Both the position numbers and the translations under genes were made by a program. From Amyelois transitella (Eukaryota > Arthropoda > Insecta > Lepidoptera > Pyralidae), in assembly GCF_032362555.1 (NCBI RefSeq), contig NC_083511.1:10044001-10108000 (forward strand): DNA of 64,000 nt. The letters are read 5' to 3'. Position 1 is the stretch's first letter. Each line of letters opens with the position of its first letter. Below are positions 1 through 64,000 of the stretch, in pieces. The notes beneath the pieces were generated by a model. It had not been told where the DNA came from and made no database searches. It saw only the letters and a list, made by a program, of their open reading frames with translations.

Positions 1-91
1 CAAGAGACACTCCCAGCGCCAATGCATATTTTAATATTTTAACCAGGGACAGAGAATAAATTGATGATTAAATGATGAAAATGATACTTAC

Positions 92-448
92 ATCAACTTC
101 ACTGACGTCGTTTTCTTCAGATAAATTGGGAATCTGAATTTCTCCATTCACAGTATCACTGCCACCTGCCAACTGTCCTTCCCACTTCAATTTGATATCC
201 CATTCGTAGAAGAATATTAACTTTCCTTTCCTGTTGTTCGCTGTAGCCTCTCCTTCGATCTTCTCAATCTCAGTTAACTTACAATTAACACCGTTTTGGG
301 CTATTTTTAAATTAGTCAGCAGCTCTTTTAGACGCTCTTTAGACCATGGTCCTGCATTTTTCTCCGTCCAATGCCAGTTATTTACGTTGGTAGCGTCCGG
401 ACGTTCTTCAACAATCCATCGAGGATCTCCTTCACCCCATTTAGCCAT
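92..448 (-). CDS. AHSA1: AHSA1/Aha1 Hsp90 co-chaperone, first coding exon (partial gene)
   Basis: Activator of the Hsp90 ATPase: a cytosolic co-chaperone that binds the Hsp90 middle domain and speeds its ATPase cycle. The 119 residues start MAKWGEGDPRWIVEER and carry the conserved NVNNWHWTE motif (about residues 21-29), then NNRKGKLIFFYEWDIKL, all hallmarks of the Aha1 N-terminal domain. The ATG at 448 is at the family's usual N-terminus. After SEVD the frame meets a strong donor (GTAAGT, reading leftward from 91), so the exon ends in phase 0 and the rest of the gene, including the C-terminal AHSA1 domain, lies beyond the left edge. It is divergent from ACADSB. Identification is very secure; completeness cannot be judged. 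Confidence 0.96.
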
Positions 449-1855
449 GATTAACTGGGTTTAGGACACTTGAATTTAAAAAATATGTATGAAGTTTCGC
501 ACAGGTTTATGAATGATTTGAGGTAGATTGGATATTCACAAGGCAGTTTTATCACACACAAAGTCTTGCAGTTACAAAAATTCGTAAGTCACAAGAATAC
601 CTCTTTTAAAACTCCGTAAATTCACGTTTTTCGAGAATAATCGCGTTTCACCATGCACAGCACGATTCACTGACACTGATTGCCACTTTGACAGGAAATT
701 TTGGGTTGCACTGATCATATTTTAAAATACCCCATTTATATCCGTTTAAAATTTTTAACATTTAAAGATTCCTTCAGGAACTTTGAATTGCAATTACTTA
801 TCTTAACAACTCTCTCTCTCTTTTAGGCTTTGAGATTAATTAAAGTGTATGAAAACGACATTTGACGCGCTAGCTGCAGTTCAAAATGGGTTTCATTCAC
901 GGAATTTGTTAAAGATATTGCATGTCATCAAAATAAAGAAACTCAGTCCTCTCAAAGCAACCTAAGGGTTTAATCTGGGAACATTCATTTCCCAATTTAA
1001 AAAAAAAGCACAAGACAGGGATGTATTTTTAATTTGATTTAAGTCGCTATATGAATTTAACCATCAATAAAGTAACGGAATATAAATTGAAAAATCTATA
1101 CATAAACATAATCAAAAAGGAACTAACCAATGTCTGTAGGTACTTGAAAGATATTTCCAAAAAATCGATATCAATTTAAGACCAACAGAATCCAAAATTA
1201 TGATTTTGAAATGTCTCGCAACACGCGAAAACTATAACTCTGATTTGAATGCGGTTATACTTCTCTTAAAGGGCAATACAAGATCACTTTTTTAAATAAA
1301 GATTATCAGTTAACTTTTAGGGTGAATGATGTTTATTTGTATTGCTAGTTATTGCCCGTATATATTTGTATAAAATATGTAAAGGTGAGTACAGTTCACC
1401 GATAACACCTGCACACATCGTAGTTTGTAATAGAATTACCTGAACTTTCTGGTACGTATAATTAATATGGAAACACCGTAGTAGTTTCTTTACGTTTCTA
1501 GAAAGTTTAGGACCAACCAGAATTTACATCCGGAAAAACGTCAAAACGTTTCGTTTCACGCGATATTATGTATGTAGTAGAAATCAAAGAGAATGTTATT
1601 TTACTACGGTAGCAATGGTGATTAAAAAAATTATGAAGTTATTTTAATTTTGTATTCTTCCCATTAAAATAAAACGTATTGCCGTCCCATATGATTTTAT
1701 CCCTTACAAGCTGATGCCCATGATTTCGTTCGCGTGGCTGATCGATTTAAGTAGGTATTGTTAATTTGAAAGATGCTGAATAACTTTTGATAAGGCTTCA
1801 TTTCTATATTTTTATATGTAAGCTGAGCTACCCTTTATGTTGCCCAGTCCTAATC

Positions 1856-1984
1856 TTAATATAAAATTCTCGTGTCACAATGTTCGTTCCCGTACCTACT
1901 CCTCCGAAACGGCTTGACCGATTCTTATAAAATTTTGTGAGCATATTGAGTAGGTCTGAGAATCAACCAACATCTATTTTTCAT
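1856..1984 (-). repeat. Interspersed repeat fragment (GCTGTCCCGGCAA family), minus copy
   Basis: Reverse-complement match to the repeats at 18549-18728 and 40092-40327: all contain the core GAATCGGTCAAGCCGTTTCGG followed by AGGAGTACGGGAA and end near TTATATATAAGATT. Probably the 3' end of a lepidopteran LINE; class not established from the sequence. It joins LINE tail sequence at its inner end. Confidence 0.6.
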
Positions 1985-2038
1985 ACCCTCCGGGAAAGAG
2001 GCGTGATTTTATGTATGTATGTATGTATATGTATGTAC
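1985..2038 (+). mobile_element. RTE-like LINE 3' terminus, about 50 bp
   Basis: CCCTCCGGGAAAGAGGCGTGATTTT followed by (ATGT)n: the extreme 3' end of the RTE-like LINE seen at 55330-55545 and, on the other strand, at 45402-45564. Severely 5'-truncated. Confidence 0.65.
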
Positions 2039-2257
2039 AAGCTTCCACGCTGGTCTGGTAGCAAAAAAAACATACCCAGTATATGCCAGCTTCTTCTTTT
2101 TCGGTGCAGATGGTAAAAGCCAGTTATGGCTTGGGATTCTTTTACACAAAAGCTAGGCGTCCCAAGATAGCATAAAAAAGAAACCTAGTATTGTTTTCGC
2201 ATAATTCGCATTAAGATTTCGCAATTTTTTTCAACCTATTGAGCCGTGGAGCTTACA

Positions 2258-2507
2258 TAACATATGGTCACGTCTATATCCCTTGCGGGGTAGACAGAGC
2301 CAACAGTCTTGAAAAGACTCAATGGCCACGTTCAGCTATTTGGCTTAATGATAGAATTGAGATTCAAATAGTGACAGGTTGCTAGCCCATCGCCTAAAAA
2401 AGAATCTCAAGCTCGTAAGCCTATCTCTTAGTCGCCTTTTACGACATCCATGGGAAAGAGATGGAGTGGTCCTATTCTTTTTTGTATTGGTGCCGGGAAC
2501 CACACGG
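2258..2507 (-). mobile_element. SINE-A copy, near full length
   Basis: Runs on the minus strand from the GCCGTGTGGTTCCCGGCACC-type head (right) to the CATATG tail (left). Flanked by GGAGCTT on both sides (2248-2254 and 2506-2512), a possible short target duplication. Confidence 0.8.
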
Positions 2508-2554
2508 AGCTTTGAAGCACATATTACTAATAATGCCGTGCTTTTTAGCCGTGT

Positions 2555-2745
2555 TTAACCACCTTCAAAAAGATGGGTCTGTGTAAGTAAGTATCCGTGT
2601 TTGTCCGCGATTAGCTCACGTTTTGCTAAATGGATTTTGATGTGGTTTTCAGGAAAGTGTTTGTTACACTTAGAAGGCTTTATATTATAAATCATACCAA
2701 CTTCAAAAAAGGAGGATATCGATTGAAGGCGGTTCTCTTTTTATT
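2555..2745 (+). repeat. Diverged interspersed repeat
   Basis: Shares with 9068-9275 the string GATTTTGATG[T/C]GGT[T/A]TTCAGGAAAGT and a downstream CCAACTTC(A/G)AAAAAGGAGGAT block, so the two are copies of one element. Family not identified. Confidence 0.55.
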
Positions 2746-3249
2746 ACAAGAATTTTATATATTATACTGTACTTATTTCATATTTTTTTTATTCATACGA
2801 GTAACTTCGCCCAACATATATTACTTCCTACGTCGTTACTCTGGATTCCATAGTTTGTATGTATTAGGAAAGCATGCAACTGCAAACTCTTAACACGGTT
2901 AAAAAGTACCACGTAGGGGCATGCTATGCTTAAAACACCTTGAAGCCAACAGCTGAACTGAACGCAGGCAGGAAAATAGTAGAAATTATAAAAGAAAAAC
3001 ATAGTGCCAGCAAATAACTCACCGAAAATATATCTAATCATTACTTAAAACAAATACCGTATTATTAAACTGTCGGACCATTCATCACCAATTGGTTGAA
3101 ACTTGTTATCTCAGTACGAGTGAGATAATAGGCACACAACCGGCCTTCGATACGTACATACATTCAGAAACCAGTCTGTATTCCGGACGGCAAAGCGCCG
3201 GCGCACGCACGTCCACACGCGGCTATACAAATAGAAATAAAAAAAAACA

Positions 3250-6200
3250 ATGTTCCCATTACGCCGTATCGTTGGCAGCAAGGTGTGTGATCAGTGCATC
3301 AAGATATTTATTTATTAAAAAAACAATTGATAAAAAATTGCGCGTTCTAAAATTGAAATTCTTCGCGGTTCTCATTGCAGATCTTGGAGCAATGGCGCGC
3401 TCCCGTAGCAGCTGGTTCAAAGACCCAGATGAAAAACTACAGTTCAGAATTGGCTGCCCCTCGACCTTTGACCATGTTAACTGATGATGAATTAGCTATG
3501 AGAGAAACAAGTAAGATTTTACAATTGTCCAAATAAGTTTACTGCCACGTAATAATGAAGTTAGTTACAAATTAACCATGTCCATTTTTAACAATATCAA
3601 TAACAATAGCTCCACGTAGAATGTTTATCAAATATGAGAGATTTAAGTTGCTTTAACATTTGCTCTTGGCATTGTAGATACCTAACAGCCACGGGTTACA
3701 AAAATCTTATGAATTACTCAGTATAGAGAAATAAAAAAAAAATCAAGGACGAGTTCGTGACCACAGCCCTCAATTTTTTTTTACCGGTAGACCCGATTCA
3801 ATTAAAGTAAGGTTTAGGTAAAATAAGGCGATATTAATAATTTGTATAATATTATGTAAGTAGGTACTTATTTATTTTATTTTTAGAAAATAATAGGACC
3901 ACACTTTATTTTGCATTAAGTCATAATCACACAAAATTTACAATTTTTTTTTGAGTTGAACCTCTTGAAGTTGTTCAGAATTATTGTGAAATAAAAACTA
4001 CATGTGGGGTAAACTAATAGTTATTGCCTATTTACACACCCGTAACTGATATTACGTATTTAAGAGATAATAAAATTAAATAACAAGTACAAGTACCCAA
4101 TGGGCGCCTTGTATGTTAACTGATAACACTTATTTGCCTGCACAAATATTTATGAAAATCGTGATTATGCAAAGAGTAAGCTTAGCCAATGAGTTTAATT
4201 TCTTGACAAAGAAAACTAAATGAAAAATATAACATATAACCAGACGTGGGATTAAGTAGTCTTCACCGTCTCAAGGACGTAACCTTCCTGGGTAAATCAA
4301 TTGAATCTCAATGTCAAAACCAAACGCTCCATTGGATCCGACGCTCTCGATCTTCACTAACCCGATAAATTCAAAAAACTTCCATCAAAAATACGGACAC
4401 CCTCCGTGTCGCGTCGGGGGTTAACAGCAATCATGTTGTTGCATATTTTAAAGACCAAAACTGATTGTATGAACAAATAAAAAACAACATCGTCAAATAT
4501 CAAGATAAGATACGAGTTAAAAACAATAAAACAATTTTAATCTCTTGACAACAGAGTTTTACACTTCACATTACGTGATATTTTAATTTCTGTATATAGA
4601 TAACTTCAGATAAGAACAGAGGGCATATTAACTGACAGAATGTCACTTTCAGTAATCAGTTTTCATCCCCATATTCCGTCTTAAAATTAAATAAAATCGC
4701 CACGCTGCTAAGCGTATATATCTTTCTGGTTTCGATATTTTATAAAACAATTGTTTCATAGAAGCCTAACATAACTCGTTCATGGTAACTTCCAAAGTCT
4801 GACTAACCAAGAAATAATTTTATTATCACACAGAAGAACACGATTTTCTCCCTTATTTTCCGAAAAACTACAATAGCTAATTAAACTTTAAAAAGATCGA
4901 TGAGGATGCAACCGAGACTAAAGTCAGGAGAAAGAAGAAGAAGACTTAAAAAGACTGCTTTAAGGTCGTTAGCATAATTACATATACGCGTATGTATATC
5001 GTTTGATGAATAACAGCGTACTTTGTATATAAATTTTCTTAAATTATTTTGATAGGGATAAAGAATTGTGTAATGCGCGGCTTATTTCATAATAATAAGT
5101 AACTAAGAATACGTTATAAGTCCAAAATTGTGCATTGGAGTTCGGAGACACAAATTCTCAAATGCCAATTTACAAATCTTAATATGGTAATAGGTACTTA
5201 GCATGCCAAATAAGTTTAATACTAAACTTATCATACTTATACAATGTATTTTATGTACTCGTACTTACTACATTAGTTATGTTACTCACTCTTTTGTTTA
5301 CATTAATTTTAATCATTATATATTCATTCTATTTAACTAGATATCGGATGATAACATAATGTTGATCACTCAATAGAAAACGTTATTGAATCACCGAAAT
5401 TATATAAGATTTTCTTTTTATTTATGTCTGCTTACTGTGTGAAGTAGGTAACTGACTTTAAAATTTCGCATTGCATTAAACATACATACATATAATCACG
5501 TCTATATCCCTTGTGGCGTAAACAGAGCCAGCAGTCTTTAAACTATTAGGTATATTATACATAATAAAAACATGTATTAAAAGCAAATAGGTACTACATG
5601 TAGTATTAGGAAGTGCCTAGCCTAGCCGACGTTTGATTTAATCTTTAAACTATGTATATATTAGGTACCCGTTTTAAAAGCTGTTAAGAATTTAAGCAGA
5701 GTTCAGAACAATAGATACCTAAGCAATATACCTAACAATTTGGTACACTTTAAGCAAAATTCTGTTAGAAGCCTCAGCCGTACATTAAAGGATAAGTCGG
5801 CAATATTTTCATTTGCTCCTGTATTCGGATCATAAAACAAATCATTTAATTTTTAGTTAAGAAACTAGCGAGCGAACAAATAGCACCTCTAGTGAGGAAG
5901 ATGGAAGATGAACACAAAATCGATGATGGGATCAGACAAATGTTGTTCGATAATGGCGTAAGTAATTGATGCAGTAACCTTTTGATTTTGGACAACTTAT
6001 TTAAAAACCTAATGCTTTAAATAGACAAGTAACAAAAATGAAACTTAAAACGAACTTTTAACAAATAACAACTATAATAATTCTTAAATTTGTTATTACA
6101 CATTTACTTCTTTTCATTGATGTAACACATTATAATATTACAGCAAAGGGCAAAGATCAAGCTAATCTTGTATCTCTGAAAATAATAAATTAAGACGAAA

Positions 6201-9200
6201 ACGAACATAATTAAAATATAACAGAGACAGTAATGTTAAAATCATAGTCTAACTTTATTACAGCTCATGGGTATCGAAACTCCGGAAGAATATAGCGGTT
6301 CAGGTTGTGGATTCCTAACCATGATGTTGGTAGTAGAAGAATTATCGAGAGTAGATCCAGCAGTTGCTGCGTTTGTGGACATCCACAATACGCTGGTGAA
6401 CTCATTGTTCATGAAGTTAGGAACGGAGGAACAAAAACAGAAGTATTTGACGAAACTGTGCACCGAATACGTAAGTCAATTCCAGAGTTAAGAAATGATA
6501 AAGATTTAAAATCTTGTTGTATATTATATAAATGACCGCATAATAAGAAAATAAGTCTTAGTAATATCTTTCAAACATCCCTAAATGAATATGAAATCAT
6601 ACGAAAAATATCACATCAAATCAAATGTACATCACATCATTTAGGCTTTGGGAGAGATTTTAAATTATGATAATTATTATCTAAATAAGGCTTCTAACCC
6701 ACTTCAAATCTTTTACCTATAAGAAGTGCCACTCGATAGTCACCCAAAATTTTGTACAGATGTGTCTGATAAAACAAATTATAATTTTTAGGCTGGCAGC
6801 TTTTGCCTGACGGAACCAACGTCCGGCTCTGACGCCTTCGCCCTCAAGACTGTCGCGAAGAAAGATGGCGACCATTTCGTTATCAATGGCTCCAAAATGT
6901 GGATCTCCAACTCAGACGTTGCTGGAGTCTTCCTCGTTATGGCCAATGCAGACCCATCTAAGGTAAGGTCCTTGCATTTCAAATTCCTAACTTATTCTCA
7001 ACTCTATCTTCCTGGTGTTAGGCCGCGGTTTTGTCTATACCTTTCTGAAGAGGATCCTGGATTGATGGGTAGTTCAGTCTGTACTCCGCCACAAACTCAT
7101 ATTGAAACATTGTTGCCAAGCAACCTTTTTACAATTGTTTATTTTAAATTTGGGGTTGATATTTAACAGCATGGTCATGTAAATAATTGCACTTATCATT
7201 GATTATTTACATTTATTTATGTTCTGTGAACTTTGATTATAATCTTTCTGAAAAAAAATTATCAAAGTCAGTGGAATGATTTGGCAAAATGTTTACGGTC
7301 AGTTTTTTTTACCTTAAGTTAACCCTAAATAAAAACAGCTTGTTTGATCACACACAGACAGACTTCGTCTCCAAAAGTTGGATGTGATGTGCAAAGTTAA
7401 TAGAATCATTGAGACCACAGATCATCATCATATTCCTCCTGGTGTTATTCCATTATTTCTGGCGTTAAACTTAAATCACTGGACGCATAAAAAAAACTAA
7501 ACTTGATCATATCCAAGTCAATATTAAAATTACACTGAACATCTTAATATTCCAGGGCTACAAAGGCATCACCTGCTTTATAGTCGACAGAGAGACCCCT
7601 GGTCTATCAGTCGCCAAACCTGAAAACAAACTAGGAATCAGAGCTTCAGGGACCTGCATGGTACACTTCGACAACGTTAGAGTTCCAGAGAGTAATATCT
7701 TGGGAGAATACGGGAAAGGGTAAGTTACTCATAACTATCGTCAAGGATTTTTAGCGATAGTTCAGATGTTTTAGTTCTTAACATTGTATACAATGATAAT
7801 AATCAGTTATTTTAATCAGCTTTTACAAGAACCATCATTCACATCGATAAATATATATACCTATACTTACTAAATCTAAATTAAGTTTACTTTATAAAGC
7901 TAAAAATTATTGAGTCTAGTTCGGACATAAGCGTTCGCTCGAACCTCCCACTTCATCTTTGTCCAAAGCTGCCATGTCAGTAGTCCTAGACCTAGGTTAC
8001 CTGTTCACAAGGACTGTGGAATTCAATCTTTTTAATAAGGAATATTAGGACATTAGTTGTCAAAAGCTATTTATATGTTTTGTGGTGGGTGTTCCACAAG
8101 GATGTGTTTTGTCACCAACATTGTTTCTTCAGCATGTGTATTTAATTATTATACACTATCATTACAATATAATTAAAACTTCTACAAGCACATAAATTCA
8201 AAGAACACAAAGATAAAGGAAGCATGACGCAGCTGAAGATGATAATGGGACAAAATTTCACAAATTAATCATCAATCAACATTTTATGTATATCTCTGAT
8301 ACTGAGTAACTGACGGACAAAATCTTAGAAGCACAGTCAAACTACATATTGGCAGCGGAAAGTTGAAATTTGGCATGTAGAATATTTGAAATACCTAACT
8401 ATTTATAAGAAAAACACGGTAGGATTACGATAATTTCGGAGTAATTACGATATATTTGACAAGCAAAAGATTTCATTAAATTGTTCATTACAAACTTGGT
8501 AGCGTTTTATCTCAATGTACCTTGATGTTAAGTAAGATAAGGTCTTAGGCAGTACAACCAAACATAAATGATATCTGTTCCTTCTTGCCTTTTTTAACTC
8601 TTCATCTTTTATATCCAGATACAAATACGCGGCCGGATTTCTGAACGAAGGCCGTATAGGTATCGCAGCACAGATGATTGGCCTCTGCCAAGGTTGCATG
8701 GACGCCACTATACCTTACACCCTGGACAGGAAACAGTTCGGGAAGAGCATCTTCACTTTCCAGGTAACTCTCTCGTCTTGACGTGTTTCCTTGCTGCCTT
8801 ACATAAGCTCTTTTTCAAAGGCTTCAAAGAATAATATCTATCTTACGATCGAATTGAGAACCTCCTCCTTTTTTTAAGTCGGTTAAACACGTGGTTTTAG
8901 AGTGTGCTCGAATAGGACCATTCTCAATCCCATGGATCACTTTTACGTGGATATCGTAAAAGGCGACTAAAGGAACGCCAACTCGCCAGGAAGAAAAAAT
9001 TGAGATATACAGGATCACTATTTTAGGCATTTAAATAACTTTCTTCGTGCCTACGTTATTAAAAAAAAATCAACTTATAATACAGCCGTCAAAAAATGTG
9101 GTTTTCAGTTTGACCCGTATGTATGTGTGTTTATATGTTTGTTAGTTCGTGATTATCTCGTTTCACTGAACTGATTTTGATGCGGTATTCAGGAAAGTAC

Positions 9201-10524
9201 TTGTTATACTTAAGACAAGATTTAAAAAAATACCAACTTCGAAAAAGGAGGATAACAATTAAAGGCGTTTCCCTTTTTACAAAAAGTATGCAAAAATATT
9301 TTTTAAGCACTCACGTTGCCAATTCCCAGGGTATCAGCTACCAAATCGCGCACCTCCAAACCCAGCTGGAGGCGGCGCGGCTGCTCACATACAACGCGGC
9401 GAGGCTCAAGGAGAACGGCATAGAATTCGTCAAAGAGGCCGCCATGGCCAAATACTACGCCTCAGGTATAATATATCTTACTTTAAGAGATCTATATTTG
9501 TAAATTGACGTCCGATGAAAATGCTGCAGTGTAGTTTGTTCCGCCGCTTCTTCTACACATGCGCTTTGGAAGCGGTAGTAGTTATAATTAGATTTAAGTT
9601 ATGTGAAGTCAATAAGTGATACCTTGTATCCAATTTTGAAAATAAATCTATTCTATTCTACTAAATTATTGTCACTTCCGAAGGTCTATTCTATATCTAT
9701 GCCAATACACACATATGGTCACGTCTATATCCCTTGCGGGGTAGACAGAGCCAACAGTCTTGAAAAGACTGAATGGCCACGTTCAGCTATTTGGCTTAAT
9801 GATAGAATTGAGATTCAAATAGTGACAGGTTGCTAGCTCATCGCCTAAAAAAGAATCCCAAGTTTGTAAGCCCATCCCTTAGTCGCCTTTTACGACATCC
9901 ATGGGAAAGAGATGGAGTGGTCCTATTCTATTGGTGCTGGGAACCACACGGCCAAATCTATACATCTATGCCAAATTTCGTGAAAATCCATATTCGAGTT
10001 GTTCTAGTTTATAGTTGTTACAAACCTTTGATTAGTGTAGATATGGATTAGTAATGCCGTGTAGTTCCCGGCACCAATAAAAAAAAGAATAGGACCACTG
10101 TATCTCGTTCCTATGGATGTGCCAAGTAATAGGCTTATAAATTTGGGATTGTTCTTTTAGGCGGGCTAGCAACCTGTCACTATTAAATATCAATTCTATC
10201 ATTAAGCCAAACAGCTGAACCAGGCTTTTCAATCTTTTCAAGAATGTTAGCTTTGTCTACCCCGCAAGGGATCAGATGTACAGACAGGCATACAAGTTAT
10301 TTTCTAAATAACAATAATTAAACTCTTAAACATATTTTCTTTCAGAAATCGCCCAGACCCTGACATCCAAGTGCATAGATTTCATGGGCGGAGTAGGTTT
10401 TACAAAAGATTTTCCACAAGAGAAATACTTCAGGGACGCTAAGATCGGAACAATCTACGAAGGCACAAGCAATATGCAGCTTCAGACTATAGCTAAGCAC
10501 ATCGAGAGAGAATACAAGCAGTAA
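3250..10524 (+). CDS. ACADSB: Short/branched-chain specific acyl-CoA dehydrogenase, mitochondrial (9 coding exons)
   Basis: FAD enzyme of the mitochondrial matrix that oxidises 2-methylbutyryl-CoA and related short branched acyl-CoAs (isoleucine/valine breakdown), passing electrons to ETF. Exons by GT/AG sites and phase: 3250-3282, 3381-3510, 5857-5957, 6264-6470, 6792-6962, 7556-7719, 8619-8763, 9330-9465, 10346-10524; the total of 1266 nt is an exact codon multiple and gives 421 aa (human about 432). Residues 1-11 ([11 protein letters not shown]) plus exon 2 form a basic, Arg/Lys-rich presequence. Family motifs in order: [17 protein letters not shown] (FAD/substrate region), [96 protein letters not shown]; Glu401 in YEGTSN is the predicted catalytic base. 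ATG context ACAATG is good. Introns hold SINEs and other repeats. No frame break is seen. Confidence 0.96.
5470..5545 (-). mobile_element. SINE-A 3' fragment in ACADSB intron 2
   Basis: CATACATACATATAATCACGTCTATATCCC tail block with TAAACAGAGCCAGCAGTCTT; the rest of the element is missing. Confidence 0.7.
8082..8132 (+). pseudogene. Reverse-transcriptase motif B remnant (non-LTR LINE) in intron 6
   Basis: Reads [14 protein letters not shown] in one frame, the RT 'PQG-S/C-VLSP-LF' motif of jockey-type LINEs. No flanking RT motifs are readable, so this is a fossil scrap. Confidence 0.55.
8870..9010 (+). mobile_element. Degenerate SINE-A-like fragment in intron 7
   Basis: Contains AATAGGACCATTCTCAATCCCATGGAT...ATATCGTAAAAGGCGACTAA, matching the 5' third of SINE-A with many changes. 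Confidence 0.5.
9068..9275 (+). repeat. Diverged interspersed repeat, second copy
   Basis: Same element as 2555-2745 (TGATTTTGATGCGGTATTCAGGAAAGT). It lies in ACADSB intron 7 just before exon 8. Confidence 0.55.
9510..9665 (+). repeat. LINE/SINE 3' end (GCTGCAG..CCGCCGCTTC..GCGCTTTGGAAGCGG family)
   Basis: Contains GTTCCGCCGCTTCTTCTACA and GCGCTTTGGAAGCGGTAGTA and ends in AAATAAATCTATTCTATTCTA. A second copy lies at 16893-17070. In ACADSB intron 8. Confidence 0.6.
9706..9952 (-). mobile_element. SINE-A copy, near full length, in ACADSB intron 8
   Basis: Complete from the CATATGGTCACGTCTATATC tail to the GGGAACCACACGGC head. ATCTATGCCAA occurs left (about 9694-9704) and right (about 9963-9974), a possible target duplication. 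Faces the plus-oriented copy at 10056. Confidence 0.85.
10056..10290 (+). mobile_element. SINE-A copy, diverged, in ACADSB intron 8
   Basis: Starts GCCGTGTAGTTCCCGGCACC and ends near TACCCCGCAAGGGATCAGATG; more diverged than its inverted neighbour at 9706-9952. Confidence 0.8.
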
Positions 10525-10855
10525 ATAATAATAAATAGGTTTAAAAAAAATATCCTTGAGATTATCATGTGAAGATCATAAAAGATAGCTTTTCCCCACA
10601 GTATTGGGATTGGAATGTAAATATTAATCATAATGCTTTGTAAATATTGCTGTGATTCAACCATTCCAAATTTAAAAATTCCTCTAAATTTATGTATGTA
10701 TAACTTGATGTCTAATAATTGGTTAAAACTTTTGCCTACTATACTACCTGTTCTTTTTTTACTGTTTTATGAAAAATACATTCTTGTAAATATTTCTGTA
10801 TTTTTATTTTACTTTGTTCTCTTTATTTCAGTATAATTTAGGTTTAAAAGTAAGG

Positions 10856-10861
10856 AATAAA
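10856..10861 (+). terminator. Probable ACADSB polyadenylation signal
   Basis: AATAAA about 330 nt past the ACADSB stop. An earlier AATAAA near 10530 lies only a few bases after the stop and would give almost no 3' UTR. Confidence 0.55.
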
Positions 10862-10900
10862 TAGATAATTTAAACAAACCACAACAATAAGTAAAGCTAA

Positions 10901-10906
10901 TTTATT
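10901..10906 (-). terminator. Probable FMC1 polyadenylation signal
   Basis: TTTATT on the plus strand (AATAAA on minus), 76-81 nt past the FMC1 stop. It faces the ACADSB signal 40 bp away, so the two transcripts should end within or across each other. Confidence 0.55.
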
Positions 10907-10981
10907 TCTCAACTAAGCATACTTTTTGTACTACACAGCTATTAAAAAAAATATTTACACAAATTATTCATTTCCATTATT

Positions 10982-11308
10982 TTATGGTTTAGGGTCATGT
11001 GGCAATTTGAAGCCGACCATTTTTGCTGTATCTTCTACGGACCTCTCCCCTCTTCCTTTAAATTCTGCATTTATTTCCAAATATTTCCTTGAATAGTGCA
11101 AATAGTCACAATATGTTTTTGCCTTGAAATGCATTTCATCAATGGCTTTACACAACTGTTGATCTGTAGTTTGATATTTACGATATTGACTCATTATATA
11201 TTGGACCATTTGGTTCTCAGATAATTTCTTCACATTGCTTTGTTTACGAAGCTCAGACAGCAACTGTCTTAGGGTGACCAGAGCTGGCTTTGAAGTTATT
11301 GAAGCCAT
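10982..11308 (-). CDS. FMC1: FMC1 homologue, mitochondrial ATP synthase (complex V) assembly factor
   Basis: Small protein of 108 aa, the usual FMC1 size, in a single exon. Visible signatures: LVTLRQLLSELRKQS near the N-terminus (LYR-like helix), the central LCKAIDEMHFKAKTYCDYL, and the C-terminal FKGRGERSVEDTAKMVGFKLPH, which matches the family's GERSVEE..VGLKLP block. In yeast the protein is needed for assembly or stability of the F1 sector through Atp12; the same role here is inferred. The start (ATG at 11308) lies only 18 nt after the SRRD stop on the same strand, with no room for a conventional promoter between them. It may be the second cistron of an SRRD transcript or may use a promoter inside SRRD exon 2. 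3' end faces ACADSB. Confidence 0.9.
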   Translation of the reverse strand: MASITSKPALVTLRQLLSELRKQSNVKKLSENQMVQYIMSQYRKYQTTDQQLCKAIDEMHFKAKTYCDYLHYSRKYLEINAEFKGRGERSVEDTAKMVGFKLPHDPKP

Positions 11309-11326
11309 TTCACACCTTCAACAAAA

Positions 11327-12237
11327 TCAAATATTCAATTTTTTAACCATTAGCGATGTTATGAATTCTTCTGTGTTCTTGTAAGTTGGCTTTTCACCTT
11401 CCGTCCAAAAATTTGATTCTTTTGTTAATTTCTCAGCAGGAAAGTAGTGGATAGATGTATCATTAAAAATGTCTGTATATTTAAAATTGTTTTGCAATAC
11501 AATTTCCGAAGTATGTGGATGGATTTGGAATATGTATGGAACAGTTTCTGATATTATTCTACTAGGATGATTGTCAAACAATGAAGAGAAACTATTGCAA
11601 ATGAGAATACAATTTTGGAGATTGGTAGTCCAGTTGCTCCATAGGAAGTTGTTTGTCAATTGTTTAGGACAGTGAGGCAAGTAGACAAAAGTGATGCCTT
11701 CTTGAGAAATTACATAACTTCCTTCATTATTTTCATCAATTACATCAAGATGTAAACATTTCAATATTTCACATTCATCTTTGTAAAATATCGGATCGTG
11801 TACCAAGACTTTTTGAATATCACACAAACTTTTAAGGCACAGTAAAAAAGCCAATTGGTACCGTGAGATATTGCATTCGCCTATATGTCCTAAACCAAAA
11901 CAAACTATTTCTAAAACTTTTCTACCACCAACAAGTGTACTCACAGATTTAGATATATTAATGAAGTACTCTGATTGCCTCAATTCCTCAACAGCACTCT
12001 GTATTCGGCTGGAAAACATAAAAATACAAATTAAATAACCTCAAAAATATTGGGAATCGCGTAAATATGAAATATAAAGAACCGAACAAAAACTAACCAA
12101 ATAGCTTTATCGATATCTACTTGGGCCTCTTGTTTTACAAAATCAGTGCTATGATTTGGCAATCTTGTTAGATTTTTCGTAGATTTTTTACTTTTTACAA
12201 TTTGAAACCCTTCATTGTCGAAAGACGATTTTGACAT
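11327..12237 (-). CDS. SRRD: SRR1-like domain protein (SRRD), two exons
   Basis: Exons 12098-12237 and 11327-12008 (minus), joined through a GTTAGT donor and a TTTTCCAG acceptor: 140 + 682 nt = 273 aa. The start MSKSSFDNEGFQIVKSKK fits the family's basic N-terminus; an in-frame upstream ATG at 12261 (MTFLSQTK-) is an alternative. The SRR1 domain shows VCFGLGHIGECNISRYQLAF at about residues 82-101, then LVHDPIFYKDECEIL and VYLPHCPKQLTNNFLWSNW. Family knowledge: homologues of plant SENSITIVITY TO RED LIGHT REDUCED 1, linked to circadian output and, in animals, to heme-related growth control; biochemical activity is not settled. The stop is 18 nt upstream of FMC1. Confidence 0.9.
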
Positions 12238-12882
12238 TTTGGTCTGTGATAAAAATGTCATTACATTAAGATGACATTGACGTTGTCGGTAAGTAGGGAT
12301 TCTAAACAATGATCGTTCATAAAAATATATTCATCTTTCACAGCATCACTTATAGCAAAATAATATGCAAAGGCGTAACGAGGTACGGAAAAGGCAAAGC
12401 TGCCACGAAAGCAGTCGGTCGCTTTGCTATTAAAATCTAGGTAAGCAGTATTACCTACTTGAGAGTTGTGCTTCACATAAGCGATCGGCTAGCTACAAGT
12501 ATTTTACCTGAATCTCATTTCTGTATCATTCAGTCATCCAGCTGGACGGGGCCTTTTGGCCTGTTGGCCCTGTTTACCCCGGAAGAGTTTATTCCTAATA
12601 TGAATATGAATTAAAAATCCAGCCACTGGGATCAATATCTAAAGTTCAATAGGTAACCTATCTTTTTTAAAATATAAACTTGGAATATATGTCACACTGT
12701 CAAGGCGATTGTAAATTTCATCACAGTAATTTTAGATCGTGAAGTTAAGCAAAGGAGAAAATCTACATCTACTTAGATAAACCACAGAAATGGGAAGTGC
12801 TGTTAGTTATTGAGCAAATTGTGTCAAATGATGCAATTTTCTATAGGTACCTACCAAGTCAGATAATATGAAATCAGGTATA
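12238..12882. other. SRRD upstream region / intergenic
   Basis: No coding sequence seen. SRRD 5' UTR and promoter are expected next to 12237. Around 12536-12595 a degenerate SINE-A piece is recognisable (CAGCTGGACGGGGCC ... CTGTTTACCCCGG). The rest is AT-rich with nothing recognisable. Confidence 0.5.
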
Positions 12883-12890
12883 CTTATATC
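12883..12890. repeat. 8-bp target-site duplication, left
   Basis: CTTATATC immediately outside the left terminal inverted repeat; the same 8 bp recur at 15001-15008. Confidence 0.85.
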
Positions 12891-15000
12891 TAGTGTCCGA
12901 CCGAAGGTCTATTTTTGGCCGAAGCCGAAGCCGAAGCCGAAGGTTTATATTCTCTCAGCACTCAGTAATTAATTTTGTTCAATATTGTCTACAAGCTACA
13001 ATTAATATTAAAATTATTTCAAAACCTCAATATTGAAGGTTTATATATTGACTGTCTCATATAGAAGTTGATGATATATCATATAAAGATGTGCAAGAAC
13101 TTGTGCGATTAAAGAAGAAAGCATGGCTGGATTTGTTAGCAGCAAAAGCTAACTTAAGAATGCAAGAGGTTATAGATGAAGATGTGAATGAAGCACATAA
13201 GGAATATAAAAAAATGAAAGATTTGGTTAAGAAAGCTGTGATTAGAAAGAAAAAAGAGTATAAAGAGGAATTTGATAAAAGGTTATCAGAAGACTTTCAG
13301 TCAAATCTGAAAGTATTCTGGAAATCCGTAAGGTCAGCCCGAGGAAAAACTATAACCAGAGAGCTGACTAGGATCAGATGCCAGGATGGTAGCGTTGTGA
13401 AAGAAGAAGAATTTGTGCTAAAGATATGGAAGGACTATTTTGAGAGTTTATTTGAAAAAAAAGAAAGGAAATAAGAAAGAGTTCTGCTATAGCGAAGAAA
13501 AAGAGAATGAGATGGAAGGCGAAATTGAAATGAAAGCAGGAAAAAGCTAGACAGTTGTACTGCCTTTTCAATTTGTGTTGGAGAAGCGGCCGAGTACCAA
13601 AAGATTGGTGTAAGGCTGTTATCGTGCCACTTTACAAAGGAAAAGTGTCACAACTGGACTGCAAAAATTATCGTGGTATAAGCCTTCTTAGCGTCGTCGG
13701 CAAATTGTATGCTAAGGTATTGATTAAAAGAGTCAGGAATGAAACTGATGGCAAAATATGGGATACTCAAGCGGGATTTCGAAAGGGAATGGGATGTACT
13801 GATCAGGTCTTTTCTTTGCGGTGCATAGCCGAAAAGTTTTTGGCCAAGAGTCAAAAAGTCTATTGCACATTCGTGGATTTGGAATAGGCCTATGACAGAG
13901 TTGAGAGGAATGAATTGTGGTCAGCACTTTCTATGCATGGGGTGAGCAGTCTCTTGATACGAGCACTGAAATCCTTATATGAGGATTCGTGTGCTTGTGT
14001 CAGGATAAACGGAGCGCACACTGAGTGGTTTAAGATTGAGAAAGGCGTTAGGCAAGGATGTGTTGCGTCACCGTGGCTGTTCAACCTATTTATGGATAGT
14101 TGTTTGACAGATTTGTAAGAGTCTGAAAGTGGATTAAGGATGAATGAGTTACTCGTCAAATGTCTGCTCTATGCCGACGATCAGGTTATACTGGCAGTTA
14201 CAGGAGATGGTAAACTGTATGCAGTAAGCTTTAAAGGAGAAAGGAATGAAAGTGAACGTAAGTAAAACTAAAACACTGGTTTTTGAAATGGAGAAAGAAA
14301 TGACAGCATGTAATATTTTGATTGGAGGAGAAAAAGTTGAGCAAGTGAAAGAGTTTGTATATCTAGGATCAAAGTTTACATCAGATGGCAAGTGTGATAG
14401 TGATATTGAAAGGAGAGTGAACACGGGGAACATGGTGAATGGAGCTTTGCATGCCTTTATGAGCAGTCAGAAACTATCCAAAAAGGCTCGACTGGCTGTG
14501 CATAGGGGCGTGTTGGTCCCGACATTAATGTATGGGAGTGAAAGTTGGGTATGGCAAAAGAAGCACGAAAGCAGAATAAATGCAATGGAAATGAGAGCGT
14601 TACGGAGTATGTTGGGTGTGAAATTGAGTGCCCGGATAAGGAACAGCGTGATTAGGGAATGTTGTGATGTGAAAGAAGATGTAGTTACAGGAATAGAAAA
14701 GGGTATGTTGAGATGGTTCGGTCATGTGGAGAGGATGAATGAAAACAGGTTGACTAAGCAGATATACAAGGAGAGTGTGGAGGGAAAGGTCGGAGTAGGA
14801 AGACCTAGACGAACGTATCTTGATCAAATTAAGGACGTCCTGTTCAGTTCGTTCAATCTCGACGGTCGCTCGGACCTTCGGCGAAACCTTCGGCTTCGGT
14901 CGGGTTTTGGGCCGAAGCCGAATGTTTCGCCGAAGGTGGATATTTTTTGGCCGAAGGTGGCCGAAGCCGAAGCCGAAGCCGAAGCTTCGGTCGGACACTA
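12891..15000. mobile_element. hAT-like DNA transposon, 2110 bp, carrying a LINE RT fragment
   Basis: Bounded by perfect 16-bp inverted termini (TAGTGTCCGACCGAAG at 12891-12906 and its complement at 14985-15000) and flanked by the 8-bp direct repeat CTTATATC. Eight-base duplications and a TAGTG/CAGTG-type terminus are the pattern of the hAT superfamily. No transposase is encoded. The subterminal DNA is built from GCCGAA/GGCCGAAG repeats (12918-12952 and 14860-14990), all in the same direction. The interior (about 13050-14845) is a broken RTE-like reverse transcriptase in plus orientation. Non-autonomous; would need a hAT transposase in trans. Confidence 0.8.
13088..14845 (+). pseudogene. RTE-like non-LTR retrotransposon ORF, decayed (RT domain)
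   Basis: Pieces in order: a basic helical pre-RT segment (13091-13474), a deleted/frameshifted junction (about 13475-13555), RT fingers and palm (SGRVPKDWCKAVIVPLYKG, NYRGISLLSVVGKLYAKVL, TQAGFRKGMGCTDQVF), motif A as FVDLE-stop-AYDRV with TAG at 13885-13887, motif B VRQGCVASPWLF, TAA at 14116-14118, motif C YADDQVILA, a further frame break, then the thumb/C-terminus (VYLGSKFTSDG, VLVPTLMYGSESWVWQ, MLRWFGHVERM, GRPRRTYLDQIKDVL). The YLGS/LYGSE/RIRN pattern fits the RTE clade. The homology stops at GACGTCCTG; the normal 3' tail seen elsewhere in the window is missing. Cannot make active enzyme. Confidence 0.85.
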
Positions 15001-15008
15001 CTTATATC
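15001..15008. repeat. 8-bp target-site duplication, right
   Basis: CTTATATC directly after the right terminal inverted repeat, identical to 12883-12890. Confidence 0.85.
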
Positions 15009-15362
15009 ACACTGGTATCGAACACTTACCTATTTTTACGTAAATAAAATTAAAAGTGTTTGTTACTTACAAAAAAAATATTATGCACCACTATTCTGCA
15101 TAGGGTAAAATCAGTTCTCCACAAAACGAATCCCGATTCCCGAATGTACCTATGTGTTTCCTTACCGTATGATTTAAGCCGTAAGAGCATCGAATCGATT
15201 AGCAATAAATTTCACCCCCAAAAGATATGACAATTATTAAGTGATGTTGAATAACCGCGATAAAGGTTGAACCTGGGCTAATGGCTTTTTAGTTTTTCCT
15301 TAACCGTTCTACTACTGAGATTTTTACTAGATATAATTGCCATCTATTTATAAAAAAAATTT

Positions 15363-15628
15363 GCCGTGTGGTTCCCGGCACCAGTACAATAAAGAATAGG
15401 ACCACTCCATCTCTTTCCCATGAATGTCGTAAAAGGCGACTAAGGAATAGGCTTATAAACTTGAGATTCTTTTTTAGGCGATGGGCTAGCAACCTGTCAC
15501 TATTTGAATCTCAATTCTATCATTAAGCCAAATAGCTGAACGTGGCCATTCAGTCTTTTTAAGACTGTTGGCTCTGTCTTCCCCACAAGGGATATAAACG
15601 TTACCATATGTATGTATGTATATATGTA
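15363..15628 (+). mobile_element. SINE-A copy, full length
   Basis: From GCCGTGTGGTTCCCGGCACC to GGGATATAAACGTTACCATATG(TATG)n. A good reference copy. Confidence 0.85.
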
Positions 15629-16255
15629 GACATAGGTAACTTACTAATGCAATCACACACGGATTTTGATGCGGTCTTGGCTAATAACTAGATCCTTATT
15701 TCAGGGAGGAGAATAGTAATGTCGAAGGCCAAACAGAATAGAACATTGGTTTATTATGAATCATCTTATCTTATATGTGGTCCACTTTTGATCGTTTTGT
15801 CCAAAAGACCTATTTCCCACGAAAGCGATGCGTCCTTGATCAGGTATTTGGGTTGGGGAAATTGACTACAAACATGCGGGCCGACTAACGCGAGTGATGT
15901 GACGAATAATAGAGCATGTATTGTCCGTGGTAGGTATCAAATCTACAATGGTCGAAGTCGAAGCATTCAAATCACGCTCTTGTATTCGTTCAAACATACC
16001 GTAACACAAATAAGGCGACAATAAAGTCTAACAATATTATTAGCGGAGGAAATTTAGTCACAGGACGTCGCTTCTGAACGCTCCCGAAAATAACGCGCCA
16101 AAACTTTTTTCTTTTTTACCGCGTTCTTATTTCAAATTTATCATCACAGATAATTTACTTTCTATTTTTATGCAGTTTTAAAGTGACGCACTAGTTACGG
16201 CTTAGAGTAATCTATGCAGAAAGACTCAATTAATTCGCGACGCTTCGTTACATTT
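15629..16255. other. Intergenic, nothing recognised
   Basis: Short similarity to the GATTTTGATGCGGT repeat at 15660-15690; otherwise no gene or repeat identified. Confidence 0.4.
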
Positions 16256-16290
16256 TATATAACACTTTAATGTGGTCGGTGGTCAAGATT
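16256..16290 (+). promoter_or_regulatory. Core promoter: TATA box plus initiator
   Basis: TATATAA at 16256-16262 and an initiator-like GTCAAG with the putative +1 A at 16285, i.e. TATA at about -29. The predicted 5' UTR to the ATG at 16386 is about 100 nt. Inferred from motifs only. Confidence 0.45.
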
Positions 16291-16385
16291 TGTTTTTAAA
16301 TATATTTAGTTTTATTACGTCTGCGGGCTGTAGCTATCGTGTTTGAGTGAAATTTGGTTTAAAGACGATTTAGTTGTGATGCAAA

Positions 16386-16517
16386 ATGGAACGTTACACA
16401 GTGACTAGAAGATCATCAAAAAGGAAAAACGATGGACTGCTAACTCGTTGGAGGAAGAAATATGTTGGCGGTATCCTGAATAAGCGGTCATGGATCACAA
16501 GTGGATATGACCTAAAT
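16386..16517 (+). CDS. First coding exon of an unrecognised gene (44 codons, phase 0)
   Basis: Opens ATGGAACGTTACACAGTGAC in an AAAATG context and ends at a consensus donor (AAT|GTAAGT). The peptide begins MERYTVTRRSSKRKNDG, continues LLTRWRKKYVGGILNKR, and ends SWITSGYDLN: strongly basic, with an RRSSKRK cluster that could act as a nuclear localisation or membrane-charge motif. No domain is recognised. A TATA/Inr pair sits upstream at the right distance. No second exon is recognised with confidence in the window, so the intron is long. The exon at 23123-23179 ends in the same phase, and the two may be alternative first exons of one gene. Confidence 0.55.
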
Positions 16518-16892
16518 GTAAGTACCCTTTATGAAAGAACCATTATTTTATAGGTATATTAAATGACCATTTACAATGTTTTCCAAGACCCAAATTCTAA
16601 AGGCATAAAATCAAAAATATCATTCTTTATTTTAAAAGAGACACACGTACATACATAAATAAACTTTATTTTAGGTTCCACTTTGTCAGCGTGCGTGTCT
16701 AAAACTGCAGCTATCTGATGCTAAGTCTGACAAATATATAAGTAGATAAAATAATGACATTGTCATGACAAAACATACATTGGGTTACTTGTAGATTTAA
16801 AATAAAAAGGACACTATGATGTTCCCAAAGAGCGACTGAACCACTGAACTTTTACAACTTTTTCTAGAGGCTGAAGGCTGAAGTTGACGTTG

Positions 16893-17075
16893 TTGAATAA
16901 AATGCTGCAGTTCAGTTAGTTACAGCTTCTTCCGCACTGACGCTTTGGAAGCAGCAGTAAACTTAGTTGTTAGTAATTTATTTGACGTCAACCAAAGTTT
17001 TGCAACCAAAAGAAATGACAATTATTAAGTGATATGAAGTGTCCCATAATAATGAATAAAAATTTGAATTTGACT
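16893..17075 (+). repeat. LINE/SINE 3' end (GCTTCTTCCGCACTGACGCTTTGGAAGC family)
   Basis: Second copy of the element at 9510-9665: CTGCAGTTCAGTTAGTTACAGCTTCTTCCG ... CGCTTTGGAAGCAGCAGTA, ending ATAATGAATAAAAATTTGAA. Confidence 0.6.
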
Positions 17076-17224
17076 CCCTGTAGTACTTAATTTACCTTGG
17101 AGGAGAAAGACCTCATCAGAACATCATTGACGCCGTCAGAGGGCTCCTTATACTCTCAAAATATAATAACTCTCCTAGAAATAGCTAGCAATATCTTTAA
17201 AGCCTCACACAATAACATACACAG

Positions 17225-17310
17225 CATATCAATATCATGTTTCCATCCCTTACGGGGACACAGAGTTGACAACTCTCATAAATACCGACAGGTCACGTCC
17301 AGCTTGATAT
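17225..17310 (-). mobile_element. Degenerate SINE-A 3' fragment
   Basis: CATCCCTTACGGGGACACAGAGTTGACAACTCTCATAAATACCGACAGGTCACGTCCAG, a diverged tail-proximal block. Confidence 0.45.
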
Positions 17311-17729
17311 TAACGCGTTATAATGTCATTAATTTACTTAAAGTGCAGTTCAAAATGGCGACATTCTGACAGTTAGCACATCATGAGGAACAAATGGTTC
17401 ACTCGTTAGCTTCCCGTATTGCGTTCTATTTTACGTCATTGCTATACTTGCAACATATGCAAATTAACTTTACTATACCGAGTAGGATTGTATCGGAACG
17501 TTGCAATATAGGTATTAATATACCTTTGAGATCTGTATTGTCAACGTCTATTGTTTAGTAGCTTTTGCCTGTGACTTCTACCGTGGCGTGTGATTCGTCT
17601 CGATTTTCTTTTATTTTCTTCTAATGTTAATCCCATTCTAATATCCAACTCAACGAGTGGATGTCGTAAGAGGCGATTAATGTTGGAGCGTCGGTGTTAG
17701 ATCAGGCAAGTAATAATGACTATTTTCGA

Positions 17730-18010
17730 ATGTACATATTTTACATTAGTTTGAATAGCAACTGATGCTCTTACGGTGGGGGAAAACATCGTGAGGAAAC
17801 CTGCACATTCAGGCAACTGGTCGTGTAACCTTAATCTAATAAGGGTTAAGGTTCCCCTGCAAAGTTTGCGGAGGTCAGATGGGAGTCGCTTCGTGTAAAG
17901 ACCAGACTTACCCAATCAAGGATCAACAGTTCTGTGGTGAGATAGGTGGGATTTGAACCTGCGTCTTTTACGGGCATTTCGCATGGGTTACCGATTCGAC
18001 CACAACCGAA
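17730..18010 (-). mobile_element. tRNA-related interspersed repeat (second SINE type), minus copy
   Basis: Contains GTGAGGAAACCTGCACATTC, GGTTAAGGTTCCCCTGCAAAG and GGCGGAGGTCAGA-type blocks, and on the minus strand a B-box-like GGTTCAAATCCC (complement of GGGATTTGAACC at 17948-17959) followed by ACCTATCTCACC. A truncated relative lies at 36722-36905. Confidence 0.55.
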
Positions 18011-18040
18011 GTTCATGAAGCCACGTAAAATAACACATAT

Positions 18041-18301
18041 ATACATACATACATATAATCACGTCTATATCCCTTACGGGGTAGACAGAGCCAACAGTCT
18101 TGAAAAGACTGATAGGCCACGTTCAGCTGTTTGGCTTAATGATAGAATTGAGATTCAAATAGTGACGGGTTGCTAGCCCATCGCCTAAAAGAAGAATCCC
18201 AAGTTTATAAGCCTATCCCTTAGTCGCCTTTTACGACACCCATGGGAACGAGATGGAGCGGTCCTATTCTTTTTTGTATTGGAGCCGGGAACCACACGGC
18301 A
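18041..18301 (-). mobile_element. SINE-A copy, full length
   Basis: (CATA)n tail at the left, GCCGTGTGGTTCCCGGCTCC head at the right; it lies directly beside the repeat at 17730-18010. Confidence 0.85.
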
Positions 18302-18548
18302 ATAAAATAAAGGTATACAAAAGCAAATATAATGTACTTAGACTGTTAGAAATACTAATATCTTTCTACTCGGTATATTGCGGAACGTCGGCAAAGTCAC
18401 GACTTGTATCGCACTACACGTTTGTTGCGGATTACGTTATACTTAATTCCACAGATCTAAGTACGTTGCGTTCATGATGGACCCGACTTAACGTACCTAC
18501 GAACTTCTGATTATCTACATACATCTTAATTTTTTATCTAGGTATTTA

Positions 18549-18728
18549 CTAGCTGTCCCGGCAAACATTGTTTTGCCATATAAAGTAATTTATAGTTAAA
18601 AAAAAAGATGTAGACCGATTCTCAGACTTAGTCAATAAGTAGCTCATAAAATTTCATGAGAATCGGTCAAGCCGTTTCGGAGGAGTACGGGAACGAACAT
18701 TGTGACACGAGAGTTTTATATATAAGAT
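18549..18728 (+). repeat. Interspersed repeat, GCTGTCCCGGCAAACATTG family
   Basis: CTAGCTGTCCCGGCAAACATTG ... GAGAATCGGTCAAGCCGTTTCGGAGGAGTACGGGAA ... TTTTATATATAAGATT. Near-identical 5' and 3' blocks at 40092-40327. Confidence 0.7.
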
Positions 18729-18774
18729 TGTTATATTTATTATAAAAATAAGAAATAAGAGTTGTAGAGTTTTT

Positions 18775-18860
18775 CAGTCTTATTTCGTAACACACGTGAA
18801 CCTTTTTGAACTTAGGTCGGGGATTACTTCAATATGTGTAATTTGTTTGTTGAAGCCTAC
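18775..18860 (+). mobile_element. Degenerate tRNA-SINE 3' part
   Basis: CGTAACACACGTGAACCTTTTTGAACTTAGG ... CAATATGTGTAATTTGT resembles the 3' half of the tRNA-derived SINE at 24757. Confidence 0.45.
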
Positions 18861-19713
18861 GCCTATTACAGATATTTTAGAAATTTTTGTATCTGTCGGA
18901 AGAAATTTTCTTTTTATTTTGAGCATAATCCAGTTGAAAATGGAAATGAAGAATGAATGATGATAAAAAAAACTATCAAATATATATTTTTTTGGTTTAA
19001 CTTCGTTATTAAACTAACTGGGAGATGTTTATTGGTTATTCTTGTCTATTGTTCTTTTGAAATCAAATGAATCTTCGTTCAAAAATCCCCAATACTCTTT
19101 TGTTGTGTACAAAAATATTTACACACATCTATATGAATGATAATGGCGATTGTCCGCGATTATAGTTTCAATTCAACCGTATTAACAATATTTTCAAAAT
19201 TAATATTTAACATTTTTGAACTTTACTCAATATTATTAATGTTTTCAACTAAGAATTTGAGTATGTGGTGTTTACCTAAAATGGTTTGCACATTTTGCAA
19301 TTAAATTAACATACATGTGTATTAGATTATATATCATGTATCAATGTAGCCAACAATGGTAATAGTAATAAAAAAAATAATAGCTAATTGGATTTTGACA
19401 ATTTATAGTATTTCGCGGTTACCAGTGACGTTTCTCTACAGGTTGTTTTTTTTTATCTACCGTCGATGAAATATCAAATACCCAGTACTTAAGTAAACGA
19501 CAATGTGCGCAGGCAAAGCCGCGGGAAAACTCTTGTAAATATTATATTCAGGACCAATCGCTACTTTCATTTCACCATACTTCAAAAGGTACGTTGCACC
19601 TATACCTACTGAATTGGTCGGCGCATGAGCACCTTATTTGCATTGCATTGGTGCACAGCAGACGCGAATTGCATGCAATATTTTTGACATGATATATTAA
19701 AGCAAAGATAATT
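18861..19713. other. AT-rich DNA, nothing recognised
   Basis: No open frame with coding character and no repeat I can name. Confidence 0.4.
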
Positions 19714-19883
19714 ACATACATACATACATAAACTCACGCCTCTTTCCCGGAGGGGTAGGCAGAGACTACCTCTTTCTACTTGCCACGATCCCTGCATACT
19801 TCCTTTGCTTCATCCACATTCATAACTCTCTTCATGCAAGCTCGGCGGTTTTGGGCACTTTTGACCTGACCCTTCACCAGGAT
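19714..19883 (-). mobile_element. RTE-like LINE 3' end, 5'-truncated
   Basis: Minus strand: ...GGGTCAGGTCAAAAGTGCCC, GAGCTTGCATGAAGAGAGTT, TACCCCTCCGGGAAAGAGGCGTGAG, (TATG)n. Same family as 43428-43792 and 45402-45564. Confidence 0.8.
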
Positions 19884-20536
19884 AATAAAAATAATAAATA
19901 TAGATAATAAAGATAATTATCTATATTTTTTAAGAATCAGGTACTTTTTGGTAGTTATGCTATGTTATTTCAGCCCCAGTGAGTTATGTCGATTGTCTGT
20001 TACGCTTTTACGGCGAAAACACTTTTCCGATTTTAATATAATTTTGATATGCATAAATTGACGAAACTGTCTCTCTATATAAATCTAAAAAATATCTTAT
20101 TTAACTGTGGTCTACGCTTACGGAGACGTGGTAACAGCCAGTTTTATAGATTATACATCAGTGGGTAATATTATCGAACTGAGTAAAATGAGGCATTTTG
20201 TACGACTCCCGCGCAAGTAGACCAAATGCGGTTCACATTAAGTTGTAACATATGTAACTAGGTAAGTATGTTTGTGGCTGGCTGCGGTGTACATTAAATA
20301 TATTTAACTTTATCATACCCCACTTGTGGTTTTGCTATTGAAACACTTATCTTGAATTATATGAAATAATTTTAACGCCCGATCATGTTTTTTTTTATGA
20401 AATTTTAAAAAGAATGACTCGTGATCATACGCAATAGGTAGACTTAATGACAGTATGGCATTAGGTATACTCGTATACCAGTCTAATCTGTAGACCAAAC
20501 TGAGATTTGGGTAGTATTTTTTTTTTAATTTACTAT

Positions 20537-20594
20537 TTCCTCTGTCTATCCCGTAAGGAATAAAGACGTGACTATACCTATGTGTGTACATACT
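20537..20594 (+). mobile_element. SINE-A 3' fragment
   Basis: CCTCTGTCTATCCCGTAAGGAATAAAGACGTGACTATACC with a short tail. Confidence 0.55.
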
Positions 20595-20699
20595 TAAAAA
20601 GAAGATAGGTATTACCTTTTCTGAATCTCATCAAAATTCTATGAAAAAGGAACTAAAATGACTGCCGCAATATTGCACATTTTCTCACGTGTGTTGTAC

Positions 20700-20915
20700 T
20701 ACATACATAATACATATAGTTATGTCTATATCTATGGGGTAGACAGAGTCCAGAATCTTGAAAAGACTTATAAGTCCTATAAGCTACTTTCGGATACCAT
20801 ACGATCCCATGTTTAAAAGTTTATCCCTTAGTCGCGACACTTTAACGATATCATCGTACACACGTCATAGATAGAGAAAAACAGAGATATACAGTGACAG
20901 GTTGCAACCCTTTAG
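20700..20915 (-). mobile_element. Degenerate SINE-A copy
   Basis: TACATACATAATACATATAGTTATGTCTATATC...GGGGTAGACAGAGTCCAGAATCTTGAAAAGACT is clear; the 5' half is scrambled. Confidence 0.55.
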
Positions 20916-21379
20916 CCAACACATTTTTAAACGCATCCTACGACGTGGTTATTATACTTAGGTACGAAGTAAAATATAAGCGTAAAAAAAACATTTTATT
21001 CCATTCTATTCTTTTCTTTTTATTCCATTTTATTCCATTAGGTCCAGAGGATAGGTAGATACTTAATCCGTGAAAGCGTAACAAATAAATAAACACACTT
21101 TCGCATAGATACTTATTCATAATATTTGTATGGATTTGCATGTCGGACCGTATTTACGCTAACTACGTAACTTACTCTAACATAATGCCTACATTCCGAT
21201 TGAAGTGTTCAAAATGGCGTTTGACGTGTATGAATGGTGTATGGTGAAACTTGCTTCGGCAGTGATCTCTTAAAGACTTCAAAAATTTAGCATTATTCTT
21301 CTCGAGTTTGATTCCAGTTGAGTCTTCTTGAGAAGTCTAGGATTTATACTTTTAAAAGGGAATTATCGCGACGCGGGAA

Positions 21380-21480
21380 TCCAGTCATCCTGTGACCACG
21401 GTCGGTGTGACCCGATCGTATGTAACGTCAAGAAAAAACGGTAGGTTCTTGTTAATTCCCGTTTGCATACAGAATTAGTT
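21380..21480 (+). repeat. Interspersed repeat (GTCATCCTGTGACCACGGTCGGT family)
   Basis: Shares GTCATCCTGTGACCACGGTCGGT, AACGTCA.GAAAAAACGG and GTTAATTCCCG.TTGCAT with 59858-59935. Class unknown. Confidence 0.6.
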
Positions 21481-21534
21481 TATAAATTACGATCGAGGAA
21501 AAGGGTAAAAAGTGTTATTGCAGGAACACAAAGG

Positions 21535-21648
21535 TTTTCCGCTCAACCCAATGGTAGACTGTCAGATAATGTTATTAGCATTAAGTCCGCCTATTGTACT
21601 TAACAAATTGTAATTGTTACAATAAAGAATAAATAAATAAACAAACTC
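21535..21648 (+). repeat. LINE 3' end (AAGTCCGCC...AATAAAGAATAAATAAATAAA)
   Basis: Contains CAACCCAATGGTAGACTGTCAG, TTAGCATTAAGTCCGCC and an AATAAAGAATAAATAAATAAA end. Related copies at 27425-27520 (+) and 39855-39965 (-). Confidence 0.6.
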
Positions 21649-22932
21649 CCGTCTGACCTCCGTGGTCCTGTTAAAAGCGGAACCAAATCTTACCTCTTAG
21701 ATCATGGTTTCATGGCTCAATATCGCGGGAAAGCAAACTCTAAAATAGCACACGGATTGAAATCTTTAGAAATACTGAACCGATATTGATAATTACTTCT
21801 ACGTTAAAAAGGTACGGTATCTGCAGGTCTCAAGTCTTTATCCCTGACGGGGTAGACAGAGCCAACAGTTTCGCTATGTATTTACGTAACACGGGAAAAG
21901 CCGTATCGAACCGCTCTAGATCTAAATATAATAGGTATTATAAATGACCTAAGGGTATCGTTAAATTACTATCTATCCCAGCATAGTTCTTCCTTAAGTG
22001 GTTTATACTTAAGTGAACTCCGAAGCTAACATTCTATTTATATTGCCAGGAAATACTCGTCAGATATGAAGATTTAATTCCAAGATTATGCAATGCAAAA
22101 TAGCTACGATAAGTGTGGACGCTTTCATGGGTTCACTAGGTTTCACCCGCGTCTTCCAATATGAGAATTTTTATTATTTTTTTATGAATGTCCGTTGGAA
22201 ATCCGAAATTAAAAGTAACTCCTTGATCCTTGTAGGTATATGCAGTCCGAAAGTCAATTAAGATTTTTCTTAAATATTAAGCGACTTTTGTAGTTTCTAA
22301 TCCTTTCACCTCGGAGTTTATTAATAAAATAAATAGGTACTGTTTAGTTAAACAATTTGATGTCTACAGTATGAAAGACAGACAATCTATTATATAGTTA
22401 CTGTATGGAAGTGTTGTGAAGTATGGTTATGCCCTAAGGCTGAGATATGGGAGAATTAAAATGCGAACTGGACCCTCGATGACTTCCTGAGACTCGTTTC
22501 TCAAGTTTTTTAAAACTCGTTAGCTTCCAGTCCTTTTTCAACATCTTAAGCTAACCAAGTTATTTCATAGAGTTCGCTGTATCTAAGACCAACTTAATAT
22601 TGCACAAATTCCAAAAATCAAACAAATTTCAACTTTATTTCAACGTTCACACAGTTTTCTAGTACGAAAATCGTCGAGAATTGCGACAGTCCTACACCAA
22701 GTCATACTCATATACATTATACTTGTTGTGTAGTTTAGTTGCTTACAAAGTGTTAGAAGGGAAAGGTCTGTGTTCTAACTTCCACTTTTGAGGACTTAGT
22801 TGTCTAATACACTGTGATATATTGAACCTGCTCACTGATTCTACTCACGCAAACGTGACTGTCTATAAATTAATACTTATCATTGTGCATCAATGACAAT
22901 CGATTGTGCCTGTGCCTCATGAATAAAAAACT
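21649..22932. other. Mostly unassigned DNA
   Basis: Only a short SINE-A tail scrap (CTTTATCCCTGACGGGGTAGACAGAGCC, about 21834-21870, minus) is recognisable. No genes seen. Confidence 0.4.
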
Positions 22933-22971
22933 TATAAACATTTGCATTCGCGCCAAAATGAGCTGTCAGTT
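22933..22971 (+). promoter_or_regulatory. Core promoter: TATAAA plus TCAGTT initiator
   Basis: TATAAA at 22933-22938 and the arthropod initiator TCAGTT at 22966-22971 (A+1 at 22968). GTTCG at about +28 to +32 matches four of five downstream-promoter-element positions. The 5' UTR to the ATG at 23123 would be 155 nt. Confidence 0.5.
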
Positions 22972-23122
22972 TGTTTTATTTTTCGATGTGGATTGTTCGC
23001 CGGTCAGCATTGTTATTTAGTGAACCATAAACTTCGATTTTTAATTTTAAAATTGGGAAGTGATTGGGAAGTAGTGAATTAATTTATTTTTAAACAAAGT
23101 AACTGAGATTAAAGGTGCCATT

Positions 23123-23179
23123 ATGCCCCAGATTTTCTTCAAAAAAGTAATGGTGGTTAGGGAGCGAGGCGACTACGAG
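23123..23179 (+). CDS. First coding exon of an unrecognised gene (19 codons, phase 0)
   Basis: ATGCCCCAGATTTTCTTCAA onward encodes MPQIFFKKVMVVRERGDYE, then a strong donor (GAG|GTAAGC). The exon is too short to place in a family. Support comes from the combination of TATA-like box, TCAGTT initiator, a 155-nt leader without earlier ATG in good context, and the donor. It ends in phase 0, like the exon at 16386-16517 on the same strand. A shared downstream acceptor, and so alternative promoters of one gene, is possible but not shown. Confidence 0.5.
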
Positions 23180-24278
23180 GTAAGCAACTTTCACTTTCCG
23201 TTCCCGGTCGGCGCGTTCGCCATTAATTTAATGAATACCTATCAATATTATTATTAATATATAAACTAAACATAAAAAGCTACTTTTGAGTATATGGCCA
23301 GGTTATTATGGCTACGTTTTAAATTAATAAACATGCTTCGATACTGGACTTCGATTATATAAATGAAACAACAACTCGGAATATTAATCTGAAGTAATAT
23401 TTTTATATTAGCTATATTAATATTTCAAACTGTTGTCACATTAAAATTACTGGTATCTTTTTTATTAATAATATATGCTTATTTATTAAGATATTTAAGT
23501 GTTATTATTTAAAGCGAATTTATTTTATAACAACTCATCTTTATAACCTAATGCCATGGTCAAAAGCGAATCATCTCAAAAGGTTAAAAATCATCAAATG
23601 TCAGACATCTACGCAAATTAATGTTTTTTTTTTGTTGATCCTAAAACTAGCACTTTTGTGCGGCTTCGTCTGCGTCCTCTGACATTTGACAACTCTTAAA
23701 ACAGAACCTTTTAAGTCAAATCTTTTATTCTCTAAATAAAATATGTCAATTGTCGATTTATTAACAAACCTTTCTATAAAATTAGATACATTATGGATGA
23801 ATTGATTTCAAAATTACAATATAGATCTAAATATACTATACTCAGTAGGTACATTAGATTGTAAGTTAGATAAAATTTTACTACAAGCCCGCATGAGAAC
23901 GTTGCAAAATGCAGTCGGCCTTCAATCTCTCATGATATTATTGGATAGTATAGTACATACGAGTTTCTAGGATTGGTCTATTATAGTTTTTACTCTGTGG
24001 ACGGCCTTAAACTACATTTAATAGCTGTCCAGTTCATTAGATGTTTAGTCTGATGAGGTTTATTTTAGAATTAATTAGAAATAGAATAAATTATAACTAA
24101 TTTGTTATTCGTAATAGTTTAATTAAATTTCTATTATAAAAATCTCGTGTTGGTACGTAGGAAATGTCATTGATTAAAGAAAGTACTGAACCGATTTTTA
24201 TAAAAAATTTCACATGTCAAAAAAAATGACATCGATGTACGATGATAAGATTATTTTGAAATATGGTTAGTTTGCTGT
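23180..24278. other. Putative intron, AT-rich, nothing recognised
   Basis: No coding exon or repeat identified between the donor at 23180 and the SINE-A copy at 24279. Confidence 0.4.
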
Positions 24279-24541
24279 GCCGTGTGGTTCCCGGCACCAT
24301 TACAAAAAAGAATAGGACCACTCCATCTCTTTCCCACGGATGTCGTAAAAGGCGACTAAGACATAGGCTTATAAACTTGGGATTCCTCTTTTAGGCGATG
24401 GGCTGGCAACCTGTCACTATGAGTATTTGAATTTCAATTCTATCACTAAGCCAAACAGCTGAGCGTGGCCTATCAGTCTTTTCAAGACTGGTGGCTCTGT
24501 CTACCCCGCCAGGGATATAGACGTGATCATATGTATGTATG
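24279..24541 (+). mobile_element. SINE-A copy, full length
   Basis: GCCGTGTGGTTCCCGGCACC to GTGATCATATGTATGTATG. Confidence 0.85.
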
Positions 24542-24756
24542 TTAGTTTTCAGCGCATATACTGTTTGTAAAAATAAATTATCTGCCTAGTAAAATTAGTT
24601 GCTGAGTCACAGCAACGCGTGGCTAGTTTTTCTATAAATTCGTACTGACTCCTAGGGGTATCGTAAGTAGCTATGATTATTAGTTCCTGTGAGAAGAAAA
24701 TCTTTTCTTAGCGGTACCAAATATACTGATCTACGTAAGTATTTGATAATATTTAG

Positions 24757-24968
24757 TACGCTGGTCTGTGACACCGGAGGTCCCGGGTTCGAATCCCGGT
24801 CAGGGCATGATGAGAAAAAGAACTTTTTCTGATTGGCCTGGGTCTGGGATGTTTATCTATATAAGTATTTATTATAAAATATAGTATAGTTGAGTTATCT
24901 CGTAACACAAGTCTCGAACTAACTCAATCTGTGTAATTTGTCCTGTATATACATATTTATTAAATAAA
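24757..24968 (+). mobile_element. tRNA-derived SINE
   Basis: Contains a tRNA-like B box (GGTTCGAATCCCGG at about 24787-24800) after GGTCTGTGACACCGGAGG; the A box is lost by 5' truncation. The body CTGATTGGCCTGGGTCTGG, CTCGTAACACAAG and GTGTAATTTGTCC is shared with 44209-44441 and 51878-52080. Confidence 0.8.
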
Positions 24969-25045
24969 AATGTTGACTCGTTGATGTCTTTAATAGGCGA
25001 TATATTTTATTATTTTAGGCACCTACCAGGTACTTACTTACACGT

Positions 25046-25252
25046 GCCGTGTGATTCTCGGCACTAATAGAAAAATAATAGGACTAAGGGATAGGCTTAT
25101 AAACATGGGATTCTTCTTGCGAACCAACCTGTTACTATTCTAATCTCAATTCTATCATTAAGCCAAACAGCTGAATGTGTCATATCAGTCTTTTCAAGAC
25201 TGTTGGTTCTGCTTACCCGTTAAGAGAAATAGACGTGATAATATGTATGTAT
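25046..25252 (+). mobile_element. SINE-A copy with internal deletion
   Basis: Head GCCGTGTGATTCTCGGCAC, tail GTGATAATATGTATGTAT; part of the 5' third (the ACATCCATGGGAAAG block) is missing. Confidence 0.75.
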
Positions 25253-26497
25253 AAAAAAAAATGTGGAAAAAAAATATTTAACCAAATCGGGGTTCTAAGT
25301 ACCCTACTACTCTAACTGTGACAGCTTGCAAGCTTTCATGAAAAGATAAATAAATTTAAGTTACTAAGTTCATGAACAAATTATTTAAGTAAATAAAAAT
25401 ATTAATGTTTATTTACTTTAATAGCTTAAATCATGTAATGCATGAAACAAACATGAAGACGCAAGACAATCGTCGTCAAGTCGCGTGCCATTAGTCGGGG
25501 ATCCAGAGCGTGACTGTTTGTTTGTTTTGTCACGGCCTTGGACCCGATGTGAATACTTCTTGCACTAGGCTTTGGTACTATATATAATACATACCTTCAT
25601 GCGCATACTTCGTATGTTATTCAGAATAATTATAATTAATAAAAGACGTAATTTTTAGTTATTTGTCAGAATATGCAGTCGAAATGGACGAGCTTACAAA
25701 ACAAGTGGGAAGATGTAGTCTCTGCCTATTTCTCCGGGGGGAATAAGGAGGAGAGCCAACAGCTCCAATAGCAAAGAACAAAAAAAAATTATATATTTCC
25801 CTTTACCGGCTACCCTTACTTCTAATCAAGAAATCAACATACGAAGTTCAGCTTCCTACACCCAGTTCATTTCCATTCAGTATTCTAATAAGATAAATGA
25901 AATAAAAATAATCTGAACTTTGACAAACATATCCGTTTGATCAATCGATTTAATCAAGATTTTTGCTCATTAAAATTAAACCAACCAATGTTCTTTGAAC
26001 CATAAATTAGAAATTATCTACCCTATTACGCCCTTTAGCATTTAAAAAGGCTATGTCACCTCTCAAATCTGCAACTTACACACTGAAAATAAGGTACCAA
26101 ATCAATTAACATTACCACCATATGAAAGTATCTATACTTAGTTTAATAGACCTAGGTCATGCTTCTATAATGGTCAGATTGTATGGACCGGTGCCAGGGT
26201 GAGGTCTTAGACCTTTTAAGGAATACTGATTGCATATGCATGCTCAGGTTGGTGCAAATGGGTGCGGTTAGTGAGAGTATTATTACAAGAATGATAGAGG
26301 GCAAATAAAATTTAATCGGCATTAAAAATTCTTTTGGCTTTTACAAATCAATTAATTAAAAATTCGCAGTGTCGATGCAAAATAATAAAAAGACTGGAAC
26401 AACTTACTAAAAATTCATGTCATTCACGCGAAATGACCGTATTTTCGATATTTTTGTTTCTAACGTTTATGTATTACTCTTAAATAGGAATGGAAGA

Positions 26498-26516
26498 GGG
26501 GGAGGGGAGGGGGGGG
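26498..26516 (+). other. G-rich run, possible G-quadruplex
   Basis: Three G-runs of 5, 4 and 8 separated by single A; the last run can supply two G-tracts. Exceptional in this AT-rich window. Confidence 0.5.
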
Positions 26517-27114
26517 ATATTATGTGTATACTTTGTATGACCAAGTCAAAGAGACCTAAGAAAATTTCATTTAAATCAGAACAATAAATAGTTTTTCGAC
26601 TGATGCGAGTTAATTTCTCAATAAAAGTCAAAAATGATATTTTTTTTGTTATATTTACACGTATAGGTTGCAATAGCGCTGCCCTTCTAATAGCAATAAC
26701 TCAGTAAAATCAGCATAAATATACATTACAGACAGACAGACCACCAATAAAGTGGTTGAAGAATATGTTTATATGCTAATATTATGTCATTTGGAGTTTT
26801 AGATTGAGCTTGAAGTGTTACATAAAGACATTATACATAAATTAACAAAATCTGACTACCTAGGTAATATATTATGTAATGTTTTCAAATCGACAATTAA
26901 ATCTACATTTTTAAACATTTTTACGAAAAACCTGGCTTAATTTAAGTAGGTACCGAACTATTGACAGCAATTCCTGAAAGAATAAAATATGATAAGATTT
27001 TTTGTTACGTAAGAACTTTCGTGTGGTATTTTCGTACAAGTTTTGAAGACCCATAAACTATTTCAATGAACCGAAGTTTGCAGGTTTTTCTTTAAATACC
27101 GAACTTAATAAAAT

Positions 27115-27183
27115 GAATTAGCGTCACCTACACGAGCGAATTTAACGTCACCTTCACGTACGAATTAAACGCTACCTACAAAA
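27115..27183 (+). repeat. Short minisatellite, three imperfect units of about 23 bp
   Basis: Units begin GAATTAGCGTCACCTACACG, GAATTTAACGTCACCTTCACG and GAATTAAACGCTACCTACA. Confidence 0.6.
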
Positions 27184-27424
27184 GAATACTTAGATACGAG
27201 TACTTACAGGATTTTTTACTTTAATTTACGTTCATAGCTGATTTGATAATTCGCAAATCCCAGGAACTTAAGTTGCTATCAGATTAAATAACCCTGTCTC
27301 CTTCTCCACGCTCTTACTTATATATACGCAAAATCAAGAAGATTGTTTCAGTAAATTACGCATCAATAGACAATAAAGAAACAAATAAACTTACTTTCGC
27401 ATTTATTTTAGTTGGGATTCATAC

Positions 27425-27520
27425 ACCATAAGTCCGCCCTTGTACGTCGTTATTTTTAATGTTTTTTATGTATTACTTATAATTTGTTATGTACAATAAA
27501 GAATTTACAAACAAACAAAC
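27425..27520 (+). repeat. LINE 3' end (AAGTCCGCC family)
   Basis: CATAAGTCCGCCCTTGTACG ... GTACAATAAAGAATTTACAAACAAACAAAC; relative of 21535-21648. Confidence 0.55.
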
Positions 27521-29049
27521 AATATTCAATCGGTGTGGCTTACTAAACCAAAAGAAAGTGAATCCATCTCAGTAACTACTGTATAAATAAACAACACACA
27601 AAACGAAAAGTGAGAGTTTGATTAACATCCTGTGACTAAAATAAATGCGTCTTCATTAGCAGATCCCTTTAATTAGACTCATAATACCGCTAACAATTTT
27701 GAGCCTTATTACGGCGTGTTAAAGACTCACAAATTAATATTGGCGGCAAAAGCGAAAGCGTCAATCTGTCACCAAATGATGTCATGTGTTGCTAACAGAT
27801 GGCGCCAGTATGCGTCATTGGTTTTTGTTGTTGACCTTTTTGTGTGTTGACCTTTTTAGCAAAGCGTTTTTAGTCATTAATTTAAAGATGCACTCACATT
27901 ATTTGCGTTAAGTTTTACGTAGGCTACAAAAGGTCTTGAAGTAGGTGGACGGTAATTAATTGGTTGTTAAGTAAAACCTGAAATTCTTGAGGGCTTCCTA
28001 CATGCTCTCAGCATGCATTAGGAGTTACAAATTACCTTAATAGCCTTCAAAATTGTATGGTTGACCTAAATACCGCAATGATGAGCACGTTGTTCCGGTA
28101 GGAATTTATGTGTTTGATTCCCGACATTACGACCCCTCTATTTCTTTGTCGTTGATCTCGTAAGCTGCGAGTAAGGAACACGCAATTTCACAAGTTGCGA
28201 CATCCATAATCCAATAATGTAAGTAGTCTGTCTGCACTACAACTGAAAAAAGATGTGTTCCTCCCTTTTTTTATTTATTTATTTCAGAAGCTTAATTCTT
28301 TATATAAACGAGTACCTTACCCGAGTTGCTACCACAAGCTTACTACGATAGAAGTACACGTGTGTGACGAAGCATTGACCCGTGGTAAACATGCAACATT
28401 TGAATAAGGGAACTTCTTGTTACATATACATAGTTCCTTAATTAACAGAAGTAATGAGAAGGGAACATACGACATTATTAAGTGCCAACTTCGGTGAATT
28501 TATTCATAAAATGGCAGAAATGACGATCACTAATTGCCAAAATTAAAATCTATATCATGAAAATGGTTTTAGTAATTCTCACTGGTAGGCTGATAGTAAT
28601 TTTGAACCCCAGTGTGATAATTAACGGTAAACCCTTACAAATACGTCTTCCCAATGTAAACAAATGTGCTATATTTTATTCTATCCACTGAAACTTACAA
28701 ATCGACCTTTAGTTGAATAACATACGTATTTAATTGACAGATTGACATGTATGTAAATTTGAAGAATTACGAAGTGGTCACTGAGTGTAAGGGCTAAGCT
28801 GATAACCTTGTGAAACAACAATCTACAGGTTTATATATACGTCAGATTCCTACTTCTTATGTTCTGTTTTATGAATGTCAGCCCTTCACCGAGTTAAGCG
28901 TTGGACTTAAGGACTGTGCATTTTCATAATCAAAATACCAAGAGACTTGTAAGACCAAACAATCGCACCTTAAAATGAAAAATCTAGGACTTAAGGAGCT
29001 AAATAAAGTACTCATTTTTTATTCCAAGACCTATACATACAAACATAAA

Positions 29050-29110
29050 TTTTATCAGGACTTAATCCCTGCGGGGTAGACAAAGCCAACAGTCTTTTCA
29101 AGAATAAAAA
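29050..29110 (-). mobile_element. SINE-A 3' fragment
   Basis: CTTAATCCCTGCGGGGTAGACAAAGCCAACAGTCTTTTC. Confidence 0.55.
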
Positions 29111-29510
29111 TAGTTTGTTTTGCCAGCACCAGATAAAAATACATACAAACCATAATACCTGTTACCCACAGGGTAATATCTCGTCGTCTTTAGAAGATAC
29201 ATACACAAAAATTAAATAAAGATGTCATGACATTTTAACAAGCATAAAACACAAGTCATAACATATGAAAGCAGAAACATTAAACAGAATTTTCCACGTA
29301 CTTAAGTAATGGTGACTTTCACTAAACAATTTGTCTACATACGTTATGGGTACCCATTTGTTTATACACAAAATTATACCCGTAGAAATCCTACATAAAT
29401 AGTTACTATCAAAGCGTTTTCTCAATTGTTAAATAATTGTATGCTGCAAAGGTTAAAACTAAACTACTCGTACTTACTCTTTATTTCTGCTAATAGTTTA
29501 TTCCTATGTT

Positions 29511-29560
29511 CTATTGTCTACCCCGCAAGGTATATAGACGTGATTATATGTATGTATGTA
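29511..29560 (+). mobile_element. SINE-A 3' fragment
   Basis: TTGTCTACCCCGCAAGGTATATAGACGTGATTATATGTATGTATG. Confidence 0.65.
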
Positions 29561-31060
29561 GTTTAGTCCTAGATTTAATGAATTTTGAAAAATTAAATTT
29601 TTAAACTTACGTTACAATTTAGTTCTCGAAATAATAACATGTAACTAAGTATGTTCTTAATAGGTTTATATCAATATTGAAGTTCTTATTTTATCAATAT
29701 ATATATTGTTACACAACCTTTGTTTCATGGTTTACATTCTATTATCATGCCATACTGCTGTAACTTCGATCATAAAGTCAGGTCCTGTCAACTATTTAGC
29801 TTGACACATCGGCCAATTAATTAAAACAGTTATTTAACAGTCTCGTATGGGAAAAGCAGCTCTATTAAAATGACTTATGGTTATTTTCTATTGTATGCAA
29901 ATGTAGAATCTTCTGCTCGCAACAGGTTCTCAGGTTGTGAGAAAGGTGACTTGCGCAATCTTTGGTTCAATGCATCACATACGAGCGATTATCTGAGCAA
30001 ACTTTGATGTCAATTAAACTGTAGTTTAAACTGTAGTTTTTTTTTTGTTTTTTTTTTAATCAGCAACAGAACTGGTATTATATTTCTGTGTTACTTATAA
30101 AATCCATGCTTAGAAATTCATACTTTTAATAATAAGTTTGTAATGGTAAGAATAAGTAAGATTTTAGTAAAAATTTTCTTGTAGTGTCAAAATTGAAACT
30201 CCGTGCATTTTATTTTGAAAGAAGCTTCAAATTAAAGTTTGTAGGAAAAATCAATGACTAATTTATCTAACTTAAAGTCAATTAATATTAGTCACATCCA
30301 ACCTAAAGTAGGTATTCATAACATGTAGGTACACGTATAAAATTAGTACTTACCTAAGTAGTTACTTATAAAAAAGGACAAATATCACAGAAATAAAACA
30401 TTAGTAACATTGCTTTAATTTAAAATATATTTCATTAATTTATTCATTGTTTTTTTTTTGTTGTCAATATACCACTTGAATACATAAAATTAAATAACGC
30501 TCAGCTTCTCTCTCCGCTAATCGCTTGTCTTCCATCACTTACCCCACGCCTATTAGACCACGAGTTATCACGTAGTTTGTTATGCCGAATGATCTCTTAT
30601 CATTCGATTTCTCTTTTGAGATGTGCTTGACCTTTGCAGTGAGCGTATTTGATAAAAAATAGTGCAGTTATCTATACTGTCTGACTAAGCCATCAAGTAG
30701 AACGTAGCCTTCGTGTTCTAGAAAAAGTTGGCTCTGTCTTTTCCGTAAGAGTAAAAAAAACTACATGAATAATGTCTGCCAGATTTAAAAAATGTTTAGA
30801 GATACTAACAGAATAAATGATCACTCTATTTTGCTTTGGGTGTTAAAGGTGACAAGAGGCAAAATTATAATACTAACGACTGATTTATCAACTTAGACTA
30901 TCCTACATAGGGCACTGTCTGATAAATAGCTGCAACCAATCGATCGATTTAAATCTTAAGCAGCTTCAACTTACGTACATGCTTTCTTAAGTTTACATTA
31001 GTTTCTTAATAATAATATGCAGCTTTACCTTCAAAAAAGATAAAAGAGTACACGGAAATC
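29561..31060. other. AT-rich DNA, nothing recognised
   Basis: No gene, and no repeat beyond homopolymer T runs near 30037-30060 and 30450. Confidence 0.4.
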
Positions 31061-31064
31061 CTGG

Positions 31065-31295
31065 TATAAGGTCAGGTCAAGCCAATCTGACCGACGAGCT
31101 TGCATGAAGAGAGTTATAAATAAGAATGAAGCGAAAGAAGCAGTTATGGTGGGATTGTGCCAAATAGTCTCTCCCTACCCCTCCAAGAAAAAGACGTGAG
31201 AGGTCTGTAAGGATCGTAGCAAGTGGAATTCCATAGTTTCTGCCTACCCCAATGGGAAACAGGCGTGATGGTATGTATGTATATATGTATGTAAA
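31065..31295 (+). mobile_element. RTE-like LINE 3' end, two joined pieces
   Basis: AAGGTCAGGTCAAGCC ... GAGCTTGCATGAAGAGAGTTATAAA ... CTACCCCTCCAAGAAAAAGACGTGAG, followed at once by a second GATCGTAGCAAGTGGAA ... TGGGAAACAGGCGTGATGG(TATG)n. Two 3' ends lie in tandem. Confidence 0.7.
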
Positions 31296-31584
31296 CAAAT
31301 TATAGTTTATCTTTTAATTTAAAACCAAACCTAAAAAACCTTAATAAGAATGGAAGAAGATTTAAACAAACGCAACGCATCGCCGCCTTTTTAAAACAAT
31401 GACAGTGAAAGTGGATTTCACTAAACAACTAATTATAATGAAGTTATTGTAGAGAAATATAGTTACAGCGGTATTCAGACTGGAAACAAATGTTTTGAAC
31501 ACAAGGTTACTGTACATTTTATTTGTAAAAACAGACAAACAAATATTCGTGTAAAGTTTTTTAACTCCATTTTAACTTTATCTG

Positions 31585-31822
31585 CATACATTCATATAAT
31601 CACGTCTATATCCCTTACGGGGTAGACAGAGATAACAGTCTTGAAAAGGCAACTGACAGGCAACGTTCATCTGTTTGGCTTAATGATAGAACTGAGATTC
31701 AAATAGAGAACGGCCACGTTCAGCTTTATGACTTAATGGCGACATTTACTAACTCGATTAGAACGATATCCATCGGAAGAAGATGGAGTGGTCCTATTCT
31801 AAAGAGCCGAGAACCACACGGC
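31585..31822 (-). mobile_element. SINE-A copy, rearranged inside
   Basis: Tail and head are intact, but the CACGTTCAGCT..TTAATG block appears twice, so the middle has been duplicated and part deleted. Confidence 0.75.
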
Positions 31823-32039
31823 ACATGTGGGATCAGGTTTATACACAGCGGGTTTAAACCACGTTAAATTCTCAGTTGTCGTAATATTGACCGGTCCTAA
31901 GCTAACATTGAACCGTAAATAATGATGTAACAGTGTTACGTGGTCGTTCAAACTTTCTTTTTGCGTTGTAAAACCATAAATATTCAATAAGCAGAGAGAC
32001 AAGTGCTTTATAAATGTCATCGCAAATACATTGAATATC

Positions 32040-32125
32040 ATAATATATATTATATGATCACATCTTTATCCCTAACGAGATAGATAGAGCCAAAAGTCCT
32101 GCAGAGACTCAAAGGCCTAAAAGAA
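32040..32125 (-). mobile_element. SINE-A 3' fragment
   Basis: ATATGATCACATCTTTATCCCTAACGAGATAGATAGAGCC, diverged. Confidence 0.55.
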
Positions 32126-32161
32126 AGGGCATTATAAAAATGAATTTTTATAATGCCCTTT
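32124..32161. repeat. Perfect hairpin, 17-bp arms, 4-nt loop
   Basis: AAAGGGCATTATAAAAA, loop TGAA, then the exact complement. Confidence 0.9.
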
Positions 32162-32446
32162 ATATTCAGCCTGTGTAGTATTTTTAATGGCTGTAATTTT
32201 GTAAACTGCCGGTTGCAAGACAACTAAACTTATAATTAACATAGGTATATAAAGGTCAACACTAACTGGTAGCTAAGTAACTTTTAGGTTTAAGTACAAA
32301 AATGTAGAAAATTACTAAGGTTTTGTTTTTTATACCCAACACGCGAAGTACTTAACAAAATAAAAAAATAATCATATTTTTGTAACTTATTTCCAGTCTG
32401 TCTGTTACAACTGAACTGTTAAAACTTGATAAAGCAAAGGAAAAGT

Positions 32447-32665
32447 GCCGTGTGGTTCCCGGCACCAATTAAAAAAACGACCATTCCTTCTCCTTCCCAT
32501 GGATGTTGTAAGAGGTGACTAGCGATGGGCTGGAATCTTGTCATTGTTTAAATCTCGATTGTATTAATCAATCATCATCAAGCCAAAAACCTGAGGGCGG
32601 CCTATCAGTCTTTTCAACACTGTAGGCTATATACCCCGCAAGGGATATAGACGTGACTATATATC
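32447..32665 (+). mobile_element. SINE-A copy
   Basis: GCCGTGTGGTTCCCGGCACC to GGGATATAGACGTGACTATAT, with several small deletions. Confidence 0.8.
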
Positions 32666-33670
32666 TTTATGAAAGACGCTAAATAGTTACATGTGTTTGT
32701 TTGTTTTATATTTGGAATAAAAAATTATGAATAAATTAAATAATTGCACACATAGGTACTTACCTTAAAAGGGCAAAGTAATCTCTGACATTATTATGAT
32801 TTGTACACGACATTGTTCAGAATAAAGAAAACTTACAGTCCCCTTCAATCGGCTTATTATTATACAGTGCTCTTTAAAAGGGCCCAGCGCCCTTGACTCT
32901 TTCATACAAACTCGTGAATGACTCACAATTTTTAATTTAGCAATACTTCGCATTAAGCTCTTCATTCATTCGGCTTCAATGTTGGAGATTTAAAAATGAA
33001 TCACTGGCCTGGTAATATAAACTTTTTAAAAACGTTATTTCAGCAGAAATAGCTTAAACTTAGTACTTTCTAGTTCACTTAGTAGTTCACTTTTATAAAA
33101 TTAGTTTAGATAAATATATAGGTATATGTGATAAAGTCTAAGATGTAAAAATACTTGCAGTACTTACTTACTCCAAAACTAGTTCCGTTTACCAACTGAG
33201 TAAGTGCCGATCGTATTTACTAATCTGGGTCAAATTCATAATAAAATGTTTATTGAACAAGCGTAGGGCTATCTTGGCTTTTATAACTAAAATTAATATG
33301 TAACGAGTACATTATAATCGGTAGCAAATATTACATAATTTGGTGCTATAACCGATTTTTTAATGACAATTATTATGTAAGAAAAAATTTGACACAAATA
33401 TTTATTTCCGTTTACAACTCGTTTCCGAATATTTTTGGGCGTAGAAATAAGGATAACATACTTTTGGTTAAAAATATAAATAAAATATGTACGAGTATCT
33501 CAAGAATCTGTGCCTAAATTTTGTTTTAACGTTTTAAGAAATACGTTACCTATTTATTTTTTATGCCATGTGATTTGGCTAATTTTTGTCTAGCCTAATT
33601 AACGAGACATCTTCATAACTGCCTGCATTTCCTGCCTGTACAGAATAATGTTGCTATTACAAACAGCCAG
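32666..33670. other. AT-rich DNA, nothing recognised
   Basis: No gene or repeat identified. Confidence 0.4.
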
Positions 33671-33854
33671 TGTTTTATCGCGCTCCGTTGGCGCGAGACG
33701 TCATTCTTTGCACGCCATTTTTAAAAGTAAACACGTTATTTTTTTACTTTGGTGTCACGTTCGAAAACTAAAACATTAAATTTTGTGATAGGAAACTGTG
33801 ATAGTGCACTGAGTTTGGATTTTTGATTACGGAAAAAATATTAACAAATTGAAG
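33671..33854 (+). promoter_or_regulatory. Possible promoter and non-coding first exon
   Basis: A locally GC-rich, CpG-containing stretch (CGCGCTCCGTTGGCGCGAGACGTC, about 33679-33702) leads into a TCATTC initiator-like site (33701-33706) with TTTTAT about 30 bp upstream. It is followed by an ATG-free leader that ends at a good donor, GAAG|GTAAGA (33855). The layout resembles the units at 16.3 and 22.9 kb on the same strand. Motif-based inference only. Confidence 0.35.
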
Positions 33855-35570
33855 GTAAGATTTTTCAGTAATTATAAGAATAATTCGTATTTTTCTAATT
33901 TATGTGGTTATCATATATATCGACTTTCTAAAAACAGGTTCAATTTAGTTGTAGCAATTACTTTTAGAATGTTTTTTATTACCTTGTAATGCAATGTAAA
34001 CAAACCGCAAGTTATGTAAGTATGAAAGCCATTGAAAATATCAACATCACTAACAAGTAACAATGCCTACGCGAAACAATTACAAGAACAGAGATGTTTT
34101 ACAAACTTCTACGAATAAAAATAAATGAAATGTTACAAAAAATTCATACAATGCGTGTTTATTGAAAAGTATCAGGCTGAATGCAAAAAAAAGAGCGGTG
34201 GTAAATTTCCACTACCTTCGGTTTACAAAAGTATTGTTATTAAAAAAAAAAACATTACCATCGAAGAGTAGGTACTCGCGAATTGCGACCTTAGCACTAG
34301 CTAAAGACAACTTCCTTGAAAGTTATTTATTCAAATAAATACCTAATATTTAAAGATTTACTGTAACGTAACGATAATAAAATAAAATAAAAATTTAGTA
34401 TAACGTGTCGATCCTGAAATAAAAAAAAAATTAAAATAAACTAAGTAATTATACAAGATTCGGAAAATAAGGAAATTATAACTTTTCAGGAATCGATTCC
34501 ACGATATAATAAAGAACTAATACTACCGCTACACAGCAACCATTCTTGGGTAGTAGATTCTTCATTACTACAGCCCTTTCTAAAATTAATGTGTGAAGAT
34601 TCCATTCACGTATTCCATTAAATCTCGATCAACTTTGAACGATGCACTTCCGGCTGTCTGAATGCACCATTATAACAAGTTAACGTAAATAAAAAACAAT
34701 GTAAACAAAACAAACGAACCGGTTGGGAGATTGTCTGATGTATAATTACATTCATACTTGTACATTATTATAATCATACATATAATCACTTTTTCCCGGA
34801 GGGGTAGGCAGAAACTACAACTTTTCACTCATCACGACATAAATTTCTTTTATCTAATTATATTTTTATACATAATTAATATTTTTATGCAAACACGTCG
34901 ATTTAGTGTACGCTTCAACTATAGAAGATATTGACAGAAATATGAAAAAGTAATTAAATGGTCAAACATAAATTAATCTCTTTCCGAAAGGGATAGACAG
35001 AGGATTTAATCCTTTATCAGTTACACAATCCCGATAATTTCACACGAACGCAGACTAAGAGAAGTTATATACCGAAATACTGTAGTATAAAAACATTTTT
35101 TTCTTGTAACCGGGTAGCCAATATTAGTTTATATATTAAAATAATTCTGAACATGTTTTATGATTAAATTAATACCCGACCGATATGAAAATGTATGTTA
35201 GTATTTAACCGTAAACATACACCATTTTATAATCATCTGTAAACATTCGCGACAAGTTTTCAGCACATGGTCATAACATAATTACAAAACAGACTCATAA
35301 TATTAAACATACAGAAAGTGTACATACACACAACATGTCTCATACCTACATTATATCGATATATTTTACAAAACGTGCCAAATTAAATTTCTTTTAACCA
35401 TGATCTAAATTTAGTTGAGATAATAATCTAGATTATTTATAAGGATGTACTATTTGTTGCAATAAAATTACAACAACAACTTATTGATTGACCGACTGTC
35501 ATATTAAAACATAGCTCAAGCCACTGAATCTAGTCTAGACATACAAAATTTTTATAGTAGGTACCTTTGT
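33855..35570. other. Putative intron, mostly unassigned
   Basis: A LINE 3' scrap lies at about 34770-34830 (minus; TTTCCCGGAGGGGTAGGCAGA). Otherwise AT-rich with nothing recognised. Confidence 0.4.
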
Positions 35571-35775
35571 GCCGTGCAGTTTCCGAAGAATAGAACCACT
35601 CTATATCTTTCCCATGGGTGTTGTAAAAGGCGACTAAGGGATAGGATAAACTTGGGACTCCTCTTGTAGGCGATAGGCTAGCAACCTGTCAATTCCAACA
35701 TAAAACCATACTGAACTTGACGTTTCAGTCTTTTGTAAACTTTTGGATCTGTCTACTCCGCAATGAATAAAAAAT
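35571..35775 (+). mobile_element. SINE-A copy, degenerate
   Basis: GCCGTGCAGTTTCCG...GTTGTAAAAGGCGACTAAGGGATAGG...GTCTACTCCGCAATGAATA. Confidence 0.7.
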
Positions 35776-36284
35776 TGTACGAGTATATTTGTCTGGGTAC
35801 AAGAACTTATTTATTTTCAACCAAGCCCACATCTATTCTTGTTTGATAGATATACAATGACATACGAACGCACGTTTCTTTTGTTGACGATCTATGTTAC
35901 TCAATGAGACTAACAGCATAGTTCCGGCCTTCTCCGCATCACAATAGAACAGTGGCTCTCAAAGTGGCATTCAACACTCGAAAATGCAAAGTTAAACTTA
36001 CGAGTATTTACTCCTCGCTCCGCTCGTGTATATTGTACTCTGCGTTATATTGCTTATACTAACTGATGATCATTTCATCCAAATCCGTCCAATACTTTTG
36101 CAATAAGTAGTCACAAATATACTTACAAATGTATATACAATACAATGAGTAAGTAAATTCTGTTTATGACATGGAATATGTTACTATATTAAAAGTTTAG
36201 CTTACATTTTGTTTCACCACAAAACACGAAGGATAAGTATAGAAATGTAAGAATAGAAAAAAAATTAAAAGTAGACGCAGTAAA

Positions 36285-36420
36285 AAGCGGCCTAAACAAA
36301 TATATTTGTGTTATGAATGTGGATGAAGCAAAAGAAGTATGCAGTGATCGTGGCAAGTGGAAACATGTAGTCTCTGCCTACCCCTCCGGTAAAAAAGCGT
36401 ATGATGTTTTATATTATAAG
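36285..36420 (+). mobile_element. RTE-like LINE 3' end with readable ORF end
   Basis: Translates as MNVDEAKEVCSDRGKWKHVV then SAYPSGKKA, the same C-terminal peptide as at 55331-55530; the family's tail follows in degraded form. Confidence 0.7.
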
Positions 36421-36721
36421 CGGCCTTATAGCACTACAATCTTTGTCATAGCACCAGGGTTTGAGGACCACTGGCCCAATATATGTACGATACACAATAC
36501 GAGTGTACGTACGATTCAGTTACAGGCGCGCAGTAAATGCTGTTTTGAAACACCCATGTTTGCAACCATTGCAACACGCGTATATTTTGTTTTTTTTTCT
36601 TGTCAATTATGCAAAAAAAAATAATCGGTAATTAGAAACCAAGGTTTTTTTTTAATATTTTCAATTAGGTATTGGAAATTTGAGTGCGTTTGACCTCAAT
36701 TAGCCTGATGAAACTAGATGT

Positions 36722-36905
36722 TAAAAAGATTAACTGATGCTCTTATGATGAAGGCGAACATCGTGTAGGAATCTGCAAATGCTGGAAATAGTGGTATCAT
36801 GGTTAAATAAGGGTAAGGTTCCTCTGCAAAGGTAGCGGAGGTCAGACGGGAGTTTAAAATCCAGGATCATCCTGCTCTCCAGAGTGGTGACCAGGATTAA
36901 TACTA
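36722..36905 (-). mobile_element. Second-type tRNA-related SINE, truncated copy
   Basis: ACTGATGCTCTTATGATGAAGGCGAACATCGTG ... AAGGTTCCTCTGCAAAGGTAGCGGAGGTCAGACGGGAG parallels 17760-17890. Confidence 0.55.
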
Positions 36906-37203
36906 GGCTGATAATGGTTATTAGTTCAAAAAATATTGTTACAACAACTTTTTTTATAGTTTTTTAAATGCACACACAACTTTTACTTATTTAGAGAATA
37001 TTTTCGTAAGAGCCCTCGAAATCATAATTCAGTGGAACGATCTAATATGCAACTTTAATAAAGTAACCACAGAATTTGTTATTATTATTTGTTACTTACT
37101 AAACCACGAGCTTGCGTACTTAACCTTCAACACAGCATGTGTTAGGCCATCTTCATTGTTGTGATGCGTGTTGCAATAGAAAAGTTATATTTATAGCTTG
37201 CTA

Positions 37204-37459
37204 TTACATATGGTCACGTCTATATCCCTTGCGGGGTAGACAGAGCCAACAGTCTTGCAAAGACTGAATGGCCACGTTCAGCTATTTGGCTTAATGATAG
37301 AATTGAGATTCAAATAGTGACAGGTTGCTAGCCCATCCCCTAAAAAAGAATCCCAAGTTTGTAAGCCTATCCCTTAGTCGCCTTTTACGACATCCATGGG
37401 AAAGAGATGGAGTGGTCCTCTTCTTTATTTTTTCGAATGGTGCCGGAAATCACACGGCA
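37204..37459 (-). mobile_element. SINE-A copy, full length
   Basis: CATATGGTCACGTCTATATC to GCCGTGTGATTTCCGGCACC (complement). Confidence 0.85.
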
Positions 37460-38335
37460 ATAAATAGCTTGCTACTGCATATTAAAAATGGCGGAGGGTG
37501 CCACTGGGAACACTTCAAGATGAGAGAGAGATTAAAGTCGATCAAAGGAAAGGCTTATAAACTGGGAAATTTGAGATTCGTCTTTTACTGTTTGCATAAC
37601 ACGAAAGACTCGTAGGTACTGCTGGGTTTCGAGAAATCTTATTTCAGTACACCCCTAGACCACATTAGATTATTACAAGTATTAAGACTGTTTGTCGTAA
37701 AGCGACTTGTAATTTACATTGATAGGATTCAGAAGCTTGCCAGCGTTTTTCTCGATCAGTTACACAATGCTTCAGATAACGTTAAATAACGTTACTCAAT
37801 CAGTTAAATAGACCGCCACCGTTTGTGATTCTTTAATTGCAGTTATAACGAGGCTTTCAGAGCGGAATGTTTGGCTGTATGTGCGTGACGCCTAAACTTG
37901 ACTATGGACATGCATTGATTAGATGTTATATAACATTAAAAAAAACAAAGTCATAGCAATTTCAAAGAGTTAATTTCGGGTTTAATAATAGTAATGATTT
38001 AAAACAACCTCATTGGCAAAGTGGTACAATCATGCAAACCTCTTATATTGAAAATCGGAATTGGATGATGCAAAATGATTTTTCACCATGTCCTTATAGG
38101 TATATTTCCTTGGTCAATCTACTTTAATTCTTCGTCTCCACATGACCAAACCATCTTTAGCGGTTCCTAGAATAAATTTATTATACCCAAGACCCAAGCC
38201 AATCAGGAAAGGTCCAGAAAGGTCATGACCTGGCTGCTAAACTTATATTCCGATTGTAGAAAACTTTAATCGTATCATGCGACAATACATTTCGGAATGC
38301 ATTAAACTTATTAAAAACTAAGTAAACTTTTTTAT

Positions 38336-38592
38336 GCCGTGTGGTTCCCGGCACCAGTACAAAAAAGAATAGGACCACACCATCCCATTCCAATGGATGT
38401 CGTAAAAGGCGACTAAGGGATAGGCTTACAAACTTGCGATTCCATTTTTAGGCGATGGGCTAGCAACCTGTCACTATTTGAATCTCAATTCTATTATTAA
38501 GCCAAATAGCTGAGCGTGGCCTGTCAGTCTTTTCGAGACTGTTGGCTCTGTCTACCCCTGAAGGGATATAGACGTGACCATATGTATGTGTA
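38336..38592 (+). mobile_element. SINE-A copy, full length
   Basis: GCCGTGTGGTTCCCGGCACC to GGGATATAGACGTGACCATATGTATG. Confidence 0.85.
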
Positions 38593-39854
38593 TACTTTTT
38601 CAACTTAAGTTCCTACTCCGTTCATAGTCCTGTTAGTAAATTTCTCTTATACGAGTTCTAGTGAACTCGTTTACCACATTTCCCCTGCGGTTGTGTTATA
38701 AAAAGCGGTAATAAAATGTCTATTATGCCTAGCGTTATTATGTGAAAAGTAGGCGTCTTGCTCGCCTAGAATCCATGAGACTAACGCTCAATGACTTTCA
38801 AATCTTTAAAGCTGCATGCTTAGTAATTTCTTAGTTTCTTGGCCATATTATACATTTTCTTTATCCTTTGTCGTATTTGAAATGAAGTCTGTCAAGATTT
38901 TATTTTGCTATATAACTTAAATTCTTCGCCAAATACTTTAAGAGGTGTTCTACAACCGTTGCAATTGAAAATAAATATATATTTTTGTATTGTTGTTTCA
39001 AGAAAAAAAGGTTGGTACCGCACTTAGGAGAAATTTTGTTCATGGGGAACTATTTATTTCCAAAGGAATTTCTTCCAGTAGGTCCAAAGTAATAATATCT
39101 GTTAAGAAAGTCTTAGAAACTGTGACGACATTGGTTCCACGGTTTTAACACTTGCATGCAAAATCTGACACATTTCATGGTCAGTGATTAGTGCAAAGGT
39201 CAATGTGCTCTACTTACACTTCGCTACATTTTCGGACATAACAAGTTGATACTGGCTGGTTAGAAAAAAGAACATATTTCTATTAAAAATTAAAAGAAAA
39301 AGACGGGAAATCTTATGTATAGGTATACAAATTTCTCATAAGTATTTAAATAGTGCGCTAGGGCAATGCCGGTATTTTTTCTTGTGACATAAAACTGTGA
39401 ATTTATTTAGGTACTGTAAAACCGAAGGACGTCATTTCTAAATATTCAACGCACAGCCTTAAATAGGTGGCAAGGGTAATAACTAAGGGATTTCCTGAAA
39501 TTTCCGCAGGAACCAAAATTAAAACGGTTTTTTTTATTATATTATACACGAGTGGTGCAGTTTTATAAAAAATTACCTTGATGCAAACAGAACAATCAAT
39601 ATTTAATCTGTTAAGAGTTTACTGTAAAGTTCATTTTTGTATCGGTGAATGTAATGAATACGCCTTTTTTTCATAAAATTTAAAATCTTCATCTAACAGT
39701 AAGCGGAATTACTACGCAGAAACAACATTACCTGATGCAGTGAAGTGCAGTTGTAATCACAGCAACGGCCGCATTGCATAGCTTCAACTGGATGTCTCAG
39801 GGTAATGTCTCATTGGATAAGCGGGAGCGGAAACGGAGCGATTGGCGGGTGGGG
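38593..39854. other. Unassigned DNA
   Basis: No gene or repeat identified; a short GC-richer patch lies at 39810-39860. Confidence 0.4.
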
Positions 39855-39965
39855 TGTCACACCTTTATTTTATTTATTTATTTATTTAAACTTTATTGCA
39901 CAAAAACAAAAATGTACAAAAGGCGGACTTAATGCCATGTGGCATTTACCAGTCAACCAGCTGAC
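39855..39965 (-). repeat. LINE 3' end (AAGTCCGCC family), minus
   Basis: TTTATTTATTTATTTAAACTTTATTGCAC ... AAAGGCGGACTTAATGCCATGTGGCATT ... CAGTCAACCAGC. Confidence 0.65.
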
Positions 39966-40091
39966 CAAACAGAAAAAACTTTTAAGTTGGTGGTGCGATA
40001 AAGTGCACATGCATACTGTGTACATGCACACCTTTGTGACAGATAAAGTTACAACTTATCGTATTACACTAACTTATACATTTACATAACA

Positions 40092-40327
40092 CTAGCTGTC
40101 TCGGCAAATGTTGTTTTGCCATATAAGTAATTTTTAAGTAATTTCTAGTTAAAAAAAATGTTAAGTTTGGACAACCCCGCCCCTATCACTTAAGGGGTAT
40201 GACAAATAGATGTTGGCCGATTATCAGATCACTCAATATGCTCACAAAATTTCATGAGAATCGGTCAAGCCGTTTCGGAGGAGTACGGGAATGAACAATG
40301 TGACACGTGAATTTTATATATAAGATT
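40092..40327 (+). repeat. Interspersed repeat, GCTGTCTCGGCAAATGTTG family
   Basis: Close relative of 18549-18728 with a longer middle (GGACAACCCCGCCCCTATCACTTAAGGGG). Ends TTTTATATATAAGATT. Confidence 0.7.
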
Positions 40328-40477
40328 ATACTAGCATTGGATACGCAGCCAAATCGGTTTGTCTGGCCTACTTGCACAATATTGAAGCGGTTCATTAAAA
40401 TAGATGCGTATATTTCCTTCTTTACCTATTTCGTTCCATTCGGTACCTTCCGAATTTCAACCTCAAAAAAAATGCAT

Positions 40478-40565
40478 GCATACATATAGTCACGTCTTTA
40501 TCCCTTGCGGTGTAGACAGAGCAAATATCTCGACAAGACTGAAAAGCAACGTTAAGCTGTAAAAA
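40478..40565 (-). mobile_element. SINE-A 3' fragment
   Basis: CATGCATACATATAGTCACGTCTTTATCCCTTGCGGTGTAGACAGAGC. Confidence 0.65.
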
Positions 40566-40694
40566 AATTGTAACTATAAGGGTTTTGTTTCTCCCAATTA
40601 GCTTAGGAGCCCTTAAAAACTAAAATACCATTGAATCCACGTTTGGTGGAATCATTATTTTGAGTTTCATTAGACACATCAACATTATGTCCTT

Positions 40695-40714
40695 CGCTTA
40701 GCGATCGCTAAGCG
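40695..40714. repeat. Perfect 20-bp palindrome
   Basis: CGCTTAGCGATCGCTAAGCG, self-complementary over its full length. Confidence 0.9.
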
Positions 40715-41017
40715 TGCCTTTATGGAACCATTACCTTATCCGTCGAAGCTGAACATAAGCATAAACACATGTCATATAACTACACTACACATAATCATAT
40801 GTGACTAGTATGTATGTATGTGTATTGTGTTGTGTTGTGTATGTTACACGACATGTAATCCGGTGTCAAAGCGTTTACACATGATTCTGTTACGAGTTCA
40901 AGTGTATATTGACCTGTCTAGTAGTAATCTTATTATGCGTCTTTAAAGATCTATAAGAAAGTGTAAATAGAGAAATAGTAGAATAATAATTATACAGGGG
41001 TAACCATTCTTTAAATA

Positions 41018-41150
41018 CATACATGCATATAGTCACGTCTATGTCACTTGCGGGGTAGATAGAGCCAACAGTCTTGATATTACTGATAGGACACGTTCAG
41101 GTTTTGGGTTCATGATAGAATTGAGATTCAAATAGTGACAATTCAAGTTA
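41018..41150 (-). mobile_element. SINE-A 3' half
   Basis: TACATACATGCATATAGTCACGTCTATG ... GATAGAATTGAGATTCAAATAGTGACA. Confidence 0.7.
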
Positions 41151-41504
41151 CTATGGAGATGAACCTAAGTTTTGACTTTGGGTAAACAAAGTCACTACTT
41201 AGAAGACTCGGGAGGCCAACTGCTAGAATTTACATTTAAACAGGGATAATCTAATTAAAAATTTATAAGGGACAACCGTTCGATATTAATATCTGCTTGA
41301 ACGGGCCGAGGGTCTGGTGGATCAGTCCGAATAAAACTCCAGATTTTCGGATGTTCAAGGCGTCTTATCAAAGTGAAAATTCGATTGTCCTTTTTTACAT
41401 TAATATGTCAGTCAGTTTTGTTCATCTAAAAGTCAAGTCAAAGTGTCTGTCTGTCCATGGAGGCTGAACGGCTGCTACACTGTTTGAGCAGTCAAGGAAA
41501 GGAA

Positions 41505-41655
41505 ACTTAAGATTCTTAATTCTTTTAGGCGACGGGCTAGCAACCTGCCACTAATTCCATCATTAAGCCATACAGCTAAACGTGGATTTTCAATATTTTC
41601 GGGACTGTTAGCTTTGTCTACCACGTAAGGATAAAGACGTACCTATATGTATGTA
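41505..41655 (+). mobile_element. SINE-A 3' half
   Basis: TTTTAGGCGACGGGCTAGCAACCTG ... GTCTACCACGTAAGGATAAAGACG ... ATATGTATG. Confidence 0.7.
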
Positions 41656-42964
41656 ACTCTTTATTTACTTAAATACATATAATAATATATTATGTTATAG
41701 ATCCACTCTCTTATCTCAATATATCTTAGCAAGTATTCATCAGTAAAATGTATCTAATGATATTCCTTATTAGAAATCAAATACTCGAATAATCTTTCAT
41801 TCATTCAATACACTAAATTACAGTCTAGAAAGCAAACTTGACATACTAGCCTCGTTGATGTGTGATGGGTATAGTATGCATTTATACAGTAGCTAAACAT
41901 TGAGTTAATATTGCAAGCGTATAGAACTGACACCGGGAACAATAATTTTGATACAAGAGTATTCATTCAGTAACTATTTAACGCCTTTTTGTACACGCTT
42001 CGCTGCATTTCGGTCTACAGAACAATACGAAATTATGCGAATTAAAAGTATGTTGTAATTACTTCACTTTAAGTTAAGAGCTTACCTACCTACAACATTA
42101 TTAGGTTTTTTTTTTTATAAATATTTATTAAATATTACTTCACAAAATACAAAGTCTGTCAAATGTTTAGCACATTTGACAGACTTAACACATTTTCGAA
42201 TGTCATTTTTTTTAATATAATGAATGGACATCACCAGAGTGATCTAATAACCTTAACAATATACAGTGCAATGTAAGGTCTTCATGGAAATTAGTTATTA
42301 TTTTTTTAATGAAACCCAATGATACCCTCTCTAGTACATCAATACATATATTACCTCTACGAAACTTAACAACAATGTAACACTTCATTAGAGAAACACT
42401 GAAAGCGATAGATGATCTTTTGTGAGTGGAAAGAGATCAGTTATATTAAGAACAGATTTACAAACAGTTATCCAGTAAGATGAACACAGTAACTAAGCGG
42501 TGATATGAATATGTATTTTGACAGATTGCTTGCTTGCTTATTCGATAACATATTCAGTACGTTTAAGAAATTCAATTATTTATTTATACGAATTAATGCG
42601 CAAATATTTTAAAATTTGACTTCATACACTCAAAACACGATTCATCGTTTTTTAACGACCTCTAAATAATAGTTATTTAATTTTGTTTTGATTGTCTTTT
42701 ACCACTTTAAGTCTTAAACTCCTTTCTTTGCTTGCAGACTACACTTAAAAATACTAATAAATAATAATAACAGCACACATTATATAACAGAATCACGGCG
42801 TATATTTCTTCGCTAACGGAAACTGACTCATAATATAATGCTGGTTCAAATGATCGCGTGGGCGAGGTCGGAGGATGCAACAGGTGTGGCCTTACACTTG
42901 ATCTATTATGATGTTTAATCGTTTTGTTCTTTACACCTCGGATTTTTTATGAATTAACAAAATA
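41656..42964. other. Unassigned AT-rich DNA
   Basis: Nothing recognised except the hairpin at 42152-42186. Confidence 0.4.
42152..42186. repeat. Perfect hairpin, 15-bp arms, 5-nt loop
   Basis: AAGTCTGTCAAATGT, loop TTAGC, exact complement. Confidence 0.9.
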
Positions 42965-43039
42965 CTATTGCTCCACTTTTCCATTGGTATTAAGTCTTTG
43001 CCCAGCCTTATCCCATTTCAAACTTCTATTTATTATCGA

Positions 43040-43230
43040 CTTCGTCCGCATGGAAACCCTATCAATGCCGAGAGAACTCCGGGATAAGCCTATATGTTAT
43101 TCTGGGTCTTCAGCTACCTACACACCAAATTTCATCGTAATCGGTTCAGTAGTTTTTGCGTGAAAGGGTAACAAACATCCATACTGACATACTCACAAAC
43201 TTTCGCATTTATAATATTAGTAGGATTTAA
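43040..43230 (+). mobile_element. LINE 3' end (TTCGCATTTATAATATTAGTAGGAT family)
   Basis: CTTCGTCCGCATGGAAACC ... AAATTTCATCGTAATCGGTT ... TAGTTTTTGCGTGAAAG ... CGCATTTATAATATTAGTAGGAT: a very common lepidopteran LINE 3' end, probably CR1-type (recalled, not searched). Related pieces at 45088-45300 (-) and 58597-58803 (+). Flanked by diverged direct repeats of about 75 bp. Confidence 0.65.
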
Positions 43231-43329
43231 AAAAAATTGTTCCATTTTTCCATTGGGTATTTAGTCTTTGCCCAGCTTTATGCCATTTCATACTTCTATT
43301 TATTGTCAATTAATTCATTCATATACGTA

Positions 43330-43427
43330 TACCTCCGAGACAAATCACACAAATTGAGCCATCGGGGCAAGCTCGAATAAGATCGAGGTTTGTGTTCTGG
43401 GATGCTAACTCAACGATACTATATTTA
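43330..43427 (-). mobile_element. tRNA-SINE 3' fragment
   Basis: GAGACAAATCACACAAATTGAG ... GGGATGCTAACTCAACGATACTATATTTAT; abuts the LINE tail at 43428. Confidence 0.65.
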
Positions 43428-43792
43428 TACATACATACATAAAATCACGCCTCTTTCCCGGAGGGGTAGGCAGAGACTACCTCTTTCTACGTGCCACGAA
43501 CCCTGCACATTTCTCTCGCTTCATCTACATTCATAACTCTCTTCATGCAAGCTCGGCGGTTTCGGGTACTTTTGACCTGACCCTTTACCAGGACGTCCTT
43601 AATTTGATCAAGATACGTTCGTCTAGGTCTTCCCACTCCGCTCCGACCTTTCCCTCCACACTCTCCTTGTATATCTGCTTAGTCAACCTGTTTTCAATCA
43701 TCCTCTCCACATGACCGAACCATCTCAACATACCCTTTTCTATTCCTGTAACTACATCTTCTTTCACATCACAACATTCCCTTATGACCTGA
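43428..43792 (-). mobile_element. RTE-like LINE 3' end, 5'-truncated, with ORF remnant
   Basis: Longest 3' fragment of this LINE in the window, from (CATA)n through the GGAGGGGTAGGCAGAGACTA block and the ACTTTTGACCTGACCC block into coding sequence. The minus-strand peptide at 43585-43767 reads KEDVVTGIEKGMLRWFGHVE with a frameshift after KVGAEWEDL. It overlaps and extends past the point where the copy inside the hAT-like element (14.8 kb) is cut off. Confidence 0.85.
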
Positions 43793-44208
43793 CCGAGGAA
43801 CGAACTCAGGATGTTTTGATTCAGAGCCGTAAATCCGACGATTGCAAACAGGCCCTCGATTCATAAAGTACTCTTTATGATGCTGTCAGTTTATTAATTT
43901 TTCTGAGCTTAAACATTTTTATGGACAGTTGGAGAAGAGTCAGTTTTTGAAACAATTTCATACGAAATTATTTCAAAAATTCAGACATTTGAACATCAGT
44001 ATCTATCGATGATAAACGTCATTGTTGTTATCAATACTAAATTTTTAAGAAAAAAAGGACACGCTACCTATATAGATCTTATATTTTATCACATCAATCT
44101 TGATACAATATCTCTTATCATAAGATAGTATAACGTGTGAAAGTGATAGTAATAATCTTCAGAATTATAGGAAAGTGATGAGTATTTCCGAAATAGTAGT
44201 AAAAATTA

Positions 44209-44441
44209 AATAAATAAATATATACGGGACAAATTACACTAATTGAGTTAGCCTCGAAGTAAGTTTGAGACTTGTGTTACGAGATACTAACTCAACGAAA
44301 CTATATTTTATATAAATAAACATCCAAGACCCAGGCCAATCAGAAAAAGTTATTATCTCATCATGCCCTGGCCGGGAAGCGAACCCGGGACCTCCGGTGT
44401 CACAGACAAGCGTACTACCACTGCGCCACAGAGGCCGTCAT
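44209..44441 (-). mobile_element. tRNA-derived SINE, full length
   Basis: Minus strand shows an A box (TGGCGCAGTGG) and B box (GGTTCGCTTCCCGG) at tRNA spacing, then the family body and a TATATATTTATTTATTTAAT tail. This copy proves the tRNA origin of the family. Confidence 0.88.
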
Positions 44442-44617
44442 TAATTGTTATATTACTTTGTCAATTTTGGCGCTAACTTGCTTTCGTCCACGGCTTCGCG
44501 TGTTAGCCTACCTAGATGTATAATCTAATCTATATATTACTGTCATCTTGTGTTTCCTCCAAATCGGTTTAGTAGTGAAATTTTGAACATGTTAATTTTA
44601 CTCTTTATTTTTAGTAT

Positions 44618-44703
44618 ACATACATATAATCACGTCTATATCCCTTGCGGGGTTGACAGAGCCTACAGTCTTGTAAAGACTGATAGGCCACGTTCAGCTT
44701 TTT
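44618..44703 (-). mobile_element. SINE-A 3' fragment
   Basis: CATACATATAATCACGTCTATATCCCTTGCGGGGTTGACAGAGCC ... GATAGGCCACGTTCAGCT. Confidence 0.75.
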
Positions 44704-45087
44704 TAGTATTTTTACAGTAATACGATGCACACCATGTTGTTTCAGTAATTTTAACAAATTGAACGAATTTATTCAACTCGTATTAAGTAACAAGTATTTA
44801 TAAGTCATTAAAAATATCTTCCCCCACATTGATAGATAAAGTGTGATGGACAGATACACTATTAGAGATCCCCTCAGAAATATAAGTGCATTGTATGTAC
44901 AGCATGTTTCAAGAACTCATTTGTTAATTTAAATAATCAAGAACATTAAAGTTCCTTTTATACTATTAGTTAATATAGTGACTATAATACTATTATAGTT
45001 AAGTTACTTATTGTACCTTTTCCTTCCTATCTCCACACACCAGATCCTTGCTAGGGACGTGGCTTGTCTGTCCGGTGCCTAAAATAA
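44704..45087. other. AT-rich DNA, nothing recognised
   Basis: No gene or repeat identified. Confidence 0.4.
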
Positions 45088-45300
45088 GTTGCATACATCC
45101 TACTAATATTATAAATGCGAAAGTTTGTATGTCAGTATGGATGTTTGTTACTCTTTCACGCAAAAACTACTGAACCGATTACGATGAAATTTGGTATGTA
45201 GGTAACTTAAGAATAACATATATGTAGGTTAGTTTTTTATCCCGGAGTTCCCGAGGGATTGATATGATTTCAATGCGGGCAACGTCGCGGGCGGCCTCTA
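45088..45300 (-). mobile_element. LINE 3' end (TTATAATATTAGTAGGAT family), minus
   Basis: ATCCTACTAATATTATAAATGCGAAAGTTTG ... ACGATGAAATTTGG ... CCCGGAGTTCCC ... GCGGGCGGCCTCTA. Confidence 0.7.
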
Positions 45301-45401
45301 TTTATCTATAATGTTCCATTCTAAAGAAAATGCACCTTAATCACGTCTCCCGAGACTACATCATCTCTTCATGCTAACTCATCGGTTTAGGAAATGTATA
45401 C

Positions 45402-45564
45402 ATACATACATACATAAAATCACGCCTCTTTCCCGGAGTGGTAGGCAGAGACTACCTCTTTCCACTTGCCACGATCTCTGCATACTTCCTTCGTTTCATC
45501 CACATTCATAACTCTCTTCATGCAAGCTCGGCGGTTTCGGGTACTTTTGACCTGAACCTTTACC
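45402..45564 (-). mobile_element. RTE-like LINE insertion, 163 bp, with target duplication
   Basis: 5'-truncated 3' end of the family, flanked by identical 14-bp repeats TTTAGGAAATGTAT at 45388-45401 and 45565-45578. A clean single retrotransposition event. Confidence 0.85.
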
Positions 45565-46044
45565 TTTAGGAAATGTATGCTACGTTATTTTATTACGCTT
45601 CGTACGAGCCACGTTCTAATTTCATACCTGGCCCGGCCTTGAAGTGTGTATAGACCTTTATTCTACTTGGAGTATTATAAAAACACCATGTAAAGCCATA
45701 CTTCCATATCGTGCGTTCAAATTAGTTGGGCTTCTGTGGCAATGGACAAAAACAAATGACGATGCGTTTTGAATTGTAACGATACCACGTAAAGCCGGGA
45801 CAGAGTCTAGTTTTTTATAGATCAATGGCAGATGAATTCAAGCGTGCGTAACTTGAAATCACGGCCATTAGACAACAGATGATAAAAATAGAAGTCATAT
45901 AAAAAAACTAAACTAAAAGTGTGTTTTACTGATGTTTTTTTTTTGCTGTGTTTACTTTGTTGGCTAATATAACGATTGACTGTAGTATTTAACGTTGTGT
46001 TAAATTAATGAAAACTAAATTTCTGCAAGCTCTCACTTTTGAAT

Positions 46045-46164
46045 CTCAATTCTATCATTGAGATAAACAACTGAGCGTGGCCTATTGATCTTTTTGAGAC
46101 TCTTGGCTCTGTCTACCCCGCAAAGGCTATAGACTTGATTATTTGTACATATGTATGTATGTTT
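46045..46164 (+). mobile_element. SINE-A 3' half (older copy)
   Basis: TTGAATCTCAATTCTATCATTGAG ... CTACCCCGCAAAGGCTATAGACTTGATTATTTG and (TATG)n. Confidence 0.75.
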
Positions 46165-46205
46165 GTATGTAAATTTCTCATTTAAATATTTTAAGGGAAA
46201 TTTGG

Positions 46206-46283
46206 CCATTCAGTCTATTCGAGACTGTTGGCTCTGTCTACCCCGCAAGGGATATAGACGTGACCATATGTATGTATGTATGT
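46206..46283 (+). mobile_element. SINE-A 3' end (younger copy) with 41-bp flanking repeats
   Basis: CCATTCAGTCTATTCGAGACTG ... GGGATATAGACGTGACCATATG(TATG)n, inserted between two identical 41-bp repeats (46165-46205 and 46278-46318; the right repeat overlaps the ATGT tail). Confidence 0.8.
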
Positions 46284-46358
46284 AAATTTCTCATTTAAAT
46301 ATTTTAAGGGAAATTTGGTTTCACGACGATGTTACCCGAACATCGATATGTTTTTTAA

Positions 46359-46388
46359 AATTTTTCCAAAATCGATTTTGGAAAAATT
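46359..46388. repeat. Perfect 30-bp palindrome
   Basis: Centre ATCGAT; arms AATTTTTCCAAAATC and its complement with no loop. Confidence 0.92.
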
Positions 46389-46648
46389 GCCCACTTTTTT
46401 TCTAAGTATGTTAAACATGACGTTCGCTATAGCGGACTGTTGAAAAATCAGGAATTTACGCTAACATGTTACAAAAAGTAATTTTACCCATCACTTATAA
46501 CCTAACCTATACTATTTTTATTAGTCTTCACCCCGGAGAATATGGGACTCCCGGCACCCAATTTACCAGCCTGTTCAGTAAAACCCCTCCGTGCGCCTTT
46601 CTTGCCATTTTGAGGGCATCATGGGATCGCAGGCATTTCACCACGAAA

Positions 46649-46664
46649 CCTAACCTAACCTAAC
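46649..46664 (-). repeat. Three telomere-type repeats (TTAGG)
   Basis: CCTAACCTAACCTAAC, i.e. three TTAGG units on the minus strand, the standard insect telomere unit, at an internal site. Confidence 0.6.
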
Positions 46665-47015
46665 TTAGTCTTTGCTTCAAATTAATTTCCATGTAAGGAA
46701 GGAAGCGACCATAAAGCCGAGCTCATAAAACGTTCAAAAATACCTACATCACTGAACTGTAAGTACTTAAACAACCGATAATTTTATTTCGGGAATCAGA
46801 AACAACCCTAAATGGGTTTTAAAAGCGATAACACGGCCGTGAACGAAAACAGATGGGTATTAATTTAATAGGGATCATGGGGGTATCAAATTCTGGGTTG
46901 TAATTTGGATAAAACGAAACAAATTAATTTAAAAATTAAATTTATTTAAAAATTACCAGTATGTGGAGGGGAAGCAAGAGATTACATCATTTGCTACGAT
47001 TCCAGCATATATTCA

Positions 47016-47258
47016 TTCATTAATTCATATAATCACGTCTTTATCCCATGCGGGGTAGACAGCAGTCTTGAAAGACTTATAGGCCACGTTCAGCTGTTAG
47101 GCTTAATGATAGAATTGAGATTCAAACAGTTACGGGTTGCTAGCTCATCGCCGAAATTCCAAGTTTACAAGCCTATCGCCCTAGTCGCCTTTTACAACAT
47201 CCATGTGAAAGAGGAGTGGTCCTAATCTTTTTTCCATTGGTGCCGGGAACCACGCGGA
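47016..47258 (-). mobile_element. SINE-A copy, near full length
   Basis: AATTCATATAATCACGTCTTTATCCC to GCGTGGTTCCCGGCACC complement; small internal deletions. Confidence 0.8.
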
Positions 47259-47439
47259 ACTCATTCATCCTTAAATCTCAATAAAATCCTATTAATAATT
47301 TTTTATAGGTTTCTAATCCTTATCATAACTACCAAGTTATATTTTTTAACGAGTCTTTTGAACATCCAAAAGAATCCCATTGCTCTTTTCTTGACACGAA
47401 AATTTTTTACTGCACCTCAAAAATTCCAAGATGGGTGCC

Positions 47440-47525
47440 AGCCGTGACCAGCCGTGACCGTGACGTCTTCCAGACGGGCGCGCGCGCATCCTGTCCACCG
47501 CTGGGCGCGGGGCGTGGGATCCCAG
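47440..47525. other. GC-rich, CpG-dense patch
   Basis: AGCCGTGACC twice, then GGGCGCGCGCGCATCC and GGGCGCGGGGCGTGGG. It stands out sharply from the AT-rich surroundings. No coding or promoter assignment can be supported. Confidence 0.4.
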
Positions 47526-47587
47526 ATAGATTTGCATTTGCTCGTGAACCGTTCATTTGTAGTTCCTGCATTATGAATGAACTTGTT

Positions 47588-47683
47588 TATACATACATAT
47601 AATCACGTCTATATCCCTTGCGGGGTAGACAGAGCCAACAGTCTTGTAAAGACTGATAGGCCACGTTCAGCTATTTGGTAAGG
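47588..47683 (-). mobile_element. SINE-A 3' fragment
   Basis: ATACATACATATAATCACGTC ... GATAGGCCACGTTCAGCTATTTGG. Confidence 0.75.
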
Positions 47684-48805
47684 TAGAATAGAATTGTTAT
47701 TGTTTATTAAATTGTTTATTGTTTAAGAAAATAGTTTCCTCTTCCTGGCTATATGGTCTCATTTTGGCAGCATCTCCATTTTTAATAACAATTCTGAAAA
47801 AATAAGTTATATTTTTTCATTTAGTTTTTACAATTAAGTTAGCTATTCGGTCTGTCGTGTAAGCGCGTTGACGATGAGTCGCAATACTCTTAACTGTGAA
47901 GTTGTTCCCTTTCCAAACCTGTTTGTATAACTGTACTATGATAGAAGCTATTTGACGGGTCTATTACACTATCGTAGACTCTATAAAGGTCAGTTGTCGA
48001 ACGGTTATTGTGCCAGACTTAAAAGTTTTGCACAGGTTCAAATCCTATTAATGATTATTCAATCCTTAATTATGTAGGACCAGGATGACCGATTACCGAC
48101 AGCTATGAGAAAGAAATTCTATGAAAGTCTTATCAAGTCGTCATGGGCGTAATAACGTGGCCCGTCCCTGAAAATCATGGATCAGAATTTTGTATTTAAA
48201 AAAAAATGTCTATACACTCTACACTTTGCGACATCTCTACGCCACGTATCACAACAGACAATCACGCGACTGTATCAGCCAATAACAGCGAAGAAGTCAA
48301 ATCGTGCAAGTAAAGATTTGACGGATTTGAGGATATATACAACCCCCGACACAACATCGTCGGAGCCGCGGTTCCCCAGGCATCACACCGAGCCTGGCGG
48401 AAGATCTTCCCTTTGTGGCGGTCGAGCCTAAACTATACACTGATACAGATAAACTGGCGTCCCCGGGATGGGTGAAACCGGCACAAACAGACGGTATCCA
48501 TCGATTGCTTATGGCTATAATTATAAATAATGATAACTTATAACGAAATATTCCTACAATTACCGAGCAATTCAATAGAGATTAAGTATCATTTACCTAC
48601 TACAAAACAATGACTTTAGAAAGGGTCAGATAGGGCGTTGCCCTCTGGGACCTGTTCTACCGGCGATCAACTTTGTTGCAACTGCACCTAGATGCACTTG
48701 AAGACCAAAAACCCAATAATTGTATTTTTCGTGATGACAGAGTCATACATTTTTTTTAAACTAGACATTAAACGCGGTTTTTACTATCGAAGTATATTAT
48801 TATTA
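47684..48805. other. Unassigned DNA
   Basis: No gene supported. 48290-48490 is GC-richer (CCCCCGACACAACATCGTCGG, GGCGGTCGAGCC) and may be a repeat, but I cannot name it. Confidence 0.4.
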
Positions 48806-48947
48806 CATACATATCATCACGTCTATATCTCTTACGGGGTAGACAGAGCCAACAGTCTTGAAAAGACTGAAAGGCCACGTTCAGCTATTTGGCTTAATGA
48901 TAAAATTGAGATTCAAATAGTGGCAGCTTGCCAGCCTGTCGCCTAAA
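48806..48947 (-). mobile_element. SINE-A 3' half, abutting the long hairpin
   Basis: TTACATACATATCATCACGTC ... CAGCCTGTCGCCTAAA, then cut exactly where the hairpin begins. Confidence 0.8.
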
Positions 48948-49363
48948 TTATTGCTAATCAAACTAAAAAATAGAAAATAAAAATTAATGACAAAGGAATT
49001 ATAAAACAGTAGTAGCAAGTCGAACAATCAGTTATAGTCAATTACCTCTGATTAAAATTATAACAAAATTAAATTTATAAACAAAACAATTTAAATCTGA
49101 GTAAAAAGCGTGGGGTGCCTGATGTAGTAAATATTAAAATCATTCTATTAGCATATATTTATGACAAGAGAGTTATGAAAATGAAGTAAAATGCACCCCA
49201 CGCTTTTTACTCTGATTTAAATTGTTTTGTTTATAAATTTAATTTTGTTATAATTTTAATCAGAGGTAATTGACTATAACTGATTGTTCGACTTGCTACT
49301 ACTGTTTTATAATTCCTTTGTCATTAATTTTTATTTTCTATTTTTTAGTTTGATTAGCAATAA
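48948..49363. repeat. Long near-perfect inverted repeat (171-bp arms, 74-bp loop)
   Basis: Left arm 48948-49118 and right arm 49193-49363 are reverse complements at 170 of 171 positions with no gaps (single mismatch at 49098); the loop is 49119-49192. Transcribed RNA from either strand would fold into a duplex longer than 170 bp. It has no coding content, no match to other repeats in the window, and no target duplication that I can see. Possible origins: foldback-type transposon, inverted local duplication, hairpin-RNA (siRNA) locus, or an assembly/sequencing artefact. Confidence 0.95.
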
Positions 49364-49468
49364 AGCGTAGTTTTTTAGTTTTTTTTAAACTATTATTTAT
49401 TTTTTATTTTTTAGTTTGATTAACAATAAAACGCGTAGTTGTTTAGTTTTTTTATACAATTATTTTTT
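49332..49468 (+). repeat. Tandem duplication of about 68 bp at the hairpin's right edge
   Basis: TTTTTTAGTTTGATTAGCAATAAAGCGTAG is followed by a second copy, TTTTTTAGTTTGATTAACAATAAAACGCGTAG. The first copy is partly inside the right hairpin arm. Confidence 0.75.
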
Positions 49469-49613
49469 GGAGGTTAACACTTCTAGTATAACTATCTTAC
49501 TAGAAAAGACTTTCGCAACCATGCGCCCATCGTCGGAGGTTTTCACATCTAACTTTCTTAAAGTTATATGTGGCCTGATTGGATTAAATCTCATAATATT
49601 CTCATCATCATGA
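49460..49613 (-). CDS. Possible terminal coding fragment, unrecognised
   Basis: A minus-strand open frame reads DDENIMRFNPIRPHITLRKL then DVKTSDDGRMVAKVFSSKI and ends LTSKK-stop. The composition is soluble-protein-like and unlike nearby junk, but there is no recognised domain, and the upstream part is cut by a SINE-A insertion at 49614. It could be the last exon of the gene that starts at 49988, or chance. Confidence 0.2.
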
Positions 49614-49772
49614 TTCTTTTTTAGGCGATGGGCTAGCAACCTGTCACTATTTGAATCTCAATTCTATCTTAAAGCCCAATAGCTGAAGGTGGCCTATCAG
49701 TCTTTACAAGACTGTTGGCTCTGTCTACCCCGCAAGGGATATAGACGTGATTATATGTATGCATGTATGTAT
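49614..49772 (+). mobile_element. SINE-A 3' half
   Basis: TTCTTTTTTAGGCGATGGGC ... GGGATATAGACGTGATTATATGTATG. Truncated close to the same internal position as the inverted copy at 48806-48947. Confidence 0.85.
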
Positions 49773-49939
49773 GATGATTGTTAAACCCAGTTGAAAAGAA
49801 TTTTAGAGTGATAAATCATTGTTAATAATATTTTTGACTATCCAGCAAACATAACAATTTTCGATTGTGGCCTTGCCAGGAATCAAACCACAAGATAAAG
49901 AGGCAGATTGGTACAGGAACAAAAATATTTCAAACATAC

Positions 49940-49988
49940 CTCCACTGCCTTTACAACCAGGAACGCAACAAAGTTTATCTGAAGACAT
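49940..49988 (-). CDS. Candidate first exon of a THAP-type zinc-finger gene
   Basis: ATG at 49988 (context ACGATGTC) encodes MSSDKLCCVPGCKGSG before a donor, GGAG|GTATGT. The CxxxC spacing in CCVPGC directly after the start is how THAP (C2CH) DNA-binding domains begin; the partner Cys/His would be in a later exon. The minus-strand leader extends right to at least 50250. THAP domains occur in transcription factors and in P-element-type transposases; which applies here is unknown. Downstream exons were not found with confidence. Confidence 0.4.
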
Positions 49989-50912
49989 CGTGGCACTTTT
50001 GTTGTAAAATCTGTCTTTCACAAAAACAAACACAAACTTGGGACTCCTATCTCAAATAATAAGGTACTTTTTACAGGAGTCCTATCTCAAAATATCTGCA
50101 CAACACAGTCAGAGTCCAATCTCAGATGATAAAATCACACGAATATCCGGAAGAACAAAGCTCGACTCAACGGAAGATTCCAAACTCCAAATAACGACAA
50201 GTTATCAGCACAAAACAAAGTGCAAATAGGTAAATACACAGGCACCGGTAAAAAACAACAGAAAGAAAGTTTACAGGTGTTCGAATCGAATTCAATCAAA
50301 ACTTACTGCAAAACTTATTTGACATAAAAAACTGTCACTCATTTTCCAAACGAGTATTACAGTGTTGCTATTATAAATAGGCAAAAGATACCTAATGTTA
50401 ATTCAAGAATTGCATTAATATGTTAAATACGTATTAAATATCGCAAAGTTCTGTAGGTAGTAACTTTATTCTTGTATTTTTGTAAATTTAGTTGTTCAAT
50501 TTTCATTTATTACTTTTGTTTTATTACTTATATATTTTTTATTGTTTTAAAATATTCTACTATTTCTACTATGGTTTCTAATGGTAATTCTAAATGGAGC
50601 AATGCGATGAAATAAAGAAGCCTCAGGTTAATAGTAACATTATATGGAAATATATTACATCTCTTTTTGACTCATTATACGTCAAAACTTCTTGGTTTCT
50701 TGTATGGAGATTACTGGCACTGGTGCTATCTCTGTCTCTCTTACTCTCATACGAAGGATCTTAAAATGAATTTATTAATCCTGGCAGTTTTAATAAGGAT
50801 AATGAGAAACTCTTATCAAAATATTGCATTGTCATCGGTCCTTGATACGTGTGCAAAGTTCCAAGTTGATCAGACGTTTAGAAATCAGTGAAAATTAAGC
50901 TCAAAGATTCCG

Positions 50913-50914
<2 letters not shown>

Positions 50915-50943
<29 letters not shown>

Positions 50944-50960
50944 CATACATACATACATAC
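50915..50960. repeat. (CATA)n microsatellite, 46 bp
   Basis: About 11.5 uninterrupted units at the tail side of a SINE-A copy; an expanded SINE tail. Confidence 0.9.
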
Positions 50961-50988
50961 AACCCAAGCTAATAAAAGCGTAGTAAAA

Positions 50989-51098
50989 AGAATCCCAAGT
51001 TTGTAAGCCTATCCCTTAGTCGCCTTTTACGACATCCATGGGAAAGAGATGGAGTGGTCCTATTCTTCCTTTTATTGGTGCCGGGAACCACACGGCAC
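50989..51098 (-). mobile_element. SINE-A 5' half next to an expanded tail
   Basis: AAGAATCCCAAGTTTGTAAGCC ... GGTGCCGGGAACCACACGGCA. The tail-proximal body between this part and the microsatellite is replaced by about 28 unrelated bases. Confidence 0.75.
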
Positions 51099-51579
51099 AT
51101 ATTATTATTATCTGTGTTTATTTAAGAATCCAATTATAGACTATATTTTCAATCAAAGTTTTATTAAAGAGTTCCCTTGGGATAAATCTGTTTTCTTTTG
51201 TAGTTTCCGTTTAAATCAAGTGGGCGATAACGCAGGTAAAAGCTAGTGTTTTCTGAAGTGTAAGCCAAAAACAAGTTACCATCATTTCCTGTGAGAAAAA
51301 AAAAATTAAAACATTACATTACTTAAACGAAATTAAAAAAAAACAAAACAAATGAATGTGAGATAATTATAACAGACAATAAGACAATTATGAAATGTAT
51401 CTGACTGCGTCAAATTTAAATTTACGTTAACATCAATGGGAAAGAAAAAAGGCGTATTCATAAACATTTTTATTAACGAGCAGGCATTTTAATGACTTAG
51501 TTGGATGAATGAGAGAATGAGTAAAACGTATTCTCTTATTTATACACCTTAGTTTCTAAAACATTTGTATGCCTTGTTG

Positions 51580-51625
51580 GCACTGAATACCCCGCAAGGG
51601 ATGTAGACGTGACTATATGTAGGTT
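51580..51625 (+). mobile_element. SINE-A 3' scrap
   Basis: AATACCCCGCAAGGGATGTAGACGTGACTATATG. Confidence 0.6.
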
Positions 51626-51877
51626 AGGCCTTATTTTCTCTATCTTATCGGTCTTGGCGAAGATCGTGAATGGACTGAGATAAAATTACAAGAAATACTT
51701 AATAATTCCATCTAGGTATAAAATAACAATAATGTAAAAGAGGAATCTGATCGATTGACTGACTGACTATAATAGCACAACCCAAACCGCTGATTTTAAA
51801 GGTTTGAAATTTAGTACCTATGTAGGTGGTTTATGTAAATTAAGAGAGTATTTCCCAAACTTTTCGGGCAACAGAAA

Positions 51878-52080
51878 TCTAAATAAATAAATATATACGA
51901 AATAAATTACACAGATTGATAAGCCTCGAAGTAAGTTCGAAACTTTCGTTACAAGATACTTACTCAACGATACTATATTTTATAATAAATACTAGTATAG
52001 ATATTTAGCCCTGGCCGGGATTCGAACTCGCGACCTCCGGTGTAAAAGACAAACGCACTACCGCTCCGCCACACGGCCGC
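51878..52080 (-). mobile_element. tRNA-derived SINE, near full length
   Basis: Minus strand carries GCGGCCGTGTGGCGGAGCGG (A-box region) and GCGAGTTCGAATCCCGGCC (B box). Body and tail match 44209-44441 with changes. Confidence 0.82.
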
Positions 52081-53317
52081 TTTCCGATTTTTACGATTTC
52101 TACGAGAGTTTTCGCTTTACGCGGATGAATCCGCGGATATACTACAGTATAAAAATATCTGACCCATATAATATGTAAAGTGCTTTTACATCCGCTATCT
52201 ATTATAAGGCGTGTTCACACAATTATCATCTCGTAATTAAAGACAGTTACACACTCTCGACGCGTAATGCAACTGTGATAGTGATAGCACAGTTACGGTC
52301 TCACGATTCATTGGATTAACGATTCGAATCATAGTTTTTAAAATTCAAATATTTATCAGTTTTAATTATGACTTTGGTTTTTCACAATTCCTATTTTTTT
52401 ATTTTTTTTTTCACGTAAGTTCGCGTTGACATTGCTCTGCTCGCAAACTAAGGTACCTATCCACCAATTTATTTGATTTCACATCATGTTCAGCTCCATA
52501 AATTTTATTGTTATAAACTTTATGACGTACCTTTACAGTGAACTGTTAAATACTTACAAAACCTTACTACAGTAACTATTAAATATGATGGTTGCATATT
52601 TTACCGTTCCTGTACGTGTGTAGGTATATTTTCGTCAAAAAAGTACTTGCTTACTAAAAGCTAAAAGTACTGTATGTACTTATGTAACCATTAAAATGGA
52701 ATAAAAAAATAACAAAGACGTTTTGACTTCATTCGATTGCACAATACGAACGAAATAATTTAAAATTCGAAATTCGAATGAAGGAGACATTATGACGTGA
52801 ATATTTAATTGTGGCCAGTGTTATATTATTCTATTGTACTGGAGAAAGCGCCATTTCGATGGATGTTTGAAAGGTCATTTCTATTGCACTTTCCCTTTAT
52901 ATGGCGCTATAAAATACATACCTACTTTTTTTTAAAATGGGATTTTAAGCATTCACCTTACGTTAACGTTTTATAAACTGCTATTTCCCTTTTCATAACT
53001 TTAAGTTTTCATGTAACTTTAATGACCATTCGCTATTGCTTTTTTTAAATTTTGCTATAGAAATTATTATCATTGCTTTAATATAAATTCTGTGTCTATT
53101 AAAAAAATGTGAACTTCTCTACGCATACATTGCAAAGATAAAAAATATTCGTCTTCACTTAAAAAATAAATGAATACATAAAAAAGATTTAAATTACCAA
53201 ATTAAATAACTACATAGCAATTATTCGTGCTCAAACCTTATTTAACCATGATTGACTTTTCCTTTTACTCAAGTAAGTACAATTTCAAACGATTAGTGTT
53301 GTTACGCACTTTTCCAG
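52081..53317. other. Unassigned AT-rich DNA
   Basis: No gene or nameable repeat. Confidence 0.4.
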
Positions 53318-53374
53318 TTCAACAACCGGACTCGTGACGCTGCGCCGGCGCCGGCAGTGCGCCGTCATCATTGA
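53318..53374 (+). CDS. Possible short terminal exon
   Basis: After a good acceptor (CACTTTTCCAG) the frame reads FNNRTRDAAPAPAVRRHH then TGA; GC-rich in an AT-rich setting. Read from the first base it is in phase 0, compatible with the donors at 16517 and 23179. It could be an alternative C-terminus, or just a CpG-rich promoter patch. Weak. Confidence 0.2.
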   Translation, partial: FNNRTRDAAPAPAVRRHH

Positions 53375-55329
53375 ATCACTATGTTTTGAAATTGTGCCAA
53401 AGATTGTAACACGCATGTTACTCATTCATTCTTAAAAGTTTTATTAGCAATCAAAATCAATTGGTCTATCATCATCCTGGCTTTAGTTCTGGTTGCGTAC
53501 TCACCTCTTTGGAGAGGAATTGGGGGTGGGATATTACCACAATCCTGAATCGAGTTAGAACAACCTAACCTAGCTTGCCGCAAAGTTTCAAAGGTCAGGA
53601 GGTAATCCGTCAGACCTCAGGAACCTTTGCAGATAACCTATACCATATTGGATGACTACATACATATCTGGATGAGTATGTTTAAGAGTTCAAGATATTT
53701 TCCTTCGCCGTATGTGCATCGGTAAGCAGTCATGTATTTGTAAAACACGACAAATATTGCGGCAACTGTTTCTCTTCGTAATCATTGCAAAACTCTGATG
53801 CTTTTAATTATATTATTCTTAGAAGGTTCCGCTTTTGTGGGAAACATGTGGGAACGGATCTTAACACTTTCTTTTAATTGGTAGAGTAGGTACTTAATCA
53901 TTATTCCGACATTTTTTTCTACTGTGAACTAATGTCGAAACTAAGTTCTACTTAGTAAAAATTACTAACTGAATTTGTTTATATCAAATCTGCTCATTTT
54001 TCTTTCAAATATTATAATTTGTCACTCAGCTAACCTTGCTTTCACGGCCATTATTAACAGTCTAAATAAATATTGTATTACCAATTCAACCGTATGTAGG
54101 TAACCGGGTATTTTTTTGTAACTATTGTCATAGCTAATTTTAATTATGAGCAAAAAACTTGCGCCTGCGGTGTTATTCGGATTAATGTCAAGTCGATTAT
54201 TATCGCAATATCAACTCGACATCAAAAGCAAAACAAATGAAGGAGAACAAGACGAAACGAAATATCGGGAGATCTTAGCTTTAACCTGGTTCACATTTGA
54301 TCTAAATAGATTTACAACCTTATAAAAATCTTAAGAAAAGTCCACATTCATTTTCGTGAAAAGCGACAAACTGCTCTTCAATGGTCAATGTCATTCGGTC
54401 TACGAATGGTATGCCGACACAATTGTTCGTTCGGGAGATTAGCGTGAGAATGAACGAATCCTTTTCAGTATCTACTGCCTATAAACTGCATTAATTTTTT
54501 TACATATAAGTAGTTTTTTTTAATAATATAATATGGTTTTCCATAGTTTATATTCATCTTAATAGTACATACAGACTATAAATATTATAACATTTTGTGC
54601 GCCCAGAACTTAATAGTAACCTTTTTATTATAAGAAAAACCAAACGAACAAACCGTTCCCGTCATATTTGGTTTTGTTCTAATTTCAAAACACAAATTCT
54701 AATTTACAATTTTAAAACTTTTGAAATAGGAATATTTACCTTTTTTTCTTGTTGAGTGATGTCCATTCGCGTTAGTATGTCATTTCTCACAACAAACATG
54801 TACGCTAAAGACGCCAGCATTTTACACTATAAATAAACATCTGGCTGAACCCGAAACAAGTTGCGAAAGCGTAAACAAGTAAAGCCGGAGATACGATTAG
54901 CGGTGCGGATCGACCCACTTGTATGATTGACCAAAATATTGTCGCCTCCTTGTCAATTAAAAAAAAAATAGTAGGTACTATATCTTTTGCCTGGTACCTC
55001 TCTTGCGTATACATTTATTTAATATCGCATTTCATAGCGGATCATCATCTTTTTTGCCAGATTGATGATTGCCTAGATTATAAATGGTACCCGTGTGGTT
55101 TGTCCCCGTATATAAAAAAACTAAAATATGTTTAAATTCTATGGATTCTACAAAAGTCTAAACATTATGAGTAACAACAGATGATACTTGTCTTAGACCA
55201 AAGTTGTCTTTATTCAATTAATTAATATAAGCAATATTTATTTTGGTTAAAAATAACCATAGGTGTTTATAATATAAGCAAAAGCTTAATATATAAAAGC
55301 AAAATAACCAAAAAACTAATATTTCAAAT
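53375..55329. other. Mostly unassigned DNA
   Basis: Around 53460-53650 there is a repeat with CAGACCTCAGGAACCTTTGCAGATAACC, related (opposite strand) to the AAGGTTCC.CTGCAAAG element at 17.8 and 36.8 kb. Otherwise nothing recognised. Confidence 0.4.
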
Positions 55330-55548
55330 CATGGGACTGTTGGGAGACGGAACGTACCTTGATCAAATCGGATACGTTCTAGCAAAAGGTCAGGTCAAGA
55401 GTACCCAAAACCGACGAACTTGCATGAAGGGAGTTATGATTGTGGATGATGCGAGAGAAGTGTGCAGGGATCGTGGCAAGTGGAAAGATGTGGTCTCTGC
55501 CGGGAAGGGATTCCGGGAAAGAGGCGTGATTTATGTATGTATGTATGC
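55330..55548 (+). mobile_element. RTE-like LINE 3' end including the ORF C-terminus
   Basis: Open frame GTYLDQIGYVLAKGQVKSTQ, then NRRTCMKGVMIVDDAREVCR and DRGKWKDVVSA, followed by GGGAAAGAGGCGTGATTTATGTATGTATGTATG. It shows that the LINE protein runs almost to the tail; the TACCCCTC block is altered in this copy. Confidence 0.82.
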
Positions 55549-55792
55549 ATTTCAACAAAAAAGACATATTTCAACTTATATTATCTCTTCAGTCTAATTG
55601 TTAAGAACGTTAAAAGTACAAAACATACAAACAATTCAAGTTAAATAAAGACGTGTTGAAATGTCACAAGCCGGAGATCCGTATAATAACGGCCCCAGAT
55701 GGCCCACATAAGAGTTTACCCAAAAAATTGCCATAACATGTGTAATTATGAATGCATGACTATGCGACTTGGTTCCGGTATTTTCGCGTCAA

Positions 55793-56003
55793 GCATACAT
55801 ACATTATAATCACGTTTATATCTATTAAAGGGTAGACAGGGCCAACAGTCTTGAAAAGACTGAAAGGCCACGTTCAACTGTATGGCTTTGATGGAATCGT
55901 GATTTATAGTGACAGGTTAGTAGCCCGTCGCCTACAAAAAGAATCCTAAGTTTATAGGCCTTACTCTTAGTCGCCTTTTACAACGTCCCGGGAACTACAC
56001 GGC
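55793..56003 (-). mobile_element. SINE-A copy, shortened
   Basis: CATACATACATTATAATCACGTTTATATC ... CGCCTTTTACAACGTCCCGGGAACTACACGGC; part of the 5' third is deleted. Confidence 0.75.
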
Positions 56004-56239
56004 GCAAACAGCGGAAACGCATCTCCAGCTGTAGATATATAAATATCTCTGAATGAAACCACACACACAACGTGCCTGTTTTCATATAACATCTGAGCAA
56101 TTAATTTATCAATATCGTTAAAACAAACGCTTGTTTTGAGAGCGGTCGATAAGGCACGGCGACCACGCGGCTTACTCATTAGCATAATCGGTCTTTCGTT
56201 AAACTAGCTGTCGCCCGCGACTTCGTACGCTATTCCAGT

Positions 56240-56322
56240 TACCATAGACCTTACATCTTTCCAAGACTGGCACTGTCTACCTTGTAAAGGTATTAAAGAA
56301 GCGATTATATGTATGAATGTAA
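56240..56322 (+). mobile_element. SINE-A 3' fragment
   Basis: CCAAGACTGGCACTGTCTACCTTGTAAAGGTATTAAAGAAGCGATTATATGTATG, directly before another copy at 56331. Confidence 0.6.
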
Positions 56323-56330
56323 ACCGGGGT

Positions 56331-56580
56331 GCCGTGTGGTTCCTGGCACCAATAAAAAGAATATGACCACTCCATCTCGTTGCCATGGATGTCGTAAAAG
56401 GCGACTAAGGGATAGGCTTATAAACTTGGTATTCTTCTTTTAGGCGATGGGCTAGCAACCTGTCACTATTTGAATCTCAATTCTGTCTTAAAGCCAGTTG
56501 TGTAAAGTCAGCTGAACGTGGCCTATCAGTCTTTTCAACACGGTTTGCTCTGTCTACCCCGCAAGGGACATAGATGTGTA
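56331..56580 (+). mobile_element. SINE-A copy, full length
   Basis: GCCGTGTGGTTCCTGGCACC to GCAAGGGACATAGATGTG, with a short insertion before CAGCTGAACGTGG. Confidence 0.83.
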
Positions 56581-57078
56581 TAATACTATGGATGAATCTA
56601 TCGTTCCGTATGCCTCAAAATATGACAGAACCCGCAGCTATTAAGGGTCGTTCACATTGACAATTGAATAATTTGTAGTTAAGGGCCCGCTCTGAGACAA
56701 ATTGTTGTTAACTGACTGACCCATCTTTAATTGATGTAGTGGTTAAAATGTGCAGTCCAGCTGTCTTTCTTATATCTACTTTAGATTAAATGTAATGGCC
56801 AAAACCATTTTCAAGGTTTTTACTTAAGATTACTGAATCTTAAGTTAAATCCTTGATTTCAGTTAAAATCAATCTAAATCTAAATAAATAAATAAAAGGT
56901 ATGGTTTGGTCATGAATTGACAACACACACTTTATTTAATCTAAGTACCTTTTTATAAGACTATTTGATCTATATAGAGTTATCCTTACGGTTTCTTTTA
57001 TCGTGAAAAAAAGCTCACATACAACATACTACACATTAATCACATTTTATCCGTTACGGGGTAGACAGAATCCACCAT

Positions 57079-57338
57079 GCCGTGTTGTTCCCGGCACTAA
57101 TACAAAAAAGAATAGTATCACTTCATCACTTTCCCATGGATGTCGTAATAGGTGACTAAGGGATAGGCTTACAAACTTGGGATTCTTCTTTTAGGCGATA
57201 GGCTAGCAACCTGTCACAATTTGAATCTCAATTCTATCATTAACCCAAATAGCTGAAGGTGGCCATTCAGTCTTTTCAAGACTGTTGGCTTTGTCTACCT
57301 CACAAGGGATGTAGACGTGACTGTATGCGTGTATGTAC
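57079..57338 (+). mobile_element. SINE-A copy, full length
   Basis: GCCGTGTTGTTCCCGGCACT to GTAGACGTGACTGTATGCGTGTATG. An inverted tail scrap (ATTTTATCCGTTACGGGGTAGACAGAAT) precedes it at about 57042-57073. Confidence 0.83.
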
Positions 57339-57794
57339 AAACAGATACCCGTTCAAATTTTGAACAATTTAAGAATGTTGAAATGTGTTCTGCCATTTTT
57401 GTTTGGCCTACAATACAAACGGTTCAACGACTTTATTTTTTTCAAAGTAACAAACAATATTATAATAACGTTAAGTATGAAAATAGTTAAAAACAAACAC
57501 ATTTTCGCATCTCAGCTATATCGAATAACAAGCGTAAATAAACTAATGTATACACAAAGCTGAGTAAATATGAAATTCAATACGCGTGTCAGCTATTATT
57601 TCCAAAAAGTAGTTCATGATGTTATACTATAATAAATGGAAAAATAGCATTTAATGACAGCATTTTAATATCTACATACATAAAACCAATTTTATTACTA
57701 GGCTTATAAAGCATTTTTTAAAATAAACCTTAGTTATAAAAGGAACCTAGGTAAGTATAGATTTATTCGTGTTTATTTCTTGATTATTATAGGC

Positions 57795-57950
57795 CTCATT
57801 CACCTGTATAGCTTACTGATGGAAGTGAGATTCAAATAGTTTTAATAATAACGGTTGCTAGCCCATGGTCTACAAGAAGAACCCCAAGTTCATTAAGCCT
57901 TACCCTTAAAGGCCTTTTACGACATCCATGGGAAAGATATGGAGTGAAGG
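57795..57950 (-). mobile_element. SINE-A internal part
   Basis: CATTCACCTGTATAGCTTACTGATGG ... TTGCTAGCCCATGG ... CCTTTTACGACATCCATGGGAAAGATATGGAGTG. Confidence 0.65.
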
Positions 57951-57957
57951 GGAGATA

Positions 57958-58230
57958 TCTATACTAATATTATAAAACTAACGAGTTTGTTTGTTTGAAC
58001 GCGCTAATCTCAGCAACTTCTGGTTCGAATTGAAAAATTGTTTTTGTGTTGAATATACCATTTATCGAGGAAGGCTTTAGTCTATATAACATCACGCTGC
58101 AACTATAAGGAGCGAAAAAATAACGGAAAAGGTAAAATAAAAAACGGGCTAAATTATTAATCCTTGAGGGCTTCAATGATGCCCAAAATAACTATTCCAC
58201 GCGGACGAAGTCGCGGGCACAGCTAGTAAA
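57958..58230 (-). repeat. LINE/SINE-like repeat (AGCTGTGCCCGCGACTTCGTCCGCG family), minus
   Basis: Inverse of 59318-59590: both share ACTTCGTCCGCGTGGAATAGTTATTTTGGGCATCATTGAAG and AGGCTTTAG/CTAAAGCCTTCCTCGATAAATGG. Confidence 0.75.
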
Positions 58231-58504
58231 AAAGTATAAATTAAAATTTATTCAAATCAGACACTATCTAACATTTGTAAAGAATATACTGGGTTTATGT
58301 CGTAAGTATAGCTGATCTTACTTGATACAGAAAACAATCGCTACATAGCGGATGTTGGCAATGTTTTTTTGCTCCTCAACCACAATGTATGGCGCATACG
58401 CATGTCAAAGCAATCAGCAGATGAATGAAAGTTGACAGATGAGGTCGATGAAGTATAGATACCTACTTAGTAGACCGATATAAAAATATACCCGACTTCA
58501 TCTT

Positions 58505-58585
58505 AGGTACATACATATATGTATACAGATAGTCACGTTTCTATGCCTTGCGGGGTAGACAGAACCAACAGTTTTAATGGTTAGT
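58505..58585 (-). mobile_element. SINE-A 3' fragment
   Basis: TACATACATATATGTATACAGATAGTCACGTTTCTATGCCTTGCGGGGTAGACAGAACC. Confidence 0.65.
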
Positions 58586-58596
58586 TATGATGGTAC

Positions 58597-58803
58597 TAGA
58601 GGCCGCCCGCGATTTCGTACGCGTGCAATCAATCCCACGGGAACTCCGGGATAGAAAGTAGCCTATATGTTATTCTGGGTCTTCAAACTACCTACATACC
58701 AAATTTCATCGTAATCGGTTGAGTAGTTTTTGCGTGAAAGTGTAACAAACATCCATACTGACATCCTGACATACTCACAAACTTTCGCATTTATAATATT
58801 AGT
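58597..58803 (+). mobile_element. LINE 3' end (TTATAATATTAGT family)
   Basis: AGAGGCCGCCCGCGATTTCGTACGCG ... GGAACTCCGGGATAGAAAGTAGCC ... TTTCGCATTTATAATATTAGT. Confidence 0.72.
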
Positions 58804-59317
58804 TCTTCTTCTTAGTCGAACACTCTTGTCAGAGTGGTCGTGGTTGCGCAGATATGTTCATGGAGAGGTGTTAGGCGGGTCGTATTCTTTCGAATATTAG
58901 TAGGATTGAGATTCAATAAAATAATGATAAGAAAATATTGACAGGTCATCGCCTATAAGAGGAATCCCAAACAATTAATTCATTTGCATTTAACTAGAAA
59001 GGCCCATTAACAAAAAGATATAATACTTTAACTACAATGTATGGTTAATTATCGATCGTTTTTGCTCCAGTAACATTGAGCAGGAGTAAATAAATAAACG
59101 ATGTTTGGGGTCGCCATAATAGATATCAAATTACCGGCAAGGGTCTCTCTAAAAGAGGGTCACATGGAATGGTACGGTCATTCAATAAATTCATTTGACC
59201 ATCTGGATATTTCTCTCTGTTAAGTAAGGTTTCAGGATTTTACCTTTCACTACCCAAAGGTTGGCTGGAAGGGATTGCTTAGCGATAAGTCCGCCTTAGC
59301 TCAACATATTCATAGCT

Positions 59318-59590
59318 AGCTGTGCCCGCGACTTCGTCCGCGTGGAATAGTTATTTTGGGCATCATTGAAGCCTTCAAGGATGAATAATTACCCCGTTTT
59401 TTTCACATTTTCAATTATTTCATCGCTCCTAAAAGTTGCAGCGTGATGTTATATAGCCTAAAGCCTTCCTCGATAAATGGTCTATTCGACACATAAATAA
59501 TTTTCAATTTGAACCAGTACCGGTAACAGTAACCGGTAGTTCCCGAGATCAGCGCGTTCAAACAAACTCTTCAGCTTCATAATATTAGTA
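59318..59590 (+). repeat. LINE/SINE-like repeat (AGCTGTGCCCGCGACTTCGTCCGCG family), plus
   Basis: About 270 bp; with 57958-58230 forms an inverted pair about 1.1 kb apart. Confidence 0.75.
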
Positions 59591-59857
59591 TTGATGTTTC
59601 TACTACATATGTATTTTATTATGGGCAATAAAAATAATTTTTATTGTATTGTATTTCCGTACGTTCCGTGTGAGGGTCAGGTAATTGTGACTAATACTAA
59701 CTTGGTGTAACTACACGACACTTTTCTATGAGACCCCGGAAATTTTTGGATAGCTGGCAGCCCTACCTCCAATCCAAATACTTTTTAAAAAAATCCGTAA
59801 GAATCAAAAAAATCCTTCCGTAGTGTTCACGAAATTCGTTTAGCGGTTACTTCTTAT

Positions 59858-59940
59858 GAGTCATCCTGTGACCACGGTCGGTCGAAACGTCATGAAAAAA
59901 CGGCATGTTCGCGTTAATTCCCGCTTGCATGCAATAATCA
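59858..59940 (+). repeat. Interspersed repeat (GTCATCCTGTGACCACGGTCGGT family)
   Basis: Second copy of the element at 21380-21480. Confidence 0.6.
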
Positions 59941-59981
59941 TGCAACGCGAAAGTTTAAAAGTAATCGTTTACTTCTATGAC

Positions 59982-60206
59982 ACACATACATATAATCACG
60001 TCTATATCCCTTGCGGGGTAGACAGAGCCAACAGTCTTTAAAAGACTGGTAGGCCATGTTCATCTGTTTGGCTAAATTATAGAATTGAGATTCAAATAGC
60101 GACAGGTAGCTAGCCCATCGCCTTAAAGAAGAATCCCAAGTTTACAAGCCTATCCCTAAATCGCCTTTTACGACATCCGTGGTATAGAGATGGAGTGGTC
60201 CTATTA
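59982..60206 (-). mobile_element. SINE-A copy lacking its 5' head
   Basis: CATACATATAATCACGTC ... GGTATAGAGATGGAGTGGTCCTATTACGAG; the GCCGTGTGG head is missing. Confidence 0.8.
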
Positions 60207-60434
60207 CGAGTACTTCAATGAGTTTATGTCAATTTCCTTTTCGGCCTTATTAGTTGTAACTCCATAAAACTTGTAGGTATGGATGGTAGATTTTTCTCAA
60301 CAATTTGCATTTACTAGAACAATAGCCTTAGCGGCGACTCTCGTATCATTGTTTAACGTCCTTCATATTGTGACGGTGATGCAGTCAACGATGATAAGAC
60401 ACGACTTATGTGATGACGTCTCACTTAGTTATAG

Positions 60435-60693
60435 TACATACATTCCTATGGTCACGTTTATATCCCTTGCGGGGTAGACAGAGCCAACAGTCTTGAAAAG
60501 ATTGAATGGCCACGTTCAGCTATTTGGCTTAATGATAGAATTGAGCTTCATATAGTGGCAGGTTGCTACCCCATCGCCTAAAAAAGAATCCCAAGTTTGT
60601 ATGCCTATCCCTTAGTCGCCTTTTACGACATCCATGGGAAAGAGATGGAGTGGTTCTACTCTTTTTTGTACTGGTGCCGGGAACCACACGGCA
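60435..60693 (-). mobile_element. SINE-A copy, full length
   Basis: TACATACATTCCTATGGTCACGTTTATATCCC to GGTGCCGGGAACCACACGGCA. Confidence 0.85.
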
Positions 60694-60764
60694 TTTAATT
60701 TTAATATAGTACAGATTGTAAAAGCCAATCAAGGTTATGAAAATAATTAACTTGGGATTCACTG

Positions 60765-60885
60765 GCATTGTTTTCAATTCTATCACCGTCCAGCTAAACG
60801 TAGGCTTTCATTATTTTCGAGTCTGCTGGTTTCGTCTTCCTCGTAAGAGATAAAGACGTGATTTATCCATGTATGGATATAACTA
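60765..60885 (+). mobile_element. Degenerate SINE-A 3' part
   Basis: TTCAATTCTATCACCGTCCAGCTAAACGTAGG ... CGTCTTCCTCGTAAGAGATAAAGACGTGATT. Confidence 0.6.
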
Positions 60886-63210
60886 GTAGCTTTAATTAAC
60901 TCACGGCATCAATTATTTTGATACCTCATGTGGTTGTTTCATGCAAATTTTAACAATTTTCATAAAACAATATTATAAAAGAGCTGATGATACCTATTTT
61001 ATCCCAAAGAAGAGACCATTTTCGTAAAATTTACTGAAAGTATGTAATATGTTACAAGTCTTACTTTCACTTTTCTTTTTACGATATTAAAATGTAACGA
61101 TAAATGTTAGTCTTAAATGCACTTAGCAACAGATCTGCATCATCTTCATCACTTCGCATGTGCATTTCATATGTTTAATTTCCTTCTGCATGTGTTAATG
61201 GAACGTCATTCACATCATTCTTGTTGATAATGCTCCTTTCATTTATCCTTTTATTGTGAACTTCATTAATCTTTGTGGTCTCGATAAGAATTTCTTGACT
61301 TGTTTTTGACGTCAGCAGATGGTGGCGAATGTACTTTATTATTGAAGCAATGATCTTAACATGAGCATCTTTCTCATCCTTTTTCACAGTTTTGCATCCT
61401 TTGTCATTATACTGCTTCGGAGTTCGGGATACGGTTTCCAACTTATATGACTAATTTTTTTTCGGTCTTTGACATACTGAGATTTTAGTTCATTTGGCAT
61501 GTTCGCATATATTAGTATCGCCTAGGATAATGGTTTTACAAGCAACCCGACAACTTATCAAAAGCTGTCGAAAAAGAATCAAATGCGTAAGGTCTTAAAT
61601 ATGCGACTACCACAGCTGATGACCATCTACAAAGTAACACGCTTGTCACCCTTTTCATCATCATCATTATCTCGGGTCTACTGGAAGAAAATTCTTTTTT
61701 TTTTCTTGAAATAAGCAGAACCTGTGTAGGTTCAAAAAAGAAAGAAATTTTGTTTCTTGTGATTATCAGTCTTGATGTTTTCTGTTTACATAAATTAGTA
61801 AATGAATAAATAAAGTAAAAGAATGTCGTATAAAGAATTTGAGAAGATAACATTAAGAGAGATAGAAGAAGTTATTATTTAATAGCTGGCAATAACACTG
61901 ATAAACAGACACATTTCTGAAACAACAAACATTTATTAATGCAAGCTTGTTAAACATTTAATGCTCAAAACATCACAATAGCAGTACTTGCAACAGTTAT
62001 ATCTGAAACTGTCAAATAAGAAGATAAGCATTTTTATCTAACATCTAGTCACGATTCAGATAAATACCGTTAAGCAAAGACGACACAAAAAAGAGGTAGA
62101 CGAAAGTAGACAAAATAAATATAATAATGATTACGTCAAACGCAATACAGAGATATTAGAATTTACTTTTTATCAGAATGTAAGATTAAATCATAAACTT
62201 CATTTTTCAAAACAATTTCCAAAAGGTTGCTCGGAAGAGATTGCATAATGCAATAATGCTTCCTTTTGTGCATTATCTAAGTCATATGATACTGTTAGTA
62301 ATGTTTTTCTTATGTGAATTAAAGGTAATTTCATTAATAATATATTCTTGCATTCAGCTGTTTAGTCGAAATTTAGGGGGGGCGAATTTTTCAAGCGAAT
62401 CTATTTTTACTTTTTCAGATACTTATTAGTATCCCGATGTAAGCGACACTAACATGCTAAGATATAAACAAACATTTTACGGTTAGCGGTCTCCCTGATA
62501 CCCACAGCACCATCTTGGGAATTGTTTCAAAAAGTTGTTCAGATTTAATTTTTGTCGCTCTCCATATCAACCAATGAAAGATATTCTATAACCCGGAAAC
62601 CACAAGCTTCACACGACTGCAGAATGTCAGACCGCATACAGATAAGAAACAAAACTTTAATCCTTATAGCATCTATTTATGAACATTAGGCAAAAACTGC
62701 AAACAATTAACACAATTGCGTACAAGTGATTTGGAAACATTCAGAATCCCAAAAAGCAACAGAACAAGGCCAATGTAAATTAGCACCATCAACTGAGATG
62801 CAGTTAGTCATTCCAATCATTTGAGATCTAACACTAACTAATGGGGCAAACGTATACGATCAATAGATTAGAATGCAGTTATGAGAAAAAGTTTCTTTGG
62901 AATAGTAGAAAATGATGGGAACTTTATGACCTTTTTTGCTGATACGGTTCAGCTGAATGTGCATGATCGTCATTGAAATATAAATGATTTAGAAATTAAC
63001 ATTGTCATTCATCTCGCTAATCGTAATTGTTTCAAAAACAATCCTTAATCTTGAACAAAAATATTCTGTAAAACATTATTGTTTATTTTGTCCGTAACTA
63101 GGCAATCTGTGCCTTCACAATAAACCTAGCGTTGGTATTATTCCTGATACGTTAGCAGTAGTAGAAGAACCATTCTGTGTATAGTCTTTTCAGTTGATTA
63201 GTCCTACTAA
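60886..63210. other. AT-rich DNA, no supported gene
   Basis: Two minus-strand open frames (61175-61441 and 61536-61853) were considered and not accepted. No repeat identified. Confidence 0.4.
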
Positions 63211-63214
63211 TAGT

Positions 63215-63558
63215 TCAGTTCAGTTGTAGAGAGACTGTGAACACATAAAGGCAAAAATGGTGGAGCATAAATACCACAATTCAAACCAATTCAATTGCAT
63301 AATCTTCATAACATTACAAACGCACGTAACAATGACGTCAGAAAACTTAAAAATGACGTTATAGGTACAAGAAACTAAAGGTGTCCTAATCCCAATGGTA
63401 GCTTTGATCAAAATCGAAGGATGGCAGCAAAAAATGTGGACAATTGGGACCAACTGTCGAGGAAGCGAGACGGTGTGGCGGATAGGAGAAAACGTGTGCG
63501 TGCCTGAGAGAGTGAGGGAGATTGCATTCCGATTCGAGCCCGGGCTGCCGGCGCGTGA
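63215..63558 (+). promoter_or_regulatory. Possible promoter and first exon
   Basis: Two overlapping TCAGTT initiators (63215-63225), then a leader that becomes GC-rich (CGGGCTGCCGGCGCGTGAGTGAG) and ends at overlapping strong donors GTGAGTG/GTGAGTA (63555 or 63559). Possible ATGs (e.g. ATGGTAGCT near 63395; ATGGCAGCA near 63421) open only short frames that stop before or at the donor, so it is more likely non-coding leader. Same strand as the 16.4, 23.1 and 33.8 kb units. Confidence 0.3.
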
Positions 63559-64000
63559 GTGAGTATACAATTAAGAGGCGGTCCTCATAAATACTTGCTT
63601 AGACTGCAACCAAATTTTAAACGTAGCGGTATAATAATTAATTCTCTTTGGTTGCAGTACACGTCGATTGGTGTTAGATGGTAAAAATTTGCTCGAATAT
63701 ATGTCATGCTTTTCTATTAATTTAAAAAGAAAGAATTAAATTTGCTATTCAAATATGTTCTAACACGCTTTACCGAGTCTCTTCTTATTTCTCGCGGTGT
63801 TGATCCCGATTATATCACAACTTCCTTGGAGAGAAGCTCTGATGTGCGCATTTTGATCATGATTTTGGATAAATCATGTTTTTATAACAAAGCGACTGTC
63901 GCTCGTCTGATTTCCGCTTCCTAACTCATGTTGAATCAAGGTAAACTGCACTAGATGAAAATTGTCTACCTATTCTCTTAGTTACGGTATCTTAGACAAA

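Follow-up and report, generated by a model that had tools for sequence, protein, structure and literature searches.

We regard it as fairly probable that a 416-bp hairpin in a 64-kb stretch of Amyelois transitella DNA (the window) forms the 3' end of a rolling-circle transposon of the non-autonomous, Helentron-like (HINE) type, and that the outer arm of this terminal palindrome would be re-synthesised by fold-back. The evidence comes from the structure of the window copy, from the comparison of its relatives across the host genome and from the distribution of variants between the two arms.

A near-perfect palindrome in the window

Realignment placed the outer (3'-terminal) arm at 48948-49118 and the inner arm at 49193-49363 (both on the minus strand), separated by a 74-nt loop (49119-49192) that is found in both orientations relative to the transposon body among the copies described below. 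The arms pair at 170 of 171 positions without gaps, exactly as originally predicted, and the sole mismatch is at 49098. The predicted RNA fold of the 416 nt, whose arms have a GC content of 24%, reached -262.4 kcal/mol, compared with -63.4 ± 5.0 kcal/mol for 100 shuffles. A scan of the 64-kb window for exact 25-mer inverted pairs less than 600 bp apart returned 126 pairs, every one of which starts within 48948-49339, while five mononucleotide shuffles of the window contained no such pair. The inverted repeat is far beyond chance.

The statement in the original prediction that the hairpin matches no other repeat in the window is correct overall; the one exception is 49370-49429, where the end of the arm recurs in tandem at 80% identity. 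Comparison with the outer terminus in 39 copies showed that positions 49364-49399 (plus strand) are an inner inverted copy of the element's 3' terminus, comprising the subTIR and a short stem-loop; the outer counterpart of this terminus is absent at 48947 in the window copy. A second inverted copy of the 3' terminus, diverged and older, lies at 49418-49468 (plus strand), where it was recognised from direct repeats (D1/D2) in a tandem array with a 66-bp unit, and it is also present in relatives.

Insertion of a 2,037-bp element into a SINE

The hairpin is flanked by the two halves of a SINE. The 3' part of this host SINE (48806-48947, minus strand) is about 86-92% identical to the full-length SINEs of the window and stops where the other half starts on intact copies, and the 5' part (50985-51098, minus strand) tiles with it, so that the two pieces abut with an overlap of 1-2 nt on intact window SINEs. 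When the flanks are joined across the insert, a full-length SINE is obtained, bounded by an identical 12-nt target-site duplication (ATATTATTATTA) at 48794-48805 and 51099-51110. One SINE was therefore split by a single 2,037-bp insert (48948-50984), across which the SINE halves tile and which reads on the minus strand as a HINE-like non-autonomous transposon with its 5' end at 50984 and its 3' end at 48948. The left edge of the hairpin coincides with the left edge of this insert. The SINE T-run at the target has 8 Ts, compared with 6 in the commonest SINE form, so a 2-nt duplication is indistinguishable from the element's own Ts.

Two simpler descriptions of the locus were rejected. An isolated 416-bp TIR or foldback element does not fit, because the SINE resumes 2 kb away and a 1.6-kb body is common to the copies. 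A palindromic SINE pair formed by 48806-48947 and 49620-49761 (89% identity) was discarded as well, since the left member is the split host and the right one is internal to the element.

The internal member belongs to a SINE 3' fragment at 49612-49773 (plus strand), which is 93% identical to the SINE at 18036-18198 and lies within the aligned body of most fetched copies; it is not found in copy L036 and is deleted in L045. Near the 5' end of the element is a (TACA)12 microsatellite (50914-50961, minus strand), and the 5' terminus itself, with the 5' subTIR ACTACGCTTTTATT (50971-50984, minus strand), directly follows a T-run, a boundary common to the copies and recovered with the end pattern. 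The body contains no ORF longer than 76 aa. One short ORF found in the scan (49803-50033, minus strand) contains MSSDKLCCVPGC, which we take to resemble the start of a THAP-domain protein, and a donor-like GTATGT follows this sequence. A Pfam search of the ORF gave no match; it is possibly the captured first exon of a THAP-type gene.

Copies in the host genome

The original prediction had proposed a genome-wide search for further copies, and this search, which covered 327 Mb in 33 contigs, showed the hairpin to be multi-copy. Forty copies were scored out of 492 first-look candidates for the 416-bp hairpin. The 39 loci fetched in addition to the window are the best matches to the window hairpin and hence a biased sample, with hairpins 98.6-100% identical to it. 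In 38 of them the common body adjoins at least one side of the hairpin, on both sides in L047; the exception, L013, joins a later part of the body as judged by eye. Nearly all of these 38 copies carry about 1.6 kb of body up to the boundary seen in the window, the exceptions being L036 (about 155 nt only), L045 (internal deletion) and L015, L016 and L019 (insertions). The far end of the body is sharp, with ACTACGCTTTTATTAGCTTGGG immediately after a T-run, in the 38 copies considered, which do not include L036, where this end was not found; the T-run has at least five Ts in 35 of the 38 copies and at least two in all of them.

The 5'-end pattern had 506 matches in the genome at up to two mismatches, and its reversed control none. 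A second pattern, which links an anchor in the body with the beginning of the loop in the window orientation and so covers the inner half of the hairpin and not the outer arm, had 279 matches, again with none for the control. Among 100 listed 5' ends, 64 had a downstream match to the inner hairpin, 60 with the body to the right of the loop (R) and 4 with it to the left (L), the L matches being drawn from a shorter list with a single anchor and an exact pattern. Two of the 36 ends without a match adjoin known L copies, L038 and L016. In addition, contig C1 has 17 listed 5' ends. With the final two set aside, as well as three whose proximity to a hairpin was already established, a 651-nt stretch was taken from each of the other 12. 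The hairpin was present up to the cut in eight stretches and collapsed in one (L057); it was not seen in the remaining three, one of which (L054) has a pattern match further on. The idea that most 5' ends are without a hairpin was thus wrong, as 8 of the 12 taken had one. The transposon is present in hundreds of copies in the host genome. Viral contigs searched with two 20-22-nt patterns gave no match.

One locus, L047 (G000:C8:10977200-10983600), contains an inverted duplication of about 2.39 kb per side of the hairpin, with no mismatches and one gap, which takes in about 0.8 kb of flank beyond the 5' end. Either the assembly is wrong here or a genuine foldback duplication centred on the hairpin has taken place.

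Variation of the 3' end and target sites

Read from its sharp 5' end, the element terminates in the palindrome in the copies examined. Its arms often remain identical beyond the 171 nt of the window copy: among 39 copies with body, the window included, the additional identity extends over 33-36 nt in 22, 22-26 nt in 8 and 0-14 nt in 9. Full arms thus reach up to 207 bp, and the window copy is short of about 36 of the outer nt. The extension reads AGCGTAGTTTTTTAGTTTTTTTTAAACTATTATTT or a close variant of it; within it lie the 3' subterminal repeat and a stem-loop with a weak stem of 6 bp. The window copy, L011 and L017 have no such extension and end at ...GCAATA(A); these three are 3'-truncated insertions, and the differing arm extensions indicate that several types of 3' end exist. 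Most of these types, not all, are followed by host Ts (by eye).

The 3' stem (TAGTTT/AAACTA, 6 bp) has a folding energy of -2.5 kcal/mol and is weak, with equally good folds in 59 of 200 shuffles when 43 nt were folded and in 4 of 200 when 30 nt were folded. The window copy, L011 and L017 have no such stem, and in the shorter type of 3' end it is cut. Five copies inserted in SINEs have both flanks recognisable (L018, L019, L027, L042 and the window copy), and no long target duplication was found in these five; some bases of the host SINE may be missing in L019 and L027.

Concerted evolution of the two arms

The arms of 47 copies were aligned, namely 38 fetched copies with body, the window copy and eight of twelve later ones, these eight having incomplete outer arms; L013, L054, L056, L057 and L061 were left out. 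Of the 34 arm variants that occur in a single copy, 10 are mirrored, appearing in its two arms alike, and 24 are confined to one arm; 0.03 mirrored private variants would be expected if the arms mutated independently. All 17 carriers of a C>T change at column 69 have it in both arms, and a six-column deletion together with a 12-column insertion is mirrored in all three carriers (L059, L060 and L062). Column 114 (about arm residue 102) is hypervariable, with all four bases among the copies, and its variant is mirrored in 21 copies and in one arm in 4. The mean arm difference is 0.79 within a copy and 2.10 between copies (columns 1-166, 39 copies). The two arms evolve in concert.

The mirrored variants and the smaller difference within than between copies indicate that the near-identity in the window is maintained and is not a sign of recent birth. 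Of the two explanations offered in the original prediction, maintenance by gene conversion or selection is therefore supported in substance, and that of a very recent origin has to be modified: the palindrome is old enough to have formed subfamilies, and it is the arm identity that is kept fresh.

The mirroring is uneven along the arm. All 10 mirrored private variants lie at columns 36-133, while the one-arm variants are split evenly, with 12 up to column 133 and 12 beyond it. This polarity has a Fisher p of 0.006, at a column cut picked after the data were seen, and a p of 0.028 in a rank test without a cut, both from few informative sites. Every carrier of a shared variant at columns 41-104 has it in both arms. 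Outside this range, a column 1 variant is in one arm in two copies, a column 23 variant is mirrored in one copy and in one arm in another, a G at column 159 is in one arm in six of six carriers, and a column 167 variant is mirrored in 5 of 43 carriers and in one arm in 38. Loop-proximal differences therefore probably tend to escape homogenisation, which is the outcome expected if the outer arm is copied from the inner arm by synthesis primed near the loop.

Orientation of the loop

With the loop as reference, the body lies to the right in 21 of 39 copies (L047 counted as right) and to the left in 18, in what is a biased sample. In a tree of 37 bodies, from which L019 (length) and L036 (no anchor) were dropped, three orientation changes are most parsimonious, two of which are forced by well-supported branches; for example, L020 (L) and L025 (R) are sisters, with 100/95 support. 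The mismatch nearest the loop inverts together with the loop in most copies. Exact counts with one and the same anchor gave 39 R and 20 L, dimeric L047 being counted in both, a comparison limited to the subfamilies with that anchor. On this sequence evidence the loop has apparently been inverted at least twice, and its inversion is recurrent and infrequent, though recombination between copies could mimic it. An obligatory flip-flop of the loop was rejected, as the roughly 50:50 ratio stems from the biased sample (21 R, 18 L) and the 100 listed 5' ends gave 60 R and 4 L.

Relation to known elements

According to the parts of Thomas et al. 2014 (PMC4067079) used here, HINEs (DINE-1) are non-autonomous Helentrons with subTIRs of 12-15 bp, one close to the 5' terminus and the other set back from the 3' terminus by tens of bp (38-60 in mites), a short 3' palindrome, a T-rich target that is left unmodified, internal microsatellites or tandem repeats and varying numbers of Ts at the ends. 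The window element is similar in having subTIRs, a 3' stem-loop, a T-rich target with no clear duplication, microsatellite/tandem repeats and a number of terminal Ts that varies. The 14 nt of its 5' subTIR recur in inverse orientation at the 3' end of subfamilies that have AAGCGTAGT there, the 3' subTIR being one T shorter in the window's subfamily, and lie about 28 nt from the 3' end, so subTIRs in the 12-15-bp range are present at both ends. The 5-10-bp palindrome near the 3' terminus of HINEs has its counterpart in the weak 6-bp stem, and a T-rich target without target duplication is seen in the T-runs of 35 of 38 copies and in the five SINE-hosted copies. Unlike the HINEs in these accounts, the window family has a 3' end that is itself a palindrome with 171-207-bp arms, in which the 3' subTIR and stem-loop occur twice, inverted.

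Helitron2 elements (Bao and Jurka 2013, PMC3627910) have asymmetric terminal repeats, of which the 3' repeat is set back by about 20-30 bp from the end, and insert after T-runs in the examples given, two properties shared by the window family. A 5'-terminal hairpin marks that group, whereas none is evident here, and the 3' hairpin of the window family is far larger. The 5' 38 nt, which would hold a Helitron2-type hairpin (the 5' ATIR plus downstream bases), fold at -0.8 kcal/mol, and 29 of 200 shuffles were as good. The canonical Helitron1 ends (5'-TC, CTRR-3', insertion between A and T) were not found either; the element ends are T-run/ACTACGC and ...ATTATTT, with a T-run as target.

The suggestion in the original prediction that the hairpin could be a foldback transposon was right as to a transposon part. 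Foldback elements have long inverted arms with a tandem sub-repeat in the arm end, and the window element has both features. However, its two arms share one end, the far end has no long inverted repeat and only the 14-bp repeat in common with it, and there is no clear target duplication, so a foldback or long-TIR DNA transposon was rejected. Tetris (PMC4079207), Tm1 (PMC3169594) and Galileo (PMC2775673) are elements of the foldback kind.

A partial literature search found no Helitron palindrome comparable to this 3' palindrome with 171-207-bp concerted arms, and the element's end motifs, searched as text in papers, matched only three unrelated ones.

Terminal palindromes are also known from parvoviruses, in which they occur in two loop orientations and take part in rolling-hairpin replication. 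The window family resembles them in having a terminal palindrome with two loop orientations, and the rebuilding of an end by fold-back priming is a proposed analogy; it differs in that the transposon palindrome is at one end only and orientation changes are rare, not equally frequent. AAV (PMC11575299) is a parvovirus of this kind.

A candidate source of transposition proteins was sought with the Rep-domain profile (PF14214), which had 73 matches in the host genome, with long open frames of 1,560-1,908 codons on C8, C11, C17 and C22. The stretches beside two of these matches, which may not reach the ends of the Rep elements, contained no matching element ends. One partial Rep-type element, L049 (G000:C11:91800-94050), has a 1,908-codon open frame with a repeated motif of about 23 residues in its upstream part. 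Contig C32 holds 59 of the 73 matches, many with stops, a concentration that would suit a chromosome rich in Helitrons and perhaps limited to one sex.

A proposed fold-back mechanism and its alternatives

In the mechanism that we favour, a Helentron-type Rep/helicase would act in trans to move the element. Once a single strand or a 3' end is exposed, the palindrome could fold back on itself as a hairpin. Synthesis starting near the loop, with the inner arm as template, could then renew the outer arm, which bears the true 3' end. Re-synthesis of this kind would repair ends that had been trimmed and carry new mutations into both arms, while differences close to the loop would persist, and the window copy would be a 3'-truncated insertion into a SINE, about 36 nt short. 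Priming by fold-back has a precedent at yeast double-strand breaks (PMC10622511), and new 3' ends of the Helitron Helraiser arise by truncation or read-through (PMC4778049), as far as the consulted parts of these two papers go. Mirrored arm mutations, loop-proximal sparing, recurrent loop inversion and the tolerance of truncated ends together suggest, as a bolder and rather doubtful generalisation, that a rolling-circle transposon may heal its own 3' end from an inverted back-up copy held in its terminal palindrome, combining a step like that of rolling hairpins with Helentron transposition.

The arms could instead be homogenised in the chromosome and not during transposition. The element would then be the same HINE-like one, its arms being kept alike by inter-arm gene conversion or by template switching at forks and its loop being inverted by arm recombination, an explanation that deserves serious weight though we would not expect it to hold. 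It draws on nematomorph mitochondria, in which mirrored substitutions keep the arms of inverted repeats identical and template switching is one possible mechanism, and on the gene conversion between human palindrome arms cited in the same paper (PMC6649704, in part). It also agrees with the small number of loop inversions (two forced, three most parsimonious), unlike an obligatory flip per round, and L047, if assembled correctly, would show a hairpin-centred rearrangement in a resident copy. On the other hand, the nematomorph repeats are coding mitochondrial ones, and the few longer ones in which differences occur have them at distal sites or as an indel (PMC6649704). The residual differences of the window family are mostly proximal, and the commonest unmirrored shared ones adjoin the loop, as end-primed copying would leave them. 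That 24 private one-arm variants have stayed unconverted also speaks against chromosomal homogenisation, a weak point that depends on rates.

A further, somewhat unlikely possibility is that the giant palindrome acts mainly as a strong terminator of rolling-circle transposition, as an enlarged form of the 3' Helitron hairpin, and that the mirrored arms are a by-product of repair. Its position at the 3' end in the copies examined is in line with this idea, as is the short 3' hairpin that terminates Helraiser transposition in the part of PMC4778049 considered, but a small, weak 3' stem-loop is already present in the family, and the 3' ends are still variable.

We consider it improbable that the palindrome is an endogenous hairpin-RNA source, transcribed into dsRNA and siRNAs that perhaps silence its own family. 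The predicted fold would give a long, near-perfect RNA duplex, and many near-identical copies exist; however, the arms have 24% GC and only short ORFs around them, a tRNA alone passed the Rfam gathering threshold, with no match for the hairpin, and the palindrome is the end of a dispersed transposon. A usual hpRNA comes from a single locus, unlike a dispersed repeat in hundreds of copies. Finally, palindromes are a known class of assembly artefact and the inverted duplication at L047, with about 2.39 kb per side including flank, is nearly perfect, yet a chimeric palindromic read can hardly explain why copies occur by the hundred at separate sites, why they carry subfamily variants or why a boundary coincides with a SINE split.

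To our knowledge, little is understood of the way in which elements of the Helentron type set and maintain their 3' ends. The hundreds of copies described here form a natural mutation record of arm-onto-arm copying in a terminal palindrome, with a probable copying gradient towards the loop. Fold-back re-synthesis of the 3' end, if true, would be a concrete replication step and would link rolling-circle transposons with terminal-hairpin replicons. The host genome probably also harbours hundreds of long near-perfect hairpins, a potential source of dsRNA and a fragility hazard.

Other features of the window

The SINE-like repeat that hosts the window copy is about 260 bp long, ends in (ATGT)n and has some 20-30 full or partial copies in the window, in both orientations and with many truncated or split; examples are at 2263-2507, 15360-15621, 18054-18298, 38334-38595 and 60447-60691. 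Words from this repeat, searched as text in papers, gave no match. The window also contains a tRNA-His (GTG) gene or pseudogene at 44364-44435 (minus strand), with an Rfam score of 33 against a threshold of 29, and a 237-codon open frame at 11327-12040 (minus strand) that encodes an SRR1 domain (Pfam E 5e-42).
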